A stretch of 42,242 nt of DNA. It comes from Candidatus Competibacteraceae bacterium. Lineage in GTDB: Bacteria > Bacteroidota > Bacteroidia > CAIKAF01. The DNA is taken from NCBI GenBank assembly GCA_014879445.1, contig JACSSC010000028.1:69134-111375 (forward strand), given 5' to 3'. The notes under the pieces were generated by a model, which did not search any database, was not told the DNA's origin, and was given only the letters and a program-made list of their open reading frames with translations. Position numbers and translations under genes: made by a program. Each line of letters opens with the position of its first letter. The first letter of the stretch is position 1. Of this stretch, positions 1-42,242 are shown one piece after another.

Positions 1-1
1 A

Positions 2-1153
2 ATTATTAAAAGCCCTGGTGTACCATATGAAGCAGGGATTATTAAGCAGGCACTTCAAAAGAATATTCCAGTAATCTCTGAGATAGAATTTGCCAGTCGA
101 TTCACCCAAACACCAATTATAGGAATTACAGGCACAAACGGAAAAACTACTACCACCCATCTCATTTATCATTTACTGAAGAAAGGCGGGTTAAATGTGA
201 TAATGGCCGGAAATGTGGGAAATAGTTTTGCATATGAAGTTGCCTATGCCGGTTCGGATATTGATTACTATGTGCTTGAATTGAGTAGTTTCCAATTAGA
301 TGGTGTGTCAAAATTCAAACCACATATTTCTGTATTGACCAATATCACACCAGACCACTTGGATAGATACAATGGAAGCATCGAATTATATGCCGATGCG
401 AAATTTAAAATAACACAGAGTCAAACAGAATCAAACTATTTTATTTATTGCTATGATGATGAATATACACGAAACGAAGTTGAAAAGCGAAATAAAAAAA
501 TAAAAGCAAAAATTTTATCATACTCTATTCAAACATGTGAACAACAAGCCGCATGTACACAAAACAACATAATAAGTATTAACCTCAAAAACGACAGAAC
601 CGACATGATGATTAACGATTTGGCCTTACAAGGGAAACACAACCTCTATAATTCTATGGCAGCTGCTATTGTTGCTCGCCTTTCAGAGGTAAGTAAAGAA
701 AGTATTCGCGAATCACTTTCTGATTTTGAAAACATCGAGCACCGTCTTGAGTTTGTTGCAAAAGTAAAGGGCGTTGATTATATCAACGACTCCAAAGCAA
801 CAAATGTAAATTCAGCGTGGTATGCATTGGAATGTATGCACAATCCTGTAATATGGATAGCAGGGGGTGTAGACAAAGGGAATGATTACGCTATGCTGAA
901 AGCACTGGTGAAAGAAAAAGTTAAAACCATCATTTGCTTGGGTAAAGACAATAAAAAAATTATCAAAGCATTTGGAGATATGGTAGAAAACATCATCGAA
1001 ACGGAGAATATGTATGATGCCGTAAAAACGGCTTATCGTATTGGGAAGAAAAATGATATTGTTCTTCTTTCGCCAGCATGTGCCAGCTTCGATTTGTTTG
1101 AAAATTATGAAGAACGTGGTCGAGAATTTAAAAGAGTGGTGAGAGAACTATAA
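2..1153 (+). CDS. murD: UDP-N-acetylmuramoyl-L-alanine--D-glutamate ligase MurD, 5' truncated by the window edge
   Basis: MurD adds D-glutamate to UDP-MurNAc-L-alanine in the cytoplasm, in ATP-dependent peptidoglycan precursor synthesis. The reading frame is open from base 2, so the N-terminal domain lies outside the window. Visible are the Mur-ligase ATP-binding loop GITGTNGKTTTT (about 122-157), the central-domain stretch LELSSFQLD followed by TNITPDHLDRY, the HRLEFV segment with the following NDSKATN, and the C-terminal IAGGVDKG and LLSPACASFD motifs. It is the first visible gene of a division/cell-wall operon, with ftsW 14 bp downstream. A GTG at 197 lies after the ATP loop and cannot be the true start. 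MurC is separately present at 3442, and the HRLEF and SPACASFD motifs fit MurD. Confidence 0.95.
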   Translation: MIKSPGVPYEAGIIKQALQKNIPVISEIEFASRFTQTPIIGITGTNGKTTTTHLIYHLLKKGGLNVIMAGNVGNSFAYEVAYAGSDIDYYVLELSSFQLDGVSKFKPHISVLTNITPDHLDRYNGSIELYADAKFKITQSQTESNYFIYCYDDEYTRNEVEKRNKKIKAKILSYSIQTCEQQAACTQNNIISINLKNDRTDMMINDLALQGKHNLYNSMAAAIVARLSEVSKESIRESLSDFENIEHRLEFVAKVKGVDYINDSKATNVNSAWYALECMHNPVIWIAGGVDKGNDYAMLKALVKEKVKTIICLGKDNKKIIKAFGDMVENIIETENMYDAVKTAYRIGKKNDIVLLSPACASFDLFENYEERGREFKRVVREL

Positions 1154-1167
1154 AGGATGATTACTTA

Positions 1168-2370
1168 ATGAAATTACTTCAAACATATTTGAAAGGCGAT
1201 CGGGTAATCTGGATTTTGGTCTTGATTGTTTCGGTATATTCGTTGTTGTCGGTTTACAGCACAGCCGGTCAGCTTGCATTCAGGTATAAAGGAGGAAATA
1301 CAGAGTATTATCTTATCCAGCGATTTGTGATGTTGTCGTTAGGATTTGGCATCATGTATTTAGCGCACAAAATTAAATACACATATTTCTCAAAAATGGC
1401 AGTAATTGGGATGATTATTACGGTTCCATTATTACTGCTTACGCTCATTATGGGAGCTAGTTTGAACTCGGCAACTCGCTGGCTGATGATACCAGGTTTA
1501 GGAATTAGTTTTCAGACAAGTGATTTGGCTAAATTGATACTTATTACGTATGTAGCACGCATGCTATCAAAAAATCAGAATCATATTAAAGATTTAAAAT
1601 CCGGATTTTTGCCTATTGCTATTCCGGTTGTTATTGTTTGTGCATTAATTCTTCCTGCCAATTTTTCAACTGCTGCCATGTTGTTTTTAATTTGTCTGTT
1701 GCTTATGTTTATCGGGCGTGTTTCAATAAAGCATATTGGTGCTTTGGTTGGTATTGCTCTTGCCGGTTTTGGGTTTTTAATATTGCTTTCATTTGCTGCG
1801 CCAAAGCTTCTTCCAAGATTAGAAACTTGGAGAAGTAGGATTGAAACATTTATAACATCAAATCAATCGGAATCTTCATCAAACACAGAGTTAACCAAAG
1901 AAAAATATCAGTCGGATTTAGCGAAAATGGCTATTGCACAAGGAGGACTACTTGGAACGGGTCCAGCAAATAACCTGAATAAATATCGCCTACCTCAAGG
2001 ATATTCCGATTTCATTTATGCAATGATTATTGGTGAATATGGTTCTATTTTAGGCGGCCTTGTTATTTTACTTGCTTACCTGATTCTTCTCTATAGAGTC
2101 GTCAGATTAGCGACCAAAAGCGAATTTGCATTTGCTACTTTCCTTTCAGTAGGGTTATGCTTGAGCATGGTTGTACAGGCATTTATCAACATGAGCGTTG
2201 CTGTAGGTATTTTCCCAGTTACCGGACAACCTTTGCCGATGATAAGTATGGGAGGCACATCCACATTATTTACAGGGCTAACACTAGGCATGATTCTAAG
2301 TGTGAGCAGATCGATACAAACAGAAAAAATTGAATTATCAAGCCATGGAGCTGAAGAAGGTCATCATTAG
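1168..2370 (+). CDS. ftsW: Cell division protein FtsW (SEDS-family peptidoglycan glycosyltransferase)
   Basis: FtsW is an inner-membrane SEDS protein that polymerises lipid II at the division septum together with a class B PBP. The 400-residue product is strongly hydrophobic with about ten membrane segments. It has a long polar stretch rich in Ser, Glu and Thr (about residues 225-255), the large extracytoplasmic loop of the family. The conserved PMISMGGTS near residues 357-365 is a SEDS hallmark. Position between murD and murG is the classic FtsW place, which favours FtsW over its paralogue RodA. An AAAGGA stretch lies about 10 bp before the ATG but may be chance in this phylum. The 3' end overlaps murG by 26 bp. 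Confidence 0.95.
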   Translation: MKLLQTYLKGDRVIWILVLIVSVYSLLSVYSTAGQLAFRYKGGNTEYYLIQRFVMLSLGFGIMYLAHKIKYTYFSKMAVIGMIITVPLLLLTLIMGASLNSATRWLMIPGLGISFQTSDLAKLILITYVARMLSKNQNHIKDLKSGFLPIAIPVVIVCALILPANFSTAAMLFLICLLLMFIGRVSIKHIGALVGIALAGFGFLILLSFAAPKLLPRLETWRSRIETFITSNQSESSSNTELTKEKYQSDLAKMAIAQGGLLGTGPANNLNKYRLPQGYSDFIYAMIIGEYGSILGGLVILLAYLILLYRVVRLATKSEFAFATFLSVGLCLSMVVQAFINMSVAVGIFPVTGQPLPMISMGGTSTLFTGLTLGMILSVSRSIQTEKIELSSHGAEEGHH

Positions 2371-3445
2371 TGGCGGTGGAACAGGTGGGCACATCTTCCC
2401 GGCAATCGCTATTGCGAATGCACTGAAAGATATTTCACCAGGTACTGAAATATTGTTTGTAGGCGCAAAGGGCAAAATGGAGATGGAAAAAGTGCCGGCT
2501 GCCGGATATAATATTGTAGGGTTAGATATTAGGGGATTACAGCGGGGGCTCTCATTATCCAATCTTTCAATTCCATTCCGTTTGATAAAAGCAATTTGGC
2601 AGGCACGAAAAATTATCAATAAATTCAAACCACAAGCAATCGTTGGTGTAGGAGGTTATGCAAGTGCCGCAGTAGCTTATGTGGGTGCAAAATCTGGCAT
2701 TCCGGTTCTTGTTCAAGAGCAAAACTCATATCCGGGCAAAACCAATCGCTTCTTATCCAAATATGCATCAAGAATTTGTGTTGCTTATCCTGATATGGAA
2801 AGGTTTTTCCCTGCTTCTAAAATTGTTTTTACAGGTAATCCCGTTCGTAAAGAAATTGAACACTTACTGCCCGATACTAAGCAGGGTTTGGATTTCTTTA
2901 AATTAGACAGCAGTAAACCTGTCCTTCTTGTTTTTGGTGGCAGCCAAGGAGCCAAAGCCCTTAATGAAGGTGTTGAAAATGCATTGGCGGCATGGAATGA
3001 AAAAAACATACAAGTGTTGTGGCAAACCGGCAATTCTTTTTATCAACGGGCTTCTGAGTTGGTCTCAAATGCGGCCTATGATAACGTGTATGTGTACGAA
3101 TTTATTCGTGAAATGAACTATGCTTATGCTGCTGCTGATTTAGTAGTAGCAAGAGCTGGAGCCATTACAATTTCAGAATTACAGGTAGCAGGTAAGGCAT
3201 CTGTTCTTGTGCCATTACCTACGGCGGCTGAAAATCATCAATATAAAAATGCAGAACAATTGTCAAAAAGAAATGCTGCTCTGATACTCTCTAATGATGA
3301 TTGTCCTGAAAAACTTGGGCAGATGGTGTTGGAACTCATTGATGATAAAAATGCCTTACATGCTTTAGAAACCCGAGTAAAACAAATGGCCGCCTTTGAC
3401 GCAGCTAAAACGATTGTTTCAGAAATTATTGCTATAGCAAAATGA
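2345..3445 (+). CDS. murG: UDP-GlcNAc--lipid I GlcNAc transferase MurG
   Basis: MurG transfers GlcNAc to lipid I to make lipid II on the inner face of the cytoplasmic membrane. From the ATG at 2345 the product has 366 residues, close to the family norm. The N-terminal glycine loop GGGTGGH is at residues 10-16, with VGVGGYAS and QEQNSYPGKTNR in the N-terminal GT-B domain. The C-terminal UDP-sugar domain shows FGGSQGAKALNE, ARAGAITISEL and PTAAENHQ. A TTG at 2330 would add five residues, but the ATG places the glycine loop at the usual distance from the N terminus and is preferred. The start lies inside ftsW and the stop overlaps murC by 4 bp (ATGA), so translational coupling is likely. Confidence 0.95.
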   Translation: MELKKVIISGGGTGGHIFPAIAIANALKDISPGTEILFVGAKGKMEMEKVPAAGYNIVGLDIRGLQRGLSLSNLSIPFRLIKAIWQARKIINKFKPQAIVGVGGYASAAVAYVGAKSGIPVLVQEQNSYPGKTNRFLSKYASRICVAYPDMERFFPASKIVFTGNPVRKEIEHLLPDTKQGLDFFKLDSSKPVLLVFGGSQGAKALNEGVENALAAWNEKNIQVLWQTGNSFYQRASELVSNAAYDNVYVYEFIREMNYAYAAADLVVARAGAITISELQVAGKASVLVPLPTAAENHQYKNAEQLSKRNAALILSNDDCPEKLGQMVLELIDDKNALHALETRVKQMAAFDAAKTIVSEIIAIAK

Positions 3446-4839
3446 AATTGAGCCATCTACATAAAATATATTTAATAGGCATTGGAGGCATAGGAATGAG
3501 TGCTTTGGCAAGATACTTTCTGCAAGAAGGGAAGGATGTTGCAGGGTATGATCGAACTTGCACAGAACTGACATCCAAGTTGCAGGATGAAGGCATAAAC
3601 ATACATTACATTGATGATATTCATCTCATTCCTAAAACATTTACAGATGGAAATAAAACTAAAGTACTAGTTATCTATACACCAGCTATTCCATCTCATC
3701 ATAATGAATTGAATTATTTTAAAGAGCAGGGCTATCAATTAGTCAAAAGAGCTGAAGTGTTGGGATGGATTAGTTCGGAAATGAATTGTATAGCAATAGC
3801 CGGAACACATGGAAAGACAACCACATCATCCATGGTTGCCCATTTGCTTTATAGCGCAAAATCCAATATGCGTGCATTCTTGGGTGGTATTGCGGTGAAT
3901 TACAACTCAAACTATCTCTCAAACGGTGAACCTAAAATTTCTGTAGTTGAGGCCGATGAATACGACCGATCATTCCTTCAATTACATCCCCAAATAGCTA
4001 TTATCACATCTGCCGATTCCGATCATTTAGACATTTATGGCGATGAAAGTGAAGTGAAAAAATCATTTTCGGCATTCGCTCATAACATAGAGAATAATGG
4101 ATTGCTTATTATTCGTCATGGATTGCAATTAAATCTTCCACGAGAAATTAGTATATGTACATATGGATTAGATGAAAATGCTGATGTTAAAGCAACAAAT
4201 ATCCGAATTGTTAATGGTGTTTATGTTTTTGATGTTGAAAGTAAGATGGCGAGGTGGCTCGATGTAGAACTTCATATGGGAGGCCTACACAATATTGAGA
4301 ATGCAACTGCTGCCATGTATGCCGCATTTTCAAATGGTATTTCCATTTCCTCCATCAAAGAAAACATAGGCACATACAGAGGTGTAAACAGACGGTTTGA
4401 ATTCATTTGTCAAACTAATGAATGTATTTATATTGACGATTATGCACATCATCCTGCAGAAATCAAGGCAACGGTTGATGGTATAAGGCAACTTTTCCCA
4501 GGTAAAAGAATATTAGGCATTTTTCAGCCACACTTGTATTCAAGAACACGTGATTTTGCATCAGGTTTTGCTGATAGTTTATCATTGCTTGATGAAGTTA
4601 TTCTTATGCAGATATATCCGGCCAGAGAATTGCCAATACCGGGTGTTACAGAAGATTTAATTTTTGAAAAAATTACACAAGCTAAAAAGGTGAAAGCTAC
4701 AAATCTGGATGTAATTGAAATTATTAAATCAAAAATGCAAGAATACGATATTGTTGTAACTATGGGCGCCGGAGATATTGACAGATTGGTGGCTCCTATT
4801 AAAAAAATCATTAGCCAAAGCACATCTGCTGTGTCATGA
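3442..4839 (+). CDS. murC: UDP-N-acetylmuramate--L-alanine ligase MurC
   Basis: MurC attaches L-alanine to UDP-MurNAc, the first step of stem-peptide synthesis. The 465-residue protein has an N-terminal Rossmann motif GIGGIGMSALA from residue 13, the ATP loop GTHGKTTTS from residue 121, VEADEYDRSF, SADSDHLD, and the ligase segments NRRFEF and DDYAHHPAEI. These assign MurC over MurD, F or Mpl; Mpl would lack the biosynthetic context. The start overlaps the murG stop and the stop overlaps the ftsQ start, both as ATGA junctions. murB, often next to murC elsewhere, is not in the window. Confidence 0.95.
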   Translation: MKLSHLHKIYLIGIGGIGMSALARYFLQEGKDVAGYDRTCTELTSKLQDEGINIHYIDDIHLIPKTFTDGNKTKVLVIYTPAIPSHHNELNYFKEQGYQLVKRAEVLGWISSEMNCIAIAGTHGKTTTSSMVAHLLYSAKSNMRAFLGGIAVNYNSNYLSNGEPKISVVEADEYDRSFLQLHPQIAIITSADSDHLDIYGDESEVKKSFSAFAHNIENNGLLIIRHGLQLNLPREISICTYGLDENADVKATNIRIVNGVYVFDVESKMARWLDVELHMGGLHNIENATAAMYAAFSNGISISSIKENIGTYRGVNRRFEFICQTNECIYIDDYAHHPAEIKATVDGIRQLFPGKRILGIFQPHLYSRTRDFASGFADSLSLLDEVILMQIYPARELPIPGVTEDLIFEKITQAKKVKATNLDVIEIIKSKMQEYDIVVTMGAGDIDRLVAPIKKIISQSTSAVS

Positions 4840-5681
4840 AAAAGATTCTTAACATATCATTTATTATACTGCTATCTGCTGGCATTATTGTTTTGTTGGG
4901 TTTTGTAAACCGAGATCCGGCTAATGGTAACTGTAATAATATTCAAGTTAAAATTGTGCGACCTGATGGCAATATGTATATAAGCGAAGATGAAGTAAGA
5001 GATCAGATAATTACTTATTGCAACAATGATGCAACACAAGAATTGTCAATCGATAAAATTGCTGAGATAGAAGATAATCTTAAAAAGAATCCGATTATAG
5101 AAAAATGTGATATATATATGGATGTAAATGGATCTATAAATGCAAATATTAAACAAAGGCGACCAATAGGAAGAATTATCAATGCCATGAACGAATCATT
5201 TTATTTAGATGAAAACGGCTACATGATACCTGCAATTGTGGGTCGTCCGGCTCGTGTCGTTGCAGTAAGCGGACATATTTACGAATCATTTGCACCCAAT
5301 CCATATTATATTGAGAATGATTCGGCAGCAGCTATATCTATTTTGGATGAGTTATATCATATCATCAAGTATATTGATAAGTATCCATTTTGGAAATCAC
5401 AAATTGAGCAGATATATGTTACCAACCAAAAGAAATTTATTCTCATACCAAAAGTTGGAACTCATGAAATACATTTTGGTTTTGCCGATCATATAGAAGG
5501 TAAGTTTAAAAAGCTAGAATTGTTCTATCAAAAAGGAATGACAAGAGATGGATGGGCTGGATATAAAGAAGTTGATCTACAATTCAAAAACCAAATTATA
5601 TGCAGAGGCGCAAATGTATTGTATGCGCCACAAACAGAAACAAATTTTATACAGGATACAACGAATTTAATTATACAATAA
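4836..5681 (+). CDS. ftsQ: Cell division protein FtsQ/DivIB-like
   Basis: FtsQ is a bitopic inner-membrane protein that links early cytoplasmic and late periplasmic division proteins. The 281-residue product has one N-terminal membrane segment (about residues 4-24). A periplasmic POTRA-like region follows, with ISEDEVRDQI, then LSIDKIAEIEDNLKKNPIIEKCDIYMDVNGSIN split across the domain, then KQRRPIGRI. A C-terminal beta-rich part contains a segment ending YKEVDLQFKNQIICR, where FtsQ proteins carry their partner-binding strands. Sequence conservation of the family is low, so position between murC and ftsA carries much of the call. The ATGA overlap with murC implies coupled translation. Confidence 0.9.
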   Translation: MKKILNISFIILLSAGIIVLLGFVNRDPANGNCNNIQVKIVRPDGNMYISEDEVRDQIITYCNNDATQELSIDKIAEIEDNLKKNPIIEKCDIYMDVNGSINANIKQRRPIGRIINAMNESFYLDENGYMIPAIVGRPARVVAVSGHIYESFAPNPYYIENDSAAAISILDELYHIIKYIDKYPFWKSQIEQIYVTNQKKFILIPKVGTHEIHFGFADHIEGKFKKLELFYQKGMTRDGWAGYKEVDLQFKNQIICRGANVLYAPQTETNFIQDTTNLIIQ

Positions 5682-5697
5682 AACAAAAAAGCAGCAT

Positions 5698-6966
5698 ATG
5701 GAAAATTCAGAAATTGTAGTAGGACTTGACATTGGAACAACAAAAATTGTGGCTATGGTAGGTCGTCGAAACGAATTTGGAAAGATTGAAATACTTGGTG
5801 TGGGGAAAAGCGATTCGATAGGCGTTACACATGGTGTGGTAAGTAATATTATTCACACAATTGATTCAATTAAGAAAGCCGTAGCAGAAGCTGAAAAATC
5901 ATCTGGTGTTGAAATCAGAGTGGTTAATGTTGGTATTGCAGGTCAGCATATTAAAAGTATTCAACATCGGGGCATCCATACAAGAAAAAATACAGAAGAT
6001 GAAATCGGACAGGAGGATATTGATGCATTAAATGAGGATATGTATCGATTGGCTATGCCTCCTGGTGAACAAATTATACATGTACTTCCTCAGGAATATT
6101 ATGTTGATAGTGCATCACAAACATCTGATCCAATCGGCATGATGGGCTCTCGTCTTGAAGCCAACTTTCATATAATAACGGGAAATGTTTCTGCTGCTCA
6201 AAATATTTCAAGATGTTGCCAAAATGCCGGATTGGTTGTGAATGACATGATACTTGAGCCATTGGCATCAGCCAGGGCGGTGCTTAGTATGGAAGAAAAA
6301 GAAGCAGGTGTCGTTTTAGTAGATATTGGTGGTGGCACAACAGATATTGCCATTTTTCATGATACAAAAATCAGACATACGGCTGTAATTCCTTTTGGTG
6401 GCAATGTCATCACAGATGATATTAAAAAGGAATGTGGGATTATTAAAAACTATGCCGAGTTGCTGAAGGTTAAGCATGGATCAGCATTGTCGCTCGACAA
6501 TATGAATAAGATTATAACAATACCCGGGCTAAAAGGTCGTCCTGCAAAAGAAATTAATGTCAAATTTTTAGCAAGTGTCATTCAGGCACGTATGGAAGAA
6601 ATCATGGAATGTGTATTCTATGAAATTAAAAATTCGGGTTATAAAGATCATCTTTCAGCTGGTATCGTGCTAACTGGAGGGGGTGCAATGCTTAAACATA
6701 TTCGCCAGTTTACTGAATATGTAACAGGCATGGAAACTAGAATAGGTTTGCCAAATGAGCATATAACAGGGAATATCGTATCAAAAATTAACAGCCCTAT
6801 CTTCAGTACAAGTGTTGGACTAATGATGTCAGGATTTGCACCTACTCTTAAAGAAAAAATTGAAGAAGAAAAGGTGAAACCTCATTCCAAAATTAAGCGT
6901 GGAAGTTTCTTTGACAAGCTGATTAATAAGGGCCGTGAATTTTTTAGTGATGAAGATATTCAATAA
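5698..6966 (+). CDS. ftsA: Cell division protein FtsA (actin-like FtsZ membrane tether)
   Basis: FtsA is an actin-family ATPase that anchors FtsZ filaments to the membrane and recruits later division proteins. The 422-residue protein starts with the phosphate-1 motif GLDIGTTKIVA at about residue 9. It has the phosphate-2 motif VDIGGGTTDIAIF and the adenosine motif IVLTGGGAML. The C-terminal tail, with FFDKLINKGREFF, is basic and amphipathic, as expected for the membrane-targeting helix. The gene lies 16 bp after ftsQ and 47 bp before ftsZ, the canonical order. Confidence 0.96.
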   Translation: MENSEIVVGLDIGTTKIVAMVGRRNEFGKIEILGVGKSDSIGVTHGVVSNIIHTIDSIKKAVAEAEKSSGVEIRVVNVGIAGQHIKSIQHRGIHTRKNTEDEIGQEDIDALNEDMYRLAMPPGEQIIHVLPQEYYVDSASQTSDPIGMMGSRLEANFHIITGNVSAAQNISRCCQNAGLVVNDMILEPLASARAVLSMEEKEAGVVLVDIGGGTTDIAIFHDTKIRHTAVIPFGGNVITDDIKKECGIIKNYAELLKVKHGSALSLDNMNKIITIPGLKGRPAKEINVKFLASVIQARMEEIMECVFYEIKNSGYKDHLSAGIVLTGGGAMLKHIRQFTEYVTGMETRIGLPNEHITGNIVSKINSPIFSTSVGLMMSGFAPTLKEKIEEEKVKPHSKIKRGSFFDKLINKGREFFSDEDIQ

Positions 6967-7013
6967 TTTTTAATAAAAATCAATCAAATTCATAAACAAC
7001 TAAAACAAGCAAT

Positions 7014-8606
7014 ATGACACAATTTGAAGAATCAAACAATGAAAATGAAATCATAAGATTTCAACTACCCAAAGACAGCTCTTCGATCATTAAAGTGATT
7101 GGTGTAGGTGGGGGTGGAAGCAATGCCGTAAACCATATGTTTCGACAAGGCATTAGAGGCGTTGATTTTGTAATCTGCAATACTGATTTGCAAGCTTTAG
7201 AGATGAGCCCTGTTCCCAACAAAATTCAGCTTGGGAAAAATCTTACAGAAGGGCGAGGTGCAGGCGCAATGCCTGAAGTAGGCCGTAAATCGGCTCTTGA
7301 AAATATTGAAGAAGTAAGAAAGCTTCTATCGAATAACACAAAAATGGTATTTGTTACTGCTGGAATGGGCGGTGGTACAGGAACTGGCGCTGCCCCTATT
7401 ATCGCACAATTGGCACGTGAAATGGGAATTCTAACAGTAGGAATTGTTACTGTGCCTTTCGGATTTGAAGGAAAAAGAAGAAAAGAACAGGCTGAATTTG
7501 GTATTGATGAGCTTAGAAGCAATGTGGATACGCTTCTCATTATATCAAATGATAAGCTCCGCGAAATCTATCATAACCTTTCTCTTAGTAATGCATTCTC
7601 AAAGGCAGATGATATTCTGACTTCTGCTGCCAAAGGCATATCAGAAATTGTTACCGTTACTGGTTATATCAATGTGGACTTTGAGGATGTTAAAACTGTT
7701 ATGACAAATGGCGGAGCAGCTATCATGGGTTCAGCTATTGCCGAAGGCGAATCTAGGGCACGAATAGCTATCGAATCAGCGCTTTCTTCTCCTCTACTTA
7801 ACGACAATGATATTCGTGGAGCTAAACATATTCTGCTTTACATTACTTTCGGAAATAGTGAAATAACCATGGATGAAATGGGAGAAATTACGGATTACAT
7901 TCAGGATGTGGCAGGTACTACTGAACATCTTTTCTTTGGAACCGGACATGATGAATCTCTTGGTAATAATATCAAAGTTATTCTTATCGCTACAGGTTTC
8001 AAATCTCTAGATGAAACAGGAATTAGCTACAATCAGCCACAAAGAACTGTACTTGAAGTTGAAAATAAAAAACAGGATGAGATTATTGAAGCCATCAATG
8101 AAGAGAAATTTTCGCCCTTAGAAGTCGAAAAACAGGATGATTTTCTTTTCTCATCAATTGATGAAGAGGAAGAATTAAGAGAAAATCAGGTTGAATTTCC
8201 TGTATCCACTGGTCAAGCCAATGATTTTATAAAAAATGAGGGTTTGGAACGAGTATCCCTTTTTGAAGACGAAAATGATGCGGAAAAGCAACTCAACACA
8301 TTTGATTTGTCTCAGGCAACTGAAAATAAACCTTCAGATACCCTCAATAACGATGAAGATAAAGGAATTCTGTTTAAGCCCAATGAACGTCTTCAACGCT
8401 TACGTGAAATCAGTATGAAATTAAAAACACCATCAGGGTTGAAAGATCTTGAAAACGAATCAGCTTTAAAGCGCAGAAAGACGAATAATGATGATGATAT
8501 GGATACACAAGATAATGCACCTTCTAGAATGTCTATTTCGCCTGATGCTGATAATGGTTATAAGTTAAGAGAGAACAACTCTTTTTTGCACGACAGTGTT
8601 GATTAA
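7014..8606 (+). CDS. ftsZ: Cell division GTPase FtsZ with a long C-terminal linker
   Basis: FtsZ is the tubulin-like GTPase that forms the Z ring. The GTPase core covers about residues 20-340 and shows VGVGGGGSNAVN, the tubulin signature GGGTGTGAAP near residues 119-128, and a T7-loop region with NVDFEDVKTVM. At 530 residues it is much longer than the roughly 380 of Escherichia coli FtsZ. The excess is a very acidic, low-complexity linker of about 150-170 residues. The extreme C terminus, NNSFLHDSVD, is probably the conserved peptide that binds FtsA, in a form I associate with Bacteroidota. The gene ends the operon and is followed by a hairpin terminator. Confidence 0.97.
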   Translation: MTQFEESNNENEIIRFQLPKDSSSIIKVIGVGGGGSNAVNHMFRQGIRGVDFVICNTDLQALEMSPVPNKIQLGKNLTEGRGAGAMPEVGRKSALENIEEVRKLLSNNTKMVFVTAGMGGGTGTGAAPIIAQLAREMGILTVGIVTVPFGFEGKRRKEQAEFGIDELRSNVDTLLIISNDKLREIYHNLSLSNAFSKADDILTSAAKGISEIVTVTGYINVDFEDVKTVMTNGGAAIMGSAIAEGESRARIAIESALSSPLLNDNDIRGAKHILLYITFGNSEITMDEMGEITDYIQDVAGTTEHLFFGTGHDESLGNNIKVILIATGFKSLDETGISYNQPQRTVLEVENKKQDEIIEAINEEKFSPLEVEKQDDFLFSSIDEEEELRENQVEFPVSTGQANDFIKNEGLERVSLFEDENDAEKQLNTFDLSQATENKPSDTLNNDEDKGILFKPNERLQRLREISMKLKTPSGLKDLENESALKRRKTNNDDDMDTQDNAPSRMSISPDADNGYKLRENNSFLHDSVD

Positions 8607-8636
8607 CCTTTAAAATTCATATTGCTTTTTTGTTGT

Positions 8637-8661
8637 AAGCCGGATTTATTCCGGCTTTTTT
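8637..8661 (+). terminator. Intrinsic terminator of the ftsZ operon
   Basis: An 8-bp stem AAGCCGGA (8637-8644) pairs with TCCGGCTT (8650-8657) around a 5-nt loop, and the right arm runs into a T tract (8656-8661). It lies 30 nt after the ftsZ stop. The opposite strand lacks a T run after the stem, so it should work mainly on the plus strand. The stop codon of the convergent gene (8646-8648) lies inside the loop. Confidence 0.85.
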
Positions 8662-9095
8662 AATTCTTTTCCGTATGCTAATATTTTCCATTTTCTAAAA
8701 AGAAGCACCCAAAGACCAATAATCAGTCCAATTAATATTCCATATAGTGTGCTGAAAAGTAAAACAAAAAAAGACGGATTAGAAACGGATTCAAACGCTT
8801 TAACTAATTGAGGGTTGTTTTGTAAATACGTGTCGAAAAATATAAACTGAATTAGAGCATTCCCAATACCCCAACAAATCCCAGTAAGCAATGATTGCAT
8901 GAACCATTTGGATTGCACATATCTGACGATAATCAATGAAACAATAAGCGACAGAAAAAGCCATACCGCCCATTCAGCATTATTCAAATATCCATTCACT
9001 GCCATCAATCCCATCCATACACCAATCGGAGACAAAGTTAGCCAGATTGTACGTTTGAAGAATGAGATCAAGTGAGAATTGGTTTGAATGTTCAT
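8646..9095 (-). CDS. Small four-helix membrane protein of unknown function
   Basis: The 149-residue product has four clear hydrophobic segments, at about residues 16-34, 40-58, 68-88 and 106-134. It has a short charged N terminus, a basic C-terminal tail (KELKKPE) and no catalytic motif I recognise. I cannot assign a family. The start lies 10 bp after the purF-like stop on the same strand, so the two genes are probably co-transcribed. Its last codons and stop are inside the ftsZ terminator hairpin. The protein may be lineage-specific. Confidence 0.75.
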   Translation of the reverse strand: MNIQTNSHLISFFKRTIWLTLSPIGVWMGLMAVNGYLNNAEWAVWLFLSLIVSLIIVRYVQSKWFMQSLLTGICWGIGNALIQFIFFDTYLQNNPQLVKAFESVSNPSFFVLLFSTLYGILIGLIIGLWVLLFRKWKILAYGKELKKPE

Positions 9096-9105
9096 AGATT
9101 CACTA

Positions 9106-11007
9106 TCAATATGCTCTTTGATTCTTTCCTTCCATATAATGAATAAAGGAAAGGTTCACAACCCGATTTCCACCGGGGGTGGGATACCGACCTGTAAAAT
9201 ACCAGTCGCCGGTATTGTTTGGACAAGCTTTGTGTAGATTTTCTACACTTTGGTAAAGAATTTTTACATCTGCTTGTATGTCTTTAGGACGTAATAACTC
9301 AGCAATTTTATCAGAAATTTCTTCATAAGTAAATGGCTCGTAGATGCGTGTTACAACATTAATCGCGTCCTCTAGTGGCAGCATCATTTGTTGCTTGGCC
9401 TCAGACAATACTTCCTGAGTAAGATGCCAATTACCACGCTCTATCAGTAATTCAATGGCCGCTCGGAATGCCACAAAATCACGAAGTTTTGCCATGTCAA
9501 TACCATAACAATCAGGATATCTGATTTGTGGAGCTGACGACACAATGACAATTTTTTTAGGTCCAAGGCGATCAAGAATTCGCAATATGCTTTTTTTAAG
9601 TGTTGTGCCTCGAACAATAGAATCATCTATTAAAACAATGGTATCGGTATTCTTTTTGACAGTTTCGTATGTGATGTCATAAACATGCTGAACCAAATCA
9701 TCACGATGGCTATCATCTGTAATGAATGTACGCATTTTTACATCTTTGATTGCTAATTTCTCAACACGTGGCCTAAATCTTAGTATCTCATCCAGGGTAT
9801 CTGCTGAGAGCGTGCCGGAATGAGAAAGAATAGCATTTCTAGCTTTTGCCATTTGATATTCTTCCATGCCGTTAACCATACCATAAAATGCAAGTTCAGC
9901 AGTATTTGGAATAAAGGAAAAAACAGTGTTTTCAAGATCGTAATTAATTTCTTTGAGAATATCGTCTTTCAAGTAATAACCTAATTTTTTTCGTTCGCGA
10001 TAAATTTCAGCATCACTGCCACGCGAAAAATAAATTCGTTCAAAAGAACATGCTCTAGGTTCAAGAGGGGGCAGAATTTCTTCCTGCATTACTCTGCCAT
10101 CTTGCTTTACGATGATAGCATGTCCGGGCTTTACCTCCTGAATTTGATCAAAATCTATATTAAATGCTGTTTGAATAATGGGTCTTTCAGAACATATTAC
10201 AGCTACTTCATCATCGCAGTACCAATATGCAGGACGAATACCAGACGGGTCGCGAACAACAAAACAATCACCATGCCCTAGTAAGCCACCAATTACGTAT
10301 CCGCCGTCAAATTTCTTAAATGATCGAGTAAGCACTTTCTTTAAGTCGAGATGTTGGGCGATGAGTGGCGTAATTTCCTTCTTCCCATGTCCTTCATTTT
10401 TAAATTTCCAATAAAGTTCTTCATTCTCTTCGTCAAGAAAATGCCCAATTCGTTCCATAATAGTAACGGTATCAGCTTTTTCTTTGGGATGTTGGCCAAT
10501 GTCAATCAGGTTTTGGAATAAATCATCTACGTTGGTCAGGTTAAAATTTCCGGCTACAAGTAAATTCCTGGTACGCCAATTATTTTGACGCAAAAAAGGA
10601 TGACAACTTTCAATGCCGTACTTTCCGTATGTGCCATATCGAAGATGACCTATAAATAATTCGCCCGTATATGGCATATTGCTTTGAAGCCAGTCGGTTT
10701 GATCAAAGCAAGCTTTGTCTTTTTCAATCAAATCTTGAAAACGCTTGTTAATTTTCTTAAAGATATGCTGAATGGGTTGACTTTTGATGGATCGCCGGCG
10801 ACTTATATAACGACTTCCGGGCTCAACATTCAGTTTGATATTAGCTAATCCGGCACCATCCTGACCACGATTATGCATTTTCTCCATTAGCAAATACATC
10901 TTGTTGACGCCATACAATGGAGTTCCATATTTTTCTTTATAAAATGACAGGGGCTTCAGGAGGCGGAGAACTGCTATTCCGCATTCGTGTTTTATTGCAT
11001 CGCTCAT
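9106..11007 (-). CDS. purF: Amidophosphoribosyltransferase-like protein (long Bacteroidota-type PurF homologue)
   Basis: The family makes phosphoribosylamine from PRPP and glutamine, the first committed step of purine synthesis. The N-terminal Ntn-hydrolase domain has its nucleophile Cys at residue 9 (MSDAIKHECGI), which implies removal of an eight-residue propeptide. MHNRGQDGAG, GHLRYGT and HPFLRQNN follow. The C-terminal phosphoribosyltransferase domain carries the PRPP loop VLIDDSIVRGTT, and ASSERIYFSRGS-like residues (SFERIYFSRGSD) precede it. At 633 residues it is well above the usual ~470-510, with an extra C-terminal part ending GGNRVVN...GKNQRAY. From memory this long form is widespread in Bacteroidota, sometimes alongside a normal PurF. 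It may therefore be a paralogue with a shifted role. Confidence 0.85.
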   Translation of the reverse strand: MSDAIKHECGIAVLRLLKPLSFYKEKYGTPLYGVNKMYLLMEKMHNRGQDGAGLANIKLNVEPGSRYISRRRSIKSQPIQHIFKKINKRFQDLIEKDKACFDQTDWLQSNMPYTGELFIGHLRYGTYGKYGIESCHPFLRQNNWRTRNLLVAGNFNLTNVDDLFQNLIDIGQHPKEKADTVTIMERIGHFLDEENEELYWKFKNEGHGKKEITPLIAQHLDLKKVLTRSFKKFDGGYVIGGLLGHGDCFVVRDPSGIRPAYWYCDDEVAVICSERPIIQTAFNIDFDQIQEVKPGHAIIVKQDGRVMQEEILPPLEPRACSFERIYFSRGSDAEIYRERKKLGYYLKDDILKEINYDLENTVFSFIPNTAELAFYGMVNGMEEYQMAKARNAILSHSGTLSADTLDEILRFRPRVEKLAIKDVKMRTFITDDSHRDDLVQHVYDITYETVKKNTDTIVLIDDSIVRGTTLKKSILRILDRLGPKKIVIVSSAPQIRYPDCYGIDMAKLRDFVAFRAAIELLIERGNWHLTQEVLSEAKQQMMLPLEDAINVVTRIYEPFTYEEISDKIAELLRPKDIQADVKILYQSVENLHKACPNNTGDWYFTGRYPTPGGNRVVNLSFIHYMEGKNQRAY

Positions 11008-11014
11008 ACTTTGG

Positions 11015-11049
11015 CAAAGGTAATAATAGGTTCAGAGAAAACAACAAAC
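11015..11049 (-). promoter_or_regulatory. Bacteroidota-type promoter of the purF-like gene
   Basis: Read on the minus strand, GTTTGTTG (11049-11042) is followed after exactly 19 nt by TACCTTTG (11022-11015). This is a full match to TTG-N19-TAnnTTTG. Only 7 nt separate the box from the ATG at 11007, so the leader must be a few nucleotides at most. Confidence 0.75.
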
Positions 11050-11089
11050 TCTTTATAGTAGAATTTAAATGCTATACTTTGAACTTTCA

Positions 11090-12733
11090 CTATTTGGTTC
11101 TATAATAATAATGTAAAGTATCCAGATTACGCATACTTAATTTCGACCTTTTTACTATAGTTTCTGTCCATTGCCCAGCACGTGTGGGTATAGCATATTC
11201 TCGCCCATTATCATCCATTACAAAAACAGGCATACAAAAATCCTCACTACTATCTGTCCAACGTGTTTGGATATGAGTATCCTTGCCCTTATTTTGGAAT
11301 TTTATTTCAAGCAATGGAGGGCGTTTGTGCCTTAAATATTGATTAAATAACCAGGTATAATCATTGCCAAGTTGTTCGTTTATATACGCTACCAGCTCAT
11401 TAGTATTGGTAACCCGAAAACGGAAATCCTTCTGAATATTACGAAGGCAATTCCACCAACGCTCATCATCTTTCACCAAATGTCGCAACATATGTAGCAT
11501 GGTTGCCCCTTTATAATACATGTCCACACTTCCTTGATAATTTACATGATATGGGCCGATAACTGGTTCATCATCCATAATACGGTATTGCCACGACCAT
11601 GCATAACGGTCTGCAATTTCTTTTCCATAGCGTGATTCAACATAAATAATTTCGCTGTATGTGCAAAACCCCTCATGTATCCACATATCGGCTATATCTT
11701 CCATACTAACACTGTTCCCCCAATATTCGTGAGCCGCTTCATGAATGATGATATAATCAAAGTTGAGTCCTAACATCGAATAATCAAATCCATCATATCC
11801 GGGTTTGTAATCGTTTCCGTATGCGATGGCACTTTGATGCTCCATCCCCAAATAAGGGGCTTCTACCAATGCAAATCCATCACGTGGAAATGGATATGGC
11901 CCAAGATATTTTTCATAGTATCCGAGCATGGGACTTACCTGTTCAAAGTGTTTTTTTGCACGTTCAAGATTATAACTCAATACATAATATTGCAAGAGAT
12001 AATCTTGCTCAATACCCTGATATTTTTCATGAAAATGAACGTAATCGCCTAAATAAAATGTAATGTTATAATTATTGATGGGGTATGAAACATGCCATTC
12101 ATATGTTTGATAATTATCTCCTGGCCATATGGTTCTCAGCTCCCCGTTGGATACCGCATACAGGTTGGCAGGTACAGTTAATAAAATGGTTGCACTATCC
12201 GGTTTATCAGATAGATGATCTTTATTTGGCCACCACAAGCTGGCACCAATTCCCTCACATGATACAGAAATCCATTGATTTCCGTTTTTATCATTTGACC
12301 AGGTAAAACCTCCATCCCATGGCGGATTTTTTGCAATTAGGGGCTTGCCAGAATAATGAATAGTGAAATAAAATGTCTGCCCTATATCAACGCCTGATGG
12401 AAATTCAATAAAAACAGCATGATGTTCGCGATGATATGAAAGATTACGATTCCGAGAATCTTTAATAGAGGTGATTGTCATATTATCAAACAGATCTACC
12501 TGAAGAAATGAAGAAGATGATTTTTTGATTGCATGAATCGTATTACTACCTGTGATGCTCTGTTCTGTTTCATTAAATTGCAAATGCAATTTATAGTAAT
12601 GCACATCGTAACATGTGCGCTCATCTCGCAACCCGCCCCGTAAGCTGTCGGCACGGGTAAAGGTTTGTGAAATGGTTGCTGTGTTGAGCAAAAGGCAAAT
12701 ACAGGCAGTTGAGATTAACTTGAAAGGAGTCAT
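11090..12733 (-). CDS. Secreted M1-family zinc metallopeptidase (aminopeptidase)
   Basis: This is probably an exported aminopeptidase that trims peptides in the periplasm or outside the cell. An N-terminal signal peptide covers about residues 1-22. The M1 beta-sandwich follows, then the exopeptidase motif in variant form LGMEHQSAIAYGN. The zinc site is HEAAHEYWGN with H331, E332 and H335, and the third ligand E354 lies in WIHEGF, giving the HExxH-x18-E spacing of M1 enzymes. Tyr residues after the site (IIYVESRYG) fit the family. At 547 residues it lacks the large C-terminal helical domain of PepN. It is flanked by, but not overlapping, the purF-like and WG-repeat genes. Confidence 0.88.
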   Translation of the reverse strand: MTPFKLISTACICLLLNTATISQTFTRADSLRGGLRDERTCYDVHYYKLHLQFNETEQSITGSNTIHAIKKSSSSFLQVDLFDNMTITSIKDSRNRNLSYHREHHAVFIEFPSGVDIGQTFYFTIHYSGKPLIAKNPPWDGGFTWSNDKNGNQWISVSCEGIGASLWWPNKDHLSDKPDSATILLTVPANLYAVSNGELRTIWPGDNYQTYEWHVSYPINNYNITFYLGDYVHFHEKYQGIEQDYLLQYYVLSYNLERAKKHFEQVSPMLGYYEKYLGPYPFPRDGFALVEAPYLGMEHQSAIAYGNDYKPGYDGFDYSMLGLNFDYIIIHEAAHEYWGNSVSMEDIADMWIHEGFCTYSEIIYVESRYGKEIADRYAWSWQYRIMDDEPVIGPYHVNYQGSVDMYYKGATMLHMLRHLVKDDERWWNCLRNIQKDFRFRVTNTNELVAYINEQLGNDYTWLFNQYLRHKRPPLLEIKFQNKGKDTHIQTRWTDSSEDFCMPVFVMDDNGREYAIPTRAGQWTETIVKRSKLSMRNLDTLHYYYRTK

Positions 12734-12851
12734 ACAATTTTTTGAGTAAAAAACGCTTCATTATGTAAATCCAAATCATCGGATACACAAATATTAATCA
12801 AATTTAGCAAATTATTACTTAATGATTGGATAGTCGTGCAACAAAAAGTCA

Positions 12852-13985
12852 TTATGGCTTAACCCATGCTTTGCCTTCAGAAAATGAATTAGCTCGTTCG
12901 TATTGGGCTTTGATGCGCTCAGTGCCATCCATGTTTAAGAATCCCATTTTCCCGGTTGTTGATTTATAAGGCAATATTGAATGCCCGTTGCTCGATAGTA
13001 AGTATTCAATATTAAGGTCTGTAAATTTTTCACCTTTGGCGTTTAGATATACTCTCTTTCCTGAATTTTCACAAACAAAATAGCCATCCGAATGTGGATT
13101 GGCATAAAGCTCATCATAAATCATAGGTATAATCAGATTGCCTAGGGTATCAATAACACCTTTTTTCTTGTCTTTTGTTACAATGGAATAGCCATGTTTA
13201 AAAGAGGTAGCATGATCATATGTTGGCTGAATAGCCCATTGGTTTTTTCGGTTTATAAAGCCCCATCCTGTTCGATTGGGTTTGGTATATGTAGCTGACA
13301 ACCCTGATGAAAATCCTTCAAGATTTTGTGAAAGCATGGGGGTAAACACAACATTCCCTTTTTCATTTATCAAACATGTTTTCCCATTAATTTTTACACG
13401 GGCTTCTCCATTTTCAAAGTTAGAGTAGCCCGACTGAATATATGAAAAGGGAATAATCATTTCACCTTTTGGATTAATAAATCCATACTTTTCTGTTTTA
13501 CTATCGTAGAGCGATACGCATGCCTTGTTTTCAGAAAAATAAGGTGCGCCAATATATTTGCACGGTATGGTTTCTTCGCCATTGATACGCACAAAACCTA
13601 ATTTCTCATTTTCATATACAGCACACATGCCTTCTTTGTATATCCCGTGCTTTTCATATGTTTTTGAAGATAATCGCTCTTGATTTTTGTTTATTAGAAC
13701 AAATCCCGCACTAAATGGTTCTTTAACCCATGAAACGCCTTCAGAATAATCACTGGCTTTTTCATACTTTGCGTCTGAAATTATTTTCCCATCCAATCCA
13801 ACGTAACCATACAAACCATTGCGCTTATATACAGCTACACCATCCGAAAATGGATGTACAAAATCAGCAGCAAGTTCAAATATAACTTCTCCATTTTCAT
13901 TAATGCATTGAAATAATCCCTGAGATGTACCAAATAATGAAATACAAAGAAATGCAAAGATGCTTATATGTTTAATTATTCTCAT
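12852..13985 (-). CDS. Exported WG-repeat protein
   Basis: From the ATG at 13985 the product has 377 residues, with a signal peptide (about residues 1-22). The rest is built of about nine to ten WG-type repeats of the form G-Y/F-I/V-N-x-x-G-x-x-I-I-P-x-x-Y-D, for example YGYVGLDGKII, YGFINPKGEMIIPFSY, WGFINRKNQWAIQPTYD and MGFLNMDGTERIKAQYE. WG repeats form small beta units of unknown ligand. The protein ends at the last repeat with AWVKP, with no sorting tail. A TTG at 14006 would add seven residues, but it falls inside the predicted -7 box, so the ATG is chosen. Confidence 0.85.
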   Translation of the reverse strand: MRIIKHISIFAFLCISLFGTSQGLFQCINENGEVIFELAADFVHPFSDGVAVYKRNGLYGYVGLDGKIISDAKYEKASDYSEGVSWVKEPFSAGFVLINKNQERLSSKTYEKHGIYKEGMCAVYENEKLGFVRINGEETIPCKYIGAPYFSENKACVSLYDSKTEKYGFINPKGEMIIPFSYIQSGYSNFENGEARVKINGKTCLINEKGNVVFTPMLSQNLEGFSSGLSATYTKPNRTGWGFINRKNQWAIQPTYDHATSFKHGYSIVTKDKKKGVIDTLGNLIIPMIYDELYANPHSDGYFVCENSGKRVYLNAKGEKFTDLNIEYLLSSNGHSILPYKSTTGKMGFLNMDGTERIKAQYERANSFSEGKAWVKP

Positions 13986-14003
13986 AATACTGATTCGTTT
14001 ATT

Positions 14004-14011
14004 CAAATATA
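14004..14011 (-). promoter_or_regulatory. -7 promoter box of the WG-repeat gene
   Basis: On the minus strand TATATTTG is a full match to TAnnTTTG, 18 nt before the ATG at 13985. I see no clear TTG at the -33 distance, so this is a partial promoter call. Confidence 0.5.
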
Positions 14012-14184
14012 GTATGCCCTTGCCTTAATTGTTCTAAAATGTTACGATTGGCAATAAAAATGAAACAAACAATCATCAAATAGATATCAACTTTACTCAA
14101 ATAATCTTTAAAATGTAAAATCCGACACAAAATATCTGCAAGACAGGGATTAAATCTGATATAGAAAAGCAGAAAATGTCAACT

Positions 14185-14205
14185 AAAAAAAAAAAAATAA
14201 CTTTG
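14185..14205 (+). promoter_or_regulatory. -7 box preceded by an A13 tract, upstream of the lipoprotein gene
   Basis: TAACTTTG (14198-14205) fully matches TAnnTTTG and ends 8 nt before the ATG at 14214. It is directly preceded by 13 consecutive A (14185-14197), which occupy most of the spacer. No TTG is present at the usual -33 distance. The leader would be only a few nucleotides. Confidence 0.5.
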
Positions 14206-14213
14206 ATATCTGT

Positions 14214-15002
14214 ATGAGCAAGTATAAGTATATATTTTTATTTGCGTTTTTGGCAATTATGACCCTGCTTACAAGCTGTTCGGTGCAATTTGAAAAACGA
14301 AAATATACCGGTGGATACCATCGAACATCCCATTATCGCAGTCCACATTCCAGTCAAGCAGAAAGAAACATTCTTACACCTTCACCTTCTAGCCAATCAT
14401 CAACACTTGACCAGACCTCTAACTCAAAACTTGAAGAAGTTGAGTCGAATCCGGTTGTGTCTCTCAGCACAAATGCCCCACGCTCTAAGCGAATACGTTT
14501 TCAAGAGCCATGCGACAAAATCATTTTTTCTGATGGCAGCAAAGCTGAAGTAAAAATCATAGAAACGACATCAACAGATATCATATACCGAAAATGCAAC
14601 GATCCATCAGCGCCGCTAATGGTGCTTAGCTTAAAGCATGTCTCTGAAATCTCATATGCTTCCGGCGAGAAAAAAGAAATGTCGCCCATCGTTAGCGAAA
14701 ATGATGATGTGGAGAAAGATGAAACACGATTACCACCGTCAAAAAAGCAACCTGTGAAAATTGATACAGGATGGATAATAAATATTTTGGCATTAATTTT
14801 TGCCATTGTTGGGCTCATGATGATGATTTTTGGGTTTACCCTTTCATGGTACTGGCTTTTTGGCGCTATCGTGTTTGCTGCATTAGCGTCAACACTTGGT
14901 ATGATAGGAATATTTAGAAAAGGGAAGGCACTTGGCATCATTGCTGTTGTTATTGGTACCATTTGTTCCATAGTGGTTGGGGTTTTGTTTGGCATTTTAT
15001 AG
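14214..15002 (+). CDS. Lipoprotein with C-terminal membrane helices, unknown function
   Basis: The 262-residue product has a lipoprotein signal with lipobox LLTSC (Cys 22). Next comes FEKRKYTGGYH, a motif I recall from other Bacteroidota lipoproteins, and a Ser/Thr/Pro-rich linker to about residue 90. A small domain with IIFSDGSKAEVKI, IIYRKCNDPSAP and VSEISYASGEKK resembles a common Bacteroidota module of the form 'xLxDGxxxxxKVxExxxxxIxYK'. The C terminus (about residues 184-262) is three hydrophobic helices separated by FRKGKA. The combination of a lipid anchor with C-terminal helices suggests inner-membrane retention. I know no function. It has its own promoter-like box and is 71 bp before accA. 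Confidence 0.8.
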   Translation: MSKYKYIFLFAFLAIMTLLTSCSVQFEKRKYTGGYHRTSHYRSPHSSQAERNILTPSPSSQSSTLDQTSNSKLEEVESNPVVSLSTNAPRSKRIRFQEPCDKIIFSDGSKAEVKIIETTSTDIIYRKCNDPSAPLMVLSLKHVSEISYASGEKKEMSPIVSENDDVEKDETRLPPSKKQPVKIDTGWIINILALIFAIVGLMMMIFGFTLSWYWLFGAIVFAALASTLGMIGIFRKGKALGIIAVVIGTICSIVVGVLFGIL

Positions 15003-15073
15003 ATTGCTTGCTACATACTGATTATCATTAATGATGAATAAATTATTACTTTTACAATATTAAATGTCCGTTT

Positions 15074-16027
15074 ATGATATATCTTGATTTTGAAAAGCCC
15101 ATACAGGAGTTGGAAGAAGAGATGAATAGGATTCGTGAGGTTGGAGAAAAGAACCAGGTGGATGTTTCAACAGCCATATCAGATTTAGAGAAAAAAATAA
15201 TTGAGAAAAAAAAGCAGATATACGAATCGCTTACTGCTTGGCAAAAAGTTCAGATTTCGCGCCATCCTGACAGACCATATACTTTGGCATACATTGATTA
15301 TATTACTGATGGAAGTTTTATTGAACTACATGGCGACCGCAATGTGGCTGATGATAAAGCCATGGTAGGCGGAATGGGTAAAATTGACGGTATTCCGGTG
15401 ATGTTGATTGGCCAGCAAAAAGGTATCAATACCAAAATGCGACAAATACGACGCTTTGGTATGGCCAACCCAGAAGGATATCGAAAAGCGCTGCGATTGA
15501 TGCGGTTGGCAGAAAAGTTTAATATGCCTATCATTACACTGATTGATACACCAGGCGCTTATCCAGGTCTTGAAGCAGAAGAGCGAGGACAAGGTGAAGC
15601 CATTGCACGCAACCTTTATGAAATGTTTAGAATAAAAGTTCCTATTATTTGTATTATTATAGGCGAAGGCGCATCTGGTGGTGCATTGGGCATTGGTATT
15701 GGCGATCGCGTGTTGATGCTTGAGAATACTTGGTATAGTGTTATTTCTCCCGAATCATGTTCTTCAATTCTTTGGCGCAATTGGGATCACAAGGAAGAAG
15801 CAGCAGAAGCCCTCAAGCTAACTGCCGATGATATGCTCAAAAACAAACTCATTGATGGAATCATTCCCGAACCACTCGGTGGCGTTCACAATAATCATGA
15901 AGAAGGTTTTTTGAATGTAAAAAGGGAAATTTTATCTCAATTAAGCACACTTCAGAAACTAAGTGCCGAAAAGCTTATCAGTAAAAGAATTGAGAAGTTT
16001 GAAAAGATGGGCGTATATCATGAATAA
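15074..16027 (+). CDS. accA: Acetyl-CoA carboxylase carboxyltransferase subunit alpha
   Basis: AccA pairs with AccD to transfer carboxyl from biotin to acetyl-CoA, making malonyl-CoA for fatty acid synthesis. The 317-residue protein is full length for the family. It has the N-terminal helical region with LEKKI and [13 protein letters not shown], the core ELHGDR, the crotonase-type [18 protein letters not shown], the oxyanion-hole segment [17 protein letters not shown], and [11 protein letters not shown]. AccD carries the zinc ribbon and is not seen here. The YdeI-like gene follows after 15 bp and may share the transcript. Confidence 0.96.
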
Positions 16028-16042
16028 TCTAACTGAATATTT

Positions 16043-16612
16043 ATGGATTCCTGGCATGAACTACTTTCATTATTAAGAAGAATACTTGACCAAACTATTT
16101 TGGAAAAAACCAATAAATGGGGTGGAGAAGTTTATACATTAAATGGAAAAAATATAATTGGGATTGCCCCTTTTAAATCATATATATCCGTTTGGTTTTA
16201 TCAAGGAGTTTATCTTAGCGATCCTAATAAAGTATTGGTAAATGCCCAGCATGGAAAAACAAAAGCATTGCGACAATGGCGCTTTTATTCACTGCAAGAC
16301 ATTGATGAAAAAGCACTCATTCGCTACATTGATGAAGCTATACAAAATGAACGTGATGGGAAAGTGTGGAAACCTGTTAAAAAGGGACGCATACCCCTCC
16401 CTGAAGAGTTATCAGCATGGCTTGTGAAAGATAAAGATACTCAAATGGCTTTTAACAATCTTCCGGCATACAAGCAAACTGAATATGCCGAATACATTGA
16501 AAGTGCCAAAAAAGAAGAAACTCGTAATAATCGGATTCAAAAAATTATTCCTTTAATTAAAGAAGGCAAAGGATTAAATGATAAATACAGAAATTCAAGC
16601 AAAGGATGCTAA
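16043..16612 (+). CDS. YdeI/OmpD-associated family protein (DUF1801-like N-terminal domain)
   Basis: The 189-residue cytosolic protein has an N-terminal DUF1801-like fold with KWGGEVYTLNGKNIIGIAPFKSY split over residues 25-48, then WFYQG. The C-terminal YdeI-type part shows PLPEELSAWL, AFNNLPAYKQTEYAEYIESA and the terminal basic KEETRNNRIQKIIPLI. These are features of the YdeI/OmpD-associated family, whose biochemical role is unknown. The gene is 15 bp after accA. The tail meets the GH25 gene convergently with 17 bp between stops and no hairpin that I can see. Confidence 0.75.
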   Translation: MDSWHELLSLLRRILDQTILEKTNKWGGEVYTLNGKNIIGIAPFKSYISVWFYQGVYLSDPNKVLVNAQHGKTKALRQWRFYSLQDIDEKALIRYIDEAIQNERDGKVWKPVKKGRIPLPEELSAWLVKDKDTQMAFNNLPAYKQTEYAEYIESAKKEETRNNRIQKIIPLIKEGKGLNDKYRNSSKGC

Positions 16613-16629
16613 AAACCTTACCTGTTCAT

Positions 16630-17397
16630 TTACCTTATTTTATAATTTTCAAGATTCTCTTTCGTGCCTGAAAATATATTCAAATCTACATTTCCTGGTA
16701 CTCCTTTAACTTTTCCTCTATCAGTAAATTGCCAGAAATGCCAAGAAGAATGATGCTTTCTTATATCGGAAGTGCTGTAATGTGCCACCCATAATGGTAA
16801 ATGACTGAATGCACTTTTAAGATGAGTTTTATAAAATTTACTCCCACTATATATGATTACCTTAACCCCTAATTCTGCTTTAACAGTATTAACAAATGCA
16901 TTAATTTCTTCATGCAATGTGGTCCGGCTGCTTCTATGGCGCTCCTCCACATCCAATACCGGCAACATATCGCCACGATTAAACTGAGTGTTTCTTATAA
17001 AATGTATTGCTTGTTTCTTCCCGCTGATATGTGGTTTAAAATAATGATAAGCACCACAAGCAATACCTTGTTTCCGACATTCTCGATAATTATAGTTATA
17101 ACGCGAATCTTTGAGTGATGCACCTTCAGTTGATTTTATATAAACAAATGATATTCGAGTATCATTTTTCACTTGAGCCCATTGAATATGCCCCTGATAC
17201 TTTGATATATCCATTCCTAACGGATGATTAACAAACAAAGGAGGAATTCGATAATCATTACGCAACGAAGGCGGGTTGTAAACATGATGACGTTTGGTTT
17301 TTTTTCTTTTGAAATAATAGTAGCCGATAATACTACCGGCCAACGCACTCAAAAACAAAAAATACAAAAGGATAAATCGTAAGGTCTTTCTTTTCAT
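16630..17397 (-). CDS. Membrane-anchored GH25 muramidase (lysozyme)
   Basis: GH25 enzymes cleave the MurNAc-GlcNAc bond of peptidoglycan. The 255-residue protein has a single N-terminal membrane segment (about residues 8-28) preceded by KRK, followed by a basic linker and the GH25 domain. Catalytic-type residues are in place: D63 in GMDISKYQG, and D149 and E151 in PVLDVEE. FVYIKSTEG, GAYHYFKP and WQFTDRGKVKGV are further family marks. The absence of a cleavage site after the helix suggests periplasmic display from the inner membrane. A role in wall remodelling, not prey lysis, is inferred. Confidence 0.9.
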   Translation of the reverse strand: MKRKTLRFILLYFLFLSALAGSIIGYYYFKRKKTKRHHVYNPPSLRNDYRIPPLFVNHPLGMDISKYQGHIQWAQVKNDTRISFVYIKSTEGASLKDSRYNYNYRECRKQGIACGAYHYFKPHISGKKQAIHFIRNTQFNRGDMLPVLDVEERHRSSRTTLHEEINAFVNTVKAELGVKVIIYSGSKFYKTHLKSAFSHLPLWVAHYSTSDIRKHHSSWHFWQFTDRGKVKGVPGNVDLNIFSGTKENLENYKIR

Positions 17398-17556
17398 AGT
17401 GGGAGGAAGTTAGAATTTTATTGGGTCGAATAATAACGACATTGAATTTGATATTCTTATAAGTTTATGAAAAAAAATTTCTTAAATGTTAATTTTATAG
17501 TCGGTACGATGTTTATATCAGAATTCTATGCAATATTGTATTGAATAAATACAGCC

Positions 17557-18465
17557 ATGCATATAGTAATATTATCCAGAAATGCCGGATTATATTCCAC
17601 CAAACGATTGGTAGAAGAGGGCATAAACTTAGGCCATAAAACAGAAGTGGTTGATCATTTGCGTTGTAATATTGTCATCGAAAAGAAGAATCCACGTATT
17701 TATTATAAAGATCGTTATCTAGATGAAGTAGATGCAATTATTCCAAGAATTGGTGCATCTGTTACATTTTTCGGCTCGGCAGTTGTCAGGCAATTTGAAA
17801 TGCGTAAGGTCTTTACTGCAGTTGAGAGTCAGGCCCTCATAAGATCACGCGACAAGTTGCGAAGTTTGCAAATTTTGGCCAGAGCAGGTATCGGATTGCC
17901 CAAAACAGTATTCACGAATTACAGTCGTAATATTGACGAAATTTTACATGAAATTGGCAGCTTGCCCGTTATTATTAAACTATTAGAAGGCACCCAGGGC
18001 TTAGGTGTAGTTTTGGCCGAAAATAAGAATGCCGCCACATCTGTAATTGAGGCATTTCATGGGTTGAAAGCAAGAATTATTGTACAAGAATTTATTCGTG
18101 AAGCCAAAGGAGCAGATGTTCGTGCTTTAGTGGTTGATGGTAAAGTAGTGGGTGCAATGAAGAGACAAGCTAAAGAAGGTGAATTCAGAAGTAACTTACA
18201 TAGGGGTGGTACAGGCACGCCTATCAAACTTTCACGCGAAGAAAAAGAAGTGGCTATAGCTGCTGCAAAAGCGATGGGCTTGGGTGTAGCGGGTGTAGAT
18301 ATGCTGCAATCCAATAGAGGTCCGTTGGTTATGGAAGTTAATTCTTCTCCCGGATTAGAGGGAATTGAAAAAGCATCAGGAATCAATATCGCACGTAAAA
18401 TTATTGGGTACTTGGAAAAAAATGCCTATCGTGGAAAAAGTCAAAAAGATAAAATTAATGCTTGA
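17557..18465 (+). CDS. rimK: RimK-family alpha-L-glutamate ligase (ATP-grasp)
   Basis: RimK adds glutamates to the C terminus of ribosomal protein S6; related enzymes add glutamate to other carboxylates. The 302-residue product has the N-terminal RimK domain with [20 protein letters not shown], then an ATP-grasp domain with [64 protein letters not shown] and the metal site [14 protein letters not shown]. Length and motifs are those of RimK itself. The ATG is preceded by a 159-bp divergent intergenic region in which I see no clear promoter. The stop overlaps the convergent gene by 11 bp. Confidence 0.92.
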
Positions 18466-19387
18466 TCTTTTCACGATATTGGCTATTACTTTTTTTCTTT
18501 TTATGTATTCGATGTCCGGGTTCGTAAATTAACCTGACAAAAGCACTTAATCTTTCCTGTGTCCTGTCAATCGGGATTCCTGCCACTACCCCTACTAAAA
18601 AGTTGTCGGCAAGCCCCACTCTCATCTGAGGTCGAATGGTCATGTCAAAATACCGACTGTTGAAATACTTATTAACTTCAATACCTATAAAATTTCTTGT
18701 ACCTGGTATCATATAATGGAAATTAGTATGAAACTCTCCATCTATATGCCATGACAAATCATGAAATTCTAATAGAAATCTAGGCCCTGTATATATTAAT
18801 GTATGAAATCGGTTGCCCCAGCGTTTGGCTGCAATAAAAAATGGATTAAATAAATTTCCAGTTAGAAATTTATCTTTTCCCATTCGTCTGATATCAACCA
18901 ATTCCAATTCATTAATATATCCGATAGCCAGTGAAGTTTTCCATTTTTCTGAAACAAAAAATGAATACTGTGCAGCCAACTTTAATGATTCAATGCGATG
19001 TGAAGGCGTTGAATCTGCTGGCATACCATCTAAAGGCAGATAAAATGAAAATGGTATCTCCACTTCTAAGCCAAGACGGTCTATTGGTGCAAACTCATAC
19101 TCAATTAAGGCCTCGTATCTGTCATATTTCAACATATCAGTAAATCCCATCCCTATATTCCATTCTTTTTCGCCTTTTCTAGCGCCTAAATCACGAATCA
19201 AATCTATATATAAGGGCTCTGCATGGAGCACTTTGTCTTTTAGTTTTTTGTTTTCGGGATGTTCAATTTCAGCTATATACAACGAATCATATGTGCGTCT
19301 ATCTATGCGTAAAGAGTCAGACGGTGTTTGTGCTTGTAATACATTAATACTAATAATCAGGCATAGTGCCATGAATAAAATTTTCAT
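18455..19387 (-). CDS. Conserved exported protein of the [17 protein letters not shown] type, possibly an outer-membrane barrel
   Basis: The 310-residue product has a signal peptide (about residues 1-19, ending LQAQ) and a short polar segment. The motif [19 protein letters not shown] follows, which I recall from an uncharacterised Bacteroidota family. The remaining ~240 residues alternate polar and hydrophobic residues with many aromatic-ended strands, such as [45 protein letters not shown] and [11 protein letters not shown]. This pattern is expected of a beta-barrel, but the barrel call is inference. A small membrane protein gene is 43 bp upstream on the same strand. Confidence 0.75.
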
Positions 19388-19430
19388 AAATAAAAAAATG
19401 ATTAAAATGAATAAATAAGAATGGATCTAT

Positions 19431-19826
19431 TTATTCAAATTCGGGCGGTACATAATTTGCAGAATTCAAATTTTGCTCTTCAATGGAGTGATATCTACTC
19501 ATGAGCATATTTGATGTAAAATAAATGGATACCAATATGACTTTAATAGGATGAAAGGGCAGCTTAACTGATGGCTTAGGGGGCTTGTTTTCTTGTCTGT
19601 CATCTCCCTCCGAAATAGGTTCTTGATAATCGAATCCTGCTTCTAAAATTAGTTCAGTAATGCTATTAATGGGGTCTGATGCTTGGTTAGTTCTGTCATC
19701 ATTTTCTGTATTGCCATACACAGAAATATCTACTGAAAGATTTACAAATGCAATTAAAAGCACAAATGCTATAAATCTCTTTCTTCCCGATATGAATGTA
19801 GAATTCATAATTGCAAAACTAATCAT
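19431..19826 (-). CDS. Small membrane or exported protein, unknown function
   Basis: The 131-residue product has an N-terminal hydrophobic segment after GRKRF (about residues 18-36), resembling an uncleaved or cleaved signal. An acidic linker is followed by a second hydrophobic segment (PIKVILVSIYFTSNMLM) and the C terminus PPEFE. An internal ATG at 19808 would remove six residues and is equally possible. I recognise no domain. It precedes the [17 protein letters not shown] gene by 43 bp, so a two-gene operon is likely. Confidence 0.6.
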   Translation of the reverse strand: MISFAIMNSTFISGRKRFIAFVLLIAFVNLSVDISVYGNTENDDRTNQASDPINSITELILEAGFDYQEPISEGDDRQENKPPKPSVKLPFHPIKVILVSIYFTSNMLMSRYHSIEEQNLNSANYVPPEFE

Positions 19827-19966
19827 GTAAATAATACATTTCGTGTTAAAATATTACAATTCGTACATATTAATTGTTTTTAGGCATCTGTATTGGTTTG
19901 ATTTTTACGACGTATAACATTCTGCATAATGTCAGATTTTGTAAGTTCGTATTCCAATATGCTACT

Positions 19967-21412
19967 ATGCAGAGAACTATCTTGGCATTTTTTCTAATAA
20001 CTTTTTCAGTTGCATTATTCATGCTACTTGGCCCAGCTCAATTAGTTCCCGACCGTGATGAAATGCATAGCATACTTTCTGCTCATGCTGTTGTGGGTAA
20101 ACGTAATATCGCTTTTAATGGCATCTGCGACACTTTGATTCCTGCTGAAAAATGGCAAGAGGCCATTAGAGCGAATCCGACATTCTCTCCTAAAATCGTG
20201 ATGAAGCATCAACTCATGTACGATATTCATCCACCTCTGTATTTCATGATCTTGCATACTGTTTATCTAATCATTGACGATTATCTCATTGGCGGATATC
20301 TCCTTCAAATTGTTTTACTTGTTTGTTTTATTGTATTGATTAAAAGTTGGCAAAAGAAAAATATTTTTCAATTACTTATTCTGCTTGGTCTTTTACCTGG
20401 GTTATTTATTCCTTTCGCCGAAATAAGGCATTACGGATTGCTACTGATATGGGCAGTTTTATCGCTTTGGATGATTCATAAATTAGAATTAAAATGGACA
20501 ATCAATGCTTTTTCCGTATTTCTGATAAGTGGGGTCGGTGGTATGCTCACACATTTCCTTTTTTTTCCCTGGATGGTCTCACTTTTGATTGCCACATGTT
20601 TATTTTGGAAAAATAAAAAGCAAGCATTCATTCTTGTTGCAGGGTGGATAAGTATTTTGATTGCTTTATGGATTTTGATTCCCAGTTTGTCCTATCAAAT
20701 TGGCCAATTAATAACATCAAGTAAATCAGATTTTTCATCATTTTCTAATCGCCTCACTAATTTAATTTTTGGCATAACAGGGCTTTTTTTTCCGGTATGG
20801 TCGTTCAAATTATCGGCCTGGAAGTTTTTACCTTGGGTATTGTTGATTCCTGCTATCATATGGACATTTTATTGTATGTACTATTTTTTTTTATGTTTTT
20901 CAAAACATAAAATCTCTTTATTCACAAGTGTTCTTTTTCTAACTCTTTATTCATTTCTTTTTTCTGCAGGCAAGTTGCCTATACATGCTAGCGGTGTAAA
21001 ATACCTTTCACTGGCATGTGTTGGCATGATTCCGGTAATGTTTGATTATCTAAGCAAAATAAGTCGTTCAGCTATTTATGCTTCCTTGTGGTGGGTAATA
21101 TGCTGGAGTGGAGAATATAGTATTAGATTACGGGAACGAAGGATGCTATATGAAATTTTACAACCCGAATATTCATTTTACGCATCACGAGCAGACGTTT
21201 TTAGTACTTTACGATTCATTATATCTATGGATCCAAACAAGAAGATATATGTAAAAAGCAAACCAAATGATGATATTAAACTTGCAACTTTTGATCAGAT
21301 ATGGCAGGTATGGGATGATACAATTCAAAATAATATAAATTCGACACACGAAGCATTCCCGATGCGTGTTAGGGGGTTTGTTGTTGAAGGAATTTTATTC
21401 CTAAAGAAATAA
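19967..21412 (+). CDS. GT-C-type membrane glycosyltransferase (PMT/ArnT-like)
   Basis: From the ATG at 19967 the product has 481 residues with about ten membrane segments. The first loop contains VPDRDEMHS with an Asp-Glu pair at residues 31-32, where GT-C enzymes carry their catalytic acid. DIHPPLYFMIL follows, a strong mark of the PMT_2/ArnT group that uses lipid-linked sugars on the outer side of the inner membrane. A TTG at 19874 would put an odd extension before the first helix and is not preferred. The C-terminal ~70 residues are soluble. The sugar and acceptor are unknown. No sugar-gene cluster surrounds it. Confidence 0.75.
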   Translation: MQRTILAFFLITFSVALFMLLGPAQLVPDRDEMHSILSAHAVVGKRNIAFNGICDTLIPAEKWQEAIRANPTFSPKIVMKHQLMYDIHPPLYFMILHTVYLIIDDYLIGGYLLQIVLLVCFIVLIKSWQKKNIFQLLILLGLLPGLFIPFAEIRHYGLLLIWAVLSLWMIHKLELKWTINAFSVFLISGVGGMLTHFLFFPWMVSLLIATCLFWKNKKQAFILVAGWISILIALWILIPSLSYQIGQLITSSKSDFSSFSNRLTNLIFGITGLFFPVWSFKLSAWKFLPWVLLIPAIIWTFYCMYYFFLCFSKHKISLFTSVLFLTLYSFLFSAGKLPIHASGVKYLSLACVGMIPVMFDYLSKISRSAIYASLWWVICWSGEYSIRLRERRMLYEILQPEYSFYASRADVFSTLRFIISMDPNKKIYVKSKPNDDIKLATFDQIWQVWDDTIQNNINSTHEAFPMRVRGFVVEGILFLKK

Positions 21413-21476
21413 TTTTCAACAATTAATAAGTCATCATAAGATTGCATTATTAATTTTTAACCATCAATCGTAAAAG

Positions 21477-21484
21477 AACCTTTG
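21477..21484 (+). promoter_or_regulatory. Possible -7 box of the alpha/beta hydrolase gene
   Basis: AACCTTTG differs from TAnnTTTG at the first base and lies 12 nt before the ATG at 21497. TTTT is at the -33 distance with a 19-nt spacer. This is a moderate match only. Confidence 0.35.
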
Positions 21485-21496
21485 TATTATTGCGCA

Positions 21497-22276
21497 ATGA
21501 AAAATGAATATCAATTGGTGATGATGATTGGCCTAACTAAAGAAAGTGGGCATTGGAGTCGCGACTTTATTGAGGAACTCAGCCGATTATATCTATCCCA
21601 AGATATCATTATGATTGATATTCCCGGAGCCGGTCGTTATCGCGAAGAAAAAACGCCGATGCGAATTCCCAAAATTATTCGTCGCACACGTGAAAGATAT
21701 GCATCTTCATTTCACAATGAAAAGAAGAGGATGTTGATTTCCATCTCACTAGGTGGCATGCTGGCTGCCGAGTGGAGTAGGCAATACCCGTTTGATTTTG
21801 ATGAGTTGGTTATAATTAACAGTAGTTACAGGCAATTCAGTCGATTGATACATCGCGTAAAGCCCAAGGCCATGGCCAGTTTTGTAAAAATTTTTCTTAG
21901 CAAGAATCCCATTCGTCGGGAAAAAAAAATATTAAATTTATGCTCCAACAATCCGGCAGTTCAGAAAGAAATTCTTCCAAGCTGGGTAGAACTCAGCCAA
22001 AAACGCCCGGTTCAAAAACGAAACATGTTACGTCAAACAATTGCTGGTGCAATATATAAACCTAGGAAAAAACCATCCACTCGTATGTTGATTATTGCAT
22101 CACGCCATGATCGATTAGCAGATTATCGTTGTTCTCTCAGCATACAAAAAAAATGGGGAGGAGATTTATTGATTATTCGCGATCCATCAATAGGTCATGG
22201 GATACATATTGATGCACCCCAATTGCTTGCTGAAGTAATTTTTAATTGGAGCTCATCTGCACCCGACAAACCATAG
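21497..22276 (+). CDS. Alpha/beta hydrolase family protein
   Basis: The 259-residue cytosolic protein has an alpha/beta-hydrolase layout. An N-terminal GLTKESGHWS sits where the oxyanion loop is expected. DIPGAGRYRE follows, then the nucleophile elbow ISISLGGMLAAEW (Ser in S-x-S-L-G-G). The late acid region is LIIASRHDRLAD, and a His lies in GHGIHIDAP near the C terminus. It resembles carboxylesterases or methyl-ester hydrolases, but the substrate cannot be read. The ATG at 21497 is used instead of a TTG five codons earlier. The 3' end overlaps the convergent aroA by 35 bp. Confidence 0.8.
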   Translation: MKNEYQLVMMIGLTKESGHWSRDFIEELSRLYLSQDIIMIDIPGAGRYREEKTPMRIPKIIRRTRERYASSFHNEKKRMLISISLGGMLAAEWSRQYPFDFDELVIINSSYRQFSRLIHRVKPKAMASFVKIFLSKNPIRREKKILNLCSNNPAVQKEILPSWVELSQKRPVQKRNMLRQTIAGAIYKPRKKPSTRMLIIASRHDRLADYRCSLSIQKKWGGDLLIIRDPSIGHGIHIDAPQLLAEVIFNWSSSAPDKP

Positions 22277-23477
22277 AAAGCTGCTCCCAATATGTTGGAT
22301 ACGATTTAACCACCACATCAGGATCTCGGATTGTAATTTCACTAAATCGTTGCACTAAAGGCGATAGGCACATCGCCATACGATGATCATGATATGTATC
22401 AAATACCAATGGCATTGTATGATTTGCATAACCATGAATAAAGAGTTCTGACGACGTAATTTCAATTTCAGCGCCAGTTTTTTCTAATTCGATTTGAAGT
22501 GCTGCCAATCGATTTGTTTCTTTATGAATCAATGTTTGCAATCCTGTACAATGTGCTTTCAGGCGCAATCCACACAAAGCAGAGATGAAGGGCTGAGCCA
22601 GGTCAGGACAAGAAATGAAATCAGCATGCACAAAATTGTCAGACATCCTGTTTTGTTTCACGATTTCCACACCATTGTCAAGAATATTTGTTTTTACTCC
22701 AATCTTATCAAACAACTTAACTGCAAGCTCATCACCTTGCAAGCCAGACCTCTTTAGGCATTTTAAAAAAAGCTTTGACCCTGAATCGGCGCACGCTATC
22801 CAGGCATACCAAAATCCGGCAGCACTCCAGTCGGCTTCTACTTCATAATCACGTGTCTGATATACTGCTTCGGGGATTCTGATTCCAAAATCATCTATGG
22901 AAACAGATACACCAAAATATTGCATCAATATTGAGGTCATTTGTAAATAGGGAGTTGAGACGGCATTTTTGCTAAAATGAATATGCAATCCTCCTGGCAA
23001 AGAGGGTGCAATCATCATCAGTGCTGAAATAAATTGCGAACTTAATGAGGCATCTACATATACATCACCTCCCCGAAGATTTGAAGGCAAAATTTGCAGC
23101 GGTGGCATCCCTTCTGTTCGTGTATATTCAATATTCGCACCCAAATCACGTAATGCTTCAACTAATGTATTTACAGGTCGTTTGCAAAATGCGTCAGAAC
23201 CTGTTAGGGTATGTGATGAAGATAATGTACACAAATATGCTAGAAGAAAACGAAAGGTTGTGCCCCCATCGCCTGAATTCATTACAGATGTGAGATTATT
23301 CAACAGCTTATCTAACATTACAGTATCTTTGGCATCAGATAATGCTTTTATTTCGAAAGAATGTTTTGATAAAGCACGGATTATTAATACACGATTAGAA
23401 ATGCTTTTAGACGAAGGCAGAATTATCTCCCGATTAGATATGCATTTAGATTGAGATAGAAAGGCAAGTTTCATCAT
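22242..23477 (-). CDS. aroA: 3-phosphoshikimate 1-carboxyvinyltransferase (EPSP synthase)
   Basis: AroA joins PEP and shikimate-3-phosphate in the sixth step of chorismate synthesis. The 411-residue protein is slightly short for the family. It has the N-terminal substrate loop PSSKSISNR (21-29), the PEP-binding segment NSGDGGTTFRFL (the usual GNAGT in divergent form), KRPVNTLVEALRDLGA, SSQFISALMM, EADWSAAGFW, and the C-terminal DTYHDHRMAM. The divergent glycine loop is of the sort I expect in this phylum. The start overlaps the aroB stop (ATGA type), so the two genes are coupled. Two ATG codons are adjacent at 23477 and 23474. Confidence 0.93.
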   Translation of the reverse strand: MMKLAFLSQSKCISNREIILPSSKSISNRVLIIRALSKHSFEIKALSDAKDTVMLDKLLNNLTSVMNSGDGGTTFRFLLAYLCTLSSSHTLTGSDAFCKRPVNTLVEALRDLGANIEYTRTEGMPPLQILPSNLRGGDVYVDASLSSQFISALMMIAPSLPGGLHIHFSKNAVSTPYLQMTSILMQYFGVSVSIDDFGIRIPEAVYQTRDYEVEADWSAAGFWYAWIACADSGSKLFLKCLKRSGLQGDELAVKLFDKIGVKTNILDNGVEIVKQNRMSDNFVHADFISCPDLAQPFISALCGLRLKAHCTGLQTLIHKETNRLAALQIELEKTGAEIEITSSELFIHGYANHTMPLVFDTYHDHRMAMCLSPLVQRFSEITIRDPDVVVKSYPTYWEQLSMVCRVQMSSN

Positions 23478-24550
23478 TTCAAAATATATTCACGTAATGC
23501 ATTCGCTATATCTATCTCATTAACCATTATACCAAATACAGGTCTGCTTATCTGTTCCAATAAAACCATTTGAATTTGGTCATTGTCATTTTTCTTATCT
23601 GCTTTCATATAATGTATCAGTCGAGGTATATCATCTTCTCTGAAATGAATCTTAGAAAATGTAGCATACAGATGCGAAGATATTTCATTATAGGCATGCA
23701 TTGGCAAACAGCAGTATTGCATTGAGATAAATGATTCACATATCATTCCGGCAGCAATCGCATGACCATGTAATATTGGTGTTTTATTTGGCTCAAGCAT
23801 GAATGATTCAATAGCATGACCGATAGTATGCCCAAAATTTAAAACTTTACGCCATCCTTTTTCATATGGGTCATTTTGAACAATCTCTAATTTTATTTCT
23901 ACCGAACGTGATATGAGAGAATCGAGATTTCTGATTTCTGATTTCTTTAATATTTGCCAATAATCGTAATCGGCAATCAGTCCATGCTTTAACATCTCGG
24001 CATAACCGCTTATCCATTGCTGTTCATCAAGCGTGGTTAAAAATTCAGGACAAATAAATACTGATTGAGGAAGTGCAAATGTGCCAATCATATTTTTATA
24101 ACCACTAAAATCAACTCCGGTTTTTCCACCCAATGAGGCGTCGGTTTGAGCCAATAAAGTAGTTGGAACAAAAACAAATGGCATCCCTCTTTTATAAAGT
24201 GAAGCGACCATTCCGCCTAAGTCAGTAATGGTGCCACCACCCAAAGCCAACAGATAATCATTGCGATTGGCCTGATTATTCGCAAGCTCTACCCAAACTT
24301 GCTGAGCCGATTCAATCGTCTTTTCTTGTTCGCCTGGTGGCACAACTATTACGATTGGTTGAATATGATGTGGAATTTGAGAAAGTAGTAAAGGATAACA
24401 GTATTTAAAGGTATTGTCATCAACCAATACGAACAATCGTGTTGGTTTTTTTTCCATGAGCCAATTAGAAAAGTGAGCCCAGCTACTTTCGCCATAGAAC
24501 ACTGAGCAAATGTCTTGGTTTTCCTGATTATAACTAAGCGTTTGTTCCAT
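23474..24550 (-). CDS. aroB: 3-dehydroquinate synthase
   Basis: AroB converts DAHP to 3-dehydroquinate with NAD and a divalent metal, in step two of the shikimate pathway. From the ATG at 24550 the product has 358 residues, a normal length. The NAD-binding segment PPGEQEKT, the glycine motif GGGTITDLGGM (104-114), TTLLAQTDASLGGKTGVDF, and metal-ligand segments AEMLKHGLI, NFGHTIGHAIE and LHGHAIAAGM are all present. A TTG at 24577 lies upstream of the predicted -7 box and is rejected as a start. The gene heads an aroB-aroA operon. Confidence 0.95.
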   Translation of the reverse strand: MEQTLSYNQENQDICSVFYGESSWAHFSNWLMEKKPTRLFVLVDDNTFKYCYPLLLSQIPHHIQPIVIVVPPGEQEKTIESAQQVWVELANNQANRNDYLLALGGGTITDLGGMVASLYKRGMPFVFVPTTLLAQTDASLGGKTGVDFSGYKNMIGTFALPQSVFICPEFLTTLDEQQWISGYAEMLKHGLIADYDYWQILKKSEIRNLDSLISRSVEIKLEIVQNDPYEKGWRKVLNFGHTIGHAIESFMLEPNKTPILHGHAIAAGMICESFISMQYCCLPMHAYNEISSHLYATFSKIHFREDDIPRLIHYMKADKKNDNDQIQMVLLEQISRPVFGIMVNEIDIANALREYILK

Positions 24551-24558
24551 TTTGTTTA

Positions 24559-24566
24559 CAAAGATA
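24559..24566 (-). promoter_or_regulatory. -7 box of the aroB-aroA operon
   Basis: On the minus strand TATCTTTG fully matches TAnnTTTG and ends 8 nt before the aroB ATG at 24550, so the leader would be only a few nucleotides. No clear TTG is at the -33 distance. The box decides the aroB start because the alternative TTG codon lies upstream of it. Confidence 0.55.
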
Positions 24567-24661
24567 AAAACAATCAATAGTGAATATCATGCCATCATGA
24601 ATCTAAAGATATGATTTGGTAAAAAAAAACTGAGAATGACTGATGCTTGCAAAATTTGAAT

Positions 24662-24669
24662 TATATTTG
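24662..24669 (+). promoter_or_regulatory. -7 box of the glycine-rich secreted protein gene
   Basis: TATATTTG fully matches TAnnTTTG. It lies 7 nt before the ATG at 24677 and 19 nt before the ATG at 24689. CTG replaces TTG at the -33 distance (19-nt spacer). It excludes the upstream TTG at 24647 as the start. Confidence 0.5.
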
Positions 24670-24676
24670 GGCATCA

Positions 24677-26173
24677 ATGATTCCTTACATGAAACGACAA
24701 TATCTTATTATTCTCATTGGTTTATTGCTGTCAACAATCTCGCTTTCATCGCAGAATGTGGGGATTGGCACCAATACGCCCGATTCATCAGCACTCCTAC
24801 ATTTAGAAGCAACGGATATGGGGTTGTTGCTGCCACGCATGACAACCACACAGCGTGATGCAATCGCTAGCCCGGCCATTGGCCTGTCTATATACAATAC
24901 GCTTGACAGTACCATTCAATATTGGAATGGCGTCTGTTGGCTCGCTGTATATCAGGAAAGCTGTAACGACTGTTTGTTTCAATTAACAGCTAGTAGCATG
25001 CAGGATACTATTGATCGTGTAATTGCCGATTCTGTATCAATACAGATTACAGCTACTCAAACATCCGGCTCCCCTGCTCTTATTCCATTTCAGGTTATCA
25101 GCGGCCTTCCAGCCGGTATGACTTATACTTTTTCACCCAATCCGATTACAGGAACAGGTTCTACTCAACTCACGATACATGTTACGCCATTTACACCTGC
25201 CGGTACTTATCCCATCGTAATACAAGCCATTTGTGGTCAAACTATTCGCAACCTTGTGTATCTGGTAACGGTCGAACCTTGTTATATTGTTGATGTAATA
25301 AACTCGGCTAATCAATATAATTTAGCAACACAACTTTACAACACGTATCCGTCTGCACCCACTAATCAACCTATTTGTGTGTTGGCTACTGTACATAGTG
25401 GCGTTACGTTGAGTAGCAGTAATACGAATCAGCCGGCTTTTACAACGGGCAATTTACCCGCCGGGTCATTAGTTGCAATTGTAAACAACGGTAATATTAT
25501 AGGTAAAGGAGGTAATGGAGGTACTGCATACAGCCCAACTTCTGCTACAACAGGTGCTGGATTTAATGGAGGGAATGCTGTTAATTTGACGGTTGATGCT
25601 ACCATTCAAAACAACTTTAATATTTATGGTGGCGGCGGTGGCGGCAGCGCAATGGCTTTTGAAATTAGTTGGACGCCTCCGCCTCCTGCAAATATTGTTA
25701 CACTCGGTATTTTTATTGGCGGTGGTGGTGGCGGTGGTGCTGGTGGTGGATTAGGCGGCACTGCCCCTTCGTCGGTTATTGGTATAGTGTATTACTCTCC
25801 CGGTGTTAACGGAACAGCAGGGCAGTTTGGTGTGGGTGGCATTGGTGGTATTATCAACTTCCCTATCCCTATTAACCTTGGACCGGTTTCCATTTCGCTT
25901 AATCCTGACGCAGTTGGTGGTATGGGAGGTGCATATGGTTATCCCGGAACACAGGGCTATTTTTTGCTCACTGTTAGCGCCAGTATTGTTATCAATATAC
26001 CTTTTGTGGGTCCTGTTACTGTTCCGGTTGTTAATAATGTGCCTATACCAACACCTGTTCCACCACCTACTCCAGGTAATGGTGGCTATGCGGTAAAACG
26101 AAATGGATATAATACCAACATCCCCGACAATCTCTATAATACTTCATTCTTGAAAGGCCAGGTTGGCCCATAA
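24677..26173 (+). CDS. Secreted glycine-rich, adhesin-like protein
   Basis: A signal peptide follows the ATG at 24677 or, equally well, 24689 (MKRQYLIILIGLLLS). The mature part begins QNVGIGTNTPDSSALLHLEA and continues with LLLPRMTTTQRDAIASP and GLSIYNTLDSTIQYWNG, a tail-fibre-like N-terminal module common in secreted Bacteroidota proteins. An Ig-like stretch with VISGLPAGMTYTF and GTYPIVIQAICG follows. The last ~290 residues are glycine-rich, with IIGKGGNGGTA, GFNGGNAVNLTV, IYGGGGGGSAMAF and GGGGGGGAGGGLGG. Runs like these recall the polyglycine-II adhesin domain of T-even-type phage Gp38 proteins. No C-terminal sorting domain is evident. The next gene is 11 bp away. Confidence 0.75.
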   Translation: MIPYMKRQYLIILIGLLLSTISLSSQNVGIGTNTPDSSALLHLEATDMGLLLPRMTTTQRDAIASPAIGLSIYNTLDSTIQYWNGVCWLAVYQESCNDCLFQLTASSMQDTIDRVIADSVSIQITATQTSGSPALIPFQVISGLPAGMTYTFSPNPITGTGSTQLTIHVTPFTPAGTYPIVIQAICGQTIRNLVYLVTVEPCYIVDVINSANQYNLATQLYNTYPSAPTNQPICVLATVHSGVTLSSSNTNQPAFTTGNLPAGSLVAIVNNGNIIGKGGNGGTAYSPTSATTGAGFNGGNAVNLTVDATIQNNFNIYGGGGGGSAMAFEISWTPPPPANIVTLGIFIGGGGGGGAGGGLGGTAPSSVIGIVYYSPGVNGTAGQFGVGGIGGIINFPIPINLGPVSISLNPDAVGGMGGAYGYPGTQGYFLLTVSASIVINIPFVGPVTVPVVNNVPIPTPVPPPTPGNGGYAVKRNGYNTNIPDNLYNTSFLKGQVGP

Positions 26174-26184
26174 TCTTTACACTT

Positions 26185-26784
26185 ATGAAACAAGTTGTAT
26201 TTTCTTTGACTTTCATTTTTGTCATGCAAGCATGGCTTTTTGGTCAGTTTCAGGGCGTGATTACATTACGCACATCGAATGCTGCAACTACTGAAAAATC
26301 GGATGTAATCTGGACAATGAAAAATGCATATCATCGCATGGATATGCGCTCAGTGTCTGAACAGGGCAGTTTGTCCTATTCTCTTTTCTTTGAACCCAGC
26401 TCAGCACAATGCTGGATGTTATCTGATGGGAATACAATCGAAATACCGGCTAACCATTTGCAGTCACAACCTGTTGTTCATTCATTTTTCTTTGCTCAAC
26501 CCACTGGGCAACAAAGAGAATGGGCGGGTTATGTCTGTCAGGAATATCGCCTTACTGCTCCTAACGGATACGCTCTCTGCTGGATAAGTACAACTGCACC
26601 AACTATAGATTTTCCTACGATTTTCAAAAATCAGGGTATATTGCTTTCTCTACAACAACAACGTATTATTGGTACCCCTCTAGTTGCTTATGTATATGAC
26701 ACCCAAAACAACGAAGTTTATAACTATGAAATCGTTGCTATACAATCCGGTCAAGTATCCGACCAGCAGATTAAAAGGCCGTAA
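26185..26784 (+). CDS. Small secreted protein, DUF4412-like
   Basis: The 199-residue product has a signal peptide (about residues 1-20, ending LFGQ). A beta-rich domain with FQGVITLRTS, IWTMKNAYHRMDM, SLFFEPSSAQCWML and a YVCQEYRLTAPNGYALCWIS segment follows. The layout 'xGxIxxxx...KxxxxRMDM...xxDxxxxxxxxL' resembles DUF4412-type periplasmic proteins of Bacteroidota. The match is by pattern only. It lies 11 bp after the glycine-rich protein gene and is probably co-transcribed, so it may aid folding or display of that protein; this is inference. Confidence 0.65.
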   Translation: MKQVVFSLTFIFVMQAWLFGQFQGVITLRTSNAATTEKSDVIWTMKNAYHRMDMRSVSEQGSLSYSLFFEPSSAQCWMLSDGNTIEIPANHLQSQPVVHSFFFAQPTGQQREWAGYVCQEYRLTAPNGYALCWISTTAPTIDFPTIFKNQGILLSLQQQRIIGTPLVAYVYDTQNNEVYNYEIVAIQSGQVSDQQIKRP

Positions 26785-26804
26785 ATTAGTAGTATCAATA
26801 AGCG

Positions 26805-27140
26805 TTAATGCAAATGCTTGCCATTGGGGATGATACAATCGGGAACAGCAAGTACAATATCTCCATCTTGATTACTAAATCCTGTAACCAATACCTCGGA
26901 ACGAAATCCGGCAATGATACGAGGAATAATATTGACGACACAAATGACTTGTCTGCCTATCAGTTTTTCAGGAGTATATAAAGCTGTTATTTGAGCGCTC
27001 GACTGCCGAATACCCCAATCTCCCAAATCAATCCATAGTTGATAAGCAGGTTTACGTGCCTTGTCAAAAAAACGACATTGAATAATGGTGCCGGTGGCCA
27101 AGCAAACTTGCTCAAATTCTTCTATCGAAATCTGTTTCAT
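26805..27140 (-). CDS. csaA: CsaA-like tRNA-binding-domain protein
   Basis: The 111-residue protein is a single OB-fold tRNA-binding domain of the CsaA type, proposed as an export-related chaperone in Bacillus. It shows ARKPAYQLWIDLGDWGIRQSSAQI, split over residues 28-51, then LIGRQVICVVNIIPRIIAGFRSE and a C terminus with DIVLAVPDCIIPNGKHLH. Length and motifs agree with CsaA. The ATG at 27140 lies 2 nt after the nfeD stop; a TTG at 27146 is rejected as weaker. It is the last gene of the operon. Confidence 0.85.
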   Translation of the reverse strand: MKQISIEEFEQVCLATGTIIQCRFFDKARKPAYQLWIDLGDWGIRQSSAQITALYTPEKLIGRQVICVVNIIPRIIAGFRSEVLVTGFSNQDGDIVLAVPDCIIPNGKHLH

Positions 27141-27142
27141 AA

Positions 27143-28492
27143 TCAAGCCAATTCAACCAACAAGATAAAATTATCAATGCCCTTAACGTGTATTCTTGCA
27201 CCTTTATCAATAAATCCGACTATAGCCAATGCTTCATATATTTCGTTATCTATTTCAACATTGCCTCCAGGTCGTAAATTTGAAATGGCACTACCTTGTT
27301 TTCCAATCAGTGTTGCAGGTAGTATAGGCATTGCTACATAACCTTCATTTTTACTTTCAACGGATACAACTTCTACTCTTTTAAATAGTCGTGAATTGAG
27401 TGCAGAGCGACCGAATGCAATGATGATACCAAATGCCGCAAACATGGAAAGAATTACGGTGAGCACTGCCTTCAATAAATTCTCAGTATCAGGCAATGGA
27501 ATAGCACCTGCATCAGGTGCTGCCTTCACCAATGCAAACACAAGTGAAAAGAATACAAAAACGCCTCCCAATACGCCGGCTACGCCAAAACCAGGTATAA
27601 AGAAAATTTCTGCTACCAGTAATCCTAAGCCAATTACAAACAATGCAATTTCCCAGTATGCAGCAAGCCCTTCTAAGTATAGTGGAACAAAATAAAACAT
27701 GGCTGCGATTACAGCCACTAAAGTTGGAAAACCAATGCCTGGGGTTTTGAGTTCGAAAAAAATGCCTAATACGATAGCTGTTATCAATAACCCACTGATA
27801 ACAGGTCGCATAAAAAACTTTACAATTTTGGTTACAAGATTCTCATCGTGTCGGTACAGCTCATATCCTTCAATCTGATAATAATCCAGCAATGCTTCAA
27901 TAGATGAAAATTCCCCTTCACAGAAGCCAAATCGAATGGCTTCTTTTACCGTAAAGGAAACTACCTTTCCGCTATCTACAACACCGGGTATCGTTTTTTG
28001 TGCCTCCACCATGGCTTCAGCAATATCAGGGTCTCGTTCATTTTGCTCAGCTGTACTCCGCATACGACTTCGCATAAACGACTGATACTTTTCTCCTACT
28101 TTTTCTCCTTCTTGATTTACAACAGTTGATGCACCAATGGTTGCTCCTGGCTTCATATAAATACTATCGCAAGCCAAAGAAATAAAAGCGCCAGCAGATG
28201 CAGCATTGTTTTCGACAAACGCCCAAACAGGCATAGATGCGTTAAGTAATAATGTGCGAATTTCGTCAGCAGCATCTACCATGCCACCGTAAGTGTCTAT
28301 GTGCACAATCAATAAATCAGCTTGTAATGAATCGGCCATTTTTATGGCATCACGTGTTGTTTTTAATGCAGGTGGCGCAATCTCTTCATGTATCTTAAAA
28401 ACATAAATTTTTTGATAAGTATGCTGACCTGATAAGGGCAGGATAACAAATAATCCTACAATAATGCTTGTAATAAAATATCGTATTCTCAT
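27143..28492 (-). CDS. NfeD-family membrane-bound serine protease (ClpP-type)
   Basis: The 449-residue protein has a signal sequence and then a ClpP-class protease domain with HIDTYGGMVDAADEI and the nucleophile region ENNAASAGAFISLACD (Ser 99). GATIGASTVV follows. About five membrane helices cover roughly residues 235-365. The C-terminal NfeD OB-fold domain has GKQGSAISNLRPGGNVEIDNE and GARIHVKGIDNFILLVE. This is the long, fused form of NfeD, which partners stomatin/SPFH proteins in other bacteria; no SPFH gene is next to it here. It lies between the polyprenyl synthase and csaA in one operon. Confidence 0.9.
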   Translation of the reverse strand: MRIRYFITSIIVGLFVILPLSGQHTYQKIYVFKIHEEIAPPALKTTRDAIKMADSLQADLLIVHIDTYGGMVDAADEIRTLLLNASMPVWAFVENNAASAGAFISLACDSIYMKPGATIGASTVVNQEGEKVGEKYQSFMRSRMRSTAEQNERDPDIAEAMVEAQKTIPGVVDSGKVVSFTVKEAIRFGFCEGEFSSIEALLDYYQIEGYELYRHDENLVTKIVKFFMRPVISGLLITAIVLGIFFELKTPGIGFPTLVAVIAAMFYFVPLYLEGLAAYWEIALFVIGLGLLVAEIFFIPGFGVAGVLGGVFVFFSLVFALVKAAPDAGAIPLPDTENLLKAVLTVILSMFAAFGIIIAFGRSALNSRLFKRVEVVSVESKNEGYVAMPILPATLIGKQGSAISNLRPGGNVEIDNEIYEALAIVGFIDKGARIHVKGIDNFILLVELA

Positions 28493-28522
28493 AAGAGAAT
28501 AAAGGTATAAAAAAATAAAGAT

Positions 28523-29512
28523 TTAATACTCGCGATGGTAAATCATGGACGCCATTTGCCGTAATGAATCTTTATGAATTGCATCAATAGACAATTTGTC
28601 GAGCGAAGCTAAGGATTCAAGATAAAGCTGGTTCATTCTATCTTCAACCAATGCTGGCACTTGACGGTCGGCAAAGAATTGTAGCATCTTATTTACTTTT
28701 TTATCTGAATCTGACTCATGCAGGCAATTTTGATAGCGTTGTATATCATCCATATTGGCATTCTGAAGTGCTGCAATCACAAGGAAAGTTTTTTTGTTTT
28801 GTAGGATGTCGCCGCCTTTTCTTTTTCCTGTGCGTTCATCGCCATATGCATCTAAATAATCATCTTTTATCTGGAATGCCAATCCTAGTTTTAATCCAAA
28901 TTCATATATATTTTGCTGGTCTGATTCATCAGCGCCACCTATTATAGCACCCATTTGCAAAGCGGCTGCTAAAAGTACAGAAGTTTTATATGCAATCATG
29001 GTTAGGTATTCGCCTTCATTTACTTTCAACTTTTTTTCAAATTCCATATCCATTTGTTGCCCCTCCATTACTTGTGTGGCAGTGCGATTAAATAAATCCA
29101 ACAATGGCTTGATAAATGGTTGGGGAACATCCGAAATAAATCGGTAAGCAAACATCATCATTACGTCGCCTGCAAGCAAAGCTGTATTCAATCCATAGGC
29201 CTGATGAACGGTAGGTTCGCCACGACGTAAATGGGCTTCGTCCATAATATCATCATGAACCAACGTGAAATTATGAAACACTTCGATGCCATAGGCCGGT
29301 GATAATGCATTTGACACATCGCCACCAAATGCTTCACAACCCATGATTAACAAAACAGGCCGAATCCGTTTGCCCTTCATGTTCATGATATGATTTACGG
29401 CTTGATAAAGCCCTGATGGCTCTTCCGGAAATCGAAATCGAGACGAAGCCACTGTGTACCAGTCGTTTAAGTTGGAAAATGATGTAATCGAAGAAACCTC
29501 TTTTGATAGCAT
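28523..29512 (-). CDS. Polyprenyl (isoprenyl) diphosphate synthase
   Basis: This enzyme condenses IPP with allylic diphosphates to make a prenyl chain for quinones, carriers or carotenoids. From the ATG at 29512 it has 329 residues. The first aspartate motif DDIMD (87-91) and the second DDYLD (217-221) are intact, with GKRIRP, HLRRGEPTVH and KTSVL between or before them. The residue five before the first motif is Phe (HNFTLVHDD), an arrangement that in type I enzymes usually limits the chain to C15-C20. A TTG start at 29524 is possible but less likely. The nfeD gene starts 30 bp downstream. Confidence 0.9.
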   Translation of the reverse strand: MLSKEVSSITSFSNLNDWYTVASSRFRFPEEPSGLYQAVNHIMNMKGKRIRPVLLIMGCEAFGGDVSNALSPAYGIEVFHNFTLVHDDIMDEAHLRRGEPTVHQAYGLNTALLAGDVMMMFAYRFISDVPQPFIKPLLDLFNRTATQVMEGQQMDMEFEKKLKVNEGEYLTMIAYKTSVLLAAALQMGAIIGGADESDQQNIYEFGLKLGLAFQIKDDYLDAYGDERTGKRKGGDILQNKKTFLVIAALQNANMDDIQRYQNCLHESDSDKKVNKMLQFFADRQVPALVEDRMNQLYLESLASLDKLSIDAIHKDSLRQMASMIYHREY

Positions 29513-29587
29513 ACCCCTCTTCAATCAAATCTTAAGCCAAATGTTAATATTTTCTAAATTTTTTTGTTATTTTTTTTTATCAAGCAT

Positions 29588-29620
29588 AAAAAAGAGAAAC
29601 CCCTATTATTCGGGGTTTCT
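29588..29620 (-). terminator. Intrinsic terminator downstream of the 29662-30330 gene
   Basis: A 9-bp perfect stem AGAAACCCC/GGGGTTTCT (29595-29603 and 29612-29620) has an 8-nt loop. On the minus strand it is followed by a run of six T (complement of 29588-29593). It sits about 40 nt after the stop of the secreted protein gene and isolates it from the polyprenyl synthase operon. Confidence 0.85.
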
Positions 29621-29661
29621 AATTTTTCGCAACATTTAGATTGCGACAGGGGTAAAAATGA

Positions 29662-30330
29662 TTATTTCTTGGAAACTTTCTCCTTATACGGGAATTTATT
29701 GATAGTAGCTTTCATAATATTGGCAACTAAATAATCAGAACGCCCCCAATAGCTGGTAGGGAGTTTGCGTTCGTATTTCCACATAAGCTCTGCTGTTGAG
29801 CTCTCGTATATTGATGTTTCAATATCAATATTGCCGGTATAGCCACCATACCCTACAAAAATATCCAACGCTACGGCTGCTCTGTCAGAAATGGTTCGCA
29901 GTTTCTTTATCTCACATAAAAATATGGCATCAACACCTAATATCTCGCCAATTTTATCTTTAGGTGTTTGCATTAGGTCGGCGTACAAGATATTCGCTTG
30001 TTTTAGCTTTTGATTGGTTTCTTCGTAACCTTGTATTTCTACTGTCCAATTTACTTTCTTTGGCTTTCTTGTAATAAAGTAGTTATAAAAACTACGCTGC
30101 AGATTATAACCCTCTAACTCATCTTCCTGAACGACTCCTTTTCGTCCTTCCTTTTTAGCATCGCTCGAATTATCCTTTTCTGTTACATATACTGGAATAA
30201 TGGCCATGGTTTTGTGTAGAAATTTGGCTTCTGCCAATCGGTTGCTTTGGTATAACTGACCTTGTACATGTGGAGAAGAAACGGTTACAAAAAGAAATGT
30301 CAGAATAGTAGCAAAAAAAAATCTTTTCAT
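29662..30330 (-). CDS. Exported protein of unknown function
   Basis: The 222-residue protein has a signal peptide (about residues 1-24, ending VQGQ). It contains KTMAIIPVYVTEKD, ELEGYNLQRSFYNYFITRK, VEIQGYEETNQKLKQAN, IGEILGVDAIFLCEIKKL and SIYESSTAELMWKYERKLP. The pattern (an 'IAIIP' strand, then a search for low-copy subunits, then 'lgvDAIf') resembles the periplasmic nucleotide-free fold of CsgG/GNA1162-type proteins. No firm family can be named. It is monocistronic, bounded by a -7 box and a terminator. Confidence 0.7.
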   Translation of the reverse strand: MKRFFFATILTFLFVTVSSPHVQGQLYQSNRLAEAKFLHKTMAIIPVYVTEKDNSSDAKKEGRKGVVQEDELEGYNLQRSFYNYFITRKPKKVNWTVEIQGYEETNQKLKQANILYADLMQTPKDKIGEILGVDAIFLCEIKKLRTISDRAAVALDIFVGYGGYTGNIDIETSIYESSTAELMWKYERKLPTSYWGRSDYLVANIMKATINKFPYKEKVSKK

Positions 30331-30359
30331 CTTCCTGGTTATTAAGGATAATTTGTTTT

Positions 30360-30367
30360 CAAAGATA
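30360..30367 (-). promoter_or_regulatory. -7 box upstream of the exported protein gene
   Basis: On the minus strand TATCTTTG fully matches TAnnTTTG, 29 nt before the ATG at 30330. No TTG is found at the -33 distance. Confidence 0.45.
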
Positions 30368-30495
30368 CATGATATTTTTCAAAATGATATATGTTGTGAT
30401 TAGCAAACCGGTTATACAAAATATATCCCTACTTTTAGGCAACTAATTTGAACTTTTGCATGTAATGATTGTTAGAATAACGCAATAAATACCCG

Positions 30496-32212
<1,717 letters not shown>

Positions 32213-32223
32213 TTATTTTGAGG

Positions 32224-32231
32224 CAAAGTTA
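32224..32231 (-). promoter_or_regulatory. -7 box of eno
   Basis: On the minus strand TAACTTTG fully matches TAnnTTTG and lies 17 nt before the eno ATG. ATTC is at the -33 distance, so only the -7 half is convincing. Confidence 0.5.
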
Positions 32232-32244
32232 ATAAAACCTAGCA

Positions 32245-32274
32245 TTGGCCGAATTGAATATTAAACTATATTTT
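32245..32274 (+). promoter_or_regulatory. Possible promoter of the first tandem paralogue
   Basis: TTG (32245-32247) and TATATTTT (32267-32274) are separated by 19 nt; the -7 box has one mismatch to TAnnTTTG. It would start transcription at about the ATG at 32280, or about 14 nt before the ATG at 32292. It is divergent from the eno promoter and partly interleaved with it. Confidence 0.45.
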
Positions 32275-32279
32275 TTATT

Positions 32280-33917
32280 ATGTTTGAACCAATGAAAACA
32301 AGGTCGAGTTGTTCCTTTTTTTTCTCCCTAACATCACAAGTTGTATATACTTGTGCATGTATTTATATATCAACCACTCAATCATTTTATGCACAGCCCT
32401 ATCGCGTTGAATGGGGGGCTTATCAGAAAATGACTACCCGCGATTTTTATGATGGCATGTTGACTTACGATTCTGCCGGATTTTTCACACTTCGAAGCCG
32501 ATATAATGCTTTAGGCGATCGCACCACTTTTATGGATTATTATCTTTTTGAAACATTAGAACGAACTACAGCTACATCGCTTGTTCATCCTGAATCGCAT
32601 AAAGACGCAGCTATTCCTTACAAACTCATTTTTGAGGACATCCTCCGAATTGGTAGCCGAACAACTATGCTTATGACAAGCTACAATCAGGATAAAGCAC
32701 AAAATATGGCTTTTGCCCAATTTATAAATAGCGATGGAAGACCTGACGGTCACATCCTTGAATTGGCAAAAATGAAAGTAGAAAGAAAATCAAATCGCGG
32801 AAAATTTCAGTTTGCATCATCTCCCGACAAAAGTTTACTCCTGATATACAATCAAGAACCCGCTGATCCGTTTACCGACGAAAAATTCGGGCTTACGGTT
32901 GTTGATACTAATTTGCAAACTGTATGGACCAACGAATATACGTTACCCTATAAATCCAAAAATTTTATTTCCGTTGATTTTCGCATTGATAACAATGGCA
33001 ACGTGTATATGCTTTCTAAAATTTATTTAAGCAAGGAGCAAGAGAAACAAAAAAAAGTCAGAGGGTCAAATTTCTATTTTATCCTTATGCGCTTTTTGCC
33101 TGAAGACGAGAAAAATCGGTTTCAGGAATATATTATACAATTGGAAGACAAGCATCCAGCAAATTGTGCCTTTCGATTTGATAAGCGGAATAACCTTCAC
33201 GTGGCCGGATACTATGCGGCCGATAAAGATCTTAGAAAAATAGAAGGCCTTTTTTTCTATACGCAACATGCCGATTCATTATCCCCGGAAAAAATTAACC
33301 TTCATACACTTCCTGATGGATTTGTTGGTGACTTTATGACTGATGCGCCCATTCAGTTTGGTGAAGAAGGAGAACCTTCAATCGAAATCACACACCTTAT
33401 TCGACTTGAGGATGGAACTCGTATCATCATTGCAGAACATCGCCTGATAACAGAAACATGCTTTACCGATTTCAGAACAGCACTCACTACGTGCAATTAT
33501 AATTATTTTTTTAACGACCTGTTTGTTGTAAAAATCAGTCCTGACGACCAAGTGCAATGGAAAATTAAAATCAATAAAAGACAGGTTACCCGAAACGATG
33601 GAGGGATGTACTCGTCTTTTACATTTGCTACTTTAAACGATAAGATTGTTTTGCTGTATAATGAGCATCCCAAAAATTTTTCATTAAAAGGCGACCGTGG
33701 ATTGTTTTTTATGAATGATCCGCAACGCTCATCAGTAGCTTTGGTTGAAATCAGCTTGCAAGGAAATGTGGCTAAATATGAGCTATTCTCCAACGAGCGG
33801 CGCAAAACCTGGTTTAGGCCACGTTTTGCTCTTCAAATCAATGATCAATCACTACTTTTTTTTACATCACGCCTTCGGAACCACGCTATTGGTCGTTTGA
33901 TAGCCACGAAACCCTAA
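32280..33917 (+). CDS. Exported protein, paralogue 1 of a tandem pair, unknown function
   Basis: The 545-residue product has a long signal peptide ending near FYAQ (about residue 39). The ATG at 32292 may be the true start. The rest is beta-rich without known catalytic motifs. It shares a series of landmarks in order with the next gene: RGKFQFASSPD, LPYKSKNF, AGYYAADKDL, YNYFFNDLFVVKIS, LLYNEHPKNFSL and a terminal FRPRF region. Spacing of these blocks suggests a beta-propeller or similar repeat fold, but I cannot prove it. Its function is unknown. Confidence 0.75.
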   Translation: MFEPMKTRSSCSFFFSLTSQVVYTCACIYISTTQSFYAQPYRVEWGAYQKMTTRDFYDGMLTYDSAGFFTLRSRYNALGDRTTFMDYYLFETLERTTATSLVHPESHKDAAIPYKLIFEDILRIGSRTTMLMTSYNQDKAQNMAFAQFINSDGRPDGHILELAKMKVERKSNRGKFQFASSPDKSLLLIYNQEPADPFTDEKFGLTVVDTNLQTVWTNEYTLPYKSKNFISVDFRIDNNGNVYMLSKIYLSKEQEKQKKVRGSNFYFILMRFLPEDEKNRFQEYIIQLEDKHPANCAFRFDKRNNLHVAGYYAADKDLRKIEGLFFYTQHADSLSPEKINLHTLPDGFVGDFMTDAPIQFGEEGEPSIEITHLIRLEDGTRIIIAEHRLITETCFTDFRTALTTCNYNYFFNDLFVVKISPDDQVQWKIKINKRQVTRNDGGMYSSFTFATLNDKIVLLYNEHPKNFSLKGDRGLFFMNDPQRSSVALVEISLQGNVAKYELFSNERRKTWFRPRFALQINDQSLLFFTSRLRNHAIGRLIATKP

Positions 33918-33924
33918 ATTCAAG

Positions 33925-33955
33925 TTTGGGAATTTCAGAAAGATTTATATTTTTG
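33925..33955 (+). promoter_or_regulatory. Consensus Bacteroidota promoter of the second tandem paralogue
   Basis: TTTG (33925-33928), a 19-nt spacer and TATTTTTG (33948-33955) match TTTG-N19-TAnnTTTG without mismatch. It lies 17 nt before the ATG at 33973, in the 55-bp gap after paralogue 1, so the second gene can be transcribed on its own. Confidence 0.75.
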
Positions 33956-33972
33956 GCTCAAATTACATCATC

Positions 33973-35538
33973 ATGAGAAAATTTGCTTTGATTTGGATTC
34001 TTACACTCTCTTTGAGCTATCCTACATTCTCACAATTTGCTGAAGTTGATTGGGGTACAGCCATAAATAAAGAAGCAACAGAAAGTTTTAATAACATATT
34101 GGGCGAAACTTCAGATGCTTTTTTTGTTGAAAAGCATATCAAAACAGGGTTGCTTTCTTTTGATGTTGCTATTGAAAAATATAACAAGGAAACATTTGAG
34201 AAAGAGTTTTCTACTGTTGTTTACAATTCTCAGATGTATGCTGATAAAAAAAAGACAAGAGTAATGGATGTAAATGATGTTTTGATGCTCGATAATAAAA
34301 TACTGATGTTTGTATCTGAATATGATCGAGCTTCTGACACTTATACTTCATATGCCCAAAAAATGAATTTGGATGGGTTGCTAGATGGAACATTGATTAA
34401 GTTAGACGAATACAAAACACCTGAAAAGTCACTTCGGGGCAAATACGAATTCGTTAAATCTCCGGATAATAAAAATATCGTATTATATCACAAACGTCCT
34501 TTCAAAATGTATAATGACGAAAAATTTAAGATTAAAAAATTCGACCAAGATCTGAACCTTATTTGGGAAAAAGATTTGGCATTCCCGTATAAAGATAAAG
34601 ATTTTAATCTCTTTTCTTTAAAGGTGATGAACGATGGGAACTGTTATATACTGGCTCGTATTTTTTTAGACAATGAAGAAGCACGTGAGAAGAAAAATAA
34701 CCTTGAAGCCACGTATTATTTCAAGCTACTTTCATTCTCCGATACTGATACAATTCAGGAGTCATTCTTTAAAGAAACTAATATCGAATTACCCAAAAGA
34801 TGGATTACCGATATTTCATTCACGACCATAAACGATGAAATTGTTTGTGCAGGATTTTATGCAGATAAAAAAGATATGGCAGTAACAGGTACTTTCTTTA
34901 TGCGTATTGAGAAAACTACTGGATTGATTAGGGCGCAAGATACTGAAGAATTTTCAAAAACTTTTTTAGCAGAATTTATTGGTGATAAAAAAGCTGAAAG
35001 AGGGAATGGTTTGCGTGATTTTGTACTTAGCGATATAATTCGCCGTAATGATGGTGGCCTGATGTTGGTTGGCGAACAGTTTTTCATTAAAACAGTTTGT
35101 TATACTTCCTCAGGAAATACCAGATGCAATGATTATTACTATTATAACGATATTATTGTTGTAAACATCAACAGCAAAGGTGAAATAGAATGGAATGCAA
35201 GAGTTCCCAAAAGATCAATGGATTCCCAAAATGGGTTTTATCTCTCATACGCTTTGGCAGTAAAAGGCAATCAAGTATATTTTATCTATAATGAAAATCA
35301 GAAAAACTTGACTATTACTGATCCCAGAATGTTGAAGAATGTAAACATCTCTAGCTCAGTAGCTGTTTTAGCTCATATTAACTCCAAAGGAGATGTGTCA
35401 CGCGAAGTATTATTTACTTCAAAAGAATCGCAAGCTTATCTTCGCCCCAAAACTTGCAAGCAGCTAAATCCTAATGAAATGATCATCTTGGGAGTAAAAG
35501 GAAAAAATACGCAATGGGGCAAATTGCGTTTCCCTTGA
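33973..35538 (+). CDS. Exported protein, paralogue 2 of a tandem pair, unknown function
   Basis: The 521-residue product has a signal peptide (about residues 1-20, ending TFSQ). Blocks shared with paralogue 1 are RGKYEFVKSPD, FPYKDKDF, AGFYADKKDM, YYYYNDIIVVNIN, FIYNENQKNLTI and a C-terminal SSSVAVLAHINSKGDV region. The two copies are clearly related but far diverged, so the duplication is old. No C-terminal sorting signal is evident. The stop is 2 bp from the convergent PqiA-like gene. Role unknown; cell-surface or periplasmic scaffold is a guess. Confidence 0.75.
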   Translation: MRKFALIWILTLSLSYPTFSQFAEVDWGTAINKEATESFNNILGETSDAFFVEKHIKTGLLSFDVAIEKYNKETFEKEFSTVVYNSQMYADKKKTRVMDVNDVLMLDNKILMFVSEYDRASDTYTSYAQKMNLDGLLDGTLIKLDEYKTPEKSLRGKYEFVKSPDNKNIVLYHKRPFKMYNDEKFKIKKFDQDLNLIWEKDLAFPYKDKDFNLFSLKVMNDGNCYILARIFLDNEEAREKKNNLEATYYFKLLSFSDTDTIQESFFKETNIELPKRWITDISFTTINDEIVCAGFYADKKDMAVTGTFFMRIEKTTGLIRAQDTEEFSKTFLAEFIGDKKAERGNGLRDFVLSDIIRRNDGGLMLVGEQFFIKTVCYTSSGNTRCNDYYYYNDIIVVNINSKGEIEWNARVPKRSMDSQNGFYLSYALAVKGNQVYFIYNENQKNLTITDPRMLKNVNISSSVAVLAHINSKGDVSREVLFTSKESQAYLRPKTCKQLNPNEMIILGVKGKNTQWGKLRFP

Positions 35539-35540
35539 TT

Positions 35541-36101
35541 TTATGATGCTGACTTTGTATCCGGCACATGCGTTCCTGTTCTGAACAGAGCCGTTGATAT
35601 TATTGAAAGTAATACATAGCCCGCAAAGAAATAGTATCCGTTATTGATATCTGCTTTTAGAAACTGATTGGTTTGAGTATATAAAAAGGCAATAAAAACG
35701 CCCACTACAAAAACATCAGCCATTGCAAACTTTCCCATAAACGATACCACCTTGCTGAAAGCAGTGGCGAATTTACGCTTGCGAAATGCAAAAAGTAAAA
35801 ATGATAACAGCGTTTTAACTACCGGAACAAAAACAGCAAAAAAGGAGATTAGAAATGCAACGAAATATTGCTTATTCTTTACCAATTCTCTCACTGCTTC
35901 CAATATAGTGTAGGTAAGTGATTTGGTGGTTTTTTGCTCTATCGAATTGCCAAACATACTGCCCAAAAACGGTATATCAATCATTTCTGACAAATTAAAA
36001 CTTACCGTAAATGTCATAAACGGTGTTGTAATACCTATGACATACAATACCAATGAAAGCGAAAAAAGAAGTACGGCTGCTACCTGATTGATATGACTCA
36101 T
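35541..36101 (-). CDS. Paraquat-inducible protein A-like membrane protein
   Basis: The 186-residue protein has four membrane segments, at about residues 8-28, 78-105, 124-142 and 156-175. The sequence MGKFAMADVFVVGVFIAFL, after a basic RKRKF segment, matches the conserved core of PqiA proteins, which in E. coli work with PqiB in inner-to-outer membrane lipid transport. Only one PqiA domain is present and no PqiB/MCE gene is adjacent. It lies 46 bp after the kite-like gene, on the same strand, and could be the last gene of that operon. Confidence 0.8.
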   Translation of the reverse strand: MSHINQVAAVLLFSLSLVLYVIGITTPFMTFTVSFNLSEMIDIPFLGSMFGNSIEQKTTKSLTYTILEAVRELVKNKQYFVAFLISFFAVFVPVVKTLLSFLLFAFRKRKFATAFSKVVSFMGKFAMADVFVVGVFIAFLYTQTNQFLKADINNGYYFFAGYVLLSIISTALFRTGTHVPDTKSAS

Positions 36102-36147
36102 AACATTTTATATTTTTAATTTATTCCGAACGCAAATTACATAAAAT

Positions 36148-36690
36148 TCAAGATTCTGCTACCATATGCTCTTTACCATTGGTTTGTCGACGTGACAAAT
36201 CCATGGCAAAGCCCGTGAATACCTTGTATGCCGGCGTAAATACAAATCGGTCGTTTCCTGTTCGTTCAACAATGTTGCGACGTCGCATCGTATCTATCAA
36301 CATTCTTCTCTTCTCGGCATCTTCGAGTTGTCTTGTTGCACGAACCAAATCGATATACGATGTGTTCTCAAAATAGGTATCTATCTCCTCCATCTCAAAC
36401 TCATTGTATTGCAAGCAATCCATAAAATTCTTTCCGTCTTTGTCTAGTTCATAACAGAGAATAGCGAAAAATATGCATATAGTTCTTGACAATGTTTCGT
36501 GCGTTTGGGAGGAAACCAAACAGGCATATTCCGACGATAAGTGAAAATCCATTCCAAAGGATTCGGAAAAAAAATTACGATAAAATACTTCGTTGGTTTT
36601 GATTGTATCAAATTCCTTTTCAGATGAAAGAATAAATTTTCCTCTCATCAAATCCTGTACAATTGCTTTGTGATTATTGGGATATTCCAT
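36148..36690 (-). CDS. Kite-like subunit (MukE/MksE/JetB-like) of an SMC complex
   Basis: From the ATG at 36690 the product has 180 residues; an ATG at 36708 would add six. The N-terminal region IVQDLMRGKFILSSEK, then YRNFFSESFGMDFHLSSEYA, follows the pattern of MksE/JetB proteins. The C-terminal part (RRRNIVERTGNDRFVFTPAY) looks like a winged helix with a beta hairpin. In MukBEF-type complexes this subunit dimerises on the kleisin. The gene starts 17 bp inside the upstream kleisin-like gene, so translation is coupled. The assignment rests on pattern, size and context, and is not from a search. Confidence 0.6.
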   Translation of the reverse strand: MEYPNNHKAIVQDLMRGKFILSSEKEFDTIKTNEVFYRNFFSESFGMDFHLSSEYACLVSSQTHETLSRTICIFFAILCYELDKDGKNFMDCLQYNEFEMEEIDTYFENTSYIDLVRATRQLEDAEKRRMLIDTMRRRNIVERTGNDRFVFTPAYKVFTGFAMDLSRRQTNGKEHMVAES

Positions 36691-37867
36691 ATGATTCAAT
36701 TTTAACATTTGGTACTGTATAACTTGCTTGTGATGTTTCTATAGTGCTGGTTTTTCCAGTAAATTCAATTTGTAAATTTTCTTCAAAAAGCAAACCGGCC
36801 AGCGTAAACAATTTATCGGTTTGTGTAATTCCAAATTCAGCATTAATTTCAGTAGCAGCCCATTCAAAAAAGTTCTCGATTGGCAATTGGGAGAGTAACT
36901 TATCACGATACATATTTTTATGATAAATCCACTTCTCTACATCCTGCTCATCGTCTTCTATAATCATCTCATCAGACGTTTCGAATTGTTCGAAAAACTC
37001 TTTGGTCTGGTAATACATGTCTGATGCATATACCTGATAGGTTTGCTCTTTTATCATAGTCGGCGTTTCCATGCGAAATGGATTTTTCAGAAAATGTATC
37101 CATCCCGATAAAATCGCCGATTCAGTACGAATACGCTCAATAAGTGGCAATAGCTCGTTTGTGAGTGTTCGTGAATGTTTGATGAGGTTGTTATGCACTT
37201 CCATCAAAAAAACATATAACTTTTCAAACTGACGGCGTATGCCCTCATCTGCGAAATTCAATCGATAACGATTAGCAAATTCTGAAATTTCGGATAGGGT
37301 AAAAGCTACTGAGGATGGATTATTTACATCCAAAATTCGATTTAATGGTACGATGTAATAATCAATCCAAAATGTTGCTTTTTGTAACTTTGAGCGATAA
37401 TCCATTTTCTCTGCATTGGCCTTCAGTTCACGCGATTCGGTCAATAATCTGAATGTGTTTCTTTCAACATGACTAATACACTCTCCGGCCTGTGACATAA
37501 TTTCCATGATACGTGCTTCCAATATATCTCGGTCTAAGGATAATCCCTGAATGATTTGACGAAACAAATCACCAAAAACTTGGTTGTACTTATCTATCGT
37601 CTCTGGTAATACCGGTCTGAAAGTTTGATACAAATACTGTAATAAATCAAAAAACTCTTTTCTGAACACATATTCTTCTCCTGACAGACGCAGAATTTTA
37701 TAATCAAAAAATCGCTGACCCACATCTGATTTATGCCGGTCTATGACATCCAGAAATACATGATGTGGAATGGACTGATTCGCTATCTGATAATCATAAA
37801 GGTCTTTCACCGCATCAAAATGATGCGTGAAAAATCGCAATATGCTGACAGGTTCATTGTGTTGCAT
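36674..37867 (-). CDS. Kleisin-like subunit (MukF/MksF/JetA-like) of an SMC complex
   Basis: The 397-residue cytosolic protein begins with ILRFFTHHFDAVKDLYDYQI, then DVIDRHKSD and KILRLSGEEYVFRKEF, which could be an N-terminal winged helix. Long helical segments follow (about residues 90-270), then an acidic stretch with EDDEQDVEKW near residue 310 and a small C-terminal domain. This order (winged helix, helical middle, acidic linker, C-terminal domain) is what MukF/MksF/JetA kleisins show. It starts 12 bp after the SMC-like stop and overlaps the kite-like gene. I name it by architecture and context. Confidence 0.6.
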   Translation of the reverse strand: MQHNEPVSILRFFTHHFDAVKDLYDYQIANQSIPHHVFLDVIDRHKSDVGQRFFDYKILRLSGEEYVFRKEFFDLLQYLYQTFRPVLPETIDKYNQVFGDLFRQIIQGLSLDRDILEARIMEIMSQAGECISHVERNTFRLLTESRELKANAEKMDYRSKLQKATFWIDYYIVPLNRILDVNNPSSVAFTLSEISEFANRYRLNFADEGIRRQFEKLYVFLMEVHNNLIKHSRTLTNELLPLIERIRTESAILSGWIHFLKNPFRMETPTMIKEQTYQVYASDMYYQTKEFFEQFETSDEMIIEDDEQDVEKWIYHKNMYRDKLLSQLPIENFFEWAATEINAEFGITQTDKLFTLAGLLFEENLQIEFTGKTSTIETSQASYTVPNVKIESYGISQ

Positions 37868-37879
37868 TTGAATAAGATA

Positions 37880-40549
37880 TTAAGATTGAGAAAAAGATTC
37901 TGCCGGTTTTTCATATGACGCTCTGATGGCATGTCTTTCACCTACATTTATTTTTCCCGCCTTTCGTATGATAAAATAATATTTATCAAATCCGTCGAAT
38001 GCCTGAGGCGCAGCAAATATGGGGATGAAATGATGTTCGCGACAAAACTTCACCAACTCCGGCCTGTTTTGTTCATCTATCGTACCAATTTCATCAATAA
38101 ACAAAGCAATTCTGTTCATTGAATCACTCAATGCTAATCGGTTGATGATGGCCATAATGATAACCAATCGGATCATCCTGTCTGTTCCATCTGATTCTAC
38201 TTGGTTTTTTAAATCTACTTTCTTGCTCTCTCCGTGTATGCTCAGATGCAACTCTATATCAAACAACTCATCAAAATGTATTCGCTTACCACTATCAAGA
38301 TATTGGTTCAATACCTGCAAATTTTCACTTTGATCAAAATCAAACATCATTTGACCGGTAAAATCTTGTATCGCGCTAATTTTTCTAATCTCGCTAATTA
38401 CCTTTGGATTATCAACAATCTCAATTCGTAAATCTTCAATATTTGAAATACGTATTCGAGACAACTTCTGATTGAATTTGGATGTTATAAACTCTTTAAA
38501 TTCTTGATATCGTCTGAACAATGTAAATGCGGGGTTTGCAAATTGAGTCGAAATGCTTTGCAGCAAACTCTCTATGCTTTTTTCTTTGTCGGAAATGCAT
38601 GCAATTTCTTCATCCACATAGCGGATAAACTCATCCTCATCTGATACAGAGTATTGTATCTTGTATCGGAGCAAATCAAATTTGCTATCCTTGCCCGCTT
38701 TCAATATCTCACGATCTTTGTAGTGCAACTGTATTTTATCATAAATCTGTTCTAATCCTTCGCTGGTGTGAAAAGGCATCGGTTCAAGTCCGATATTTTC
38801 CAATTCCGTTTTCTGATGACGTAACAATTCACGACGGTCATCCAGTTTCATCCTCGTTTCCAATTCTATTTGTATCACGGCCTGCTTTTCTTTAATCTCT
38901 TCCAGCAGCTGCATCAATTCATTTTCTAGTGTTTGCTTATCGCTGCGCATTACTCCCAGTGAAAATTTTTGTTCATCTATTCGTCTTACCAAATCCGGCT
39001 TGGATGCAAGTTCAGCCATCTGTGTTCGCAAAATTGAAATCTCATCCATGATTTGTTGCAGTGCGATTTTCTCGTTCTGTAAATTTTCTAATGTTTTTTG
39101 CAGCAAACTATATTCCTGCTCTTCATTTTGCATTTGCTCCAAAGTGGCACGTAATTCATCCACAGAAGGCAATTCACGTAAAACAAGATGTTCAGGTAAC
39201 GTAATTTCACCATCAAACAAGGGCATAGATTGCCCCGTTTTTTTTACCTTTTTCAAAATCAAATCCGACGACATGCTACTCAATTCCTCTGATAATAAAG
39301 TATAAAGCAATTGTCGCACTTCCTGTTTGTCTGATAATGAATGAATGAGTTGTGCATCATAATTGGCAATGCGAGCCGATAATTTCTCAATGGATTTGCG
39401 AAGTGATACTAATTTCTGTTCAATACGATCCAGCGAAAAGCGTCCTGATTCTATTCGTGTAATCTGCAATTCCAATTGCTTCCTCTTTTTATCCAGATTG
39501 TGTAGTGACTCTTGCAAAAACTCCAAGTTTCCATAGGCCTCTATCTGAACTAGCTTCTTTTGCATATCCAGCAAATCCGACTCGGCCATTTGCAATAGTT
39601 GTAATTTCGCACCAATTTGCTGATTCAAGTGCTGTTCGCGTGGCTTTAGCACGATATCCAATTCATTCTGCTGATGAGATAAATCATTGATTTTTTCAAT
39701 AATTCTTGAATCTAAATCAGATATCGTGCTTTCGTATGATTGATTAAAAGCAAAAATATACTCCGACACGATACGTGTTTTGGCTTTGTATTGCTGCACA
39801 GTTTCACGAAATACTTCAAAATCCTTTTGTATCGAACGTATCGCTTTTATTCCATCGTTGATGCGCAATAAATCACTAATGTCTTTCTTGTTTTTTTGAG
39901 AAAAATTAAGGGTTTCGTGTTCGCGATTATCTGCAATAATCAGGGCATCCTTTAGCGTTTTGTTGTTTATCAGTTTTGAGTTTATCAAATATCTGTACAC
40001 TTTCGAAAAATTGTTGCTTATACCATCCGTCTTCACACTTTCATCCAACCATACAACCGCATCATTTTGTTTTCCTCTTCTATATACTGCATGCAACACA
40101 TCGGCTTTATTATTAAATGGGCTGTAAGCAATTTGGGCAGCCGATAATCCAGCTTTTACCTCATCAAACTTCAGCAACCTGGCGCTTCCGCCATCCTGCG
40201 AAAAAAACATCGAATCCGAATATGGCGCATCAATTTCATAATATTCCAACTCGCCATCAGCATCACGCTTCAGCATGATGCAGTATGAACGTTTTTTTCC
40301 GATTTCAAATACAATATAACTTTGATTTGGATTCGGAAAATAGTGATGTATCGTTTCTTTATCGCCCTTGCGGTTTCCGCTGAAACTCATTTTACTGCCA
40401 TCTATTACAAACAAAAAATTAAGGGCATATATCAGGGTGCTTTTTCCTACATTGTTTGGCCCTACCAATTGCAATGAATCAATATCATCAAAACTGATTT
40501 CCGCTTTTCCATATACCTTCGAGTTCAGGATAATTAATTTATTTAACAT
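37880..40549 (-). CDS. SMC/RecF-type ATPase (MukB/MksB/JetC-like)
   Basis: The 889-residue protein has an N-terminal Walker A GPNNVGKST (30-38) and a Gln-rich loop. The C-terminal half of the ABC head has a signature-like VESDGTDRMIRLV (about 784-796) and Walker B ALFIDEIGTID (815-825) with the catalytic Glu. Between about residues 240 and 690 it is mostly heptad-rich coiled coil, broken near residues 430-460 by QSMPLFDGEITLPEHLVL, a possible hinge-like knob. The head-coil-hinge-coil-head plan defines SMC proteins, but the arms are short, as in MksB/JetC. The signature lacks the usual SGGQ form. It heads a three-gene operon. Confidence 0.75.
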   Translation of the reverse strand: MLNKLIILNSKVYGKAEISFDDIDSLQLVGPNNVGKSTLIYALNFLFVIDGSKMSFSGNRKGDKETIHHYFPNPNQSYIVFEIGKKRSYCIMLKRDADGELEYYEIDAPYSDSMFFSQDGGSARLLKFDEVKAGLSAAQIAYSPFNNKADVLHAVYRRGKQNDAVVWLDESVKTDGISNNFSKVYRYLINSKLINNKTLKDALIIADNREHETLNFSQKNKKDISDLLRINDGIKAIRSIQKDFEVFRETVQQYKAKTRIVSEYIFAFNQSYESTISDLDSRIIEKINDLSHQQNELDIVLKPREQHLNQQIGAKLQLLQMAESDLLDMQKKLVQIEAYGNLEFLQESLHNLDKKRKQLELQITRIESGRFSLDRIEQKLVSLRKSIEKLSARIANYDAQLIHSLSDKQEVRQLLYTLLSEELSSMSSDLILKKVKKTGQSMPLFDGEITLPEHLVLRELPSVDELRATLEQMQNEEQEYSLLQKTLENLQNEKIALQQIMDEISILRTQMAELASKPDLVRRIDEQKFSLGVMRSDKQTLENELMQLLEEIKEKQAVIQIELETRMKLDDRRELLRHQKTELENIGLEPMPFHTSEGLEQIYDKIQLHYKDREILKAGKDSKFDLLRYKIQYSVSDEDEFIRYVDEEIACISDKEKSIESLLQSISTQFANPAFTLFRRYQEFKEFITSKFNQKLSRIRISNIEDLRIEIVDNPKVISEIRKISAIQDFTGQMMFDFDQSENLQVLNQYLDSGKRIHFDELFDIELHLSIHGESKKVDLKNQVESDGTDRMIRLVIIMAIINRLALSDSMNRIALFIDEIGTIDEQNRPELVKFCREHHFIPIFAAPQAFDGFDKYYFIIRKAGKINVGERHAIRASYEKPAESFSQS

Positions 40550-40829
40550 CTTCTGTTACTTTTATATTTTATGCTTACAAAGGTACGTCACTGCCCTGCT
40601 TTCATCATGATGCATAAACCCCATTGCCTCATTTTTTATTCACAATTTATTCACCTCAACAGCCAATTTGGCAGTCATGTGATTTTCAAAGGCCTTACTT
40701 CGTTTCCATGCTCAACAATCACCATTTCAGCATTTTATCTAATTCGTTAATTCTTTAGCAGCATATACTTAACAATGTCACTCTGCCATGCATGATTTTT
40801 GATGGCTATTTCTCAATAATCATATCATC
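40550..40829. other. 280-bp divergent intergenic region
   Basis: This gap separates the SMC-like operon from the rhomboid gene. Apart from the -7 box on the minus strand, I see only a near-match GATTTTTG at 40794-40801 on the plus strand. There is no open reading frame of note, no hairpin with a T tract and no RNA gene. Confidence 0.6.
40578..40585 (-). promoter_or_regulatory. -7 box of the SMC-like operon
   Basis: On the minus strand TACCTTTG fully matches TAnnTTTG, 28 nt before the ATG at 40549. I see no TTG at the -33 distance. Confidence 0.5.
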
Positions 40830-41519
40830 GTGAAATCAGAAAACAACTCATTTCGCATATCCTTTCATTTGCTCAAGTCACTTATTGCATCACTTATCAT
40901 CATTGTAGTTCCTTGGATCGTGTTTCTTATCGAACAAAAGTTTGACACTAGTTTTCACGTTTGGGGTATATACCCACGCAGCGTTCAAGGTATGCCGGGC
41001 ATTATTTTTTCTGTATTTATTCATGGCGATATACAACATTTGCTTAGCAACTCATTACCTTTAGCACTACTCTCTTTTTTTTCACTCTATTTTTATCCTC
41101 ATGCCGGATGGCGAGCTGTTCTGCTTATATGGTTGGCTGGTAGCTTATGGACATGGCTGTTGGGGCGTCCGTCCTATCACATTGGCGCATCAGGGCTCAT
41201 CTATGGCATGGCTGCATTTCTTGTGCTTTCCGGATGGCTAAGTCGCTATTATCGGCTCATTGCTGTTGCTCTTCTTGTCATTTTTTTATACGGCAGCTTG
41301 TTTTGGGGCATATTCCCTGTTCAGCCCGATGTGTCGTGGGAAGCTCATGCTATGGGTGTAGTTGCCGGACTTGTTGCTGCGTGGTATTTTAGACATGCTC
41401 TCCCTCAACGTGAAATTTATGATTGGGAAAATGAAGAAGACGATAATGAAAATTCTGATAACACAGAACCCCCATACTGGGAGTCCAACTATACTTTCCC
41501 TCACAATATTCAATCATAA
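40830..41519 (+). CDS. Rhomboid family intramembrane serine protease
   Basis: Rhomboids cut membrane proteins inside or near the bilayer. The 229-residue protein has six membrane segments. The active site is GASGLIYG with Ser 121 and EAHAMGV with His 173, and HGDIQHLLSNSLPL supplies the conserved His and Asn of helix 2. The C-terminal tail is acidic and disordered (EDDNENSDN). The only usable start is GTG at 40830: an in-frame stop lies at 40800-40802 and no ATG occurs before residue 49. It is divergent from the SMC-like operon. Confidence 0.9.
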   Translation: MKSENNSFRISFHLLKSLIASLIIIVVPWIVFLIEQKFDTSFHVWGIYPRSVQGMPGIIFSVFIHGDIQHLLSNSLPLALLSFFSLYFYPHAGWRAVLLIWLAGSLWTWLLGRPSYHIGASGLIYGMAAFLVLSGWLSRYYRLIAVALLVIFLYGSLFWGIFPVQPDVSWEAHAMGVVAGLVAAWYFRHALPQREIYDWENEEDDNENSDNTEPPYWESNYTFPHNIQS

Positions 41520-41578
41520 TCTCGAATATTCAAATCCACATGAATGAGATATGGGGATTTTATCTTAATTCAGGATTT

Positions 41579-41586
41579 TATTTTTG
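41579..41586 (+). promoter_or_regulatory. Possible -7 box upstream of the 3'-truncated secreted protein
   Basis: TATTTTTG fully matches TAnnTTTG but is about 63 nt before the ATG at 41650, and no -33 TTG is clear. This is a weak call in AT-rich DNA. Confidence 0.3.
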
Positions 41587-41649
41587 CTACATTCTAACAT
41601 TGATTAATGATGTGATTGATAAGTTGATTTTAATAGTAAAATAATTAGG

Positions 41650-42242
41650 ATGATTAGATTCATTTTATTAGTAATATTATTTTTTCTGTCTTCGTTATCT
41701 TATTTCGGGCAGTCAAATAGTTTTTTTAAAAATGGAGAAAATTGGGCAGGAATGAGCATGTTAACTCAATACTCTTACGGTTTTTATGTACATCAACTAG
41801 GCGATACAATTATTAACAATGATACTTTAGTGAGATTAATCAAACCCAATGGTTTATCTTCCTTTAATATAGAATATCTGCTTGCCAAAAATGACACAGG
41901 CGTTCTTTATATTTATCAAACAAATTCCGATTATAGTGCAATCTATGCAACTTACATGATTGACTATTCAAGAGAGGATTCAATATCATATAGAATGAAT
42001 ACGTCTTATTTAGCATGTAAGATAATAGACATTGACACTATTTATTTAGGTAGTATTCCTAAAAAAATCTATCGCATTAATGATGCTTGCGGAGAAAGTA
42101 CGAAAGATTTTGCTTTTGAAGGTATATTTAATTTATACAATGAGCCGCAATTTGACGGATGTTTTGAATATGAGAATTATTTGACATGCTTTTCGGTGGG
42201 TGGAGTTACATATCAATATTCATACATGGATACTATTTTTAT
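41650..42242 (+). CDS. Secreted protein, 3' truncated by the window edge
   Basis: A frame opens with ATG at 41650 and stays open to the last base (197 codons visible). It begins MIRFILLVILFFLSSLSYFGQ, a clear signal peptide if the 18-20 hydrophobic residues are read together, followed by NSFFKNGENWAGM. GDTIINNDTLVRL follows. The pattern 'FFKNGxxW ... GDTxINxxTLxxL' is one I associate with secreted Bacteroidota proteins that often end in a type IX sorting domain; that end is not in the window. No function can be read. A pair of Cys-containing segments (LACKII, DACGES) may form disulfides. Confidence 0.8.
   Translation, partial: MIRFILLVILFFLSSLSYFGQSNSFFKNGENWAGMSMLTQYSYGFYVHQLGDTIINNDTLVRLIKPNGLSSFNIEYLLAKNDTGVLYIYQTNSDYSAIYATYMIDYSREDSISYRMNTSYLACKIIDIDTIYLGSIPKKIYRINDACGESTKDFAFEGIFNLYNEPQFDGCFEYENYLTCFSVGGVTYQYSYMDTIF

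Follow-up and report, generated by a model that had tools for sequence, protein, structure and literature searches.

Genes and predicted folds at the locus

We analyzed a 42,242-nucleotide stretch of DNA, hereafter the window, and focused on three closely packed minus-strand genes for a predicted SMC-type ATPase, a predicted kleisin and an MksE-type kite:

37880..40549, minus strand: SMC-type ATPase (MksB/MukB-like), 889 aa, first gene of the operon; from the reading frame and fold model
37868..37879, minus strand: ATPase–kleisin junction, 12 bp; site of a JetD-like gene in 15 relatives
36674..37867, minus strand: kleisin (MksF/MukF-like), 397 aa; from the reading frame, AlphaFold2 model and Foldseek match to MukF
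36148..36690, minus strand: kite (MksE-like), 180 aa; from Pfam MksE, with the start set by homologues

The 12-bp gap between ATPase and kleisin genes and the 17-bp overlap between kleisin and kite genes indicate a single operon in the order ATPase–kleisin–kite. The kite reading frame reaches 36708 (186 aa), but in alignment the homologues begin at the internal ATG at 36690, which gives the 180-aa protein; at the other end, a first-pass annotation made from the sequence alone had drawn its limit at 40585, 36 bp past the ATPase start at 40549. A search by the kite alone recovered the same genes in the same order at 33 Bacteroidota loci, placing the three-gene set far above chance level. The operon is adjoined by genes for a PqiA-like membrane protein and a rhomboid protease (Pfam), with enolase, pterin synthase, polyprenyl synthase and an NfeD protein farther out, and none of ten neighboring proteins matched a defense model. 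Elsewhere in the window, two adjacent genes (32280-33917 and 33973-35538) encode secreted-looking proteins of 545 and 521 aa that appear by eye to be paralogues and have no Pfam match.

Sequence profiles placed only one of the three proteins. The kite matches Pfam MksE well above the curated threshold (E=7e-20, 72.5 bits; cut-off 27) and qualifies on this basis as a MukE/MksE-type kite. The ATPase has weak SMC_N/AAA_29 matches below the Pfam cut-off, and sequence searches gave nothing for the kleisin. PADLOC Jet models gave marginal scores on the operon (JetC, E=0.0036; JetB2, E=7e-4) with no match to JetA, and the operon does not qualify as Wadjet by the JetA, JetB and JetC sequence models. 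Single-sequence and profile searches of PDB sequences found no relative of the kleisin, the kite or the JetD-like protein described below and for the ATPase returned no more than noise from coiled coils and P-loops; MukB and MukF showed no detectable sequence match to the ATPase or kleisin, and an NCBIfam search of the operon proteins yielded nothing useful. Because sequence searches failed to place the ATPase and kleisin, their identification required fold comparison.

We built AlphaFold2 models from alignments of 42 relatives. The ATPase model (pLDDT 82.7) runs from a head through a long coiled-coil arm to a small middle domain of lower confidence (pLDDT 66-73) and back along a return arm to the head, a prediction that meets the definition of an SMC-type protein by its head, antiparallel coiled coil and hinge-like middle. 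Foldseek comparison with the PDB ranked MukB chains best (E=5e-21), above Rad50, JetC and Smc5/6, and VIA-align scored MukB heads at Z 24.0 (rmsd 4.0, 386 residues), whereas JetC reached 19.5 and the heads of Rad50 and Smc ~20. In the kleisin model (pLDDT 77), winged helices stand at the N- and C-terminal ends, with neck helices and a linker between them, and by these two winged helices the protein is predicted to satisfy the kleisin definition. Its resemblance to MukF is weak: MukF supplies the top three Foldseek matches among 350,542 chains at only E=0.02, alignment to full-length MukF reaches Z 12.5 over 342 residues but with an rmsd of 28 Å, and helical-bundle noise is high in this comparison.

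The ATP-binding motifs of the ATPase are intact, as defined by the alignment of relatives:

40436..40465, minus strand: Walker A VGPNNVGKST, residues 29-38; N32, N33, G35, K36 and S37 invariant in 42 relatives
38180..38197, minus strand: ABC signature-like motif ESDGTD, residues 785-790; S786, G788 and T789 invariant in 42 relatives
38075..38110, minus strand: Walker B region IALFIDEIGTID, residues 814-825; D819 and E820 invariant in 42 relatives

Together, the MukB-like ATPase fold, the MukF-like kleisin, the MksE kite and the conserved motifs identify a short-armed SMC complex of the Muk/Mks type. The SMC–kleisin–kite identity proposed in the first-pass annotation therefore held, with the reservation that the kleisin match is weak, and neither of the outcomes it had named as refuting was observed: profile searches linked the 180-aa and 397-aa proteins to no unrelated family, and the ATPase model includes an SMC-type head and a hinge-like middle.

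Nuclease gain and loss among relatives

The first-pass annotation had also reported that JetD, the Wadjet nuclease, is missing from the 42-kb window, and this claim held and extends to the whole genome. Profile searches found JetD_C neither in the window nor anywhere in its genome, and a JetD-like profile likewise returned nothing in this genome while strongly detecting the four-gene genomes of the same sample as positive controls. A JetD-like gene elsewhere in the genome is rejected on these results, which disfavor the earlier suggestion of a Wadjet with its nuclease encoded at a distance; the definition of Wadjet by a JetD in the operon or genome is not met. Among other three-gene genomes in the sample there is likewise no JetD-like gene in trans, with the exception of one (G229) that holds a three-gene operon plus separate complete nuclease-bearing systems.

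The 33 relatives found by the kite fall into two layouts, one with three genes and one with a fourth gene of ~264 aa between ATPase and kleisin. The ~264-aa protein has an invariant Toprim pattern, E-N ... D-Y-D-x-x-G, and one member exceeds the curated Pfam cut-off for JetD_C (26.5 bits, E=4.6e-6) and others have weak JetD_C or DUF7281 matches. No DUF3322 match was found in this JetD-like protein, whereas a classical JetD from the same class (L089) matches both JetD_C and DUF3322.

We compared 89 distinct complete operons, 74 with three genes and 15 with four, and in every four-gene operon the JetD-like Toprim gene occupies the ATPase–kleisin interval. Three- and four-gene operons are interleaved on a concatenated core-protein tree, with at least six changes of nuclease state on well-supported branches. 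In one sister pair at a single parAB–aroC locus, a four-gene operon (L095) and a three-gene operon (L134) are 96%, 94% and 93% identical in ATPase, kleisin and kite and share their flanking genes, and the ATPase–kleisin junction differs by the nuclease gene. A second three-gene operon (L122) retains a broken JetD-like C-terminus inside a 430-bp junction, 58% identical over 52 residues (E=6e-17) to the nuclease encoded by L120, its sister with four genes, and this remnant proves one nuclease loss. Which way the other changes went is unresolved, since the tree of JetD-like proteins is poorly resolved and the nucleases of one family (f11) are far more divergent than their cores, just 37-38% identical compared with 56-78%; given this divergence, re-acquisition of the nuclease remains possible. 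That the nuclease comes and goes within the family, leaving a broken remnant at one locus, was beyond the reach of the first-pass annotation.

The nuclease-bearing form of Flavobacteriaceae is almost identical across genera in unrelated gene contexts, with related copies in Cyclobacteriaceae and Hymenobacteraceae, a distribution that fits a mobile system. Searches of phages and viral contigs found no copies of the complex, and plasmids gave five partial matches only, each below 45% identity; an origin of the complex on mobile elements is unsupported. One window-type operon (L162, in genome G441) is disrupted: its ATPase gene is cut after ~230 aa, and the fragment lies 4.5 kb from the kleisin gene with two foreign reading frames (318 and 1,149 aa) between them.

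Distribution, selection and other condensins

The operon family is widespread in Bacteroidota and patchy at finer scale. A window-type ATPase occurs in 51 of 395 genomes of the class, a count that rules out universal presence, and the window's own family carries the operon in 4 of 16 genomes. Retention is far higher in two other families. In f11, 47 of 58 genomes and 12 of 14 genera carry the ATPase, single-copy barring pieces at contig ends, and of the 39 complete operons fetched 36 lack the nuclease; in f21, 25 of 26 good genomes have MksE, and the nuclease is missing from 25 of the 26 complete operons fetched. Nuclease-free clades comprise nearly all of f21, family f4 and the window's genus. 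High-quality f11 genomes without the operon do exist (for example G387 and G419), which together with the 4/16 count in the window's family indicates that the operon is not essential there, and genomes lacking it occur within the same genus as carriers.

Families f4 and f21, and part of f11, keep the operon in a conserved gene neighborhood. In one f11 genus (g90) the operon follows parA-parB-dapB-lepB and precedes aroC and the topoisomerase I gene (topA), the flanking genes having been named by eye from conserved N-terminal sequence without a profile search. Close three-gene pairs have dN/dS values of 0.01-0.07 for all three genes, a range that includes the pair L097/L122 from the nuclease-losing lineage, demonstrating that nuclease-free operons of relatives are under strong purifying selection.

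Profile searches of the window's genome, which is 2.69 Mb and rated 100% complete, returned no Smc, ScpA or ScpB, the top SMC_N matches being RecF, RecN and ABC transporters, and these searches show that the definition of Smc–ScpAB by a canonical Smc with ScpA and ScpB partners is not met. Across the class, ScpA occurs in 81 of 395 genomes and coincides with the window-type ATPase in one genome only (G224), compared with 10.5 expected (Fisher p=1e-4, a value inflated by shared ancestry). The operon of that genome is of the nuclease-bearing form, and in the 395-genome sample no nuclease-free operon was found in a ScpA-positive genome. Roughly two thirds of the 395 genomes have neither ScpA nor a window-type ATPase, and judged by profile searches many members of the class live without a recognizable SMC complex. 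With most of the class lacking both complexes, absence of Smc alone is no proof of replacement. Earlier Hi-C work described two Bacteroidetes species without known condensin homologues and termed their SMC complexes unidentified (PMC10197239); our Bacteroides control genome had no MksE match, and the window's family is not shown in Bacteroides.

Proposed function and alternatives

The complex shares features with four known SMC systems and differs from each. Like MukBEF, it combines SMC ATPase, kleisin and kite in one operon with no nuclease and no Smc–ScpAB alongside, and its ATPase head and kleisin folds are nearest to MukB and MukF; it differs from MukBEF in its gene order, its occurrence in Bacteroidota, the JetD-like nuclease of some members and the much shorter arms of its 889-aa ATPase. 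MukB itself is ~1,490 aa. MksBEF, as in Pseudomonas aeruginosa, is likewise a nuclease-free Muk-like complex with a Pfam MksE kite. P. aeruginosa has MksBEF besides Smc, whereas the window's genome has no Smc and its family has its own gene order. The unusual order noted in the first-pass annotation held: known MksBEF operons run mksF-mksE-mksB (PMC10123090), and the window and all complete relatives depart from this kleisin–kite–ATPase arrangement with ATPase–kleisin–kite. Wadjet (JetABCD, or MksBEFG) has the same core parts, and the Toprim protein of four-gene relatives matches JetD_C above the curated threshold in one member, but the window lacks JetD and the relatives' JetD-like gene is ~264 aa, second in the operon and without DUF3322. 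The SMC–kleisin–kite layout is also that of Smc–ScpAB, from which the complex differs in having no Smc, ScpA or ScpB signature.

We propose, with a probability of roughly 0.6, that the operon encodes a Muk/Mks-type loop extruder acting on the host chromosome and evolutionarily interchangeable with a Wadjet-like, nuclease-bearing form. The kleisin would connect the heads of an ATPase dimer, a kite dimer would regulate them, and the complex would spend ATP on DNA loading and loop extrusion, activities inferred by analogy with MukBEF and Wadjet. Its target would be the host's own chromosome, where it would act as the sole recognizable condensin of the genome. Long retention without a nuclease, in genomes without Smc–ScpAB, makes folding of the host chromosome the most likely role, an inference from indirect evidence only and without any experiment on chromosome folding. 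The same core joined to the compact JetD-like Toprim nuclease is presumed to form a Wadjet-like anti-plasmid machine, a role for the four-gene form that is likewise inferred. Wadjet cutting is thought to be triggered when two motors meet after full extrusion of a small circle (PMC10586767), and a motor without JetD would only fold DNA. In the proposed history, several losses, and perhaps regains, of the nuclease gene would have taken place at the ATPase–kleisin junction, and the core would be preserved for an independent function. Of the options raised in the first-pass annotation, a chromosome condensin is favored by the lack of Smc, ScpA and ScpB from the genome, and a distinct branch by the existence of a separate family that has its own gene order and its own optional compact JetD.

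The strongest competitor is a nuclease-less defense system, in which small circles would be detected by total extrusion and then silenced, sequestered or passed to an unrelated host nuclease. This remains possible: the relatives nearest to it in architecture encode a JetD-like nuclease within the operon, and the patchiness in the window's family (4/16) and the operon-free genomes within the same genus fit a defense gene. Against it, the genome has no JetD_C or JetD-like gene, the ten tested neighbors include no defense genes, no close plasmid or phage copies were found, and the near-universal, single-copy, syntenic and constrained state of the operon in f11 and f21 is atypical for a defense gene. 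The complex could also be an accessory second condensin with only a minor or conditional part in chromosome organization, as has been suggested for MksBEF of Pseudomonas. This reading would account for loss from some high-quality genomes and agrees with the many relatives that have no recognizable SMC complex, but is unlikely given that no primary condensin was detected alongside it in the genome.

We consider it very unlikely that the operon is a frozen Wadjet-like system, whose core is kept merely as a landing platform for a swappable nuclease cassette that is lost to avoid self-damage and regained by transfer. The six or more changes of nuclease state, the same-locus sisters L095 and L134 with and without nuclease, and the f11 identities (JetD-like proteins 37-38%, cores 56-78%), which allow re-acquisition, speak for such a cycle; a mere platform, however, would be expected to decay, and the large nuclease-free clades are strongly constrained. 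It is all but excluded that the ATPase is an AriA-, RecF- or Rad50-like coiled-coil protein unrelated to SMC complexes whose two neighbors adjoin it by chance. In favor of that reading, the ATPase's Pfam matches fall under the cut-off and its best PADLOC match is AriA (E=2.5e-7), with the best stretch at the Walker A region; against it stand MukB as the best fold, ahead of Rad50, the MukF-like kleisin model with the MksE kite, and linkage of the three genes in 89 operons. PARIS (AriA–AriB) was considered as a candidate and rejected, the AriA match being limited to the P-loop region and AriB being absent from the operon and the ten neighbors.

The chromosome-organizer reading admits a bolder form: a Bacteroidota SMC complex that interconverts between anti-plasmid nuclease machine and chromosome organizer as a single gene is lost or gained at a fixed place on the chromosome (between parAB and topA in one genus), with sister species displaying both states, and that is the main condensin of nuclease-free lineages without Smc–ScpAB. 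As a joint claim this could as readily prove wrong as right. If true, it would offer a live example of the proposed Wadjet-to-MukBEF transition. Reviews have speculated that MukBEF and MksBEF arose from Wadjet through loss of JetD (PMC10586767), with no nuclease remnants described in the relevant passages of that article, and we found no description of the window's family in the open-access literature searched, subscription papers being outside our scope. The L122 remnant and the near-identical sister operons make the Wadjet-to-Muk/Mks idea testable in natural near-isogenic pairs, and the complex bears on how chromosomes are organized in Bacteroidota without Smc–ScpAB, the question raised by Hi-C work (PMC10197239).

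Other SMC operons were seen among the loci. A second Mks-type family of the class (L082-L088; for example L084:6808-11283 and L088:8812-14542) has the canonical kleisin–kite–ATPase order and an ATPase of 1,050-1,200 aa, and several members without a JetD neighbor represent another nuclease-free SMC complex of Bacteroidota. In three further canonical-order Mks operons (L166, L167 and L079), the gene for a ~1,230-aa ATPase precedes one for a DUF7281/JetD-like Toprim protein of 284-290 aa, and from sequence alone these operons are inferred to be another compact-nuclease Wadjet-like type; L166 and L167 share upstream genes for proteins of 303 and 299 aa. In family f9 (L114:7621-12278 and L115:7636-11005), where no adjacent nuclease was seen, a ~909-aa ATPase related to that of the window lies downstream of the kite in canonical order, a possible bridge between the two gene orders.
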